Positions 1 through 42,265 of a stretch of DNA of 42,265 nucleotides are shown here, one piece after another. Source of the stretch: a virus. The notes under the pieces are model-generated. The model searched no databases. It saw only the letters and a list, made by a program, of their open reading frames with translations, and was not told where the DNA came from. The stretch lies in the IMG/VR virus record IMGVR_UViG_3300037487_000625, positions 1-42,265 of that record. One strand, 5' to 3'. How positions within the stretch are numbered: the stretch's first letter is position 1; each line of letters opens with the position of its first letter. Both the position numbers and the translations under genes were made by a program.

Positions 1-510
1 TGCCTCCGAGCGATACATCGCACGCGCAGTCTCCGCAGTCATGCGGCCCTGCTGCTCTTCTCCATAAATTTCAAGCCGACGAAGGCCAAGAGCCTGACGA
101 AGTTCTGCTGGTTTGAGGTTTGCGCGCTCAGTGTGATACCGACCAAGCAGAGCCTTGTGTTCTTCCGTAGCGATATCGGAGATCCGAAGTCCCATCGTTC
201 GAGACATTCGATTGCGGTACTCAAGAATGTCTGAGGCAAACATTCCCCCGTTGCCGCCTTTTCCTCCGCCTCCTGCGGCTGGCGCACCACCGCCTCCACC
301 GCCGCCTCCGCTTCCACGGCCTGCTCCACGAGCGATGACTCGAAGCGTCTCAAGAATAGCGCGAACATTCTGCGAGATCGTTGCAACGCTGTTCTGCACG
401 TTGCGCAACGTCTCAATCACGACCTTCATGTCACCATCAGGGCCGCGACCGCTGCCGTCATCTCCTGTGTGGAGATTGATATCAATTGAGCCAGAGGAAA
501 TGTCACTCAT
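1..510 (-). CDS. Tape-measure-like tail protein, N-terminal part (variant allele, runs off window)
   Basis: The frame is open from the ATG at 510 to the window edge, giving about 170 residues. It begins MSDISSGSIDINLHTG and continues through a helical stretch, a glycine-rich linker and a helical segment rich in Arg, Glu and Ala. It is the same gene as the complete copy at 40489-41955. The start overlaps the stop of the upstream gene as TAATG. Compared with the other copy it lacks one codon in the glycine linker and carries several substitutions around residues 100-140 (for example Q/R, S/T, S/E, R/K, S/G). I infer that this is the contig end re-entering the same locus from a different strain rather than a second tape-measure gene. 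Confidence 0.8.
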   Translation of the reverse strand, partial: MSDISSGSIDINLHTGDDGSGRGPDGDMKVVIETLRNVQNSVATISQNVRAILETLRVIARGAGRGSGGGGGGGGAPAAGGGGKGGNGGMFASDILEYRNRMSRTMGLRISDIATEEHKALLGRYHTERANLKPAELRQALGLRRLEIYGEEQQGRMTAETARAMYRSEA

Positions 511-820
511 TAGCCAGCCTCAATCTGATACGTCAGGTTCGTGGCGACCGTTGGATACGCGCGACGATAGAGCCGATACGTCACTCCATCTTCTGTAATT
601 GAACCAATCGCAGGAGATCCCGCAGGAGCAGGGTATCCGAGCCTATAGAAAGGCTCAATACCCGCCTGCGTTCTAATCGTGATTCCGAGCGTATGCAACT
701 CTTGAGGAAACGCGAACCAAAAGTATTCCGACGCAGAAGACCCGCGACTCGCAGTCACGGTGTACTTGACATTGTTGAGATACTCGTTCTCGTTGTTGAG
801 TGCTGTCCACGTCGGTGTGG
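1..820. repeat. Left copy of terminal near-repeat
   Basis: Positions 1-820 align with 41443-42265, with one 3-bp difference in length. Positions 1-96 are identical by eye and about 370-820 differ at only a few sites. Roughly 97-360 differ at about one base in four or five, mostly silently. The repeat covers the start of the tape-measure-like gene and the end of the gene upstream of it. This is what a circular or permuted genome assembled from a mixed population looks like. Confidence 0.9.
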
Positions 821-1313
821 TTGCGCTCCACCCGTAGCGAAACTTTCCGGCCACAGGCCAAGGCATCGCATACGAGCAAATGAAGATGTCGGTAGCCGAC
901 AAGTACAACTCTGATCGCGGCTCTGCACGGATGGGACCGCTTGACACAAAGCGCGTGGCAATCTGAAGCAGCCCATCAAGCGTGTTCTGAATCAGAGCCT
1001 TGCGGATCTCGACTTGTCGATTGATGACTCCACGGTCAACGCCAGCGATCTGTCGCGTTTGCTTGTTGACGTTGTCTGACGCGGAACGCACGAACGTGGT
1101 GACGGCAAAACGCTCGTTGACAAACCCAAGCCCAGTGCGGTTCATCTCGTTCGTAGCACCCGTCGCGAGCGGCGTGATCTGCACCGCGTAGTCCATTGCC
1201 TCAGCGAAGTTTGGCTCGCTCGTCAGGTAAACGCGAGAGGGCGCTACACCTGCGGCATCAATAATCCGCTGACGTAGCGCCCTGTAAATTTGATCCTGGC
1301 TCGCAAGAATCAT
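510..1313 (-). CDS. Unrecognised tail-region protein between chaperones and tape measure
   Basis: A 267-residue protein if translation starts at the ATG at 1313, which overlaps the stop of the frameshifted chaperone as ATGA. An upstream in-frame ATG at 1322 is possible but less well placed. The N-terminus (MILASQDQIYRALRQ) looks helical and the C-terminal half is rich in aromatic residues and beta-like. I do not recognise a family. Its place between the tail chaperone and the tape measure, in a fully coupled gene string, suggests a tail structural or tail assembly role. A second, nearly identical C-terminal part is present at 41955-42265. Confidence 0.75.
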   Translation of the reverse strand: MILASQDQIYRALRQRIIDAAGVAPSRVYLTSEPNFAEAMDYAVQITPLATGATNEMNRTGLGFVNERFAVTTFVRSASDNVNKQTRQIAGVDRGVINRQVEIRKALIQNTLDGLLQIATRFVSSGPIRAEPRSELYLSATDIFICSYAMPWPVAGKFRYGWSATTPTWTALNNENEYLNNVKYTVTASRGSSASEYFWFAFPQELHTLGITIRTQAGIEPFYRLGYPAPAGSPAIGSITEDGVTYRLYRRAYPTVATNLTYQIEAG

Positions 1314-1824
1314 TTTTTCCATCCCGCGCGGCTGCGCATGGCTTCCAATTTCATTCTTGCAATGTCTTTAGGAGGCGCGCCGCAGTCCTTCATCAAATCA
1401 GCATTCGCATCTTGCGAGAGACACGCCGCGATTCCGCGCGCCGTGATAGCAGCCTTAATGGCTAGTGCTGTCTTGATGTTCTGAAACAGCCCTAACGCCT
1501 CCTCCTCGTCCTTGCAAGCACTGGGCGGGAATCCGTAGGCGGCAGCGAAGAGCGCCGCCGCCTTTAGGCGTTTCCCGCCTTGCCCATCACCTTCGCAAGT
1601 CGAACGCTCATCGCCCAGATCTGATGGTCAGTCAATCCGTCGTGCGAAGACATCGCCTGCTTCATGCAATCGATCACGGCCTCGCGCGGCGGATCCTCAT
1701 CGCTCTTCGTTCGCTCAAGAAGGAGACTCGTGTAGATCAGCGAGTCAATCTTGTATTCCTTCTCTCCGCTTACAAAGGTAATGTTCCAATCATCATTTCC
1801 GATATCAATTCGTGGTCCTGGCAT
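1310..1824 (-). CDS. Tail assembly chaperone, -1 frameshift product (GT-like)
   Basis: The 0-frame ORF (1564-1824) contains the heptamer GGGAAAC at 1576-1570, in the correct phase for -1 slippage (G GGA AAC), two codons before its stop. After a -1 shift the reading frame stays open for 86 more codons (RLKAAALFAAAYGFPPSACK and onward to AGWKK) and stops at 1310, where the stop overlaps the next ATG. The fusion would be 171 residues. Lambda makes its gpG-T tail chaperone by the same kind of slip at GGGAAAG, and most siphoviruses and Mu-like phages do likewise. The position just after the major tail protein fits. Only the slippage itself is inferred. Confidence 0.88.
1564..1824 (-). CDS. Tail assembly chaperone, unshifted form (G-like)
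   Basis: An 86-residue acidic protein, MPGPRIDIGNDDWNITFVSG onward. The start has a good ribosome binding site (AAAGGAGTAG just upstream). In this gene order it would be the abundant chaperone that coats the tape measure during tail assembly, with the longer -1 frameshift product made at low level. Its last codons carry the GGGAAAC slippery heptamer. Confidence 0.85.
   Translation of the reverse strand: MPGPRIDIGNDDWNITFVSGEKEYKIDSLIYTSLLLERTKSDEDPPREAVIDCMKQAMSSHDGLTDHQIWAMSVRLAKVMGKAGNA
1570..1576 (-). promoter_or_regulatory. -1 ribosomal frameshift slippery heptamer GGGAAAC
   Basis: In the chaperone frame the codons read GCG GGA AAC GCC TAA, so the P- and A-site tRNAs can re-pair after slipping back by one base. 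The new frame is long and protein-like and ends exactly where the next gene begins. I did not model a downstream stimulatory structure, although the following bases are GC-rich. Confidence 0.88.
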
Positions 1825-1845
1825 CTCTCTACTCCTTTAATTTCA

Positions 1846-2376
1846 TTACTTTGTCGTTGTCACAGCGACTTCAGTTCCGGCGACACTCGTGAATGAGAAA
1901 GCAATTCGCTTCAACGTGTTTCCAAAGTCCATGTACTCTGGACCCGTCGAAAGCATGAGGTTCTTGAACGTGTAGATCGTTCCGCCGGTATTGGTCGGCT
2001 CAATCTTGAGAGCAATCGTCCTCGGCGATGCACCGTTGACGATGGATCCGCCAACAGTCGCGAAGATGCCCTCGTTACCGACTCCCGCTGTCAAGGAGCC
2101 GCCCGTGCGCGCGCGCTTGATCAGCTTCTCCAACTCATCTTGATTCCACGATACCATCGTGAAGTCAATCACGGCAGTTGAGCCAGCCACAACGCCTTCG
2201 GCGATCATGTCTCCAGTATCGTTGCGTGAGAACGTGCGGTAGTGATCGCGCATAGTGATGCGGATCAGATCGTCATTGTCGGTCTTACCGAGCTCCGTGG
2301 CGGGAGCGGATGTTCCGCCGACGTTCCAATAGATCGTCGTTGGACCATTTACATGGAAGTCAGTTGCTGCTGGCAT
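1846..2376 (-). CDS. Major tail (tube) protein
   Basis: A 176-residue protein starting MPAATDFHVNGPTTIYWNVG, chosen because GCAGGAG lies seven bases upstream of this ATG; the longer reading frame to 2415 lacks such a site. It is rich in Thr, Gly and Val with alternating beta-type segments and ends FTSVAGTEVAVTTTK. It directly precedes the tail chaperones and follows the connector genes, which is the usual place of the tail tube subunit. No signature motif proves the assignment. Confidence 0.72.
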   Translation of the reverse strand: MPAATDFHVNGPTTIYWNVGGTSAPATELGKTDNDDLIRITMRDHYRTFSRNDTGDMIAEGVVAGSTAVIDFTMVSWNQDELEKLIKRARTGGSLTAGVGNEGIFATVGGSIVNGASPRTIALKIEPTNTGGTIYTFKNLMLSTGPEYMDFGNTLKRIAFSFTSVAGTEVAVTTTK

Positions 2377-2377
2377 T

Positions 2378-2944
2378 TCAAGCTCCTGCGGCTCGTCGCG
2401 CCGCGTCCCTTGCAATGGAAGTCAATCGTTGATGTCCGACGAAGTTCCACGGCCTCGAAGGCACGGTGACTTCTTTTCGGACAACGTAATCATACCCCTG
2501 CCTCATGTCGCCAAATTGACGCGAGGCGCGAATCGCTTTAGTTCGACCTAGAAGAATCTCGTCGAATGTCCCGCCCTTCGACTGCTCAAGTCCGTGCGGA
2601 GCCGCCTTTACGGTGACTCTATGCCAAGATCCTGGCGCACCTGACGAGGTCGAATTTGGATTCAAAGTTTCGATGGACTCAATCTTGATCGACTTGAACA
2701 GTTTGCCGGTGTCAATCAAAGGCGTATCAGAGTTTGTTCTGTCCGCTTTAGTCCAACCACCACTCACGCCTTTAGTTCGGAAATTGAGGTCATCCCAAAT
2801 TCCAAGCGAAACGAGTGGGACATCCCGTCCCTCCTGCGCTCCCGTGCTGTTCTTGAGATTGTCCTTCAATGCCGCAACAAACCCCTCCGCAATCTTGCGA
2901 ATGAGCGCGCGCTCAAAGGAGATGACTCGCTTGCGGCGATTCAT
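2378..2944 (-). CDS. Tail completion / virion morphogenesis protein (HK97 gp10 or Mu gpG-like)
   Basis: A 188-residue basic protein. The segment PLIDTGKLFKSI near residue 75 is typical of HK97 gp10 and phage virion morphogenesis proteins, which join the head connector to the tail. The C-terminus (VPSRPWNFVGHQRL) fits the family habit of ending with a conserved R-P-F/W block. The ATGA overlap with the upstream DUF1320-like gene and its position before the tail tube gene support the role. Confidence 0.7.
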   Translation of the reverse strand: MNRRKRVISFERALIRKIAEGFVAALKDNLKNSTGAQEGRDVPLVSLGIWDDLNFRTKGVSGGWTKADRTNSDTPLIDTGKLFKSIKIESIETLNPNSTSSGAPGSWHRVTVKAAPHGLEQSKGGTFDEILLGRTKAIRASRQFGDMRQGYDYVVRKEVTVPSRPWNFVGHQRLTSIARDAARRAAGA

Positions 2945-3432
2945 GCTGGGCCATACTTCCGTCGCGGGAAGAACTCGCTATCGGCCACCATACCGAGCAT
3001 TCCGCGCTGTTGCTGCGAAATGATCGATAGAGACGGCTTGCTTGCATCTAGATTCGTGCCGATAGGGAACACTCGTCGCCCATCGCGAAGGTCCACAAGC
3101 ATGGAATTTGCCTTGTCCACGCGATCCTTGACCGCATCGCCGAATGGACCACCACGACGCGCAAGCAAAATGCCAAGCGCAAGATCACAGGTCGCGCCAA
3201 TCAGCAGCCAGTTGATCGCAGACTGCATCGTGTCGAGATCGCCCTCGGTGTAGATGCCGCCGCGAAGCGCGAACGACTGAATCTCGTGCGATGCCCGAGT
3301 AAGAGCGGAAACGATGATGGTGTTTGAACCATCAACAACTCCGTCTGTTTCGGAATCAATGCCAAGTTCCGCGAGAAGCCGCTCGTCAACCGCTTCTTTG
3401 AATTGAGCAACAGTCGCGTATGGAACGGGCAT
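2941..3432 (-). CDS. Head-tail connector, DUF1320 (Mu gp36)-like
   Basis: A 163-residue protein starting MPVPYATVAQFKEAVDE; this ATG is preceded by GAGGA, unlike the longer frame to 3471. The pattern YATVAQF near the start, a run of regularly spaced acidic and hydrophobic residues, ASHEIQSFALRGGIY, and a TCDLALGILLARR helix are typical of the DUF1320 family of Mu-like phages, thought to be connector or stopper proteins. It lies between the capsid and tail-completion genes. Confidence 0.75.
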   Translation of the reverse strand: MPVPYATVAQFKEAVDERLLAELGIDSETDGVVDGSNTIIVSALTRASHEIQSFALRGGIYTEGDLDTMQSAINWLLIGATCDLALGILLARRGGPFGDAVKDRVDKANSMLVDLRDGRRVFPIGTNLDASKPSLSIISQQQRGMLGMVADSEFFPRRKYGPA

Positions 3433-3497
3433 GGATTCCTCCGAAAGAGGTGGGTGAGGCCGAAGCCCCACCCACCCCGCGAGAAGAGAGAGACAGA

Positions 3498-4547
3498 TTA
3501 GGCTCCGATGTCCGCGACGTAGATGCCGGCGAGAGGAGCGGTGATCTCCATCACGCTGTTATCCACGATCGAACCAACCGTGCGGCGGTTTCGCGGATCA
3601 TCGAACGTCTCGACCGTCATGTCCTCGTAGACGAAGTTCGTGACAGTCGCGAAGTTCGCGCCACCCTCGACTCCGATGAGTCCCTGTGGACGGGAAAGGA
3701 ACAGGACTGCGTCCGTTCCAAGGATGTAGTCCGCCGCGCGGCTTGCACCCTTTGCCGAAGTCACCTTGACAGCGTCTTCGATGACGATGTCGCCGATGCC
3801 GAAGAGCTGCGGCGAAAGGCCGTAGCGCGAGAAAGTACCAGCACCTTGCATGAGCTGAACGCCCTGCGTGTACTTGATCATTTCCTTGAGTTCAAGCGTC
3901 TGCGAGAGCTTGAACGCAGTCTTCGGCGACATGACAGCGACGATGTCCGACATCTGAACCGCGCCACCCGTGTTGATCATCAACTTTTCCGTGGCTTTCT
4001 GGAAGAGCTGCTGAACATAGGTGTTCGTGGTAGCAGTCGGAGACGTGTAAACGCCGTTACCGGTGGTTATTCCAGCCAAGGCATCGAAGTCGGCGAAGTA
4101 GTTCGTGCTTGCGGTCCAGTTGCCTGCGGTGGTCAGTTTGGTGAGGCAACGCTGGGTGCGGAGCGTCATCAGCTGGGTCGCACGACTACGAGCGTGCTGC
4201 GCGACGATGTCCCACGTAGCGACCTTGGCCGTCTCGTAAGGGATATGGAATCCCTTCTCGAAACGCTGGGTCGTGAACTGCGCGAAGTCAAAGTCGTTGT
4301 TGATGCCGGTCGGACGATCCTCGCCGTATGCCCAACGGAAGTCCTTCTCATCAAGAACACGGACGGTTTCGTCCGAGTTGATCTTGAGGTAGTAGCCGCT
4401 GACGGTCGTGACCGGGACAAGCTTGGTGTAGCGATTGAGCGCGAACGACTTTACGTTGCGCGTGAACTCGGTTTGGATGAGGCCAGTTGCCTCGGAGAAA
4501 GTGGGGATGAACGTGTTCAATCCGCCACCGATTGCTGCATCTGCCAT
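3498..4547 (-). CDS. Major capsid protein
   Basis: A 349-residue protein with the features of an HK97-fold capsid subunit: an extended N-terminal region, EKGFHIPYETAKVATWDI, a mid-protein helix (SPKTAFKLSQTLELKEM), and a C-terminal P-domain-like strand region with EGGANFATVTNFVYEDM and a DDPRNRRTVGSIVDN block. It follows the scaffold and decoration genes and precedes the connectors. A Mu gpT or gpE-type capsid is the likely relative. No N-terminal delta domain is visible, which fits a separate scaffold. Confidence 0.82.
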   Translation of the reverse strand: MADAAIGGGLNTFIPTFSEATGLIQTEFTRNVKSFALNRYTKLVPVTTVSGYYLKINSDETVRVLDEKDFRWAYGEDRPTGINNDFDFAQFTTQRFEKGFHIPYETAKVATWDIVAQHARSRATQLMTLRTQRCLTKLTTAGNWTASTNYFADFDALAGITTGNGVYTSPTATTNTYVQQLFQKATEKLMINTGGAVQMSDIVAVMSPKTAFKLSQTLELKEMIKYTQGVQLMQGAGTFSRYGLSPQLFGIGDIVIEDAVKVTSAKGASRAADYILGTDAVLFLSRPQGLIGVEGGANFATVTNFVYEDMTVETFDDPRNRRTVGSIVDNSVMEITAPLAGIYVADIGA

Positions 4548-4575
4548 GTGAGTTTCCTTTATTCAGGTGTGCGGA

Positions 4576-5001
4576 TCAGGTTGCGACGGTTGCGACGATC
4601 GCTGCGCCGAGACGCATAGCGCGAATGATCAGGCCATCAGCGGCTGCTGGTTCAAGTGCGACATACCACGCGCGGCTTGCGGCGAACGTGGCCGTTGCAG
4701 CGGTTCCCTTCACAAATGCGCCAGCGGTGGTCGCAAGGAGAAGATCGCCTGCCGCAATGTTGACGGAACTTCCGCTTGCGGAAACAAGAACGATTGCGCC
4801 TCCTTGAAGGCTAATCGCATCTCCAGATTCAGCGTGATTGCTGCTGCTGAAATTCTTGGTTGAGCCATCGGTCACGCCAACAACGAAGTCTGTATTTGCC
4901 GCCGCGACAATGCCGGTGTTCCGCGCGCTGACCTTGACCGCGCGGTACGGAAGAATTGTTGCGCCGGCGACGAGTGACGGGGTATCGGAGAAAGAACCCA
5001 T
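4576..5001 (-). CDS. Head decoration-like protein
   Basis: A 141-residue small-residue-rich protein (Ala, Gly, Ser, Thr, Val), starting MGSFSDTPSLVAGATILPYR with an AAGGAAAGG ribosome binding site. The pattern of an N-terminal LVAG.TI..YR.VK segment, a GVTDG turn and repeated short beta strands is shared with small DUF2190-like head proteins found between scaffold and capsid genes. It probably trims or stabilises the capsid surface. The function is inferred from position and composition. Confidence 0.62.
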   Translation of the reverse strand: MGSFSDTPSLVAGATILPYRAVKVSARNTGIVAAANTDFVVGVTDGSTKNFSSSNHAESGDAISLQGGAIVLVSASGSSVNIAAGDLLLATTAGAFVKGTAATATFAASRAWYVALEPAAADGLIIRAMRLGAAIVATVAT

Positions 5002-5019
5002 GTCTTGTGCCTTTCCTTG

Positions 5020-5604
5020 TTAGACGCCGCTCTTCGCGCGCGCCATGAGGGTCTTGAACTTTTCGGGATCGCCAGCCGCCTCTGCGACGAGCTTGGCAAC
5101 GGTTTCACGATCGATGGAGGAGGAGCCTTCGGACTTAATACCCGAACGCGGCGAAGCGGCAACACGAATGCCGACCGGATCGCGACGGAAGTTCTCGCGC
5201 CAGAACGCGAGCTTGCGAGTTGGATCTTTCGATTCAACAAGTTCCGAAATCATTTCTTCGCGGCAGCATTCCACGGCAAAGCCTTCGCTTGCCATCGAAT
5301 CCAGTTCACGAGAGAAACGCTCCTTCGCGAGTTCGGTTTCAAGCGCAGCGATACGACGCTCAAACTTGACCTTCTCGCGGGAAAACGTCGCCTTGGCATT
5401 CTTCATCTTGCCATCGACATCGTCTTCCTTGTCATCTTCTTCCTCTTCTTCTTCTTCGTCGCCCTTGTGAGCGTCCGCATCGATGTGAACCGCCGTTTGG
5501 TTGTACATCTTGCGGTTCTCTTCCTTGAGCTTCTCAATGTCGCTCTTCATCTCTGCAATGAGCTTGGACATTTCGTCCTTCTTGTCATCCTTGGGTTCGT
5601 CCAT
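5020..5604 (-). CDS. Scaffold from an internal start inside the protease gene
   Basis: Within the fusion gene the ATG at 5604 (residue 226, MDEPKDDKKDEMSKL) is preceded by AAGAAGGAG at good spacing, a stronger ribosome binding site than that of most genes here. It would give a 194-residue protein made of only the charged coiled-coil half. Lambda Nu3 and Mu Z scaffolds arise in this way. The product is inferred, but the site is visible. Confidence 0.6.
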   Translation of the reverse strand: MDEPKDDKKDEMSKLIAEMKSDIEKLKEENRKMYNQTAVHIDADAHKGDEEEEEEEDDKEDDVDGKMKNAKATFSREKVKFERRIAALETELAKERFSRELDSMASEGFAVECCREEMISELVESKDPTRKLAFWRENFRRDPVGIRVAASPRSGIKSEGSSSIDRETVAKLVAEAAGDPEKFKTLMARAKSGV

Positions 5605-6279
5605 GTTGGACTCCTTCTTTTTCACGGCTGCACCAGGAACAAACACGTTGCCCACTCCCGGCGCAGCCTCAAAGCAGGAGGAGCATTCCATAGCAAACGT
5701 CACTTTGTCGCCCTGCTTCGAGAAGCGCGTATCCGGCAAAGGCCGGCGCGGCGTATCTCGTCCAAGCAATGCGATTTCACTCATGTGATCGTCCGACCAA
5801 ATTTCCGCGCTGCGGCGTGGGAACTTGTTCGATTCGATGTACTTCGAGAAGTCATCGCGGGACATTTCGATGTCACCAACGATGAACGGAACGCCATTGC
5901 GCTCCTCCATCTCGACATTCAGCACCGCACCCACCGCTTCCTTCGGCTCACTGTGATCGTCCTGCGAGTGGAGAATCACAATGCGCGGATGCTGCTTTCG
6001 ACTGATGAACTGCTTCGTGCGATCCACAATGCGCGAAACACGCTTGCGATCGAACTTTGAAATTTCCTCATCCGTTCCATCATCAATGGTCGGATCGAAT
6101 CCGGAGAACAATTCAAGTCGCTTGATCACGACTTTATCGTCTCGTTCGGAAATGGCATGAGAGGCCGTCATGTGCGGCATTGACACCACGAAAGTCAAGT
6201 CGCACAACGGTTTAGGGATGAAATACGCCACATTTGTCACCAAATGTAGCATTTTCAATCCACAGCCTATAACAATCAT
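5020..6279 (-). CDS. Prohead protease-scaffold fusion (Mu I-like)
   Basis: A 419-residue protein. The N-terminal half (about 35-225) contains MPHMTASHAISERDDK, RIVILHSQDDHSEPKEAVGA and DDHMSEIALLGRDTPRR, resembling Mu I-type head maturation proteases. The C-terminal half (about 226-419) is a highly charged coiled coil with KLIAEMKSDIEKLKEENRKM, a run of eight acidic residues and ERRIAALETELAKERF, as in scaffolds. The start at 6279 overlaps the upstream stop as ATGA. I cannot identify the catalytic residues with certainty. The layout matches Mu I/Z and lambda C/Nu3, where the protease gene also encodes the scaffold. Confidence 0.72.
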   Translation of the reverse strand: MIVIGCGLKMLHLVTNVAYFIPKPLCDLTFVVSMPHMTASHAISERDDKVVIKRLELFSGFDPTIDDGTDEEISKFDRKRVSRIVDRTKQFISRKQHPRIVILHSQDDHSEPKEAVGAVLNVEMEERNGVPFIVGDIEMSRDDFSKYIESNKFPRRSAEIWSDDHMSEIALLGRDTPRRPLPDTRFSKQGDKVTFAMECSSCFEAAPGVGNVFVPGAAVKKKESNMDEPKDDKKDEMSKLIAEMKSDIEKLKEENRKMYNQTAVHIDADAHKGDEEEEEEEDDKEDDVDGKMKNAKATFSREKVKFERRIAALETELAKERFSRELDSMASEGFAVECCREEMISELVESKDPTRKLAFWRENFRRDPVGIRVAASPRSGIKSEGSSSIDRETVAKLVAEAAGDPEKFKTLMARAKSGV

Positions 6280-7178
6280 CTAAAACCAGGGTCGGGGTAC
6301 AACCCGCGATCGATGTATGGCTGCCTTGCGCTGTTGTATTCGGCGATTTTGTCTGTCAGCACATTGCCATCCTCATCGGTCAACCCAAGCCGCGCAGCCT
6401 TGGAGAACGTGACGGGTACAAGCGAAGCGCGGCAATTCCACCCGCACGGCGGAATGAGATCCTGTCGCACAATTTCTTCCATTGTGTTGATGTACCCATT
6501 GACTTGCCAATGCGATCCGTCAGGGAAATCGCCTGCTGGATTCCCGCGCGTTCGACGATCCATGATCTCGCGAATCTCCCACAACGGATACGACACTTCG
6601 CGAACTGCTGGACGAGTTGGATCCATTGATGGAAGCAAAGATCGCCCTTCCATGACAGCAGAATCAGCGATTCCGAGATTCATCGCGCGTCGCGCTTCGG
6701 TTTGCGCAGCAAGCGATGAGCGAGTAGGGAACGTAGATACCAAATCACGAGCAGCGTCATCTGAAGACACAATCTCCTGCGCTCGTCGCGCTGATGCCAT
6801 TGGGATATCGAAGTACGCAGAACGTCGCGCGATACGCGATGGAACACCTCTAGTAACGCGCCGCATTACGTCATCGTCTTCATCGAAGAAGAGTAGATAC
6901 AGAATTGCGGTCATATCTGCACCATGCTTTCGATCGACTTCGGAATACTTCTGAGAGAACGTCGTGGCCGCTCTTGCAACCATTTCGTCCGCGCGTTGTC
7001 GAAACATTCCGACATCGAATGAAGACACTTGCTCAGGAATGAACTTCGTGCTTCCGATGATGAACGATCCTTCGAGCGCGCGAAGTACAGACGAGCGCAT
7101 GACAGTCCAGTTACGCGATGACAGACCGCGCTTCCATGCACGGTCCATCATCGCATCAACTTGCTTCATCTCTCTCAC
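6276..7178 (-). CDS. Minor head protein, SPP1 gp7 / Mu F-like
   Basis: A 300-residue protein following the portal gene. The C-terminal part carries WQVNGYINTMEEIVRQDLIP followed by PPCGWNCRASLVPV, the conserved block of the Mu F/SPP1 gp7 head morphogenesis family (usually P-P-x-H/W-x-x-C-R-C). Upstream are long helices. Translation can begin at GTG 7178, which overlaps the portal stop as GTGA, or at ATG 7169. Proteins of this family enter the head with the DNA or act at the portal vertex. Confidence 0.8.
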   Translation of the reverse strand: MREMKQVDAMMDRAWKRGLSSRNWTVMRSSVLRALEGSFIIGSTKFIPEQVSSFDVGMFRQRADEMVARAATTFSQKYSEVDRKHGADMTAILYLLFFDEDDDVMRRVTRGVPSRIARRSAYFDIPMASARRAQEIVSSDDAARDLVSTFPTRSSLAAQTEARRAMNLGIADSAVMEGRSLLPSMDPTRPAVREVSYPLWEIREIMDRRTRGNPAGDFPDGSHWQVNGYINTMEEIVRQDLIPPCGWNCRASLVPVTFSKAARLGLTDEDGNVLTDKIAEYNSARQPYIDRGLYPDPGFR

Positions 7179-9379
7179 TTGCTCTCCTTCTTGTCGAGTC
7201 TCTCAACAATTCCTCGCGCCCAACTCCAACCCTCGTCGCCACCCCAGCCATTCCAAGCTTGCCAGCCCTTGCCCTGCTCATCCCAAGTCTGGCCCTTCTT
7301 GTCTGATTGATGGCGTGTGAAGTACTTCACCATACGGCGCACAGTTTCTTCGCTCAGGCTCTTGCGATTTGCAAGATCGCGCGCGCGCGCAAGACCAACG
7401 CTAGTCATTCCCCGCTCTGATTCGGGCTTTGTCTCTCGCACTTCAAGTGCGCGGCGAGCGTTCTTTGCGACACTTTCGGGCGGCGTGAAGCCGTCCTCGA
7501 ACGTCTCCTTCTCACCCTTCTTCTCGTCCTTCGCGAAGTCCTTTGTCTTGAGCGACTCACGCTCAGTCACCATCACTGCTTGCTCTGCGCTCAATCCATC
7601 TTGCACAAGTTCTTCGACGCGATTCAGCGCGGACTTCGTATCGTCCCAATGTTGTGGCAAGCGACGATTCTCAGTCTTTCCGCACATGTCATATGCGATG
7701 GCCCACGCCTGATCATCAGCGTAGCCTTCGTCAATCAGAACGCGATGCTTCGCAATGACGCAGTCGCCGATCTCGCGCGCATTGCGCTTCTTCGTCGGAC
7801 TCTTGCGGTCCTTCGGATAGTCGTGCTTGCCCGAAGCGCAGCCGTTTCCATTCGTGAATCCGCCGAATCCGTTGCCGCAGTTGCCCTTCGGCTTGCCGCG
7901 TCGGCGGCGACGTACTGCCTCGCGACGAAGTTCCTTCTCCGACATCTTTGAGAACGCTTGCTTCGCAGACAGAACCTTCGGCTCGTCTCCGACAAAGTCT
8001 TGTTCGACATCGTTTTTGAACGCATCCTCGTCTGCGATCTCTGGCATGACATCTTTGATCTTGCCAGTAAGAACAGGCTCGTCGATGTCAGGAATCGCAA
8101 GTCCCAACATCTTGCGCGTCTCTGCTTCACTAACTGTGCCACCAAGTTCATTCACGAAGATGCGAATGGCTTCGAGCTTCTTCTCCATCTCTGGACTTTC
8201 GACGGAGAACTCAAACTTCGGATAGTTCTCTTGCGGCCCAAAGTTCATGTCCACGATTTCGCGCACGAGTTGCTGCGTAATCGTTTCGCCAAGACCATCG
8301 GCGACAAACTTCATCTGTCGCGTGAACGTCTTCTGATGCTGACTCGCGACATTTGATCCGATGCCCGATGACACTGCTTCGCTCGTTGCGCTCTGACCAA
8401 CGATGAGTTCCTTGATGTTCTTGGCGAGCCACTCGCAGAGATCAGCAAACACTTGCGCGCGCGCCGCGCCAGGTTCCTTGATCTCAATCTCGTAGTCTTT
8501 CTGCCCAGGCGTTGAGCGAGGAACAACAGCACTCACGTCGCCGACGAGATTGCGGAGGATCTCTTCCATCTCCTCCTTGCCGCCCTTCTGCGCCATCGGG
8601 TAGTAGCCAACGCGAATGCCTTGAGCGTAACGCTCTGCGTAGGTCGCCCAGTTCTGAAGCACGGCCTGCTTCAAGTTCCAATACCACCACACGGTATCGC
8701 GAACGCCCTTGCCCAAGAACGCATACGCAGTCTCATACGGATCATCGAAGTCTGGCCCCTGCACCATATATCGATGCCACACGACAGCGCGGCGTTCAAT
8801 AGGCGTGAGAACGTGGACGCGCGAATCGAATCCTTGTTGCGTCGAGCCGCCCGTTCCGTCCATGTCGGCGTAGTAACGCGGTCCAACGCGAATGGCAGGC
8901 TCGCCGTCAAGGCTCACCGTGATTGTGTCAGGATGAAACGGAAGCCAATCGCTGACGATCACGCCTCCGTCAGGCCGACGCGCATAGATCAAGTTTGCAG
9001 CACTTGACCCATACCACACAGCGTCGAGCAAGTGACGCACCAAATCCGCGAAGCGCGGGATGCGAGAGAAGATCTCTTGCGTTCGTTCTGCAATCTCCTC
9101 TTGCATCGGATCGCGAGAATCGAATGGCTTGATTTGCCATTCAAGACCAGCAATTGACACTTGCAATTGAGTCAACGGCCCCATGCAGTCGGGATCGTTC
9201 CTCATCTGCTTCATCAACTGACGGTCCTTGCGGTACGCCAGCGATGGATTGCGAAGCATCTTCGCGACACTCGCGAAGTACGTCCGTTGCATTTCAATCG
9301 GCATTGCGACAGGGCGCGTCATTGCCGCCGGCAATTTCGCTTTCTCGTCGCCCGAGGGAATATCCAAAAGTTCATCCAT
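7175..9379 (-). CDS. Portal protein (DUF935 type) with extra C-terminal domain
   Basis: A 734-residue protein. Residues about 1-480 match the DUF935 (Mu gp29) portal pattern: MRNDPDCMGPLTQLQVSIAG near 60-80, then AVWYGSSAANLIY, WLPFHPDTI, a VVWHRYMV strand, NLKQAVLQNWATYAERY, and IVGQSATSEAVSSGIGS near 340. The remainder is an appended region: basic and Gly/Asn-rich near 500-530, then a conserved-looking block with RGMTSVGLARARDLANRKSL, VRRMVKYFTRHQSDKKG and WNGWGGDEGWSWARGIVERL. That block occurs in other phage head proteins, sometimes with proteases. The start overlaps the terminase end and has GGAGG upstream. Confidence 0.85.
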   Translation of the reverse strand: MDELLDIPSGDEKAKLPAAMTRPVAMPIEMQRTYFASVAKMLRNPSLAYRKDRQLMKQMRNDPDCMGPLTQLQVSIAGLEWQIKPFDSRDPMQEEIAERTQEIFSRIPRFADLVRHLLDAVWYGSSAANLIYARRPDGGVIVSDWLPFHPDTITVSLDGEPAIRVGPRYYADMDGTGGSTQQGFDSRVHVLTPIERRAVVWHRYMVQGPDFDDPYETAYAFLGKGVRDTVWWYWNLKQAVLQNWATYAERYAQGIRVGYYPMAQKGGKEEMEEILRNLVGDVSAVVPRSTPGQKDYEIEIKEPGAARAQVFADLCEWLAKNIKELIVGQSATSEAVSSGIGSNVASQHQKTFTRQMKFVADGLGETITQQLVREIVDMNFGPQENYPKFEFSVESPEMEKKLEAIRIFVNELGGTVSEAETRKMLGLAIPDIDEPVLTGKIKDVMPEIADEDAFKNDVEQDFVGDEPKVLSAKQAFSKMSEKELRREAVRRRRRGKPKGNCGNGFGGFTNGNGCASGKHDYPKDRKSPTKKRNAREIGDCVIAKHRVLIDEGYADDQAWAIAYDMCGKTENRRLPQHWDDTKSALNRVEELVQDGLSAEQAVMVTERESLKTKDFAKDEKKGEKETFEDGFTPPESVAKNARRALEVRETKPESERGMTSVGLARARDLANRKSLSEETVRRMVKYFTRHQSDKKGQTWDEQGKGWQAWNGWGGDEGWSWARGIVERLDKKESK

Positions 9380-10799
9380 AAAGCCTCCACAACCTATTCT
9401 TGCTTGATTTGGTCAGTTCCGGCTTTGCAGTCAAGCCGTATCCGGCCCTCATGCAAGCCTCCATCAGATCGACAACAGCGTCCACGCAGTCATCGTGATC
9501 CCCAGCGGGGAATGTTGTCATCTCTTCGTACAGAATCGCGTGTTCGCGAGACACCTTCCCCTTCTCACCACGAAGACGAAGCTTGCCTGTTTCGACAAAC
9601 GACTGCTTCTCGCTCGCGCGCGAAAGCTTGTCCTTCGTGCGAACGAGAGGAACCACGCTCGTAGTCTCACAAGCCAAAGACAACTGCTGCACGAGACCGG
9701 CCTGCGGCCCATTGCCTTCAGCCATCAACACGCTGATCCCCGCCGCTCGGCACTCGCGAGCGCAGATCCGTTGCCACTCCGGAAACGGCACTCGCGCACG
9801 GATGACCTTATCGATGTAGCAATAGCCATCCATCGATCGCCAACCCGTCACCAACACCGAGTAGTCAGGATCGCCCTTCTTCACCGTCCGGTCGCTGAAC
9901 GCAAAGTCCGTCGCAGCAATCGCTTGACCCGTCACGCGCACAAAGTCAGGCACTTCGCCCTCATAGAACGCCCGATCAAGCCACCAATGGTCAAAGACGA
10001 GTTGATCGCTCGAAACAGGCGACAGCTCATACGCGCGCGCATACGCAATCGGCCCGTACTGCGCCCTCAAGTCCTGCATCATCGTCGGCGTGTACACCTC
10101 GTGCCACGGACTGTCATAGCCCTTCACAGGCCGGCGAAACATTCCGCCACGGTCCTCGTGATACGTCCGCCATTCAGCCGTGATGTCAGCAACGTGATAC
10201 GGCGTACCAAACTTCCACACACGAGGATTCTCGCCCGACCGATCCAACGTCGGCAACCAAATCGTGGTCCAAGCTTCCTTCACTTGCTCACGCATGGCAG
10301 GCTGCTGCACCGCATTCCGAAGATCGCAAATGTCATCCGCAATCAACAGATCCGATCGACCGCCAGCGCGACCGAACACAGACACCGCTTCCACAGTCGG
10401 GTCACGCATGAACCGACTGCGCTTCACCGTGAACGCCGTGTTCCCCCAAGACGAATCCTTATCCGGCTCAATCGCAGGAAACACACTCCGGTACTCGTCC
10501 GACTGAATCACCTTGCGAATCAACGTGACCGTCTTCGTCGCCTCGTCATCTGACGAACCAACGATCTTCACGCGGATGTGCGGGTTCTTCCCAATCTCCC
10601 AACACACCCGACCAACCATCTGGTTCGTCTTCCCATGCCCACGAGGCATCTCACAGTACGCATTCCCGTGCTGATCAAGATGCCATTGAAGCTCGTCGTG
10701 CAAGCTCGCATTCTCAAAGCCCAACACATACGGCACGAACCAATGCGCAGCCTCCTGACAGCCGTACCAAAACTCCTGCGGTGTCAGATCGCCACTCAT
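9372..10799 (-). CDS. terL: Terminase large subunit
   Basis: A 475-residue DNA packaging motor. The Walker A motif PRGHGKT lies at about residues 52-58, Walker B LLIADD at 151-156, and the coupling motif FGTP near 198-201. The RNase H-like nuclease begins with AATDFAFSD (Asp 298) and ends with GDHDDCVDA (434-440). The start MSGDLTPQEFW at 10799 is chosen because its ATG overlaps the upstream stop as ATGA; a longer frame to 10838 has no such support. It pumps DNA into the prohead through the portal encoded next. Confidence 0.95.
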   Translation of the reverse strand: MSGDLTPQEFWYGCQEAAHWFVPYVLGFENASLHDELQWHLDQHGNAYCEMPRGHGKTNQMVGRVCWEIGKNPHIRVKIVGSSDDEATKTVTLIRKVIQSDEYRSVFPAIEPDKDSSWGNTAFTVKRSRFMRDPTVEAVSVFGRAGGRSDLLIADDICDLRNAVQQPAMREQVKEAWTTIWLPTLDRSGENPRVWKFGTPYHVADITAEWRTYHEDRGGMFRRPVKGYDSPWHEVYTPTMMQDLRAQYGPIAYARAYELSPVSSDQLVFDHWWLDRAFYEGEVPDFVRVTGQAIAATDFAFSDRTVKKGDPDYSVLVTGWRSMDGYCYIDKVIRARVPFPEWQRICARECRAAGISVLMAEGNGPQAGLVQQLSLACETTSVVPLVRTKDKLSRASEKQSFVETGKLRLRGEKGKVSREHAILYEEMTTFPAGDHDDCVDAVVDLMEACMRAGYGLTAKPELTKSSKNRLWRLYG

Positions 10800-11311
10800 C
10801 GCTTTCCTCCAACGCTTCTCGCGACACCTGAATGACACCCTCCAGATCGTCCCACATGACGCACCCCCTCAGCAACATGGTCTGACCATCGATGCGCGAT
10901 CCAATAGACCGAAGTCACCGTGATCTCCAATCGTGCCGCAATTTCCTTGCGCGTCAACCCATGAGCCAACCCCTCAAAGACACTTAACGCAACGTCAGGC
11001 AAACCCAACCCACGCAAGACCTCCAGCAACTCCTCTTGCTCCCGCGCGTCATTCCGATCCCGATAGCCAACAGGACCGCCAAGCTCCTCCAACGACTCAT
11101 GCCGGCCACGTCGAATCAAATCACGACACGCCGTCGCGTACAAAAAACGCAACTTGCGCGGCATCAATGACGGCTCCTTACCCGTGCGCAAAAATGAAAT
11201 CCAAGCCTGCTGCGCCAAGTCCTCCGCGTCCTCAATGCCAACAGACCCATAGCGCATAATCGACTTCGCAGTCGAGCGCGAGCGATCCCATTGTTCCTGC
11301 GTCACGTCCAT
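10796..11311 (-). CDS. ECF-type sigma-like protein in the small-terminase position
   Basis: A 171-residue protein starting MDVTQEQWDRS. Residues about 25-70 read like sigma region 2 (EDAEDLAQQAWISFLR, then LRFLYATACRDLIRR). Residues about 110-150 read like sigma region 4 (LPDVALSVFEGLAHGLTRKE, then IAARLEITVTSVYWIAHRW, a helix-turn-helix). It is the first gene of the late operon and is coupled to terL by ATGA. It may direct RNA polymerase to late promoters. The alternative is a small terminase, which is also HTH-bearing and normally sits here. The ribosome binding site is weak. A longer frame to 11374 would begin inside the promoter region. Confidence 0.65.
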   Translation of the reverse strand: MDVTQEQWDRSRSTAKSIMRYGSVGIEDAEDLAQQAWISFLRTGKEPSLMPRKLRFLYATACRDLIRRGRHESLEELGGPVGYRDRNDAREQEELLEVLRGLGLPDVALSVFEGLAHGLTRKEIAARLEITVTSVYWIAHRWSDHVAEGVRHVGRSGGCHSGVARSVGGKR

Positions 11312-11325
11312 GAACACACCGTACC

Positions 11326-11347
11326 GATCGCAAGAAAACTTGCGATC
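11326..11347. promoter_or_regulatory. Perfect inverted repeat, late-operon operator candidate
   Basis: Nine-base arms GATCGCAAG and CTTGCGATC flank AAAA, with no mismatch. The site ends 15 bases before the sigma-like gene start and lies just downstream of a possible -10 box. The core of the same palindrome (8-base arms) occurs once more at 26618-26637, against the promoter of the exonuclease operon. A dimeric repressor or activator binding both sites is the simplest reading. Confidence 0.7.
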
Positions 11348-11351
11348 CCAC

Positions 11352-11430
11352 AGTCTACAACTTGTGTGCAACATCGCCTATTTGTCAACAACATTTGGAC
11401 AACAGTCGTGCAACAAGTCTACAACGGCGA
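11352..11430 (-). promoter_or_regulatory. Late promoter region with repeated GTTG boxes
   Basis: On the minus strand a consensus -35 box TTGACA lies at 11388-11383. No clear -10 box follows at 17 bases; TAGACT at 11357-11352 is the best hexamer but its spacing is 25. The decamer GTTGTAGACT occurs twice (11361-11352 and 11428-11419) with GTTGCAC next to each copy, and GTTG recurs several times between. This arrangement suggests a phage-specific activator or alternative sigma site rather than a plain sigma70 promoter. Confidence 0.45.
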
Positions 11431-11821
11431 GTTTCGGAGGCCGAAATTTCGCATACACGGGGGGTGTGTTAGAGCGTTCGGGTTTTCGCCTAACCGAAGT
11501 TCCAGAAGGGTAAGTTCGGTAGGAGGGGGGTTTGTACGACCCCTCCCCCCCATGCGTCCGGTGGCCGGCGCGGTCGGGTTCCCGCGTTCCGATCCCGCCA
11601 CGCGTAGCGGTTCGACCGATCGACTACGCGTACGAAACGAAACAACGTGAGCGCATCGGCCCACGTCGTCGCTTCGTTCGTTCCGTTCGATTCTCTCAGT
11701 GTTCGCGAAGTTCCCGCCTTCCCGCGATCTTCCCGCCATCCCTCTTCCCCTCGTCTCTCCGTTCCACGTTGACGTTATGCCGTTCCCTTCTCAAAGTCAA
11801 GCATCAAATACTATGAAAGTG
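11431..11821. other. Non-coding region between late promoter and Gp88 cassette
   Basis: No convincing gene on either strand; the open frames here are low-complexity shadows. It contains a hairpin with arms GGAGGGG and CCCCTCC at 11522-11546, repeats of TTCGG/CCGAA around 11470-11520, and a pyrimidine-rich stretch with several TTCCCGCC-like units near 11705-11760. Confidence 0.5.
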
Positions 11822-11855
11822 CGAACGGCCGATACTCGCGAGTATCGGCCGTTCG
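11822..11855. terminator. 34-bp perfect palindrome, probable terminator of the Gp88 cassette
   Basis: The two 17-base halves are exact reverse complements with no spacer; the left half starts CGAACGGCCGATACTCG. It lies 18 bases after the stop of the Gp88-like gene. On the minus strand it is followed by GCACTTTCATAGTATTTG, moderately T-rich. A Rho-independent terminator is the first choice. A binding site for a dimeric protein or recombinase cannot be excluded, since a loop-less palindrome is not the usual terminator form. Confidence 0.55.
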
Positions 11856-11873
11856 TTCGGTTGGTTGGTTCGT

Positions 11874-12848
11874 TCACACTCTCGCGATTCGCGAGTCAGT
11901 CAATCGTAACGCGAACCCGTACGGGTCGGCCTCGTCGAGCGTTCGCGGGTTCGCGATCGGCCCTTTACCCTTTAGCAGTACCACGCTACCCGCAGGATCG
12001 AGTGTTCGATCGTCCGTCTCATCCCCATCGACCACGGGAAACACGCGATCCCCGAATCGCACTCCTGCAACGTGATCGGTAGGCGCGTCGCGTCCGATCC
12101 CGCCGACAACGGCGGCAACCGTTCCACCGTTCGCGAGATACGCGCTCGCGAGTTCTTCGCTCGCACGTTCCGACCACGAATAGACTACCCGCGTACCGTT
12201 CGCATACCCGCTACCCTTCATCGCGAGACGAACGGCCGACGGTCGCTTGGTATACGCGTAAGCTTCAATTCCGAAGCGCGTAAATAGGCTGGAGATCTCG
12301 GGGAAAGTCTCGAAGCCTATATCGGTGGCCACGTTCAACCGAGCCACCGTCCGAACCTCCAGTGCGCGCGCGATTCGCGCGGCGCGCGCTCCAGCGCGGA
12401 CCAATTCTGCCCCCGCCGCTACGGGGTGTTCTCGCATCGCGCGAAGCCGACGAGCGCGCGCGCCGATGATCGACTCAGGATTCATGCGCGCGCGGCCGCA
12501 CGTCGGCCCCAACACACAGAACCCGCCACAAGCACCGATCGCGGGGCAGGGATTGTACACACGCGAGTCCGCTCCGCTCGCGCCCGTAAACGCGAGGGTG
12601 ACGCTCGCGTTTTTCGCGAGTTTGGTATTCCCGCTCGCATGCGGCGCGGAAACTTCGAAGAGGTCGGTGCTGCCTAAATCCTCGCGAAGTCTCGCGATAG
12701 CACCGCGAAGGTAGCGTGCATTTCCGGTTGCGGTAATTGCCGCGCGGATTCCGCGAGCGAACCCATCCCTCCATTCGTGAGTCTCGAATGGGGGAAGGGC
12801 GAGTGCGGCGACGGCGGCGGGTGGAATTTGGGGAAGGGAGAGTTTCAT
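11874..12848 (-). CDS. Gp88-family protein
   Basis: A 324-residue protein with the pattern of the phage Gp88 family: ASGNTKLAKNASVTLAF near 70-88, then a four-cysteine cluster NPCPAIGACGGFCVLGPTC near 100-118, then RLNVATDIGFETF and RFGIEAYAYTKRPSAVRLA near 190-215. These correspond to the family's C-P...C...C...C and L-N-x-T-S-D-I/Y-T-K blocks. The four cysteines suggest a metal or iron-sulfur site. The family function is not known to me. It is the last and largest gene of a four-gene cassette whose DNA is unusually rich in CGCG and TCGCGA compared with the rest of the genome. Confidence 0.72.
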   Translation of the reverse strand: MKLSLPQIPPAAVAALALPPFETHEWRDGFARGIRAAITATGNARYLRGAIARLREDLGSTDLFEVSAPHASGNTKLAKNASVTLAFTGASGADSRVYNPCPAIGACGGFCVLGPTCGRARMNPESIIGARARRLRAMREHPVAAGAELVRAGARAARIARALEVRTVARLNVATDIGFETFPEISSLFTRFGIEAYAYTKRPSAVRLAMKGSGYANGTRVVYSWSERASEELASAYLANGGTVAAVVGGIGRDAPTDHVAGVRFGDRVFPVVDGDETDDRTLDPAGSVVLLKGKGPIANPRTLDEADPYGFALRLTDSRIARV

Positions 12849-12850
12849 GG

Positions 12851-12967
12851 TTAGAGTCCCGCGATAAAGGCAAAGGTGAGCAGAACGAATGAGAGAACGG
12901 TAACGAGTGCGAATCCGATAGAGATATCGCGTTCGTGTTTCGCACGGTTGAAAGTTCGACGGTTCAC
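12851..12967 (-). CDS. 38-residue single-membrane-segment peptide
   Basis: Starting at GTG 12967, which overlaps the upstream stop as GTGA, the peptide is VNRRTFNRAKHERDISIG followed by a hydrophobic helix ALVTVLSFVLLTFAFIAGL. It has a basic N-terminus and a C-terminal membrane segment, so an N-in orientation is likely. It is followed two bases later by the Gp88-like gene. The function is unknown. Confidence 0.55.
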   Translation of the reverse strand: MNRRTFNRAKHERDISIGFALVTVLSFVLLTFAFIAGL

Positions 12968-13263
12968 GACATCCCTACCTTCCGAAACGCAATTTCCATG
13001 CGGCGGGTAGAAATGATTCCGCAGGAATGTTCCACGGCCCACGCGATAGCGTCTGAGCCATTATCGCGTTCGAGTTTCTCAAGGCGAGCACGCGCACGCT
13101 CTGCGCGGGCGAGCGCGCGGCGCGCGAGCGTAAATTCACCTCTACGGGCGAGCGCGTGCGCTTCGCTCGCGTTCCTCTCGCTCGTCACGAACGATCGAAG
13201 TGCAAGAAGGGACGCGCGAGTTTTTTCGGCACGCAAGGCTATGATTGTTTCGAGGAAAGTCAT
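12964..13263 (-). CDS. Hypothetical Arg/Ala-rich helical protein
   Basis: A 99-residue protein, MTFLETIIALRAEKTRASLL onward, with a long amphipathic or coiled-coil segment LARRALARAERARARLEKLE near 45-65. The start overlaps the upstream stop as ATGA (13263/13260). No family is recognised. The codons are dominated by CGC, CGA and GCG, part of the CpG-rich cassette. Confidence 0.6.
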   Translation of the reverse strand: MTFLETIIALRAEKTRASLLALRSFVTSERNASEAHALARRGEFTLARRALARAERARARLEKLERDNGSDAIAWAVEHSCGIISTRRMEIAFRKVGMS

Positions 13264-13529
13264 CGTGCAACCTCCGAAGGGTTGGCGATACCGTGCGCGG
13301 CGCAGTAAACCTCGACTGCGGCGAGAAGGAAGCGAACATTCGCTTCGGGGTTCCGCGAATTAATCGCGCATCCGTTGCGGTAGTCTTCAATCGCGTTCGG
13401 AGTCTTGAGGAACGTGAAGACGCTACGTTCCGTCGCATCATCACGCTCGCCGCGGGCGGCGAGCGTGATGAGTGAAAGTGCGTCGGTACTGATTATCTCT
13501 TCGGTTACTGATAGTGCGTCGGGGTTCAT
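13260..13529 (-). CDS. Hypothetical protein, first gene of the CpG-rich cassette
   Basis: An 89-residue acidic protein, MNPDALSVTEEIISTDALSL onward, ending AAVEVYCAAHGIANPSEVAR. Not recognised. It opens the leftward four-gene cassette and is coupled to the next gene. The ribosome binding region is purine-rich (GCAGAAAGAAGAGCC). The promoter must lie in 13530-13650, where I see only weak candidates. Confidence 0.55.
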   Translation of the reverse strand: MNPDALSVTEEIISTDALSLITLAARGERDDATERSVFTFLKTPNAIEDYRNGCAINSRNPEANVRFLLAAVEVYCAAHGIANPSEVAR

Positions 13530-13652
13530 TGCATGGCTCTTCTTTCTGCGGGTTGTTCCCGCGCTAGGATCTTACATCCTGTATCGGTAAGCGCACGTGG
13601 GAGGATTCAATTTTTCCGAAGTTTTTTTGTTCGGGGTTTGTTCGGTATGTCG

Positions 13653-13681
13653 ACCGTCCCTAACAAACACCGTCCCTAACA
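13653..13681. repeat. Tandem direct repeat ACCGTCCCTAACA, period 16
   Basis: Two exact 13-base copies at 13653-13665 and 13669-13681 separated by AAC. Just before them TTTGTTCGG is also repeated with period 11. Two in-phase copies in a non-coding region look like an operator or a pair of iterons. Confidence 0.6.
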
Positions 13682-13715
13682 GGTTCCGAACGCGCCGGCC
13701 ACGTCGCGAGTCACG

Positions 13716-13801
13716 CGCGCCAGCCGTTCAGTATTGAAAGCGCGAGCGCATGCGTGCGCCTTGCGTGCGTTGCGCGCGCATTGAGAATACTCGCTGGCGC
13801 G
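13716..13801. repeat. Large interrupted inverted repeat
   Basis: CGCGCCAGC (13716-13724) pairs with GCTGGCGCG (13793-13801). Inside it, AGTATT (13730-13735) pairs with AATACT (13786-13791). The 50-base centre is an alternating GCGC/TGCG sequence that can fold further. It may be a structured RNA leader or a DNA element such as an origin. Confidence 0.5.
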
Positions 13802-13931
13802 TTTCTCCAATCGCCGGCGGCGCGGCGGACGCGCAGGATTCCGCAGCTCGTAGCCACGCTGGAATCAATCCGCGCAGCGAATCGCAAATTTTCTTGCGGT
13901 CGTAAGTCCCGCTCTCGCGCGCATATACGCG

Positions 13932-13946
13932 AATACGGACCGTATT
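13932..13946. promoter_or_regulatory. Palindrome with arms AATACGG / CCGTATT
   Basis: Seven-base arms around a single A. Related sequence AAACGG-A-CCGTATT occurs at 14976-14988, just before the HTH gene start. Single CCGTATTC half-sites occur upstream of starts at 15280, 16553 and 17165. It could be an operator for the regulators encoded nearby. Confidence 0.45.
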
Positions 13947-14042
13947 AGTAGGGAAATATTGTAGTGGCGCGCTCGACTACGCCGATACACGCGCTATCAT
14001 TACACCAACGCGGCGAGTGCCGCAGAAAGAAAGGTAGAAACC

Positions 14043-14687
14043 ATGTTCGCTGAAATCGACCCCTACTACATCGAAGCTGTCGAAACTCTGAACTCGCACT
14101 TTTCATCATCCGCAGACTTTTTCCCTAGCAATCTCGCGATCGTTTCGCGCACGGCTTGGGGTGTCGCTGATAAGCACCGCCGGCATTTAGAGCGCGCGCT
14201 GATGTCTCGCGCTCGCGAGCTCGCGAACGAAGGCCAGTGCCACGCGCAGGATCGCCGATTCCGTTGCGGTCTGCAATTCCACGGCGACGGCACGTTGTGG
14301 GCTACGATTCGCCACAACGGCGAGCACGTCACAGTGCTAGTCGCGATTGAAGCAGAGTCGATCCGCGATGGCATGCATCCGGAGCTCGATATCGCCAAGC
14401 GCACAGCGCAAGCTGAGGCCACGCTGTGGACCGCCGAATTGAACGCGCGCGCTTGCCAACGCGCCGCGCAACACACTTTCAATCGATCACCACTGATCGT
14501 TTCCGATGGTCGCCAGCGCCGCGCCGCCGGCGTTCCTGGAGCGATGCCCTACGCCGGCGAGTACGCGATGTGGCTTCGCCAGCGCAGCGATTATCTGCGC
14601 ATGGCCGAGATCCAGCGGAAGGTCCTTCGCGAGCTTGGCGTTAACCCCGAATTCGAGGCAAACGTGACGGAAGGGGGTGCGGCGTGA
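14043..14687 (+). CDS. Hypothetical protein, first gene of the rightward operon
   Basis: A 214-residue protein, MFAEIDPYYIEAVETLNSHF onward, with a ribosome binding site GAAAGGTAG. It is mostly helical with a central beta-like stretch (GTLWATIRHNGEHVTVLVAI) and a helical C-terminus rich in Arg. No motif recognised. It heads a plus-strand set of five overlapping genes that ends with a serine recombinase, so an early or lysogeny-related role is possible. Confidence 0.65.
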   Translation: MFAEIDPYYIEAVETLNSHFSSSADFFPSNLAIVSRTAWGVADKHRRHLERALMSRARELANEGQCHAQDRRFRCGLQFHGDGTLWATIRHNGEHVTVLVAIEAESIRDGMHPELDIAKRTAQAEATLWTAELNARACQRAAQHTFNRSPLIVSDGRQRRAAGVPGAMPYAGEYAMWLRQRSDYLRMAEIQRKVLRELGVNPEFEANVTEGGAA

Positions 14688-14911
14688 GATTGATAACTGC
14701 CCGATACTTTGGAATCGCTTCGGACGGCACAAAGATTCGACGTGGTCAGGAAATCCTATGGGATCATCGCGCGCGCGTCGTTGTCACGTCATGCCCTAAT
14801 CGCATCGCGGAATGGCGAGACTCGCAAGTTCCAGACGCGCTAGACATCGCGTTTGAGGATTCTTGTGCGCGCGCTTGCGGGTTGGATTCCCTGTCTCCGT
14901 TCCGTGATTGA
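14684..14911 (+). CDS. Small hypothetical protein
   Basis: 75 residues beginning at GTG 14684, which overlaps the previous stop as GTGA (RLITARYFGIASDGTKI onward). It contains three cysteines and no recognised motif. It is followed by 87 bases with a small palindrome GGGCGAC-C-GTCGCCC at 14956-14970 before the next gene. Confidence 0.5.
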   Translation: MRLITARYFGIASDGTKIRRGQEILWDHRARVVVTSCPNRIAEWRDSQVPDALDIAFEDSCARACGLDSLSPFRD

Positions 14912-14998
14912 CCGCCGATCCTCCGCTACCCGCCCGATGCGACCGGACGGGGTGCGGGCGACCGTCGCCCACAGAAACGGACCGTATTGAGAGAGAAC

Positions 14999-15283
14999 AT
15001 GAGCAACAAAAGAGAATCTCGGACCACGCGCACAAATCTTGACCACTACAACAAAGCGGCGCACACCGACATCGACGCACGGCTGAAAAGGCTTGGCCGT
15101 TCGTGGAATTGGCTTGGTCAGATGGCAGAGGCCAACGGCATCGCATGCTTAGCAGCGATCACACATTGGGGAAATGGCCGTGTGAAGCAGGTCGGTTGTG
15201 GTGTATATCGTGCGCTATGCGACATCCTCACCGCCGAAGAACGTCGAATGAAAGAACCCGTCCGTATTCCGGAGGCAAAATGA
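14999..15283 (+). CDS. Small helix-turn-helix-like protein
   Basis: A 94-residue basic protein, MSNKRESRTTRTNLDHYNKA onward. Residues about 28-75 (IDARLKRLGRSWNWLGQMAE, then ITHWGNGRVK and YRALCDILTAEE) follow the pattern of small XRE/Cro-like HTH proteins: a short helix, S-W-x-x-L-A-like helix 2, and a helix ending in W-x-x-G. It may regulate the divergent promoters. GAGAG precedes the ATG at 14999; an upstream TTG at 14987 is less likely. The family call is tentative. Confidence 0.5.
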   Translation: MSNKRESRTTRTNLDHYNKAAHTDIDARLKRLGRSWNWLGQMAEANGIACLAAITHWGNGRVKQVGCGVYRALCDILTAEERRMKEPVRIPEAK

Positions 15284-15597
15284 GCAGTCTGAGTGGCCTG
15301 TCACTGCAAGATTGTTTCATGCTGATTGATCCGCGCGTTCGGTTCAATCTCGTGCATGACATTGTTCACACCGCTGGCGACATCGCTTGCATGCGGAAAA
15401 TTCCAGGGGACATGGGCGGCACGATCTACGCGCTGTACGAGGACGAGCTTGGGTTCGTCTACGTCGGCATCGCGCAGTCCGTTGGCGACGATACCCCGTT
15501 CGAGGATTGGTGCGCCGACCAACGCGCCCACCCGTTCGCGAAAAGTCTTGATCGCGTGGATCTTTTGGGGAACTACCTCAGGGACGGTGGAGCGTGA
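15280..15597 (+). CDS. Small protein with a GIY-YIG-like hairpin
   Basis: 105 residues from ATG 15280, which has GGAGG upstream and overlaps the previous stop as ATGA. GTIYALYEDELGFVYVGIAQ near residues 47-66 resembles the first hairpin of GIY-YIG nucleases (G-x-I-Y-x-L ... Y-V-G-I). The expected downstream Arg and Glu of an active nuclease are not clearly visible, so it may be inactive or only superficially similar. It ends by overlapping the recombinase start as GTGA. Confidence 0.45.
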   Translation: MSSLSGLSLQDCFMLIDPRVRFNLVHDIVHTAGDIACMRKIPGDMGGTIYALYEDELGFVYVGIAQSVGDDTPFEDWCADQRAHPFAKSLDRVDLLGNYLRDGGA

Positions 15598-16325
15598 ACG
15601 CGGTTATTTATCTTCGGGTATCCACAGACGAGCAAGCGCACAGCGGATTGGGCCTCGAAGCCCAGCGCGCTGCCTGCGAATCGAAAGCGCGCGCACTAGG
15701 CGCGACATCTGTCTCCGTATTCGCTGACGAGGGGGTGAGTGGTTCAACCCCCGTCGCGGATCGTCCGCAACTGACCGCCTGTCTCGAAGCCCTCGAACGC
15801 GGCGACGTTCTCGTCGTTGCGAAGCGAGATCGAATCGCTCGCGACTACATGATGGCAGGGTGGGTTGATCTAGAAGTCGCCCGCAAGGGCGCGAGGCTCG
15901 CGTCCGCCGCCGGCGAGGGGACCGACTCCGACGATCCGATGTCGCGCGTCATGCGGGTCATCGTCGATGCATTCGCGCAGTACGAACGCGACATGATCCG
16001 CGCGCGCACAGCGGCTGCGTTAAAGGCCAAACGCGCCCGTGGCGAGAAGACGGGCGGCGTTGTCCCATTCGGATATCGCGTGGCCTGTACGGAGATCTGC
16101 GACGGCAAGGAACGCAAGATCCTCGTCGCGGACGCACACGAGCAAGCGGCTATACGTCGCGCCCAAGAGCTTCGATCGGAGGGATTGGGATTCCGGCTCA
16201 TCGCGCAGCGGCTGGCTTCGGAGGGCATCCGTGGCCGGAATTGCTCTGTCCTCGCGCACACGACGATTCGGCGAGTGCTAGGCCATGATCTTGTGGCCGC
16301 AGCTGGGGCAGCGGATCGTCCGTGA
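15594..16325 (+). CDS. Serine recombinase (resolvase/invertase family)
   Basis: A 243-residue protein starting at GTG 15594. YLRVSTDEQ supplies Arg8 and the catalytic Ser10, and KRDRIARD gives Asp79, Arg80 and Arg83, matching the resolvase active site. FAQYERDMIRARTAAALKAK is the long E helix. PFGYRV and the region RAQELRSEGLGFRLIAQRLA near 190-215 form a DNA-binding part. It is longer than Tn3 resolvases but much shorter than large serine integrases. It may act in integration, dimer resolution or inversion; no attachment site was identified. The 3' end overlaps the convergent gene by about 48 bases. Confidence 0.88.
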   Translation: MNAVIYLRVSTDEQAHSGLGLEAQRAACESKARALGATSVSVFADEGVSGSTPVADRPQLTACLEALERGDVLVVAKRDRIARDYMMAGWVDLEVARKGARLASAAGEGTDSDDPMSRVMRVIVDAFAQYERDMIRARTAAALKAKRARGEKTGGVVPFGYRVACTEICDGKERKILVADAHEQAAIRRAQELRSEGLGFRLIAQRLASEGIRGRNCSVLAHTTIRRVLGHDLVAAAGAADRP

Positions 16326-16553
16326 GGCCGTTCCCTTCCGATCCAATACCGCGCGCCCTTCAGTTGTGATCTCGTACTGCCCATGCGATAGCCGGCGTAG
16401 ATAACCAAGCGCGATCAGTCGCGAGCAATGTGCGTGAATGGTCGCGCGGTTCCTACCCAACTCCTCCGCGATGTCACTCTGCGTGAGTTCGACCGCAGAT
16501 GGCTTTGCGTAGCGGACAAGTACCTGACGAAGCGTCTCTGTGAACCGTGCCAT
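16278..16553 (-). CDS. Winged-helix DNA-binding protein with zinc-finger tail
   Basis: A 91-residue protein, MARFTETLRQVLVRYAKPSA onward. A winged-helix pattern is clear: LTQSDIAEELGRNRATIHAH then CSRLIALGYLRRLSHGQYEI and TTEGRAVL. The end, IRCPSCGHKIMA, has a CxxC pair. The ATG at 16553 overlaps the RusA-like stop as TGATG. It is the last gene of the long leftward operon and a candidate regulator for the recombinase operon it converges on. Confidence 0.7.
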   Translation of the reverse strand: MARFTETLRQVLVRYAKPSAVELTQSDIAEELGRNRATIHAHCSRLIALGYLRRLSHGQYEITTEGRAVLDRKGTASRTIRCPSCGHKIMA

Positions 16554-16990
16554 CAATCACTCTCCGTATTCGCGTAGCAGATCATAATCTCAGCGCGTGG
16601 CGCGCCATCTTTCTCAGCGTAGAACTTTCGTTGACTACCCGTCCAAATGTCTTTATCGTCGCCGATGATCCCCGCGTCCACTAGCGCATCGCAAATTGCC
16701 TTGTCGATGTTGTCGCGGTCAGGTTTGCACATCGCTGGGAGCGGACCAGGGCCGGCCTTCCGACCCATGAGTCGCTTCGGCCTCGGCAAATACGCCACCC
16801 AATGGAGAGCGATCAATCCGCGCATCGGTGTGAGTTCCGGAGGTACTGCTTCTCGCGCGGCAATCGCGACAGCAGCCTTGAACGAGTCAGCTGTCGATGG
16901 GGTCCACATCCTCGCCCTGCCACCGAACGAAGCGGCCCTCGCTCGGGGTTGACCCTTGGGGATTGCTTGTGCTGTGAATGTCCATTCCAT
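16553..16990 (-). CDS. rusA: RusA-like Holliday junction resolvase
   Basis: A 145-residue protein (E. coli RusA is 120). The signature KPDRDNIDKAICDALVDAG at about 89-107 followed by IIGDDKDIW (DD at 111-112) supplies the acidic metal-binding residues of the RusA family, and the N-terminus IPKGQPRARA is the usual first strand. It resolves branched DNA from recombination-dependent replication, in keeping with the Exo/Bet pair upstream in the same operon. Confidence 0.9.
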   Translation of the reverse strand: MEWTFTAQAIPKGQPRARAASFGGRARMWTPSTADSFKAAVAIAAREAVPPELTPMRGLIALHWVAYLPRPKRLMGRKAGPGPLPAMCKPDRDNIDKAICDALVDAGIIGDDKDIWTGSQRKFYAEKDGAPRAEIMICYANTESD

Positions 16991-17165
16991 CCTTTGGTTC
17001 CAACTTTCTCAACTTGGCTTCCTGAGCCGACAGAAGCCGACGCAGTCGAATGATCTCGTCCATCAGTACGCGCGCGATGGCTGGCTTAACAGCACGGTTT
17101 GATTCAATCCCGTCCTGCGCCGCTATCAGCGCCCTCAGTACCGTCTTGGCTCTCGCCTCTGACAT
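16887..17165 (-). CDS. Small hypothetical protein overlapping the resolvase gene
   Basis: A 92-residue protein, MSEARAKTVLRALIAAQDGI onward, with a helical segment DEIIRLRRLLSAQEAKLRKL. The start has GGAG upstream (in GAATACGGAGA). Its last third overlaps the RusA-like gene by about 104 bases and is of low complexity. Not recognised. Confidence 0.5.
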   Translation of the reverse strand: MSEARAKTVLRALIAAQDGIESNRAVKPAIARVLMDEIIRLRRLLSAQEAKLRKLEPKDGMDIHSTSNPQGSTPSEGRFVRWQGEDVDPIDS

Positions 17166-17535
17166 CGTGGTTCTCCGTATTCGTGGGCGTTACGCGCGCG
17201 CGTTGCGTCGAGACAATCTTCTTGATGCGGTCGGCGACTTCGGTGCTGACCTGTCCCGTGATCGTAGTGGGCTTTCCGGAGTCGAGCCGTTCAATTCGAT
17301 CCATCTCCACAGCCATTGCTCGGTTGTCTGACTGGAGCATGCGGAGGATCTCGACGCACTTAATCGCGTCACGCATTCGACCGCTCGCCTGCGCCATCTG
17401 CATCATGTCCATGACGTGGTGCGCAAGACGCTCCATGCCTTGCGGCATCTCGTAGGGCTTGATCGCGCCGATTCGCAGCATCTGTTTATAGATGGACAGA
17501 TCGGATCCGCTCTGCGGCAACCAAAGTTCTTTCAC
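17104..17535 (-). CDS. Hypothetical helical protein, possible terminase-small-like
   Basis: 143 residues from GTG 17535, which overlaps the previous stop as GTGA (KELWLPQSGSDLSIYKQMLR). The central helices MRDAIKCVEILRMLQSDNRA and VEMDRIERLDSGKPTTITG resemble segments of some small terminases and DNA-associated phage proteins, but the similarity is weak. The C-terminal tail is charged and probably disordered and overlaps the next gene by 62 bases. The longer upstream frame is a shadow of neighbouring genes. Confidence 0.5.
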   Translation of the reverse strand: MKELWLPQSGSDLSIYKQMLRIGAIKPYEMPQGMERLAHHVMDMMQMAQASGRMRDAIKCVEILRMLQSDNRAMAVEMDRIERLDSGKPTTITGQVSTEVADRIKKIVSTQRARVTPTNTENHDVRGESQDGTEGADSGAGRD

Positions 17536-17798
17536 TCCAGACTCGGGAGCCACACCCAAGTCCGACCCGCCTTCCCTGGTTGCTCCACGATCGGATGCCC
17601 CATGTGAATCAGCGCCCACATTCCCGGCGCGCAAGTCTTGCCGAACTTGGTCCGTGCGATCACCTCGTCGATTCTCCCCGCCGTCGCGATGTAGTGGAGG
17701 TACTCCAGATCGCGAGGAGTCTCCATGCCCGTCAGTTTTACGCTTGCCGGCCATTGGAATTCCTCCGGTCGTTTGAATCGCCAATCAGTATCAGCCAA
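17532..17798 (-). CDS. Small hypothetical protein
   Basis: 88 residues if translation starts at TTG 17798, which has AGGAGA just upstream; no ATG in this frame is well placed. The sequence reads LADTDWRFKRPEEFQWPASV, ends GRTWVWLPSLE and is evenly protein-like. It overlaps the primase 3' end by about 60 bases. The function is unknown. Confidence 0.5.
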   Translation of the reverse strand: MADTDWRFKRPEEFQWPASVKLTGMETPRDLEYLHYIATAGRIDEVIARTKFGKTCAPGMWALIHMGHPIVEQPGKAGRTWVWLPSLE

Positions 17799-18604
17799 TC
17801 GTCTCTCCTGCCACCGTGATTCGCTACCTCCCGCGCATCCTTCATCCCCCACGGGGGCAGGATTATTTCCACGCTGCTCACCGACCCACGCAGCGTCCTC
17901 GCCAGGCTCTCTGCGCCGCCAATCCCTGCCCCATCGTTGTCGGAAACGATCACCACCCGATGACCCCGTACCCATCGTTGAATCTCCTTTTCGCTGCCAC
18001 GGCACGAGGGCCGACCTATTGCGCTCAACTCCATGTCGAGCATCGCTGCAACGTCTGTCGGCCCCTCAACAATCCAAATGATTTCCGATTTGGAAATCCC
18101 CGATGGTATGAAGAGGCCCGAGCGAGAGCCGCGAATCGCAAGCTTCTGCCCATTCTCCAGCCTCGTGCGGAACCCGACGATCTCATGCCGATGATTCCGC
18201 ATTGGAAACGTCCACGCGCTTCCATTCCATCCCGTGCCAATCCGTTCGAGCGAGTCCCTCGACACGCCGAGCGCAAGAGCAAGCAGCGCAATCCTCGACT
18301 CACCCTGACGAAGGAACTTCGCTTGCATCTTCTCCGCGTCAGGCAATGGCTGAAGCTCCTCAGATGGACGCTCCCATTTCGATGTGATCGGCGTTGATGC
18401 CCCGTCTCGAAATGGATGCATCCACCCCGCATCGCCGATCTTTCGTCCACCCTCGGTGCGAGGACAGATCGCCAAGCCACGGATCTGATCAACGAGACAC
18501 CACGAGTCATGGCTACAGATCGGACAGGGACCACGCCGCGTGCAGCGGCTGCCCTCGAAGGCGATTTCGCCCGTCCTGCTATCGATCAGCGTGAAGACAG
18601 ACAT
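17738..18604 (-). CDS. Toprim-domain DNA primase
   Basis: A 288-residue protein starting at the ATG at 18604, which has a perfect AAGGAGG site. Cys27, Cys30, Cys36 and Cys47 (CPIC...WC...C) form an N-terminal zinc-binding primase domain. The Toprim domain has IIWIVEGPTDVAAML (Glu180) and VIVSDNDGAGIGG (Asp222, Asp224). It is smaller than DnaG and has no helicase part; the SF2 helicase is encoded separately upstream in the operon. It likely primes phage DNA synthesis. Confidence 0.85.
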   Translation of the reverse strand: MSVFTLIDSRTGEIAFEGSRCTRRGPCPICSHDSWCLVDQIRGLAICPRTEGGRKIGDAGWMHPFRDGASTPITSKWERPSEELQPLPDAEKMQAKFLRQGESRIALLALALGVSRDSLERIGTGWNGSAWTFPMRNHRHEIVGFRTRLENGQKLAIRGSRSGLFIPSGISKSEIIWIVEGPTDVAAMLDMELSAIGRPSCRGSEKEIQRWVRGHRVVIVSDNDGAGIGGAESLARTLRGSVSSVEIILPPWGMKDAREVANHGGRRDDWLILIGDSNDRRNSNGRQA

Positions 18605-19725
18605 TTGTGCGCCCTCCTTGCGATCCACTCCGCGACGTTGACCGTCACAGCATTGCCAAGTTGTTTGTATCTATGCGAGTCAGCGGTCGGCTTTTCATCC
18701 GTTCCGATCTGCGTCCATCCATCAGGGAATCCTTGGAGACGTTCGCACTCGACCGGAGTCAGGCGACGAACAGTCATGGGCGTAGCGATCGCATGGGTCG
18801 TTCGCGTGTCTCCCGTGTCGAACCCGTTCAGCGTGTTCGCGAGTCCGTCATCGACCCATGTCTCATCGTCTTCGGATGACTGCGCGCGTCGAGACTTGCG
18901 AAATGCTTGAGCGACGAGATGCGTATGCCCACCCTGTCGGTTCTCGCGATCCTGCAATGTCGCGCTCTGATCGCTCGCCTCGTAGCGATAGTGGCCGTGC
19001 GGGGAGAATGGCTGTAATACCGCTCCAAAGTTTCCCTTGTCTGGCATTCGCTGCGCTCCGTTCGCATTCTTCTTCGTCAGGGTCGCGGCGCAGTCTCCAC
19101 CGTCCCACCAGCAACCGACATCAGCGCATCGCGCAGCATCGTCGGCAACGACTTCCCGCGCCTTTCCGCGCGACGGAGGATCCCCGCCGCTGCCCTCGGC
19201 GAGAGCAAGTACTTCTTCGGAGCATCCGATTCGAGAACTTGCGACAACGAACACACGACGGCGGCGTTGGGCCACTCCGAAGTACTGGCTGTCCAGAACT
19301 CTCCACGCGACCTCCTCACAATCCCAGCCCTCCCCCACTTCACGGAGGACGGTGGCGAAGTCGAGTCCATGATTACTTGACAGCAGTCCTGGGACATTCT
19401 CAAGTACGAGGAGTTTGGGGTTAAGTTGTCGAACAAGTCGCATTGCGTCATGGAACAGACCCGACCTTTCGCCGGCCAATCCGGCTCTTTTACCTGCCAC
19501 GGAGAGATCTTGGCAAGGGAATCCACCACACACAACATCGACTGGCGCAAGTTGCGCGGGATCAACTTCACGGATGTCACCGTAGATCGTCGCCTCGGGG
19601 AATCGCTTGCGAAGCACGGCTTGAGCATTTTTGTCCCACTCAATGCACCAAGCGACCTCAAATCCAGCTCGCTCAAAGCCAAGATCGAAACCGCCGATGC
19701 CTGCGAACATTGAGCCGACCTTCAT
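18586..19725 (-). CDS. DNA (cytosine-5-)-methyltransferase
   Basis: A 379-residue protein. Motif I is MFAGIGGFDLGFERAG at the N-terminus, motif IV GGFPCQDLSVAG has the catalytic Cys71, motif VI is ENVPGLL (109-115), motif VIII is QRRRR, and motifs IX-X are LTPVECERLQGFPDGWT and YKQLGNAVTVNVAEWIA. All motifs of an active C5 methylase are present. AGGAAA precedes the ATG. As an orphan enzyme without an endonuclease neighbour, it probably protects phage DNA against host restriction. The target sequence cannot be read from the protein. Confidence 0.95.
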   Translation of the reverse strand: MKVGSMFAGIGGFDLGFERAGFEVAWCIEWDKNAQAVLRKRFPEATIYGDIREVDPAQLAPVDVVCGGFPCQDLSVAGKRAGLAGERSGLFHDAMRLVRQLNPKLLVLENVPGLLSSNHGLDFATVLREVGEGWDCEEVAWRVLDSQYFGVAQRRRRVFVVASSRIGCSEEVLALAEGSGGDPPSRGKAREVVADDAARCADVGCWWDGGDCAATLTKKNANGAQRMPDKGNFGAVLQPFSPHGHYRYEASDQSATLQDRENRQGGHTHLVAQAFRKSRRAQSSEDDETWVDDGLANTLNGFDTGDTRTTHAIATPMTVRRLTPVECERLQGFPDGWTQIGTDEKPTADSHRYKQLGNAVTVNVAEWIARRAHKCLSSR

Positions 19726-19853
19726 TTTGATTTCCTAATCGCATACTCGTATGCGGTTCTTGCGTAGCGGAACTTGGACATTGCTTCAAACCATTCGAGT
19801 GCCTTGCGCTCAAATTCATCCTGCGGTTGAACGCGAGAAAGCATGGATCGCAT
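19722..19853 (-). CDS. Small 43-residue peptide coupled to the methyltransferase
   Basis: MRSMLSRVQPQDEFERKALE through RTAYEYAIRKSK, with its stop overlapping the methyltransferase start as ATGA. The ribosome binding site is weak and the longer open frame upstream is a shadow of another gene. It is helical and charged, with no recognised family. Confidence 0.4.
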   Translation of the reverse strand: MRSMLSRVQPQDEFERKALEWFEAMSKFRYARTAYEYAIRKSK

Positions 19854-19888
19854 CCCGCATCGAACACTCAAAGAAAAACTTGGTCGCC

Positions 19889-20176
19889 TCAATCCCGATT
19901 GAGTATTTTTGCTGCTGCGACTAGAGCTTCCAACTCTTTCACGCTGACGAGGAAGTTTGTCAGATACAACCTGTCCTCGGACTTCCCGTTGTTTACCCAT
20001 GTGTTCACCTCAATGAAGCTTGGATTGTGATCGCTGATTTCAAGTTCCGTGATCATCCACAGGTCCTCAAAGTCATTGACACCGTGACGCTCTTCAAGGA
20101 TTTTCTTGACCTCCGGAATCATGTTGGAGGCCAAGTGTTCAAAAACTCCGTCTGATTCAATCTGCACCTTGAACAT
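19889..20176 (-). CDS. Hypothetical acidic protein
   Basis: 95 residues, MFKVQIESDGVFEHLASNMI onward, ending VKELEALVAAAKILNRD. An alternation of strands and a final helix suggests a small alpha/beta fold. It overlaps the upstream gene by 20 bases. Not recognised. Confidence 0.65.
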   Translation of the reverse strand: MFKVQIESDGVFEHLASNMIPEVKKILEERHGVNDFEDLWMITELEISDHNPSFIEVNTWVNNGKSEDRLYLTNFLVSVKELEALVAAAKILNRD

Positions 20177-20402
20177 CGCGTGACCTCCTAATTTTTGCCC
20201 TCATCTCCTCAACAGGAATGAGCCATTCAACAGGTATGCCGAAGACCCAGCCTCCCGACCTCATCGCGTTGCCTTGCTTGTCTACAGGCTCAACAAGAAC
20301 GCACTCGCGGCCTGCCATGTCAAACGTCTCTCTGCCGCAAACGCGAGCTCGGAAGTAGACGATGTCATTAGTCTGTACAGGTGCATGGGATGATTGGCTC
20401 AT
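20157..20402 (-). CDS. Hypothetical small beta-rich protein
   Basis: 81 residues from the ATG at 20402, chosen because GGAG lies seven bases upstream (MSQSSHAPVQTNDIVYFRAR). DIVYFRARVCGRETFDMAG then VEPVDKQGNAM and WVFGIPVEWLIPVEEM suggest an SH3-like barrel, as in many small phage accessory proteins. It overlaps the PAPS-reductase-like gene end by 35 bases. Confidence 0.55.
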   Translation of the reverse strand: MSQSSHAPVQTNDIVYFRARVCGRETFDMAGRECVLVEPVDKQGNAMRSGGWVFGIPVEWLIPVEEMRAKIRRSRDVQGAD

Positions 20403-21183
20403 CGTCATCTCCATTAAAAAGTTCCGGCTGGATTCTTATTTGGTGAAGCATCTGCGCGTAGGACGGAATGTCCTTTCGGAACTTTGCGCCAATCTGCTCC
20501 TCTCGTTCAATCCACCATTGTGCGAGCGTTGGATCATGGCGCATCACGCGCTCAAGATGGCCTCTTCCTTTGAGAAAGCACATATCGCAATTTCCGAAAG
20601 CGCGGTCGTTGTTTGGAAGGATGAGATCAAATTCCTGTTGCGACCAAAACTTCATCACATCATCGATGCCATGCCCAGCTCTCGCTAGCGGACATTCATA
20701 GTCGAATCCCTGTCTGGTAGTTCCTTGAACGCGGTGAACTCGACGCGGCTCGTCTGCGCGAAGCCCAACAACCATTGTGCATTCATTAATGCCAATGGAT
20801 TTCATGTACTTCGCCATTGCCTTAACTTTCAATTCCTCAGTGCAGAAACGAGTCACAGGATTAGGCAGATATTTCTTCTTGGTGATCAGTTCTGAAAATG
20901 GCTCACCGTTGCGAGAACATGATTCGTAAGTCACCTCACGACATCCAGTCTCATTCTGAAAGTCTCGCTCAACCCAAGTGATCTTGACAGACCATCGCGC
21001 AGAAATCTCTTTGACGAAATCAAGGGTTGTCGGATATTCCTTGCCCGTGTTGGCGAACAGGACATATCCATTATCGGGGAGAGATCCTCCATGAGCATCA
21101 AGAATGTTGCGAAGCATGAACGCGCTTGTTCTGCCTCCGCTGAATGACACTACGAATGGCGGATCTATCTTGTATGGATTCAC
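20368..21183 (-). CDS. PAPS reductase / adenine nucleotide alpha-hydrolase-like protein
   Basis: A 271-residue protein from GTG 21183, with GGAGG upstream and a GTGA overlap; GTG 21201 is an alternative. The PP-loop FVVSFSGGRTSAFML sits near the start, followed by VLFANTGKEYPTTLDFVKEI, RFCTEELKVKAM, VVGLRADEPRR and the CDMCFLKG pair. This is the PAPS reductase (CysH)-like ATP pyrophosphatase fold, common in phage genomes next to DNA modification genes and related to DndC of phosphorothioation systems. Here it sits three genes upstream of a cytosine methyltransferase. The substrate is unknown. Confidence 0.85.
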   Translation of the reverse strand: MNPYKIDPPFVVSFSGGRTSAFMLRNILDAHGGSLPDNGYVLFANTGKEYPTTLDFVKEISARWSVKITWVERDFQNETGCREVTYESCSRNGEPFSELITKKKYLPNPVTRFCTEELKVKAMAKYMKSIGINECTMVVGLRADEPRRVHRVQGTTRQGFDYECPLARAGHGIDDVMKFWSQQEFDLILPNNDRAFGNCDMCFLKGRGHLERVMRHDPTLAQWWIEREEQIGAKFRKDIPSYAQMLHQIRIQPELFNGDDDEPIIPCTCTD

Positions 21184-21494
21184 AACGCCTCCATTTGACA
21201 CTCGTCGCCTGATTCATCCTGGTATTTGCCAAAGCAGTCCCAGCCACGCTTGATCTCAACCTCGCGTGGAGTGCGTTTGAGAGAAAGAGAAACCCACTCG
21301 CACACTTCCCGCCTCGCATCATCGCGTTCCCGCTGCGTCTCTTTCCGGTCTATGAAACACGCGGCCAACTCTTCCTGCTCAATTCGCAATGCCTCGCGCA
21401 GCCGTTCGATCTCGTCGGCTGCTTCGCTGAACATTTGCCGCATGAAATACCCGCCGTCTGATTCGCGAAGCCGCGCCACGATGTCATCGCTCAT
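21180..21494 (-). CDS. Hypothetical coiled-coil protein
   Basis: 104 residues from the ATG at 21494, with GGGAG upstream (MSDDIVARLRESDGGYFMRQ). A long charged helix, FSEAADEIERLREALRIEQE to RDDARREVCEW, is typical of small phage coiled-coil proteins. It is coupled to the PAPS-reductase-like gene and to the membrane peptide before it. Confidence 0.65.
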   Translation of the reverse strand: MSDDIVARLRESDGGYFMRQMFSEAADEIERLREALRIEQEELAACFIDRKETQRERDDARREVCEWVSLSLKRTPREVEIKRGWDCFGKYQDESGDECQMEAL

Positions 21495-21610
21495 GTGTAT
21501 CTCCCAACGATGAATCCGAATGCAAAGAGGAACAACGCCCATCCGACACACGCAATAAGCGCGAACACCTGAAAGTCGCGGTCAATTTTTGGATCTGACT
21601 CGGGCAGCAT
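21491..21610 (-). CDS. 39-residue single-pass membrane peptide
   Basis: An ORF too short for usual gene calling: MLPESDPKIDRDFQVFALIA then CVGWALFLFAFGFIVGRYT. One hydrophobic helix covers residues about 14-35. GGGAG lies eight bases before the ATG, the start lies inside the previous gene's end, and the stop overlaps the next start as ATGA. This fits a real, translationally coupled gene filling what would otherwise be a gap. Confidence 0.65.
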   Translation of the reverse strand: MLPESDPKIDRDFQVFALIACVGWALFLFAFGFIVGRYT

Positions 21611-21764
21611 TGGACAATCTCCCTTCAAGTTGCTTCAACTCGGACTTCAAGTCTGCGATACGTTGTCGAATCCCTTCGATGCGATTGCGAAGTTTGGCGC
21701 GATCCACATCAGTCTGAATTCGTTCATGCCACGGGTGATCGGGTTTAGGCTTTACTGCGGTCAT
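21582..21764 (-). CDS. Small coiled-coil protein
   Basis: 60 residues from the ATG at 21764, which overlaps the previous stop as ATGA (MTAVKPKPDHPWHERIQTDV). The second half, RIEGIRQRIADLKSELKQLE, has clear heptads. The function is unknown. Confidence 0.6.
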   Translation of the reverse strand: MTAVKPKPDHPWHERIQTDVDRAKLRNRIEGIRQRIADLKSELKQLEGRLSNAARVRSKN

Positions 21765-21934
21765 TTGCGTCTCCACTCATGATCAAGAATCCTGATTGCC
21801 AACTCTGCCATCAGGCGATTGGTGAACTTGAACTTGTAGTCTCGACTCTTCTGCCGGCACAAACGGTCAAGAATGCGCTTGGTCGATTCGCTGATCGCCA
21901 CAGTTCGACGCGGACTCTTCTGCTTCATAGGCAT
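21761..21934 (-). CDS. Small basic protein, possible ribbon-helix-helix regulator
   Basis: 57 residues from the ATG at 21934 with AGGAG upstream: MPMKQKSPRRTVAISESTKR, ILDRLCRQKSRDYKFKFTNR, LMAELAIRILDHEWRRK. A short strand (RRTVAIS) followed by two helices is the ribbon-helix-helix layout. It is the first gene after its own strong promoter. Confidence 0.5.
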   Translation of the reverse strand: MPMKQKSPRRTVAISESTKRILDRLCRQKSRDYKFKFTNRLMAELAIRILDHEWRRK

Positions 21935-21953
21935 GGTCGGCTCCTGTTTGAGC

Positions 21954-21982
21954 AATGTATGACAGATGTTTTATGGTGTCAA
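21954..21982 (-). promoter_or_regulatory. Sigma70-type promoter
   Basis: TTGACA at 21982-21977 and TACATT at 21959-21954, spacer 17. Transcription would start near 21947, about 13 bases before the ATG at 21934. The first ten bases, TTGACACCAT, are identical to the promoter at 24727. Confidence 0.75.
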
Positions 21983-23643
21983 CTTGCAAGCGCGCGCGCT
22001 TCGGCGGATTTTCCGTTCTTAATTAGATCGATCATTTGACTCGCTCGCTTGCGATCAACATTCGAGGGATCGATACCCGCGCGCCGCAGTACCCAAGCCT
22101 GCTTATCGCTTGGACGCTGCATGATCGCTTCGATCAGTTGCGATGCTTTCCCTGTGTCGAGATTGTTCGTGCGGATGCCTGCGCGTTCGAGCATGACCTT
22201 TTGCTTTTCAGTTGCAGGGATATTGCGCTGCCACCACGGGACGCTCTTTGGAACGATGCCGAGTGCCTCGAATGGATCGATCTCTTGGCTCTTGAATGTG
22301 GCCTTGCCGATGATGTGTTCGCGCCTAAGAGCCTCAATCTTCTTTTGATGCTCGCGCTCTTGATGATTCAACATCTCCAACACGTCAAATTCGTCGCCAA
22401 CTCCAGCGTCCTCGCGTTGTTCTTTCTCACGTTTGGCGCGAGCAACCCCGACATCCATGCTGCCGCCAAGCACATCGCCTGCATGCACAAGCGTGTGCCG
22501 ACCTGAGTTACCAAGGAAATCAAGCGCAAGGATGTGGCTCTTGGCCGATGCAGCGATTGCGGCACTGCGCTCCTCTGCGGTTGCGAGGCCGTCAATGACG
22601 CGCGGAAGCGTTCGTGTGCCACGGCCAAGCATCTGCACATACAGCGCGCGACTCTGTGTTGGGCGCATCATTGCGATCACCTGCACACCCTTGCCGTCGT
22701 TTGCTGGATCGTCCCATCCTTCGGTGGCGACGGCGACGTTTACGAGGTACTGCAACTTGCCTTCGGAGAACTGGCGAAACAGCTCGCGGCGCACGTCGCG
22801 CGGCGTTCCACCATGCACAATCGCTGCCGCGCCTGTGTTCATGCCTGGACGATTCAACTGCTCTGCAATTCGCTCCGCGTGTTTCACCGTCGCAGCGAAT
22901 ACAAGCGTTCTGCGGTCACCGACGATCTGAACCATCGGTGAAACCATCTCAAGCAGCGATGTCTCCAACGCTGTTTCAAGATCATTCAATTGAAAGTCAG
23001 ATCCGTTCTTGCGCGCAGCGGACAGGTCAAGTTTCTCGCATTGCACGAAACGCTGACGCACAGGTACAAGCCATCCATCGCGGATGCCATCCGCAACGTC
23101 GTACTGATACGCCACGGTGTCGAACACCTGTGCGAGCGCGCGCTTGTCGAGTCGATCGGGAGTTGCTGTCACTCCGAGCAGCTTGGAATCTGAGTGCGCC
23201 ATGTAATGGTCAATGACCTTTTTGTATGACGCGCTTGGTGCGTGATGGCATTCATCCACCACGACAAGCCACGGATGATCGTTGCGGAAGCGATGCATGC
23301 GCTTGCGCTCGCTCTTACCAGCGACCTGCGTTTGAATTGAGGACACGACCACGGACGAAACCCCGTACATCGACTGCTCGTTTGAACGAAGATCGCCCAT
23401 CTCAATCGCCGCTTCAAGACCCGTCACCTGACGGATCTTGTCTGCGGCTTGCGTGATGAGTTCCTCGCGATGAGCAAGCACAATGGCCCTGCGACCCTCA
23501 CGGTTCAACGCGCGACGAATGACTTCAGAGAACACGACTGTTTTGCCAAGTCCCGTTGCAAGAACTGCGACGGTGCTTCTGTTGCTAGCGAGCTTCTCGC
23601 ATATGCCGCGCACAGCATCATTCTGATATGGACGTAGTTGCAT
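21979..23643 (-). CDS. SF2 helicase (DEAD/DEAH-box, RecQ/SSL2-like)
   Basis: A 554-residue protein. Motif Q/I: LRPYQNDAV and Walker A ATGLGKT (29-35). Motif Ia: VLAHREELI. Motif II: VVDECHH (DECH 130-133). Motif III: GVTATPDR. Motif V/VI: NVAVATEGWDDP and YVQMLGRGTR. The last ~110 residues contain two similar units (ATEKQKVMLERAGI... KASQLIEAIM and DKQAWVLRRAGID... RASQMIDLI), a repeat seen at the ends of some phage DNA-binding proteins. It likely unwinds DNA for replication or recombination, with the primase further along the operon. Confidence 0.9.
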   Translation of the reverse strand: MQLRPYQNDAVRGICEKLASNRSTVAVLATGLGKTVVFSEVIRRALNREGRRAIVLAHREELITQAADKIRQVTGLEAAIEMGDLRSNEQSMYGVSSVVVSSIQTQVAGKSERKRMHRFRNDHPWLVVVDECHHAPSASYKKVIDHYMAHSDSKLLGVTATPDRLDKRALAQVFDTVAYQYDVADGIRDGWLVPVRQRFVQCEKLDLSAARKNGSDFQLNDLETALETSLLEMVSPMVQIVGDRRTLVFAATVKHAERIAEQLNRPGMNTGAAAIVHGGTPRDVRRELFRQFSEGKLQYLVNVAVATEGWDDPANDGKGVQVIAMMRPTQSRALYVQMLGRGTRTLPRVIDGLATAEERSAAIAASAKSHILALDFLGNSGRHTLVHAGDVLGGSMDVGVARAKREKEQREDAGVGDEFDVLEMLNHQEREHQKKIEALRREHIIGKATFKSQEIDPFEALGIVPKSVPWWQRNIPATEKQKVMLERAGIRTNNLDTGKASQLIEAIMQRPSDKQAWVLRRAGIDPSNVDRKRASQMIDLIKNGKSAEARALAS

Positions 23644-23656
23644 GGTGGCTCCATGT

Positions 23657-23899
23657 TTATGAGCAGAGAGTATGCCAAGCCGACTGAACTTCCGGCGGCA
23701 AATGTTTCCAACGGTTGTATAGATCTCTCGCCGACTCCGGTGTTTCGCATGTCACACGAGCGAGGAGATTGAATCCTGCATTCAACTTCTCGTGCGACAC
23801 CCCGATGACAACCATGCGACGGACTTGATGGATTTCAAAGTTCGATGAGGTCATATCGAAATGGATATTGACCTTCGCAAGGATCGTCAAAGTACTCAT
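23657..23899 (-). CDS. Hypothetical protein
   Basis: 80 residues from the ATG at 23899, which overlaps the previous stop as ATGA (MSTLTILAKVNIHFDMTSSN). A beta-rich N-terminus is followed by LYNRWKHLPPEVQSAW. Not recognised. Confidence 0.6.
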   Translation of the reverse strand: MSTLTILAKVNIHFDMTSSNFEIHQVRRMVVIGVSHEKLNAGFNLLARVTCETPESARDLYNRWKHLPPEVQSAWHTLCS

Positions 23900-24600
23900 C
23901 GATTTGGCTTCAAACTGTTCAATCGCGCTTTGTTGACCCAGCCCGTTTGATGGCACTTCTTGCATCCTTCACCTCCACACTCAGGACATACAGCAGCAGG
24001 ACGAGCAGACATGACGTGATCACGCGCATCTCGAATGTGCTTGAGCAGCGCGCTGCCGCTTGTAAGCAGCCAAGCCTCTGCGCTCGTCTTCGACAACTGC
24101 TGCGCCATGTCGGCACACGAATCAATCGAAGTGAGAAGTTGTTTGAACAACTGTTTAACCTCGTCGATGTTGGCCTCGCCAAGAGACTTCTCCAGCGAGT
24201 TGTTTGCGCGACGTTCTGCCGCTTCGCGAATATCGCGCGCGGTTACGTTGCGATCTTCAATCTCTGCCTCTTCTAGCGCGTCACGCCAAACACCGCCGCG
24301 CTCGTCCTCATCGATTGCCGCGAGAGCTTCGGCCTGCGCCGCGTTCTCAGGTTGCGGAAGGTCTTCGGGCAACGATGCAATAGCCTCAACTGCGCTGATC
24401 AACTGCCGGCCACGGGAGGCCGTGAAGCCCCAACGTGTTTGGCAATAGTCCTCAAACGTCAGGTACTGCGCTCGGTACAAGCGATTCGATTGAATCTCCG
24501 CAAGTGCGGAGCCAACCTCCAAGAACGATTTCATGCCCTTGTTGATCAGGGTTTCAAGGTGTTCTAATCGGTGAACTTCAACTGTTGTAAGTTGACTCAT
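23896..24600 (-). CDS. Helical protein with DnaJ-like zinc finger at the C-terminus
   Basis: 234 residues from the ATG at 24600 (MSQLTTVEVHRLEHLETLIN). LETLINKGMKSFLEVGSALA, then FEDYCQTRWGFTASRGRQLI, is a common pattern in phage and plasmid proteins with a DNA-binding helical domain (DUF3102 or ParB-like). The middle is a charged coil. The end, CPECGGEGCKKCHQTGW, is a CxxCxGxGCxxCxxxG zinc motif. It is the first gene downstream of its own promoter and leader. Confidence 0.65.
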   Translation of the reverse strand: MSQLTTVEVHRLEHLETLINKGMKSFLEVGSALAEIQSNRLYRAQYLTFEDYCQTRWGFTASRGRQLISAVEAIASLPEDLPQPENAAQAEALAAIDEDERGGVWRDALEEAEIEDRNVTARDIREAAERRANNSLEKSLGEANIDEVKQLFKQLLTSIDSCADMAQQLSKTSAEAWLLTSGSALLKHIRDARDHVMSARPAAVCPECGGEGCKKCHQTGWVNKARLNSLKPNR

Positions 24601-24614
24601 TGGTTTGTCTCTGT

Positions 24615-24660
24615 GAAAACAAACAACCCCGCAGCGCAAGGCCACAGGGTCGCTAAGGGG
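24615..24660 (-). terminator. Leader hairpin with T-run, possible attenuator
   Basis: CCCC (24627-24630) pairs with GGGG (24657-24660), and AGCG (24633-24636) with CGCT (24651-24654). Reading leftward it is followed by TTGTTTGTTTTC. It lies between the promoter at 24700-24727 and the start codon at 24600, so it could end transcription before the gene. A second small inverted repeat, GGATC/GATCC at 24674-24689, sits near the transcription start. Confidence 0.5.
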
Positions 24661-24699
24661 AAAAGATCAGTTGGGATCACTACAGATCCGAGGAGCGAG

Positions 24700-24727
24700 A
24701 TTGTAGTCGCAAGGTGCATGGTGTCAA
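24700..24727 (-). promoter_or_regulatory. Sigma70-type promoter
   Basis: TTGACA at 24727-24722 and TACAAT at 24705-24700, spacer 16. It drives the gene starting at 24600 and the operon beyond. The sequence TTGACACCAT is shared with the promoter at 21982. Confidence 0.78.
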
Positions 24728-24731
24728 ACAA

Positions 24732-24761
24732 GGGGGCCAAGGTCTTGCGACCCTGACCCCC
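24732..24761 (-). terminator. Terminator after the Bet-like gene
   Basis: GGGGG (24732-24736) pairs with CCCCC (24757-24761) and GGTC (24741-24744) with GACC (24749-24752) around TTGC, with two mismatched positions between. On the minus strand it is followed by TTGTTTG, which runs into the -35 box of the next promoter. It would separate the Exo/Bet unit from the next transcription unit. Confidence 0.6.
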
Positions 24762-24774
24762 CGAAAGGTAGAAA

Positions 24775-25668
24775 TCAAGCAGTTGTGTCCGTCGTCTCAG
24801 TTGCGGTCTTTCGACTGCGTTGCGCCTTGATCCACGACTGGATGCGCGACAACCATTCTGACGGCCACGATGTCATGTCATCTCCGCCATTCAACCCCGC
24901 CTTCGTCATTGTCGCCTTGAGATCCTCAATCGTCAATCCCTTGGCTGCAAGTGCTTTCGCGACAGATTTCGCTTCGGCTGATGTAATCACGCGCACGGCG
25001 GTAATCACGGCAGGATTGACTTCTGCGGCCTCGGAGCGAATAGCCTCCTCCTCGGCCTGATCGACAGCGGGATCGCCTTGACGGTATTCCTGCTGCGGCG
25101 CGTGAAACGCTGGAGCGTCGGCCTGCGACATTTCCTCGGGGCTGTAGAGGCCGGACAGTTCCGCAGGGAACGCCTTGCGCAGCGCGAGCATCTCTGCGCA
25201 CTTCGCGAGCATGAGAGCAGGCATCTTGGGCCATTGACCTGTAGGCGCGCCCTCTTTGTTCCGTTGGCAATACTCGCCCCACAGCGCAACAGCATAAAGC
25301 GGTTGGACGAAGCCCCTCCGCGCGACTCCCACGCGAGCAGCCACGGGAGGGGTCTTCGCCAACCACACGTCCTTCCACACGCCGTCGTCGCCGCACCAGT
25401 ATGGGCCGTCCTGCCCCGCGTACTCGCCGCTTCGCTGCGCCACGAGCCGCGCGCCGTCAATGCTGACTTGGGTCTGCATGACTTCGCGACGTTCGCGAGA
25501 GTCCCACCTCTTGATGGCGAATATCTGACGGGCGAACGGATCAAGTCCTGTGCGGTTACAGATGGCGACAAACAGTTCAAGTTCGTCGTTGGAAGCACCC
25601 TTGGCGATTGTACGCGCGATCAGGCCCACCTTATCGCTGTCAAGTTGTCGAATGGCAAGTTGCGTCAT
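24775..25668 (-). CDS. bet: Single-strand annealing protein, RecT/Bet family
   Basis: 297 residues from the ATG at 25668, which overlaps the exonuclease stop as TAATG ([20 protein letters not shown]). The Bet pattern is clear: [14 protein letters not shown] near 41-54, [36 protein letters not shown], then [20 protein letters not shown] and [11 protein letters not shown]. The C-terminal third is an acidic linker and a small helical domain. It anneals complementary strands after the neighbouring exonuclease resects DNA, as in lambda Red. Confidence 0.93.
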
Positions 25669-26489
25669 TAGAGCGTCTCCTCTTCTTTGGCGACCTTCCA
25701 ACGCGGAAGCGAAATTGTCTCAATCAACTCCGTGTACGCCGGCCAGTTGTCGCGCGCGATGCAATCGATGAGTACGGGAATCGCACGAGCAATTTGCGTA
25801 GCTCCCTCAGTGATCGCGTCGTGGTCAAGTTGGTAGCAGGCGACTGCAAATGGCATCTCCTTCTCAACGGCAATGAACACCATGCCCTCGACATCGAACC
25901 CAGCGCGCTTCATCGCCGCCATGTACCAAGCAGCTTGTATGTGATATGAGAAGTTGGCAACCGATTTTGTGAAACCCGCGCGACTTGCGTCGGTAGTGGA
26001 CTTCAAATCAACGATGCAGCGTTGTTCGATGTTGTAGCCGTCAATGCGCGCCTTGCAGGGGATCGTTCCATTCGGCCAATCCGCCTTCCAAAAGACGCTC
26101 AACTCGCGCTCAGTCAAGCCGCCGATGAGGTCGCGAGCAGTCGTGTGCTCCTCGACCGCCTGAGCCATCGAAGTCGCAGCACCGTAGTCCGCAGCGGTCA
26201 GAACCGTCTTACCGCCGCTCGACTCAACAAATTCCGCCCACGCCGCCTTACCCGCAGTCGTTCGACGGTCAACGTCAGGAGCGACCACGAAATCCTCGTG
26301 GAAACGCTTTGGCTCCAACACGCATGCATGGAATGCCTCGCCGAGCGCGAACGCTGACGATTGCTTCGGGAAACGATCCATCACCCGCAAGTGTGCTGGA
26401 CTGCGCATGAACTCCTTCAACCGCGATGCCGATGCGGCAACAACGGCGTGATAAGCATGCGACGGCATATCTCGCTTGACTTCTACCAT
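25668..26489 (-). CDS. RecE-like exonuclease (PD-(D/E)XK, DUF3799)
   Basis: 273 residues from the ATG at 26489, with AAAGGAAA upstream; the longer frame to 26540 runs through a leader hairpin. Features: [14 protein letters not shown] near 47-60, [16 protein letters not shown] (Asp150), [10 protein letters not shown] (Asp161, Lys163), then [18 protein letters not shown]. This is the RecE C-terminal/YqaJ-like nuclease pattern. It degrades one strand of double-stranded DNA ends and feeds Bet. Confidence 0.9.
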
Positions 26490-26509
26490 GTCAAATTTCC
26501 TTTGAAAGC

Positions 26510-26559
26510 CCCCCTGCTGCCGCCAAGTCGGAGCCACCACATCGGCGGCAGCAAGGGGG
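26510..26559 (-). promoter_or_regulatory. Strong hairpin in the exonuclease mRNA leader
   Basis: The arms 26510-26524 and 26544-26559 are complementary over 15 pairs with one bulged A (GCTGCCGCC against GGCGGCAGC plus a five-pair G/C outer stem), with a 19-base loop. It lies between the promoter and the ribosome binding site. The T-run after it is short (CTTTC), so control by attenuation, RNA stability or protein binding is as likely as simple termination. Confidence 0.6.
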
Positions 26560-26589
26560 AAGGGTGTTCGGTTGTGTGGTGGCGCAACT

Positions 26590-26618
26590 ACTCTATCGGC
26601 AAGTTAGAGGGTTGTCAA
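26590..26618 (-). promoter_or_regulatory. Sigma70-type promoter of the Exo/Bet operon
   Basis: TTGACA at 26618-26613 and TAGAGT at 26595-26590, spacer 17. Transcription should begin near 26583, giving a leader of about 90 bases that contains the hairpin at 26510-26559. The -35 box touches the palindrome at 26618-26637. Confidence 0.78.
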
Positions 26619-26637
26619 TCGCAAGTTTTCTTGCGAT
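26618..26637. promoter_or_regulatory. Palindromic operator adjoining the Exo/Bet promoter
   Basis: Eight-base arms ATCGCAAG and CTTGCGAT around TTTT (AAAA on the other strand), perfect. It abuts the -35 TTGACA. The same element stands at 11326-11347 ahead of the late operon. It may bind a common repressor or activator. Confidence 0.72.
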
Positions 26638-27068
26638 CAGCCAATCATCGTCTGCGCAAACCACGCTTTGATCCGATCGGTCAACTTGCGATGTCGGCCC
26701 TTGGCTGCCCCCCACTTGCCAAGCGGACACTTCTGCTCGGGCATCGTCAGCTTGACCGTGAGCCGCGCGCGCTGCGAAACACCACACCCACACGACGAAC
26801 AGAAGCCGATTTCATCAGGGATTTTATCCGTGACCATGCGCCTCGGACACGCAATGCAAGCGGCCTTGCGCTCTTCAAATACCTCGTCAGTTACGGGGCC
26901 ATACAACTGCAACGACGCTTCTGCCGTCAAGTACTTCTTGACATTCGCAACGGAAACGTCGCGCTCAGGAATGGGCGCGTTGTTCGTCTCCGCAGGCTTG
27001 ATGACTTTGGAGGTCGGCATCTGATCCGTGTTGTAACTCTTGCCGCGTCGGAAATAGAGAGGGTTCAT
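26637..27068 (-). CDS. Cys-cluster (zinc or iron-sulfur) small protein
   Basis: 143 residues from the ATG at 27068, which overlaps the previous stop as ATGA (MNPLYFRRGKSYNTDQMPTS). The C-terminal part has CIACPRRM, CSSCGCGVSQRAR and MPEQKCPLGKWG: six cysteines in the C-x2-C ... C-x2-C-x-C ... C-P-x-G-K-W pattern found in small phage proteins. The role is unknown. It is the last gene of the late run, and its stop coincides with the edge of the operator palindrome. Confidence 0.65.
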   Translation of the reverse strand: MNPLYFRRGKSYNTDQMPTSKVIKPAETNNAPIPERDVSVANVKKYLTAEASLQLYGPVTDEVFEERKAACIACPRRMVTDKIPDEIGFCSSCGCGVSQRARLTVKLTMPEQKCPLGKWGAAKGRHRKLTDRIKAWFAQTMIG

Positions 27069-29092
27069 GTAGGCTCCTGGCACTCCATCGTGTGACCAAT
27101 GCAGGCAATCTGCTCTGGTGTTGTAAACACATCAGCGGCGCAATCTGTTCGCGCTGGACACGGATTCGACGGGCCATCTTCCGGACAGCCATACGTCGTA
27201 CCACCGTAAGCGCATTCTGTGTACACAGTGCATCCGCCCGAACAGCATAGATCGGAGATCGTGTACTTGGGGTTTAACGGATCCGCAGGCTCAATGATTT
27301 CATTGCACATTGCCGCCGGCGGCTGATGACCACGATCAACTGCAGGCCACGCATTGAACGATGGAAGCGCGGGAGTTTCGGTGCGACATGCGAATGGAAT
27401 CTCGTCCTCCCACGAGTCGCGTGAACGTCTCGCCTCTGTCAGGAACGAATCGACGGTGTACAAGCAAATGTACGTTTGCTCTGCCTCGCAAACTCCAAGG
27501 CTCGCGTTGTACGTCAAATCGTTCTTGACGTAGTACTGGCTGTACACGAAGCGAACTCCCTCGCACTCAGGGAAGATTGAGAACTTGCGGCAGACTTGAG
27601 GTGGATCGCATCCTGCAACTGGAGCAGCTCCACATTGAGTACACGGACCTGCGCAGACATCGCAATACACCGCTGTTGGACAAACGGCAGAGCATGGAGT
27701 GCAAATCGGATTTGGTCGTGGTTCTCCACGGAACGCCAACAACGGCGAAGAAAGAATTTCGGGGCCACCAATACCCTCGTTGCGTCCATATCCCGCAGCG
27801 ATTGCGTCCAATTCTGAAAGTCCTGTTCCCGCACCAGCATTCCATCCTGCCCATTGCCAGCCACCAGGAATCCCACGGAAATACACCCATTGACGCTCTC
27901 GCCAATAGTTGTAGTCATCTTGATTTGCAGGATTGCCAGGATAGTTCTTCATGCACACGGCTTGAAGATCTGCCTGATCAACAAACACGTCATCCTTATG
28001 AAGGTACGGACGATTCGTAACACCAACAGTCGGATCGCAGAATCGCTTGCGGAATGGCCCAAGCGTGTGCATGTCTTCCACGTCTTCAATGCACAGGTTG
28101 TATCCAGCGGTTGGGAATCGCGCGTGAAGATCGATGAATGCCTGACGCTGCTCAGGTCGCCAGTCCTTGATGCCGATGTATCCGGCATCAGCAAGCTTGC
28201 GAAGAGTTTCCTGATTCGTCGGCTGTCCCTTGACACCGATCTCAATCATCAGTTGGTTGTACTCGTCCGCCTCAATCACGCCGTTTGACAGCGCGTCATC
28301 TAGATCGCATTGGTACAGCGGAATTCCACTGCAAGCGAAGATCCACCACTTCGGGACAAGATCGTCGGTCTGAAATGGAACACCGCTACAGTTCGATCCC
28401 GATGTGCTGACCGTGCAGCCTGGAACGCGAATACGAACGCCTGTCGGACAATCCGCGATCTTCCACCAACGCTCGTAGAACACCAAGCACAAGAACTGGT
28501 CATACAGTCGAGCCTTGAACGGAAGAGGAGATTGCGATAGCGGCTGTCCATCCTTGTGGCACGTCATATCGATGAACCACAGAGTTTCAGCGTTGTTCTT
28601 CAGATCGTCCTTGCGCGAGTTTGAGAGGCCACCTCGGTTTGTGCCAAACCATGTATTGCACAAGCACGGCGGATCACCTGGCGGTGGAGGGAACACCGTG
28701 TAGCAGCATTGATCCGAATCGTACTCAGGATGGCAGCACGGGTTCTTGCAGGCTTCGCCCTGCATGAAAATGTTGTCGTATGTAGGCAACTCAATCAGAT
28801 TCACAGGCTGATCGAATTCCGCATATCGAAACACGAAGCGACATTCTGCAAACTTGTAAATCGATTGAACTGGAGGCATCAAAGCTTGCGATTGTGAGTA
28901 GCACACTTCGCAATCGGGATCGCCAGGAATCACGGATGCCTGCACATAGTGCTGCTGCACGTTGTAACCCGGCCTGCCATTCCACAGCACGAGCGTATCT
29001 GCGTGATGGCAACAGCCGTCTTCGATTTCCGTGCCAACAATGCAGTCACGAATACAGCGCGGACCACAGCAGCACGATCTAGAAAGCGTCAT
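27065..29092 (-). CDS. Large cysteine-rich virion-region protein
   Basis: 675 residues with about 50 cysteines by my count, often paired (SCCCGP near the start, GCC, PCC, QCC, LCC). It also has many Pro, Trp and Tyr. CxxC groups cluster near 460-520 (ICTPCSAVCPTAVYCDVCAG, PCTQCGAAPVAGC) and at the end. There is no signal peptide at the N-terminus. No family is recognised. It lies at the end of the fibre region and is coupled to both neighbours, so it may be a virion component stabilised by disulfides or metals. Confidence 0.75.
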   Translation of the reverse strand: MTLSRSCCCGPRCIRDCIVGTEIEDGCCHHADTLVLWNGRPGYNVQQHYVQASVIPGDPDCEVCYSQSQALMPPVQSIYKFAECRFVFRYAEFDQPVNLIELPTYDNIFMQGEACKNPCCHPEYDSDQCCYTVFPPPPGDPPCLCNTWFGTNRGGLSNSRKDDLKNNAETLWFIDMTCHKDGQPLSQSPLPFKARLYDQFLCLVFYERWWKIADCPTGVRIRVPGCTVSTSGSNCSGVPFQTDDLVPKWWIFACSGIPLYQCDLDDALSNGVIEADEYNQLMIEIGVKGQPTNQETLRKLADAGYIGIKDWRPEQRQAFIDLHARFPTAGYNLCIEDVEDMHTLGPFRKRFCDPTVGVTNRPYLHKDDVFVDQADLQAVCMKNYPGNPANQDDYNYWRERQWVYFRGIPGGWQWAGWNAGAGTGLSELDAIAAGYGRNEGIGGPEILSSPLLAFRGEPRPNPICTPCSAVCPTAVYCDVCAGPCTQCGAAPVAGCDPPQVCRKFSIFPECEGVRFVYSQYYVKNDLTYNASLGVCEAEQTYICLYTVDSFLTEARRSRDSWEDEIPFACRTETPALPSFNAWPAVDRGHQPPAAMCNEIIEPADPLNPKYTISDLCCSGGCTVYTECAYGGTTYGCPEDGPSNPCPARTDCAADVFTTPEQIACIGHTMECQEPT

Positions 29093-29322
29093 TCGTCCTC
29101 GTCCTCTTCTTCTGTAGCGGTTTCTTGATCTTCAGACGATTTCATCACCATCGCGTTGCACAGCATGGCGTTACCTATCTGATGCCGCCAAAATTGAGTG
29201 CTTCGCTTACGCTGCGTAGTCCAAAGAATTACGACGGCATCCGCCCCCGCCTCCTCAATGAGGAGGCGCGCAGCTCGTTCTGCTGCGTACAGGGGCGTGA
29301 TGTCATCGCGTGGAGTAGGCAT
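29089..29322 (-). CDS. Small hypothetical protein
   Basis: 77 residues from the ATG at 29322 (TGATG overlap), MPTPRDDITPLYAAERAARL onward, with a very acidic tail (ATEEEDEDE). It overlaps the Cys-rich gene start as ATGA. Not recognised. Confidence 0.6.
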   Translation of the reverse strand: MPTPRDDITPLYAAERAARLLIEEAGADAVVILWTTQRKRSTQFWRHQIGNAMLCNAMVMKSSEDQETATEEEDEDE

Positions 29323-30137
29323 CAATATCGAATGTCGAATTGAACGTTGTCCACAGCGAAAGAAAGACCTTTAGCATTTGCTGCAAGATTTCTTGCAGTG
29401 AACTGCATTCGTTGGTTGTTTATAACTTCTCCAGGTATAAATGTTTTCGTGTACACCAAAACATTGTTGATGTAGAAGCGCGCGTCAGCACTATTTGCCA
29501 CAATGAGAAGCTCGTCTGTATCGGTTGCGGTCACGCCACTATCGACGAACAAAGACCCCGTCGAGTTACTGTCGTAACAGATTGTCCAATTCAAGAGCGA
29601 TTGAGTTCCTCCGAGCGTAAACCCCATAAATTCTGCGCTTCCGATTGGGTTTGCAGGAGGGTTTACACTTGAACTTCCGAAGTATAAAAATCCATCGGAT
29701 GTTTGAGTTCCAGCTCCGACTATTGCGGTTTTAAATCGCATCAATTTAACATTTTGAGAAGTCTGACTGGCAAAAAATGAACTGTTGATGTACGCGGTAG
29801 CAACTCCGCCCAAATTCGTACCCGCATTTAAAAGAACATCTCCAGTTGGAATAATTCCATATGGAGCAGTTATAGATCCACCGCTTGCCGTGGCGGTTGA
29901 TGTTGACCCAAGTCCCGTGAAGTAGTCATCAACGATTCGGAAAACTTTTGCCGCGTTGAAGTTCTGAGAGACATATGTCTCTGGATCAGTTCCATTGATC
30001 TTCACCACAGTCGGATTCGGAAAGGTTCCGCTGAGATCGCCGCCGGCAGGAACCGCAAGCGTGTCTTGAATGGTGAGATTGGTCTGAGTACCCGTAACGG
30101 TGACCGTGTTGACGGTTTCGGTGATGATCAAGCTCAT
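29322..30137 (-). CDS. Tail-fibre-like protein
   Basis: 271 residues. The N-terminal GGDLSGTFPNPTVVKINGTD is a motif common in phage fibre proteins. The remainder is beta-rich with a lectin-like end (FYINNVLVYTKTFIPGEVIN, FAVDNVQFDIRY). A receptor-binding or fibre role is likely. Codon composition is AT-richer than the neighbours, as often seen in exchanged host-range modules. Confidence 0.7.
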   Translation of the reverse strand: MSLIITETVNTVTVTGTQTNLTIQDTLAVPAGGDLSGTFPNPTVVKINGTDPETYVSQNFNAAKVFRIVDDYFTGLGSTSTATASGGSITAPYGIIPTGDVLLNAGTNLGGVATAYINSSFFASQTSQNVKLMRFKTAIVGAGTQTSDGFLYFGSSSVNPPANPIGSAEFMGFTLGGTQSLLNWTICYDSNSTGSLFVDSGVTATDTDELLIVANSADARFYINNVLVYTKTFIPGEVINNQRMQFTARNLAANAKGLSFAVDNVQFDIRY

Positions 30138-30487
30138 CGCGTGACCTCCTGCGAGATGCTGATCGAACCCTGGAGAAGACGAGTGACCACGCCGACGGGG
30201 GACTCAATCTCAAGGTCGTAGACTCCATCGGTCGGAATCGTCGCCGACAGCGCCGCGCTGATCGTGATCGTGATGATCCCCGTAGCCGCCGTGATGACGA
30301 TTCCCGTGAGTGGGCCGACCGTGCCGAGATCAAGGTATTTGATCAGGCTTCCGACTGCTGGGCGCATCTGCATGCGCGCGATGTAGCCTGTCAACGGGAT
30401 TGGGTTGCCGCTGCTATCGGTGTACTGCAACACCTTGACAACAGTCGTGCCTTGTTCGATTTCAAAGTTGTATGTGGGTGCTGCCAT
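30134..30487 (-). CDS. Small structural protein with EQGTT...LTGY motif
   Basis: 117 residues. FEIEQGTTVVKVLQYTDSSG followed by NPIPLTGYIARMQMRP is a pattern found in small proteins of phage tail-fibre regions (Ig-like or baseplate-associated). The end, VYDLEIESPVGVVTRLLQGS, completes the beta fold. It is coupled to its neighbours by TAATG and ATGA. Confidence 0.65.
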   Translation of the reverse strand: MAAPTYNFEIEQGTTVVKVLQYTDSSGNPIPLTGYIARMQMRPAVGSLIKYLDLGTVGPLTGIVITAATGIITITISAALSATIPTDGVYDLEIESPVGVVTRLLQGSISISQEVTR

Positions 30488-31359
30488 TACCGTGCCTCCA
30501 TAAGCTCGTATTCAACGATGCCCTTGTTCGTAAGCCAAGCACGCAACCAAAGCGCGCCACGCGGCTTTGGCGCGCCACCGCGCTCTGTATGCCAACCCTC
30601 CTGTGGGCTGAACTCGTCCTTATATCCAGGCGTTCGAGCGTGTGTTTGGCGATCCAAATATGTTCGATCGCCCGTGGTGATTCTATATCGTTCAATCGGG
30701 ACAATCCATTGATCATGGGTGTGTCCTGTCCAAACGATGTCTGCGTCGGGGAGATAGACGGCCATGCGAGCCGTTTGGATGGTCCCGCGCGTGACAGGCC
30801 CACCGCCGCCGTACCCGTGGTGGTGGTAGATCCACAGGCTTCCAATGCGGCGCGTATTCGGGGCATTGATGACGAGCCGGATCCATCCGGCATACCCGCA
30901 CGAGTGCAGATTCACCGCTCCGAGAGACTTCAGCTTCTCGACCGTCCGTTCGGTCAGGTTGCTCTCGTGGTGCTTCAGAATCGATGTCTCGTGATTGCCA
31001 AGACCCATCATGCACCAGTTTCGCGCGTAGGGGGTATAGAACTTGACCGCCTCATCGACTAGGCGGTCAAGGTAATTTCCGTACTGGTACTCGGAACGCA
31101 AGGCAGACCGATCCGCGCGGCGGTCCCATTTTCCCTGCATGGCGCAATGGCAATCCCCGTTGTCGAGGATCAGCGCGTTGCGCTTGCGCGCCTCTTCCAG
31201 ATGGCGGCGCTCCATGTCGATGTCGGTGTGCGCGTTGTCGTGGTGCGCGTCAGAACGCAGCAGGAATTCAATGCAATCAGATTCCTTGCGCGGCCTGTAG
31301 TCAATGCGCAGGATCGATTTGTCAGGCTTGTAAATCTGTACATGATCCAATGCGCCCAT
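30487..31359 (-). CDS. Calcineurin-like metallophosphoesterase
   Basis: A 290-residue protein with the metal-binding motifs in order: RSDAHHDN (D-x-H), ILDNGDCHC (GD), GLGNHETS (GNHE), YHHHGYG (H) and WTGHTHDQW (GHTH). These define an active metallophosphoesterase. Phages carry such enzymes for nucleotide or DNA end processing, but finding one inside the fibre and lysis region is less common. The substrate is unknown. Confidence 0.9.
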   Translation of the reverse strand: MGALDHVQIYKPDKSILRIDYRPRKESDCIEFLLRSDAHHDNAHTDIDMERRHLEEARKRNALILDNGDCHCAMQGKWDRRADRSALRSEYQYGNYLDRLVDEAVKFYTPYARNWCMMGLGNHETSILKHHESNLTERTVEKLKSLGAVNLHSCGYAGWIRLVINAPNTRRIGSLWIYHHHGYGGGGPVTRGTIQTARMAVYLPDADIVWTGHTHDQWIVPIERYRITTGDRTYLDRQTHARTPGYKDEFSPQEGWHTERGGAPKPRGALWLRAWLTNKGIVEYELMEAR

Positions 31360-31370
31360 TCCACTGCCCC

Positions 31371-31604
31371 CTATTTGTTTCGAGCGCGATTGAACCCGTG
31401 GCGCTCTTCAAAATCTGCAACAACATCAGGATGCACACGACGATCTAGGCTATATGGCAAGCGCATGCCAATGAGCCTTCCCTCATCAATCCACTTGGCA
31501 ACTGTTTTTGAAGCAACGCCAAGTCGATTGGCAATTTGGCCTGTTGTCATCCACGCCACGCCTGTACATTCAACTGAAGGTCTTGTTCTATTGCGCGCTT
31601 TCAT
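31371..31604 (-). CDS. Small MerR/excisionase-type HTH protein
   Basis: 77 residues from the ATG at 31604, with GAGGA six bases upstream (MKARNRTRPSVECTGVAWMT). MTTGQIANRLGVASKTVAKW then IDEGRLIGMRLPYSLDRRVH is the HTH_17/excisionase winged-helix pattern, followed by PDVVADFEERHG. It is DNA-binding. It lies between the lysis genes and the phosphoesterase, an unusual place for a regulator. Confidence 0.8.
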   Translation of the reverse strand: MKARNRTRPSVECTGVAWMTTGQIANRLGVASKTVAKWIDEGRLIGMRLPYSLDRRVHPDVVADFEERHGFNRARNK

Positions 31605-31620
31605 GTTCGTCCTCAATACG

Positions 31621-31851
31621 TCACTCGGCGTACTCTGGTGGAACGACATACCAGCCCTCTGGAACTTCGACTACGTCAGGAGATAGAACCCATTGACCGT
31701 CAATCTGTGTGTACATCTGGCCCTTGGTCTGAGGGCCGACTCGCATCGGACTTCCTGAGTTCACTAGAACGGTTCGACCGCATCCACTCGCGCAAGCGAG
31801 AACCAGCGCGGCGAATCCTGCCGTCATCGCGGTCAGATTCAACGGCGACAT
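31621..31851 (-). CDS. Outer-membrane spanin-like lipoprotein (Rz1-like), embedded
   Basis: 76 residues from the ATG at 31851: MSPLNLTAMTAGFAALVLAC then ASGCGRTVLVNSG. It has a short hydrophobic signal with a lipobox (ASGC, or VLAC), then a mature polar domain ending VEVPEGWYVVPPEYAE. It overlaps, in a different frame, most of the gene at 31700-31921, which resembles the Rz/Rz1 nested layout. A longer same-frame ORF to 31929 lacks a signal and is disfavoured. It lies next to the holin. Confidence 0.65.
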   Translation of the reverse strand: MSPLNLTAMTAGFAALVLACASGCGRTVLVNSGSPMRVGPQTKGQMYTQIDGQWVLSPDVVEVPEGWYVVPPEYAE

Positions 31852-31921
31852 GGCCACGTTTCGCGCGCTCTTCAATCCACAGCAGTACTGCAACCAACAC
31901 TTGCGCAAAGAAATTCCACAT
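31700..31921 (-). CDS. Inner-membrane spanin-like protein (Rz-like)
   Basis: 73 residues from the ATG at 31921, with GGGGGCAAAG upstream and just after the holin stop. MWNFFAQVLVAVLLWIEE is an N-terminal membrane anchor, followed by a charged helical segment (DDGRIRRAGSRLREWMRSNR). It is short for an i-spanin and has a polar disordered tail. With the nested lipoprotein it forms a plausible two-component spanin pair; position and topology are the evidence. Confidence 0.55.
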   Translation of the reverse strand: MWNFFAQVLVAVLLWIEERAKRGHVAVESDRDDGRIRRAGSRLREWMRSNRSSELRKSDASRPSDQGPDVHTD

Positions 31922-31925
31922 GGCA

Positions 31926-32123
31926 TCACTTTGCCCCCGCTTGTTCGCTAGAGACATTGTTGTCACGCGCGGCAAGCAAGCCGATACCAGCGATGACTGC
32001 TGCAACAACCGCGCCCCAATCGGGAGCTGTGAGGGCATCGCCGTCAAAGTGCGCAGACACGGCACTTCCGACAGCCACGAGAATTGCACCAATACCCGCT
32101 GCTGAAGTCTTCCATGATTTCAT
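31926..32123 (-). CDS. Holin-like protein
   Basis: 65 residues with two hydrophobic segments: TSAAGIGAILVAVGSAVSAH near 5-25 and WGAVVAAVIAGIGLLAARD near 36-54, separated by a polar turn (FDGDALTAPD), and a charged C-terminus. Size and topology fit a two-segment holin. Position between a small membrane protein and the spanin-like genes supports it. Confidence 0.72.
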   Translation of the reverse strand: MKSWKTSAAGIGAILVAVGSAVSAHFDGDALTAPDWGAVVAAVIAGIGLLAARDNNVSSEQAGAK

Positions 32124-32389
32124 TTGATTGGCCTTTCTAGACGTTCAAGGCGAGCGGACAACTCGCGAAGCCGCTCTTCCGTCTGCTTGTCTGTCAAAGT
32201 AAAAGCGACTTGCGCCTTTGCAAGCTCGCTGACGATGCTTCCAAGTTCCCGAACCTGCTCAACCGTGGAAACAAGTTGAGCGTCGCGTCGGCCCATCTGT
32301 ATAAGCATCGTTCCGATGCCAACGCAGATCGCAACAAAAGAAGCCCATGTCGCCACTAGTTGTTGAGATGATTGCTTTTGCTCATTCAT
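32120..32389 (-). CDS. Membrane-anchored coiled-coil protein of the lysis cassette
   Basis: 89 residues: a hydrophobic segment WASFVAICVGIGTMLIQMG near 15-33, then a long coiled coil (VEQVRELGSIVSELAKAQVA, ERLRELSARLERLERPIK). Such proteins (XhlA-like) often accompany holins. It could also be a second holin or an i-spanin. It is coupled to the fibre gene upstream and the holin downstream. Confidence 0.6.
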   Translation of the reverse strand: MNEQKQSSQQLVATWASFVAICVGIGTMLIQMGRRDAQLVSTVEQVRELGSIVSELAKAQVAFTLTDKQTEERLRELSARLERLERPIK

Positions 32390-33687
32390 GCCACCCTCAC
32401 TGCATTGATATTGCTGGCATTGTTTCCAGACGGCTGATAGATCGTTGCTGCCTTGATAGCCGAAGCGGCAAATCCAGAAACGGCCTGCACTTTAATCGTG
32501 GTTGTTGACGCAAGCGTGATGCGTGTGCTCAGCGAAACGGAAACCATCGACCCCGCGCGATTATTCCACGTCGATTCCGATGATGCATAATGGGTAGTAC
32601 CGTCGGAAAGACGTGCGGCAAAATCTCCGACACCAGAGACGGCGCTCTTCTGCACCGTGACACAGGAGTCAATCATCCATGTACCAGCCGTGAGGCTAAT
32701 TGACGGGCCGTCGTACCAAGTGCCGGCAGTAGTCATCGTAACGTCGGCAGATAGTGCATTCGATGCCGAATTGAGGCTGACACCAAGGTCGCCAAACATC
32801 GCCATGCCGTAGCCGATTGCAACTGACTCAGGATTACCGATGCCACTTATGCGTCCAAGCAGAACACCTTCGTTCAGCGGAGCAAGCGTGGCAAGCGCCA
32901 CGCCTGCACTCGTCATGTCGCTGATGTATTCCGTCTTGGTGGATTCAATATTTGGATGAACGAGGATCTTGCCCTGCGTCGGGTGCGCATGCTCGACGTA
33001 TCCCATCTGCATCTGCCAGTTTGGGCGCGATGGTTCGGTAGCCGTCAGCGCGCCGGCTGTTGCCGCGCTGAGATATAGAGTCGCTCCATCGGAGAATGCA
33101 CTGGTATCAAGATTCGTCAGCGTTCCAGCGATCATGACTGAACCAGTAGAGTTGTTCGCAATGTTTGCTGCTGCCAACCCAACCGCGTCGGTGGTCGCGT
33201 ATGCGTTCGCCTGCGCGAGCGAAATAGTCGGATTCTGTCCGAGCGCGCCGCTGATGCGAACGGCTTGCCCTTTGTTGATCTGAGATCCGGTGTTGTTGCG
33301 AGCCGTGATCGTGACGGCTGGAGCGGCTGTGACCGCTTGAACGCGCCCTGTCGCATCCGTGCCAAGCATCGGAGCGGATGGAAGATCGGTCAATTGCACC
33401 GCTCCCGTATGCTCAAATCCGGCGACTTCATTACCCGCTGTGCCACTGTTGACGCGCCGGATGTTGGCTGTAGTCGTTCCCGCCCCTGTGCTACTCGTTT
33501 GATATTGAAGCGCGAGCGGCATATAAAAAGGACTAATATCCGAAAACATCCACATCCGACCCGTGGCCGAGCAGATGAACAACTCTCCCGTTTCTCCACT
33601 CAAACCAGGGATAGCAGAGGTTGGGTATGGCCCAGGTGTGAGCGTGTTGTAGTATGTGCGGGGAACGATGGAACCTAGCATTGCCAT
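32386..33687 (-). CDS. Tail-fibre/spike-like protein
   Basis: 433 residues. The middle (about 125-255) has the widespread fibre domain: ARNNTGSQINKGQAVRISGA, NPTISLAQANAYATTDAVGL, TLTNLDTSAFSDGATLYLSA, TAGALTATEPSRPNWQM and GYVEHAHPTQGKILVHP. The C-terminal ~150 residues are Ser/Thr-rich beta structure, likely the exposed receptor-binding part. Start is ATG 33687 or 33681. Confidence 0.8.
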   Translation of the reverse strand: MAMLGSIVPRTYYNTLTPGPYPTSAIPGLSGETGELFICSATGRMWMFSDISPFYMPLALQYQTSSTGAGTTTANIRRVNSGTAGNEVAGFEHTGAVQLTDLPSAPMLGTDATGRVQAVTAAPAVTITARNNTGSQINKGQAVRISGALGQNPTISLAQANAYATTDAVGLAAANIANNSTGSVMIAGTLTNLDTSAFSDGATLYLSAATAGALTATEPSRPNWQMQMGYVEHAHPTQGKILVHPNIESTKTEYISDMTSAGVALATLAPLNEGVLLGRISGIGNPESVAIGYGMAMFGDLGVSLNSASNALSADVTMTTAGTWYDGPSISLTAGTWMIDSCVTVQKSAVSGVGDFAARLSDGTTHYASSESTWNNRAGSMVSVSLSTRITLASTTTIKVQAVSGFAASAIKAATIYQPSGNNASNINAVRVA

Positions 33688-33690
33688 AGG

Positions 33691-34740
33691 TCATCCAATC
33701 TGCGTCAGCAGGTTTGAAATTTGGAGAGCAACTGTCTCATTCGCGAGGGGTTGTGATGTTTGCCGAGAAAACGGAATAGCAGCGGGAAACACGTTGCCGA
33801 GCGACTGCTGATAAAGTACCGCCGGCTCCACCGCGTGATTCTCTGGGGGGATCAATGCGATTTGGGTCTTCCTCTCTACTAAATTCGCCGCGCTTTCGAC
33901 CGATACGCCTATAAGCCCTAAAACTCCATCCCCCGCCTCCGCACTAGTAGGAGGAGAAATTTCCACAAAACCCATGCTTCCCGAATCGTGACTGAACAGT
34001 TGAACCTGACCAATTGCCGAGCTATTTGTTTCATAAGAGCCAGGAGACGCAGTAGGAGGAACATAGCAGCTTTTATAGAACAACTCTACGACCTTGAAGT
34101 TACTGTCTACCATCCAGCCTTTCGTCCCATACGGAACCGTGCGCGTGTCAGCCAATTTCAACGCAGGCACGGAGATTCCAGCCGGATACTCCACAATGGC
34201 GATGTCAGCTTCGTTTGGACTTCCAAATGCAAATTTGCTTCCAAACGCTGGCGATGTGCGTCTATACGGCCAAATCATGTCATTCATGTCGTAGTCAAAT
34301 ACAACATTATCATGCGAAATGTGCCGAATAAGTGTATTTGCTTCAAAGACGGATCCATTCGCGTACTGATTGCCAAAGTTTTTACTTAAGTCGCGATACT
34401 GACTAGACATCTGCCAATGCTCACTTTGCACTGCCAATGTCGGACTAAAGAAAAACGCCTTCCATGGACAGTAGGAGTTATAGAACACGGGCTTGTTGAC
34501 AGGGTTGCTTTCTAAATTTACTCCGTAAGAATACTGCCCCGAAAATGTACCCAGAATGCGATATGTCGCAGGCATCGCTTGGATGCTTTTGCGGTACGGA
34601 TACAAAGCAGAACCGGGGTTCCACGCATACGGGCGCTTAAGCGTTGTTGAACCAGGGCCAGGATATGTCCATGAGACAACGTGATCCTCGTACAGCCAAA
34701 GGTCGTGCAGGGATGGAATGTATTCATATCCAATCAGCAT
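33691..34740 (-). CDS. Hypothetical virion-region protein
   Basis: 349 residues, MLIGYEYIPSLHDLWLYEDH onward, rich in Tyr, Phe, Trp, Ser and Pro with no clear repeats. It lies among fibre genes and overlaps the upstream stop as TGATG. DNA here is distinctly AT-richer than the flanking genes, consistent with exchange of a host-range segment. The family is unknown. Confidence 0.65.
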   Translation of the reverse strand: MLIGYEYIPSLHDLWLYEDHVVSWTYPGPGSTTLKRPYAWNPGSALYPYRKSIQAMPATYRILGTFSGQYSYGVNLESNPVNKPVFYNSYCPWKAFFFSPTLAVQSEHWQMSSQYRDLSKNFGNQYANGSVFEANTLIRHISHDNVVFDYDMNDMIWPYRRTSPAFGSKFAFGSPNEADIAIVEYPAGISVPALKLADTRTVPYGTKGWMVDSNFKVVELFYKSCYVPPTASPGSYETNSSAIGQVQLFSHDSGSMGFVEISPPTSAEAGDGVLGLIGVSVESAANLVERKTQIALIPPENHAVEPAVLYQQSLGNVFPAAIPFSRQTSQPLANETVALQISNLLTQIG

Positions 34741-35201
34741 CAGGGGTTACCCCAAGTCAATCCGCCGATGATACCGATGTTGTTGAAATCTGTTAGAAGA
34801 TCATTTACCTGCTGGAGAATCTGCTGCTGTGTGATCTCACTCGCAATGTTCGGCGTGTTACTCGCCGCCGTCGTTCGACCATACTGATCGACCGTCAACG
34901 ATGCAGCCACATACGATCCCGCAGGAGACGGAACGAGCGGCGTGAGTCCTCCGCCACCTGTAGCGAGCTCCACCCATGTGTTTGGCGTTGCAGTCAGTGT
35001 GTAGTACTTTGAGACAGCCGTGACGTAGACAAGCATGCCGACCGTCTTGCGTGACGATGGAATCGCATCGCGCGCAGTCGTGCTAGCGACCGTCATAAGG
35101 CCACCGCGACCGTACTCGGCGATGTGTGTTGGGTTGGTATCCGCTGGCTCCGTGGGAGCGATCGGTACGCCAAGAGGAAGTACTGGCTCTGCATGTGGCA
35201 T
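34740..35201 (-). CDS. Small tail-fibre-associated protein
   Basis: 153 residues with GGAGG before the ATG. DAIPSSRKTVGMLVYVTAVS then KYYTLTATPNTWVEL and PSPAGSYVAASLTVDQYGRT are segments common in fibre adaptors and fibre shafts. It ends with a helix (QQQILQQVNDLLTDFNNIG). It probably belongs to the tail-tip or fibre assembly. Confidence 0.65.
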   Translation of the reverse strand: MPHAEPVLPLGVPIAPTEPADTNPTHIAEYGRGGLMTVASTTARDAIPSSRKTVGMLVYVTAVSKYYTLTATPNTWVELATGGGGLTPLVPSPAGSYVAASLTVDQYGRTTAASNTPNIASEITQQQILQQVNDLLTDFNNIGIIGGLTWGNP

Positions 35202-35203
35202 GG

Positions 35204-35437
35204 TCAGCCTCCAAGAATCTCAAGTTTTCGCGCTTCGGTCATAAGACCTTGCGCAACAAGATAATCCATTCCTGCAATTGTTACAGGGTCTGTATTGATA
35301 ATTTCGTTTGCAGCGACCGCCAATTCCAAGAAATCGGCCACGGTCGTGTTGGAGTTGGCCGCTGCCCTAAGCGTTGCGCGCTCGGCGACAGTGAACCGAT
35401 TCAAGAACTCGTAGGACGTGTATGCGACTTCGATCAT
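35204..35437 (-). CDS. Small hypothetical helical protein
   Basis: 77 residues, MIEVAYTSYEFLNRFTVAER onward, mostly helical with an ATLRAAANSNTTVADFLELA segment. Phages often carry a small protein of this type next to fibre genes. It is coupled by ATGA to the fibre gene upstream. Confidence 0.65.
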   Translation of the reverse strand: MIEVAYTSYEFLNRFTVAERATLRAAANSNTTVADFLELAVAANEIINTDPVTIAGMDYLVAQGLMTEARKLEILGG

Positions 35438-36405
35438 GTTGCCCTCAGATAGACAGCCCCGCAGGCCGTAGTGGCGTAACTAGCCGTCGTGGTCAGGCTG
35501 CTACCTGTGATGGTCGGTAAGCCGGATGCGTAGGCGGCTGAAATGACCACCGATGTGTAGTTGGCCGTCGCCGCTGGGTTGGCGTGAAGCGGTATCAGGG
35601 ATGCCACGGGAAGCGCCCGCACAGTCACGGACGCGCCGCCAACTTGAATGCCAAGCCAGTAGACGGTGTTGGCCTGGATCGTGTAGGACAGCCCTGTGGT
35701 GATTTTTTCGCCCGTAGTCGAAGCCGACTGCCCCACCATCGACAGCAACGGGGATCCATTTGGACGACCATTTGAGTCGGCTGCGTACAGTCCGGCCCTG
35801 ACGTTTCCCGCCGCCGCTGCCGTTGTCACGACGGCTGAAATGGCATCAACGGTAAACGAGAAAGGCCACACCGCCGGATAGAGTCTGATCTGATCCGCAG
35901 CATGGGCCTGCGTGGTCATCGTCGTGCAGTCTTGACCGCCACAGATTTTGAAGGTCGCGAATGGTTTGATGGTCGGCACAGGAGTTCCGGACGTGAGCGT
36001 CTGCGGACTCCACGCCGATCCCGACCATGACAGAACTTGGCCCGTCGCGGCTCCCGACTGCGTCAAATCGCTCGCAGAATGCGTATGAGCCGTTGGAGCG
36101 CGTGAGTTACTCAGACGGCTGTCATCAGCTCGGACGGCCTTAGACGCGCTGCTCGCGCCGCTCGTGGCGAAATCGATGGCGAGCGTACCTGTCGCCGTAA
36201 TTGTTCCGCCCGACAGACCCGTGCCGGCGGCAACCGATGTGACCGTGCCAGATCCACCGCCGCCGACCTCCACGACTGTGCCATTTGTCTTCTTGATGAA
36301 GACCTTGCCGTCAGCCGTGTTGACCGCCATCTCGCCGAGATCAATCTCGGTAGCAGCAGGCGTTACGCCTGTCGTTGAGCTGCGCTTGTGCAGGATTCGA
36401 GCCAT
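35434..36405 (-). CDS. Tail-fibre-like protein with His-rich shaft motif
   Basis: 323 residues. The N-terminus MARILHKRSSTTGVTPAATE then IDLGEMAVNTADGKVFIKK is a frequent fibre start. GGGGSGTVTSVAAGTGLSGG and RAPTAHTHSASDLTQSGAAT (with the H-T-H motif of T4-like fibre shafts that can bind metal) follow. The C-terminal ~170 residues are a beta-rich receptor or carbohydrate-binding-like module. GGAGG precedes the TAATG start. Confidence 0.8.
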   Translation of the reverse strand: MARILHKRSSTTGVTPAATEIDLGEMAVNTADGKVFIKKTNGTVVEVGGGGSGTVTSVAAGTGLSGGTITATGTLAIDFATSGASSASKAVRADDSRLSNSRAPTAHTHSASDLTQSGAATGQVLSWSGSAWSPQTLTSGTPVPTIKPFATFKICGGQDCTTMTTQAHAADQIRLYPAVWPFSFTVDAISAVVTTAAAAGNVRAGLYAADSNGRPNGSPLLSMVGQSASTTGEKITTGLSYTIQANTVYWLGIQVGGASVTVRALPVASLIPLHANPAATANYTSVVISAAYASGLPTITGSSLTTTASYATTACGAVYLRAT

Positions 36406-38453
36406 TACGCGCCTCCATCGAATGAGCCGCCATCATACGTTGGCTCGACCAAGGCGGAAGTGTCGCACTCGCCGTCGATGGCGTTGTGCAAGCAGAAATA
36501 AGCACAGACTCTATTTGCTGCGCCTGTGCTGCCCATATAGAGCATCGCCTGCACTACAACATCATTCAGGACATCATCACGATCTTTGCCGATCGGCAGC
36601 ACGTTAAAGCCGTCTTGAATCAGCGGAAGCTTGTACCCTGGACCGGCAAACGACCCTGAGTTGTTGACCTCGCACAGGTTGTAGGCAACGATCTCAGGTT
36701 CTGGATTGGTCAGTCCAGTGAATGTTTCCAACCCACCCTTGAAGGTCGTAGCAGCCGTATCGCTTCCAGGCTTACGGATGATCTTGGCCGTGTAGCGCCA
36801 CACGTTGCTGCCGATCGACTCGTTGTTGACGATCCGGATGAGGCATGGAATACCGAATGGCATGCCGACATGGACGCGGAGGCGACCATCTTCGCCGCGC
36901 CAAGTCTGCACCATGCCGCTGCCCTCGACATCGTGCTGCGAATCATCGGCGACGGGGCCGAGCAGTGGATCGTCGATAGAGCCGTAAATGTGAGTGGTAG
37001 GGAACGGGAAGCCCTGACCATCAGTCTGCAATCGGAACTCAATCCACGATCCACCCGGCCAAGTCTGCGCGACGGTCGGCATGATCCATGATCGAAGCCA
37101 AATGTCGCACACCCCAGACTGATACTTGCCGGCCCAGCGGAGAGCGACTTCGTTGGCGATATTCTCGGCGTTGCTGTACGGGCTTCCGTATGTGGTGACG
37201 GATTGATTTCGGCGATCCGACCGCTCCGCACTGTCCCAATTGTCGGCGTTGATAAAGCACGATCCGCCTTCGCCGAAGTATGGGTATCCCGACTGCGCGA
37301 CTCGATTGATTGGGCTTTGCTGAATTGTCTTGTTGAACGGATCGCTCAGATTCGGATTCTCAAACTCGCCGACACCCTGCGCGTCCGCCGTCGTGAGCGA
37401 TTGTGAAAAGACATCCGGCGGCGTTCCATCGGCAACGCGGTTCTTCCGAATGCCGACGATGGCCTTCGCCGGCCTGATCGGCTGCGCGACCACATTGGGA
37501 ATCCGGGCGAGCGCGGCGATATCCGAGAGCGTCCCGGCTCCGGTTCCGTCCTTGATGTCGAGAACAGAACCCGCCTGTATGTCGTTCTTGTACTGGTTCA
37601 GAAACGACACCATCCGTTGATTGCCGGCGGAGATGTCGATGGCGGAAACCTGATAGACACCGGGAGATGTAGTGATTCCGGTCGATACATAGAGCATCGC
37701 CACACCAGATCGCGCTGCGATGTTGTCGATGGCGACGGTTGTTGGCTTACCGAGCATCGTGTCGATGCCGCGAAGACCTTCCGCCGATGTCCATGCAGCA
37801 GATGTGACAGTCGATGCATCGTATGCATCCGTTCCAGCACGGTACATGCGCCAGTACGAGGACTGATTTAGGCGACTCGTCACCATCGTGTTCACGATCT
37901 GTGACACGGTCGGCCTGTCAGCAGACTGATACGAGTCAACGAACGCGCTCGGATCCCATGACCTCGACCAGTACTGACCAAGTATGGATCCAGCGTAGTC
38001 CGTGTCGAACCTATTTCCACGCGCCGCCCATCGATCACACTTGAACGTGACGATGTAGAAGGCTTCTCCGAAGTTCGACTTGCCGTACTCGGACAGCATC
38101 AGCGGCTTGATCTCCGCGATGTGCATACGATTGAACGCATTGCGAGCGCAATTTAAAGCCGACCCGACGATGAACCAAATCTTGAACCCGTCATTGCTCG
38201 CGGTGTATGTATCGTCATCCCAATCATCGACATCATTCGCAAGCAGATCCATGAGATCGCGTTGCATAAGCAGCAGCTTGCAAGTTGCATGGCGCGACAA
38301 TCCGAAGAGCGGCCACTTCATGCAATTGATGTCTGAGCAATCAATGTTTTGTCGCTCAATGAGTTGCTGAAGTTCGGGCGTGAGCAACCGCGCGTAGGCG
38401 TTCCGCTCGCCACGGCTAATCTCAATTGCTACTCGTCCCTGTGTCGCGCTCAA
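36405..38453 (-). CDS. Large tail protein, family unrecognised
   Basis: 682 residues from TTG 38453, which overlaps the previous stop as TTGA and has GGAG upstream (SATQGRVAIEISRGERNAYA). It has an N-terminal domain with ECD-type cysteines (NIDCSDINCMKWPLFGLSRH), a central alpha/beta region and a beta-rich end with five Cys in the last 120 residues. Large size and place after the tape measure and before the fibres point to the tail tip or baseplate. Confidence 0.7.
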   Translation of the reverse strand: MSATQGRVAIEISRGERNAYARLLTPELQQLIERQNIDCSDINCMKWPLFGLSRHATCKLLLMQRDLMDLLANDVDDWDDDTYTASNDGFKIWFIVGSALNCARNAFNRMHIAEIKPLMLSEYGKSNFGEAFYIVTFKCDRWAARGNRFDTDYAGSILGQYWSRSWDPSAFVDSYQSADRPTVSQIVNTMVTSRLNQSSYWRMYRAGTDAYDASTVTSAAWTSAEGLRGIDTMLGKPTTVAIDNIAARSGVAMLYVSTGITTSPGVYQVSAIDISAGNQRMVSFLNQYKNDIQAGSVLDIKDGTGAGTLSDIAALARIPNVVAQPIRPAKAIVGIRKNRVADGTPPDVFSQSLTTADAQGVGEFENPNLSDPFNKTIQQSPINRVAQSGYPYFGEGGSCFINADNWDSAERSDRRNQSVTTYGSPYSNAENIANEVALRWAGKYQSGVCDIWLRSWIMPTVAQTWPGGSWIEFRLQTDGQGFPFPTTHIYGSIDDPLLGPVADDSQHDVEGSGMVQTWRGEDGRLRVHVGMPFGIPCLIRIVNNESIGSNVWRYTAKIIRKPGSDTAATTFKGGLETFTGLTNPEPEIVAYNLCEVNNSGSFAGPGYKLPLIQDGFNVLPIGKDRDDVLNDVVVQAMLYMGSTGAANRVCAYFCLHNAIDGECDTSALVEPTYDGGSFDGGA

Positions 38454-40489
38454 GCGTAGGCTCCATTCGTACCGAACTGGATCGTGTTGTAGTTCGGGTA
38501 GGTAAAGCCAGGGGACGTTCCCTGATTCGGGTCATCCGGAAGCGGCACGGCAGATGGAACCCATTGGAGGACGGAGACCGTCTGACCATTGACCGTGACA
38601 TCGACAACCTTGAAGTTTGGATCAGATGTCGAGATGCCACCACCGCTCAAGTCTCCACGGAACCTCGTGCAGACGGTCTCGTCGTATCCCGCGCTGAAGA
38701 CGCGGTTACCATGAACATCCGGCTGACCGGAAGTCACGGAAACGCTGCGACGGGCAACCTGCGAGTTGACGGGCAGATCGCCAATCTGATTCTCGGGTGG
38801 CGTGTTCTTTCGCGATCCATCGCTGTATCGAGTCTGCTCGACGCGCGGCGCGCCTACTTGAAAGATCACAGTAGGAGAGTTGAACCCAATACCTGGACAT
38901 TCCACGATGCCCGTGTGTACGGTGTACTTCACACCGTTCTTCGGATTGAGCGTTGGCTCCGTTCGGTTCTTGTTCGATGCCTTCGAGAGATCACCCTTGT
39001 TCGGGCCAGACTTGACTCGGTACGCAAGAGGCTTGATGTATCGGAAGATGCCATCGCCCTGCCCAAGTTGCTCTTCCGTATAGGCATCGAACACCGCATC
39101 AGGGAACAGGTAAATGGCCGGATTGCTTTCCTTCAACTGAATGGTCGATGGGTTGATCGCCGTCCAGTTGTAGTTGCCGTCCAACGGACTGTACGCGCCG
39201 GGAGTGACGCGCACAATCAGAGACGCACCGTACTCGTCGGGCATCTGCGCTTCTTGGAAATTGAACACCTCGTTGTTCGCCAACCGGATCGGAGTCAGGA
39301 TGTTCTTGAGAAGCAAAGCCTTCTGATCCGGAACAAGCGTCGAAGATTCCTCGGTCGGGTTGTAATTCTGGATGCTCGTGGCGAGTGCCATGACCTCAAA
39401 CGAGATTGCGTTGCGCGTCAGCATCCCGACCTCGGCGACCTTGATCTCAGTGATCAGATCCTCCGCGTAGTCGATGCGGTTCTGCGACAGACGGATGGCG
39501 AGGGTCAGCAGTGCGCCTGGTGAGACGTTCTTGTCGCCTTCAATCTCTGCGCTGAACATCTTCTGCCCCATCGCAGCACCGTCTTCGCCGAGCGCACGAC
39601 GGAACGCATAGTTGCAGTCGGCGACCTTGGCCGGCGCAGGAAGTCCACGGAAAGATTCCTCATCCGTGATGTCAAACATCAACCGACATCGGCTCTCGTC
39701 GATTGCATATTCCTGCCTAACGCGGCGGAAACCACGATACAGGTTGCCCGAAATGATCCTGCGGTAGAAGTCCGCATGATCCATGTCGGTTCCGCCGCTG
39801 ATCAGAAAGTCGAGAACGATGTCGTTTCGGATCGCATCACCAATGCCGTATCGATCTCCGGCTTTGGCAGCGGGATTTGATGGTGGCGTGTTGTTAAAAC
39901 CGCTCTGATCGCTCGCCCTGCGCGAGATGCTGTAAATCGGCGATCCATCTCCCCGCATCTTCGGTACGAACTTCAACTGGAGCGACCCCGTCTTTCGGAT
40001 CGTCGTGCGCCCTGTCTGATCAATTGAAAACTGCGCCGTCGTATAGAACGAACGGACGAGGTTCGGGATCGGATTAGTTGCCTCAAATGGAACTCCAGCC
40101 TGTCCGACCGTCTGCGTCCATTCTGCGGTGAAGTTCACAAGCAGCGAACTAGTACCCGTGATCTCGGTGACGTTCGCGCGAAAGAATGGACCTCCACGCT
40201 CGTCGGCTCCAGTCAACTGCGCCAAATAGTCTGGACCATTTCCGGAATCGATTTTGATTTCAAGTGGCTTGCGTGGCTGATTCAGAAGGCCACGCAACTT
40301 GAGAATGAAGTTCTCGTTGGAGTTGCCTTCTCCATCAATGTTCTGAACTAAAGCCTCGCCGCGAACCGAATGGGTATACGGGCCGACAGTCGGGTTGTCG
40401 GCGGTCGCGCCATTATCAGTTGAGTACTCGGTGATACGGACCTGCTCAAGAACAACACCGTTGTATGTGACCTTCGTTTCAGATGGCAT
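38450..40489 (-). CDS. Large tail protein, possible hub/tip component
   Basis: 679 residues from the ATG at 40489 (TAATG overlap with the tape-measure-like stop). The first ~110 residues (TKVTYNGVVLEQVRITEYST, LKLRGLLNQPRKPLEIKIDS) are a beta domain like those of tail-tip proteins. It has repeated acidic loops (DITDEESFRGLPAPAKVADC) and a C-terminal region rich in Asn, Pro and Thr. It directly follows the tape measure, where distal tail or hub proteins are usually encoded. No signature motif. Confidence 0.7.
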   Translation of the reverse strand: MPSETKVTYNGVVLEQVRITEYSTDNGATADNPTVGPYTHSVRGEALVQNIDGEGNSNENFILKLRGLLNQPRKPLEIKIDSGNGPDYLAQLTGADERGGPFFRANVTEITGTSSLLVNFTAEWTQTVGQAGVPFEATNPIPNLVRSFYTTAQFSIDQTGRTTIRKTGSLQLKFVPKMRGDGSPIYSISRRASDQSGFNNTPPSNPAAKAGDRYGIGDAIRNDIVLDFLISGGTDMDHADFYRRIISGNLYRGFRRVRQEYAIDESRCRLMFDITDEESFRGLPAPAKVADCNYAFRRALGEDGAAMGQKMFSAEIEGDKNVSPGALLTLAIRLSQNRIDYAEDLITEIKVAEVGMLTRNAISFEVMALATSIQNYNPTEESSTLVPDQKALLLKNILTPIRLANNEVFNFQEAQMPDEYGASLIVRVTPGAYSPLDGNYNWTAINPSTIQLKESNPAIYLFPDAVFDAYTEEQLGQGDGIFRYIKPLAYRVKSGPNKGDLSKASNKNRTEPTLNPKNGVKYTVHTGIVECPGIGFNSPTVIFQVGAPRVEQTRYSDGSRKNTPPENQIGDLPVNSQVARRSVSVTSGQPDVHGNRVFSAGYDETVCTRFRGDLSGGGISTSDPNFKVVDVTVNGQTVSVLQWVPSAVPLPDDPNQGTSPGFTYPNYNTIQFGTNGAYA

Positions 40490-41955
40490 TACGGCCTCGC
40501 ATTCCACCAAGCCTCGCCAGCTTGGCGGCCTGGATAAGCAATATTCATTGAGAATCGACCGCCCGTCATTCCGACAAGATCGCCGATGAAAAGAGACTTA
40601 ATCGTGTTGCCTTGAGCGGCCATTCGCGCGGCGGAATACGCCTTATACGCAGCACCGCCGGTAAAGATGTTGAATATATCTGCTCCAATTCCCATCTTCC
40701 CAAAGTCTCCTGAAAGCAGCCCTTCGTAGATCAGTCCAAGGCCACCCAAAAACTCATCCGCTGACTGCCCCATGCTCGAAACAAATTGTCGATAGTGAGA
40801 TCTCACTACCCGCGTATTTTGAAGCATGGTCATTTCTGCTTGTGTTACTCCAGCAATTGCAGATCGCATGCTTGGATCGCGAGCCATAATGATCTGATCT
40901 TGCAAATTGGCAATCATCGATTGTGCGCCATATTGGGCAATCACTGGATCAACTCTTGCAAGCTCTGCACGTTGCTGTTTGGCAAGATCAGGGAAATATC
41001 TGATCATGCTGACAACGGTCTTAATTGCCGACCCAATCATGCTCAAAGTCGCAAGAACACGACCAATAGACGTGAAGATGCTGGTGGTCTTCCCTTGCGC
41101 TTTAGGTTCTGCCGGACTCACCTGCGCTTCAACTGAAGACACAACACCGCGCACTCCGCTTGCGTAGGCTCGCGTCCCAGGAAGGCCCGATGGAGATGCT
41201 TCGCCCGTCACGAGCGCGCGCTCTTCATCCGTCAAGCCAAGCGATGCAACTGACGCTCCATCAACCGAAGCACGGCGACGAAGTTCAGACAACCGAGATG
41301 CCTGATACCCAGACATCCTGTTTGTAGCAGCGCGCAAATCGGCCTTGTTCTGGCGTGCCGCTTCCTGCGCCGCTGATCGGGCCTGACGCGCGGCTTCACG
41401 CTGTGCTTCCTTCTGCGCTCGAATCTGCTCTTTGGCCTTAAGTGCCTCCGAGCGATACATCGCACGCGCAGTCTCCGCAGTCATGCGGCCCTGCTGCTCT
41501 TCTCCATAAATTTCAAGCCGACGAAGGCCAAGAGCCTGCCGAAGTTCTGCGGGTTTGAGACTAGCTCGCTCGGTGTGGTAACGACTCAACAATGCGCGAT
41601 GGCTTTCGGAAGCAATATCCGAGATCTGCAAGCCCATCGTTCGAGACATCCGATTGCGGTACTCAAGTACATCAGAGGCAAACATGCCCCCATTGCCGCC
41701 CTTACCTCCTGCAGCACCTCCACCTGCACCGCCTCCACCACCACCGCTACCGCCGCCGCTACGACCTGCTCCGCGAGCAATAACTCGAAGCGTCTCAAGG
41801 ATCGCCCGAACATTCTGCGAGATCGTTGCAACGCTGTTCTGCACGTTGCGCAACGTCTCAATCACGACCTTCATGTCACCATCAGGGCCGCGACCGCTGC
41901 CGTCATCTCCGGTGTGGAGATTGATATCAATTGAGCCAGAGGAAATGTCACTCAT
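40489..41955 (-). CDS. Tape-measure-like protein (complete copy)
   Basis: 488 residues. N-terminal helix (MKVVIETLRNVQNSVATISQ), a glycine linker (GGGSGGGGGGAGGG) near 70-90, a long charged helical region near 150-215 (EQIRAQKEAQREAARQARSA), a hydrophobic segment near 300 (IGRVLATLSMIGSAIKTVVS) and an amphipathic C-terminal half. A coiled-coil protein with a membrane-active stretch between the tail chaperone and the distal tail genes fits a tape measure. It is short; at the common ~0.15 nm per residue this would mean a tail of roughly 70-75 nm. The assignment is by position and architecture. Confidence 0.65.
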   Translation of the reverse strand: MSDISSGSIDINLHTGDDGSGRGPDGDMKVVIETLRNVQNSVATISQNVRAILETLRVIARGAGRSGGGSGGGGGGAGGGAAGGKGGNGGMFASDVLEYRNRMSRTMGLQISDIASESHRALLSRYHTERASLKPAELRQALGLRRLEIYGEEQQGRMTAETARAMYRSEALKAKEQIRAQKEAQREAARQARSAAQEAARQNKADLRAATNRMSGYQASRLSELRRRASVDGASVASLGLTDEERALVTGEASPSGLPGTRAYASGVRGVVSSVEAQVSPAEPKAQGKTTSIFTSIGRVLATLSMIGSAIKTVVSMIRYFPDLAKQQRAELARVDPVIAQYGAQSMIANLQDQIIMARDPSMRSAIAGVTQAEMTMLQNTRVVRSHYRQFVSSMGQSADEFLGGLGLIYEGLLSGDFGKMGIGADIFNIFTGGAAYKAYSAARMAAQGNTIKSLFIGDLVGMTGGRFSMNIAYPGRQAGEAWWNARP

Positions 41956-42265
41956 TAGCCAGCCTCAATCTGATACGTAAGGTTCGTGGCGACCGTTGGA
42001 TACGCGCGACGATAGAGCCGATACGTCACTCCATCTTCTGTAATTGACCCAATCGCTGGAGATCCCGCAGGAGCAGGGTATCCGAGCCTATAGAAAGGCT
42101 CAATACCAGCCTGCGTTCTAATCGTAATTCCGAGCGTGTGCAACTCTTGAGGAAACGCGAACCAAAAGTATTCCGACGCAGAAGACCCGCGACTCGCAGT
42201 CACGGTGTACTTGACATTGTTGAGATACTCGTTCTCGTTGTTGAGTGCTGTCCACGTCGGTGTGG
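41443..42265. repeat. Right copy of terminal near-repeat
   Basis: Counterpart of 1-820. It is three bases longer because of one extra codon in the tape-measure glycine linker. After about 41810 it is nearly identical to the left copy except for scattered single differences, many of them at third codon positions. Confidence 0.9.
41955..42265 (-). CDS. Unrecognised tail-region protein, C-terminal part (runs off window)
   Basis: The frame is open from the window edge to the stop at 41955 and gives about 103 residues ending TNLTYQIEAG. The protein is essentially identical to the C-terminus of the gene at 510-1313, with only a few silent base changes. The stop overlaps the tape-measure start as TAATG, exactly as in the left copy. 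Confidence 0.8.
   Translation of the reverse strand, partial: TPTWTALNNENEYLNNVKYTVTASRGSSASEYFWFAFPQELHTLGITIRTQAGIEPFYRLGYPAPAGSPAIGSITEDGVTYRLYRRAYPTVATNLTYQIEAG

Follow-up and report, generated by a model that had tools for sequence, protein, structure and literature searches.

The window analyzed here is the whole of the IMG/VR phage record IMGVR_UViG_3300037487_000625, a stretch of 42,265 nucleotides. Its ends (1-820 and 41443-42265) overlap by 820 bases with 92% identity, which implies a near-complete genome, probably with circular permutation. Either the presence of two strains or the way a circularly permuted genome was assembled may explain the imperfect overlap.

Gene direction suggests that the genome is organized in approximately four transcription units (Table 1). 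Three of these are headed by copies of one palindrome, called here motif A. The fourth, a short leftward block, is headed by tandem GTTAGGGACGG repeats (13654-13680), which possibly are iterons; similar repeats stand at the equivalent place in relatives. A different palindrome, perfect over 34 bases (CGAACGGCCGATACTCGCGAGTATCGGCCGTTCG, 11822-11855), lies between a gp88-like gene and the late leader, and is probably terminator-like or some other hairpin.

Table 1. Features of the 42,265-nt genome that bear on motif A.
Feature	Position	Strand or direction	Remarks
Late block	11311 via terminase, portal, capsid round to 26637	leftward	assigned from gene direction
Exonuclease/RecT block	from exonuclease and RecT to 16278	leftward	assigned from gene direction
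Rightward block (operon)	14043-16325	+	214-aa and 75-aa unknowns, r98, 105-aa protein, serine recombinase at the end; only clearly rightward operon
Short block	13529-11874	leftward	assigned from gene direction
Terminase large subunit (TerL)	9372-10838	-	phrog_38, E 3.5e-57
First late ORF, 171 aa	10796-11311	-	ECF-sigma-like; TIGR02937
Motif A, late copy	11326-11347	-	GATCGCAAG-TTTT-CTTGCGATC in late-operon direction; 14 bases 5' of first late ATG (11311)
Motif A, exonuclease copy	26617-26638	-	one difference in 18 from late copy
Motif A, third and weaker copy	13880-13901	+	AATCGCAAATTTTCTTGCGGTC; 3/18 mismatches
Promoter-like site, rightward operon	13973-14000	+	TCGACT-16-TATCAT
r98, candidate regulator, 94 aa	14999-15283	+	lambda-repressor-like (XRE/POU-specific) predicted fold
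Serine recombinase	15594-16325	+	last gene of rightward operon
hth16, candidate regulator, 91 aa	16278-16553	-	MarR-like winged helix, C-terminal CxxC
RecT-family annealing protein	24775-25701	-	family match
Exonuclease VIII-like protein (DUF3799, PD-(D/E)XK)	25668-26486	-	family match
Sigma-70-type promoter, exonuclease/RecT operon	26590-26618	-	TTGACA-17-TAGAGT

Three copies of one palindrome

Read on the plus strand, the late copy is GATCGCAAG-AAAA-CTTGCGATC, a perfect palindrome of 22 bases with 9-base arms, exactly as an initial annotation had described it. That annotation also reported a recurrence, with 8-base arms and the centre of the opposite strand, touching the -35 box of the exonuclease promoter. 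This core (26618-26637, with a TTTT centre) is indeed there, and palindrome and box have one base in common. The annotation saw no third copy; here it was mistaken. A weaker one lies upstream of the rightward operon, about 140 bases 5' of its ATG, with the promoter some 70 bases further downstream (the copy is at about -116 relative to that promoter).

A single perfect palindrome with 9-base arms is, of course, unremarkable; simulated genomes of matching composition hold 0-11 of them. The case for motif A depends, therefore, on its recurrence and its conservation. With up to 3 mismatches allowed, a scan of the whole genome finds motif A three times and nowhere else, where 0.06 matches are expected by chance. 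None of 100 shuffled sequences reached three matches to the 22-mer at the same tolerance. The scatter of copies through coding regions that might be expected of a chance motif is absent, and all three copies lie in promoter regions. In the relatives as well, motif A is almost entirely restricted to regulatory regions.

Arms of 9 bases around a 4-base loop would also fold as RNA, and the first late gene may have the late copy in its 5' leader. It is nevertheless most improbable that motif A works as an RNA hairpin, whether as a terminator or in a leader structure. No copy is followed by a run of T, and a terminator scan finds none. Further, the exonuclease copy precedes the -35 box, and the rightward copy lies some 70 bases before its promoter, which places both outside the leaders of their operons.

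The late leader contains more than the palindrome. At 11400-11560, and in the terL leaders of relatives, there is a conserved GACCCCC-(G/T)TATGTG element together with repeated GTTAGACG blocks. The GTTAGACG repeats adjoin both late and exonuclease promoters, and GTCTAAC sits between the -35 and -10 boxes in several of the latter. These elements could be a cos site, a late promoter or a second operator.

Their presence beside the palindrome (GACCCCC-TATGTG and the GTTAGACG blocks) gives some weight to the idea that the late copy is a packaging (cos/pac) site bound by terminase, with the other copies being secondary. But the near-perfect copies at the exonuclease and rightward operons are far off and are conserved there, and one relative (G027) has the palindrome and the GACCCCC element in reversed order. 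A packaging site is thus very unlikely.

The first late ORF resembles an ECF sigma factor. TIGR02937 matches it in 4/4 members, with a best value of 1e-5 that is under the curated cut-off, and its sequence matches in the PDB include no sigma structure. The ORF is confined to the subclade of this genome.

Conservation in related phages

A search with TerL, at 77-96% identity, delivered 22 viral loci and two MAG loci. Two MAGs, one actinobacterial and the other alphaproteobacterial, contain relatives as phage contigs. In the isolated phages searched, every terminase match falls below 60% identity. The count of conserved sites covers 25 contigs and 441 kb, this genome included. Some records (G numbers below) are not independent, with G002/G004 and G005/G020 being near copies in these regions.

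The motif A consensus is ATCGCAA-N6-TTGCGAT, where the inner pair is usually G/C and the centre is A/T-rich. Its core, CGCAA-N6-TTGCG, occurs 25 times in the 441 kb, counted without a PWM, and 24 of these occurrences are at the same three promoter positions. Nineteen are in the late leader, three are at the exonuclease promoter (this genome, G004 and G020) and two are at the rightward operon (this genome and G019); the 25th is elsewhere, at 15286 in G020. Conservation in related phages, which the initial annotation had held up as a check on its proposal, is therefore found. Other gap lengths from 0 to 15 yield only 0-4 matches, and control half-sites give at most 10, mostly inside one conserved stretch. 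The dyad symmetry is thus above chance at more than one promoter.

A further 18 records have the late copy at this position. Conservation of the late leader is centred on the palindrome (1.3-2.0 bits in most arm columns), while the surrounding sequence drifts. In G016 both arms are altered together (ACGCAAG...CTTGCGT), which means that the dyad has been kept. Sites score 22-35 with a PWM that was itself trained on most of them, against a best score of 18.5 in 30 simulated genomes. With the PWM, G004/G002 gain a rightward site, and G007 and G023 gain late sites that are weaker; no strong site lies elsewhere. The late leader of G005/G020 holds two motif A sites. G018 is without motif A, and has a different palindrome, GCGAGACC-GT-GGTCTCGC, in its terL leader (L063:18343-18360), as if operator specificity had been exchanged.

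The other two sites have a patchier history. The rightward site is kept in G004/G002 and G019, and is absent or degenerate in G009, G010, G012, G013, G020 and G023. G004 and G020 keep the exonuclease site; in G026/G027 it is degenerate, and in G013, G023 and G025 (L087) it is degenerate or absent. These losses leave only the late site near-universal.

For a less circular test, loci were fetched not by the motif but through alignments of exonucleases and of RecT proteins, five of each. Here, L089 and L090, whose exonuclease is 49% identical, carry GCGCAAATTTTCTTTCGA immediately 5' of TTGCAT-17-TACGCT. In the whole record of L090 (G027, 42.8 kb, TerL 78%), the late leader contains TCGCAAATTTTCTTTCGA, and a third near-match precedes the gene that follows the helicase. 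Searches of viral contigs with the single exonuclease, or with the sigma-like ORF, gave no relatives. Scanning viral contigs for the exact motif yielded just three records, all known already; it performs poorly because the centre and the outer bases of the motif vary. The exonuclease sites that were found via the exonuclease, together with the losses elsewhere, suggest that joint control of late and exonuclease genes is probably old in this phage group and was lost in some lines.

The small serine recombinase is conserved in the same relatives, and dyads are typical of the sites used by such enzymes. Motif A could, on this basis, be a recombination site. However, the number of copies varies from 1 to 3, the central bases differ among copies and among phages, and one copy touches a promoter; a recombination site is highly improbable.

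The initial annotation proposed one regulator for the late and the Exo/RecT genes, and relatives that keep the site at both promoters bear this out, although the exonuclease site is not universal. Both of those operons do carry the site, but a scheme of two operons is too narrow, as a third carries motif A as well. As a prediction from sequence, shared control of late and Exo/RecT genes by one DNA-binding regulator is well supported. Many related phages retain motif A at these positions, which makes it very probable that one master regulator binds there.

Candidate binders

The initial annotation named four HTH proteins as possible binders. Two of these, r98 and hth16, remain as candidates; wherever the contig of a relative extends over that region, G027 included, both are encoded. 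Most motif-bearing relatives lack the other two (21761 and 31371), which were set aside as binders. Among relatives, the former occurs only in G004 and the latter only in G004 and G022; both are missing from motif-bearing G009, G013, G020 and G023.

In its predicted structure r98 appears lambda-repressor-like, at modest scores, and the protein would share at most a fold class with such repressors. The model has a pLDDT of 86.7. Foldseek returns E values above 0.5, with Aca2 as the best row at weak scores, and the VIA Z scores of 5-8.5 to XRE and POU-specific domains are in the range about which the tool warns. No HTH family in Pfam, PHROG or NCBIfam matches r98, so that by sequence it does not qualify as an XRE/HTH_3 protein. 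Its gene shares an operon with that of the recombinase, an arrangement that would be expected of a lysogeny repressor.

For hth16, sequence and fold both point to a MarR winged helix. PF12802 matches with 28.9 bits, against a cut-off of 27, and the best Foldseek rows are of the MarR family (E ~2e-3). The recognition-helix stretch RNR(A/S)TIH is invariant in 8/8 aligned sequences.

Wider searches with r98 and hth16 gave the same records only, and co-occurrence therefore does not separate the candidates from the motif. A comparison of recognition helices with changes in the motif did not discriminate between r98 and hth16. Either is a tentative assignment, r98 to the same degree as hth16; that the binder is any other protein, of phage or host, is somewhat doubtful.

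The rightward operon also has a second dyad, motif B (AATACGG-N-CCGTATT), at 13932-13946 and 14974-14988. It occurs twice in the operon in this genome and in all eight relatives that cover that part. The first copy is upstream of the rightward promoter, where relatives have TTGACT/TTGACC for the -35 box and TAGTAT/TATGAT for the -10 box. The second comes after a GGGCGAC-CGTCGCCC hairpin; in most relatives it reaches the Shine-Dalgarno sequence of the gene downstream. Motif B may be a control site in both DNA and RNA, and r98 may bind motif B rather than motif A.

The binder might, of course, be a host regulator that the phages exploit, an idea that can be combined with either repression or activation. 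The sequence ties no phage gene to the motif, and a single motif specificity extends across phages whose terminases are 77-96% identical. However, the phage itself has two conserved HTH candidates, and the only match to the motif in the actinobacterial MAG is in the phage contig itself (a contig whose assignment to that host is uncertain). A host regulator is unlikely.

Mode of control and its meaning

The exonuclease promoter is a strong one. It has 10/12 consensus matches, with 0.1 such promoters expected; its -35 box is full consensus and its -10 box is imperfect. The arrangement of the promoter is alike in G004, G020, G013 and G023, and motif A stands at it in this genome, G004 and G020. 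If transcription starts 7 bases past the -10 box, the palindrome is centred at about -44.5. For the late operon, a promoter scan of the block found no clear promoter-like sequence in this genome, including downstream of the palindrome, and the geometry of the late site is accordingly uncertain.

A centre some 44.5 bases before the expected start is a position that activators use. Motif A might then be the site where an early phage protein, on the model of P2 Ogr or phi29 p4, binds ahead of the -35 box and brings RNA polymerase to the exonuclease and late promoters. The imperfect -10 box fits this idea, as does the site in G020, which is about 9 bases further upstream than in this genome, close to one helical turn. 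But a full-consensus -35 box usually needs no activator, and the late copy stands 14 bases before a start codon with no promoter-like sequence downstream. Activation is rather unlikely.

Repression is preferred for three reasons. Operons and phages differ in where the site lies with respect to the promoter, the exonuclease -35 box is already consensus, and the late copy stands between an upstream leader and the first gene. Motif A is likely to be the operator of one homodimeric HTH regulator, with repression of lytic operons as its most likely mode. The sites, their spacing, promoter positions and conservation are seen in the sequences; from these we infer dimer binding, a common binder, repression over activation and a phage-encoded binder. 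One operator would head each of the late, exonuclease/RecT and rightward recombinase operons, and lytic operons would be repressed while the phage is in its lysogenic or early phase. In the late operon, the seat of the dimer would be between the upstream leader and the first gene; at the exonuclease operon it would be seated against the -35 box.

Known systems offer partial parallels to such a site. Salmonella phage P22 and phage 434 have repressors of the lambda-repressor-like (XRE) kind. In P22 the operator dyad spans 18 bases around an AAG-N4-CTT core, and motif A has the matching 18-base, N4-centred layout of a P22 c2 site. P22 clusters its operators at OR and OL, whereas here there is one site per operon (two in the late leader of G005/G020). 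No homologue of P22 c2 was found by sequence. The P22 and 434 operators have A/T-rich centres that are read indirectly (PMC3317979, PMC3711457).

In Bacillus phage phi29, one phage protein, p4, acts at inverted repeats at early and late promoters (PMC3100819). The likeness is in having one regulator with inverted-repeat sites at promoters of different classes. The p4 sites, however, read CTTTTT-15-AAAATG and lie between adjacent promoters, whereas motif A differs in sequence and its sites are kilobases apart.

In P2, the small phage protein Ogr acts on a dyad (TGT-N12-ACA, near -55) upstream of several late promoters, and these sites are not known to control recombination genes. Motif A, in contrast, heads recombination genes as well. 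Family scans of this genome found no Ogr-like protein. Cluster A mycobacteriophages are reported to use one repressor at several genome sites (PMC9283540, PMC6550527). Their stoperators are asymmetric and numerous, whereas motif A provides three symmetric sites, at promoters only.

Motif A is thus, from comparative sequence evidence, very probably a conserved master operator, ordinary in its kind of control, in an undescribed phage group. A more ambitious reading, rather speculative, is a minimal genome-wide switch, where one regulator would gate recombination, morphogenesis and its own recombinase/regulator operon, plus an ECF-type late sigma factor in one subclade. If that is true, the operator would, in the subclade of this genome, gate a dedicated late sigma factor encoded by the phage.

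An operator first noticed by eye in a single metagenomic genome can be tested against unlabelled relatives. With this, an uncharacterised phage family gains a testable regulatory map, with three sites and two candidate regulators.
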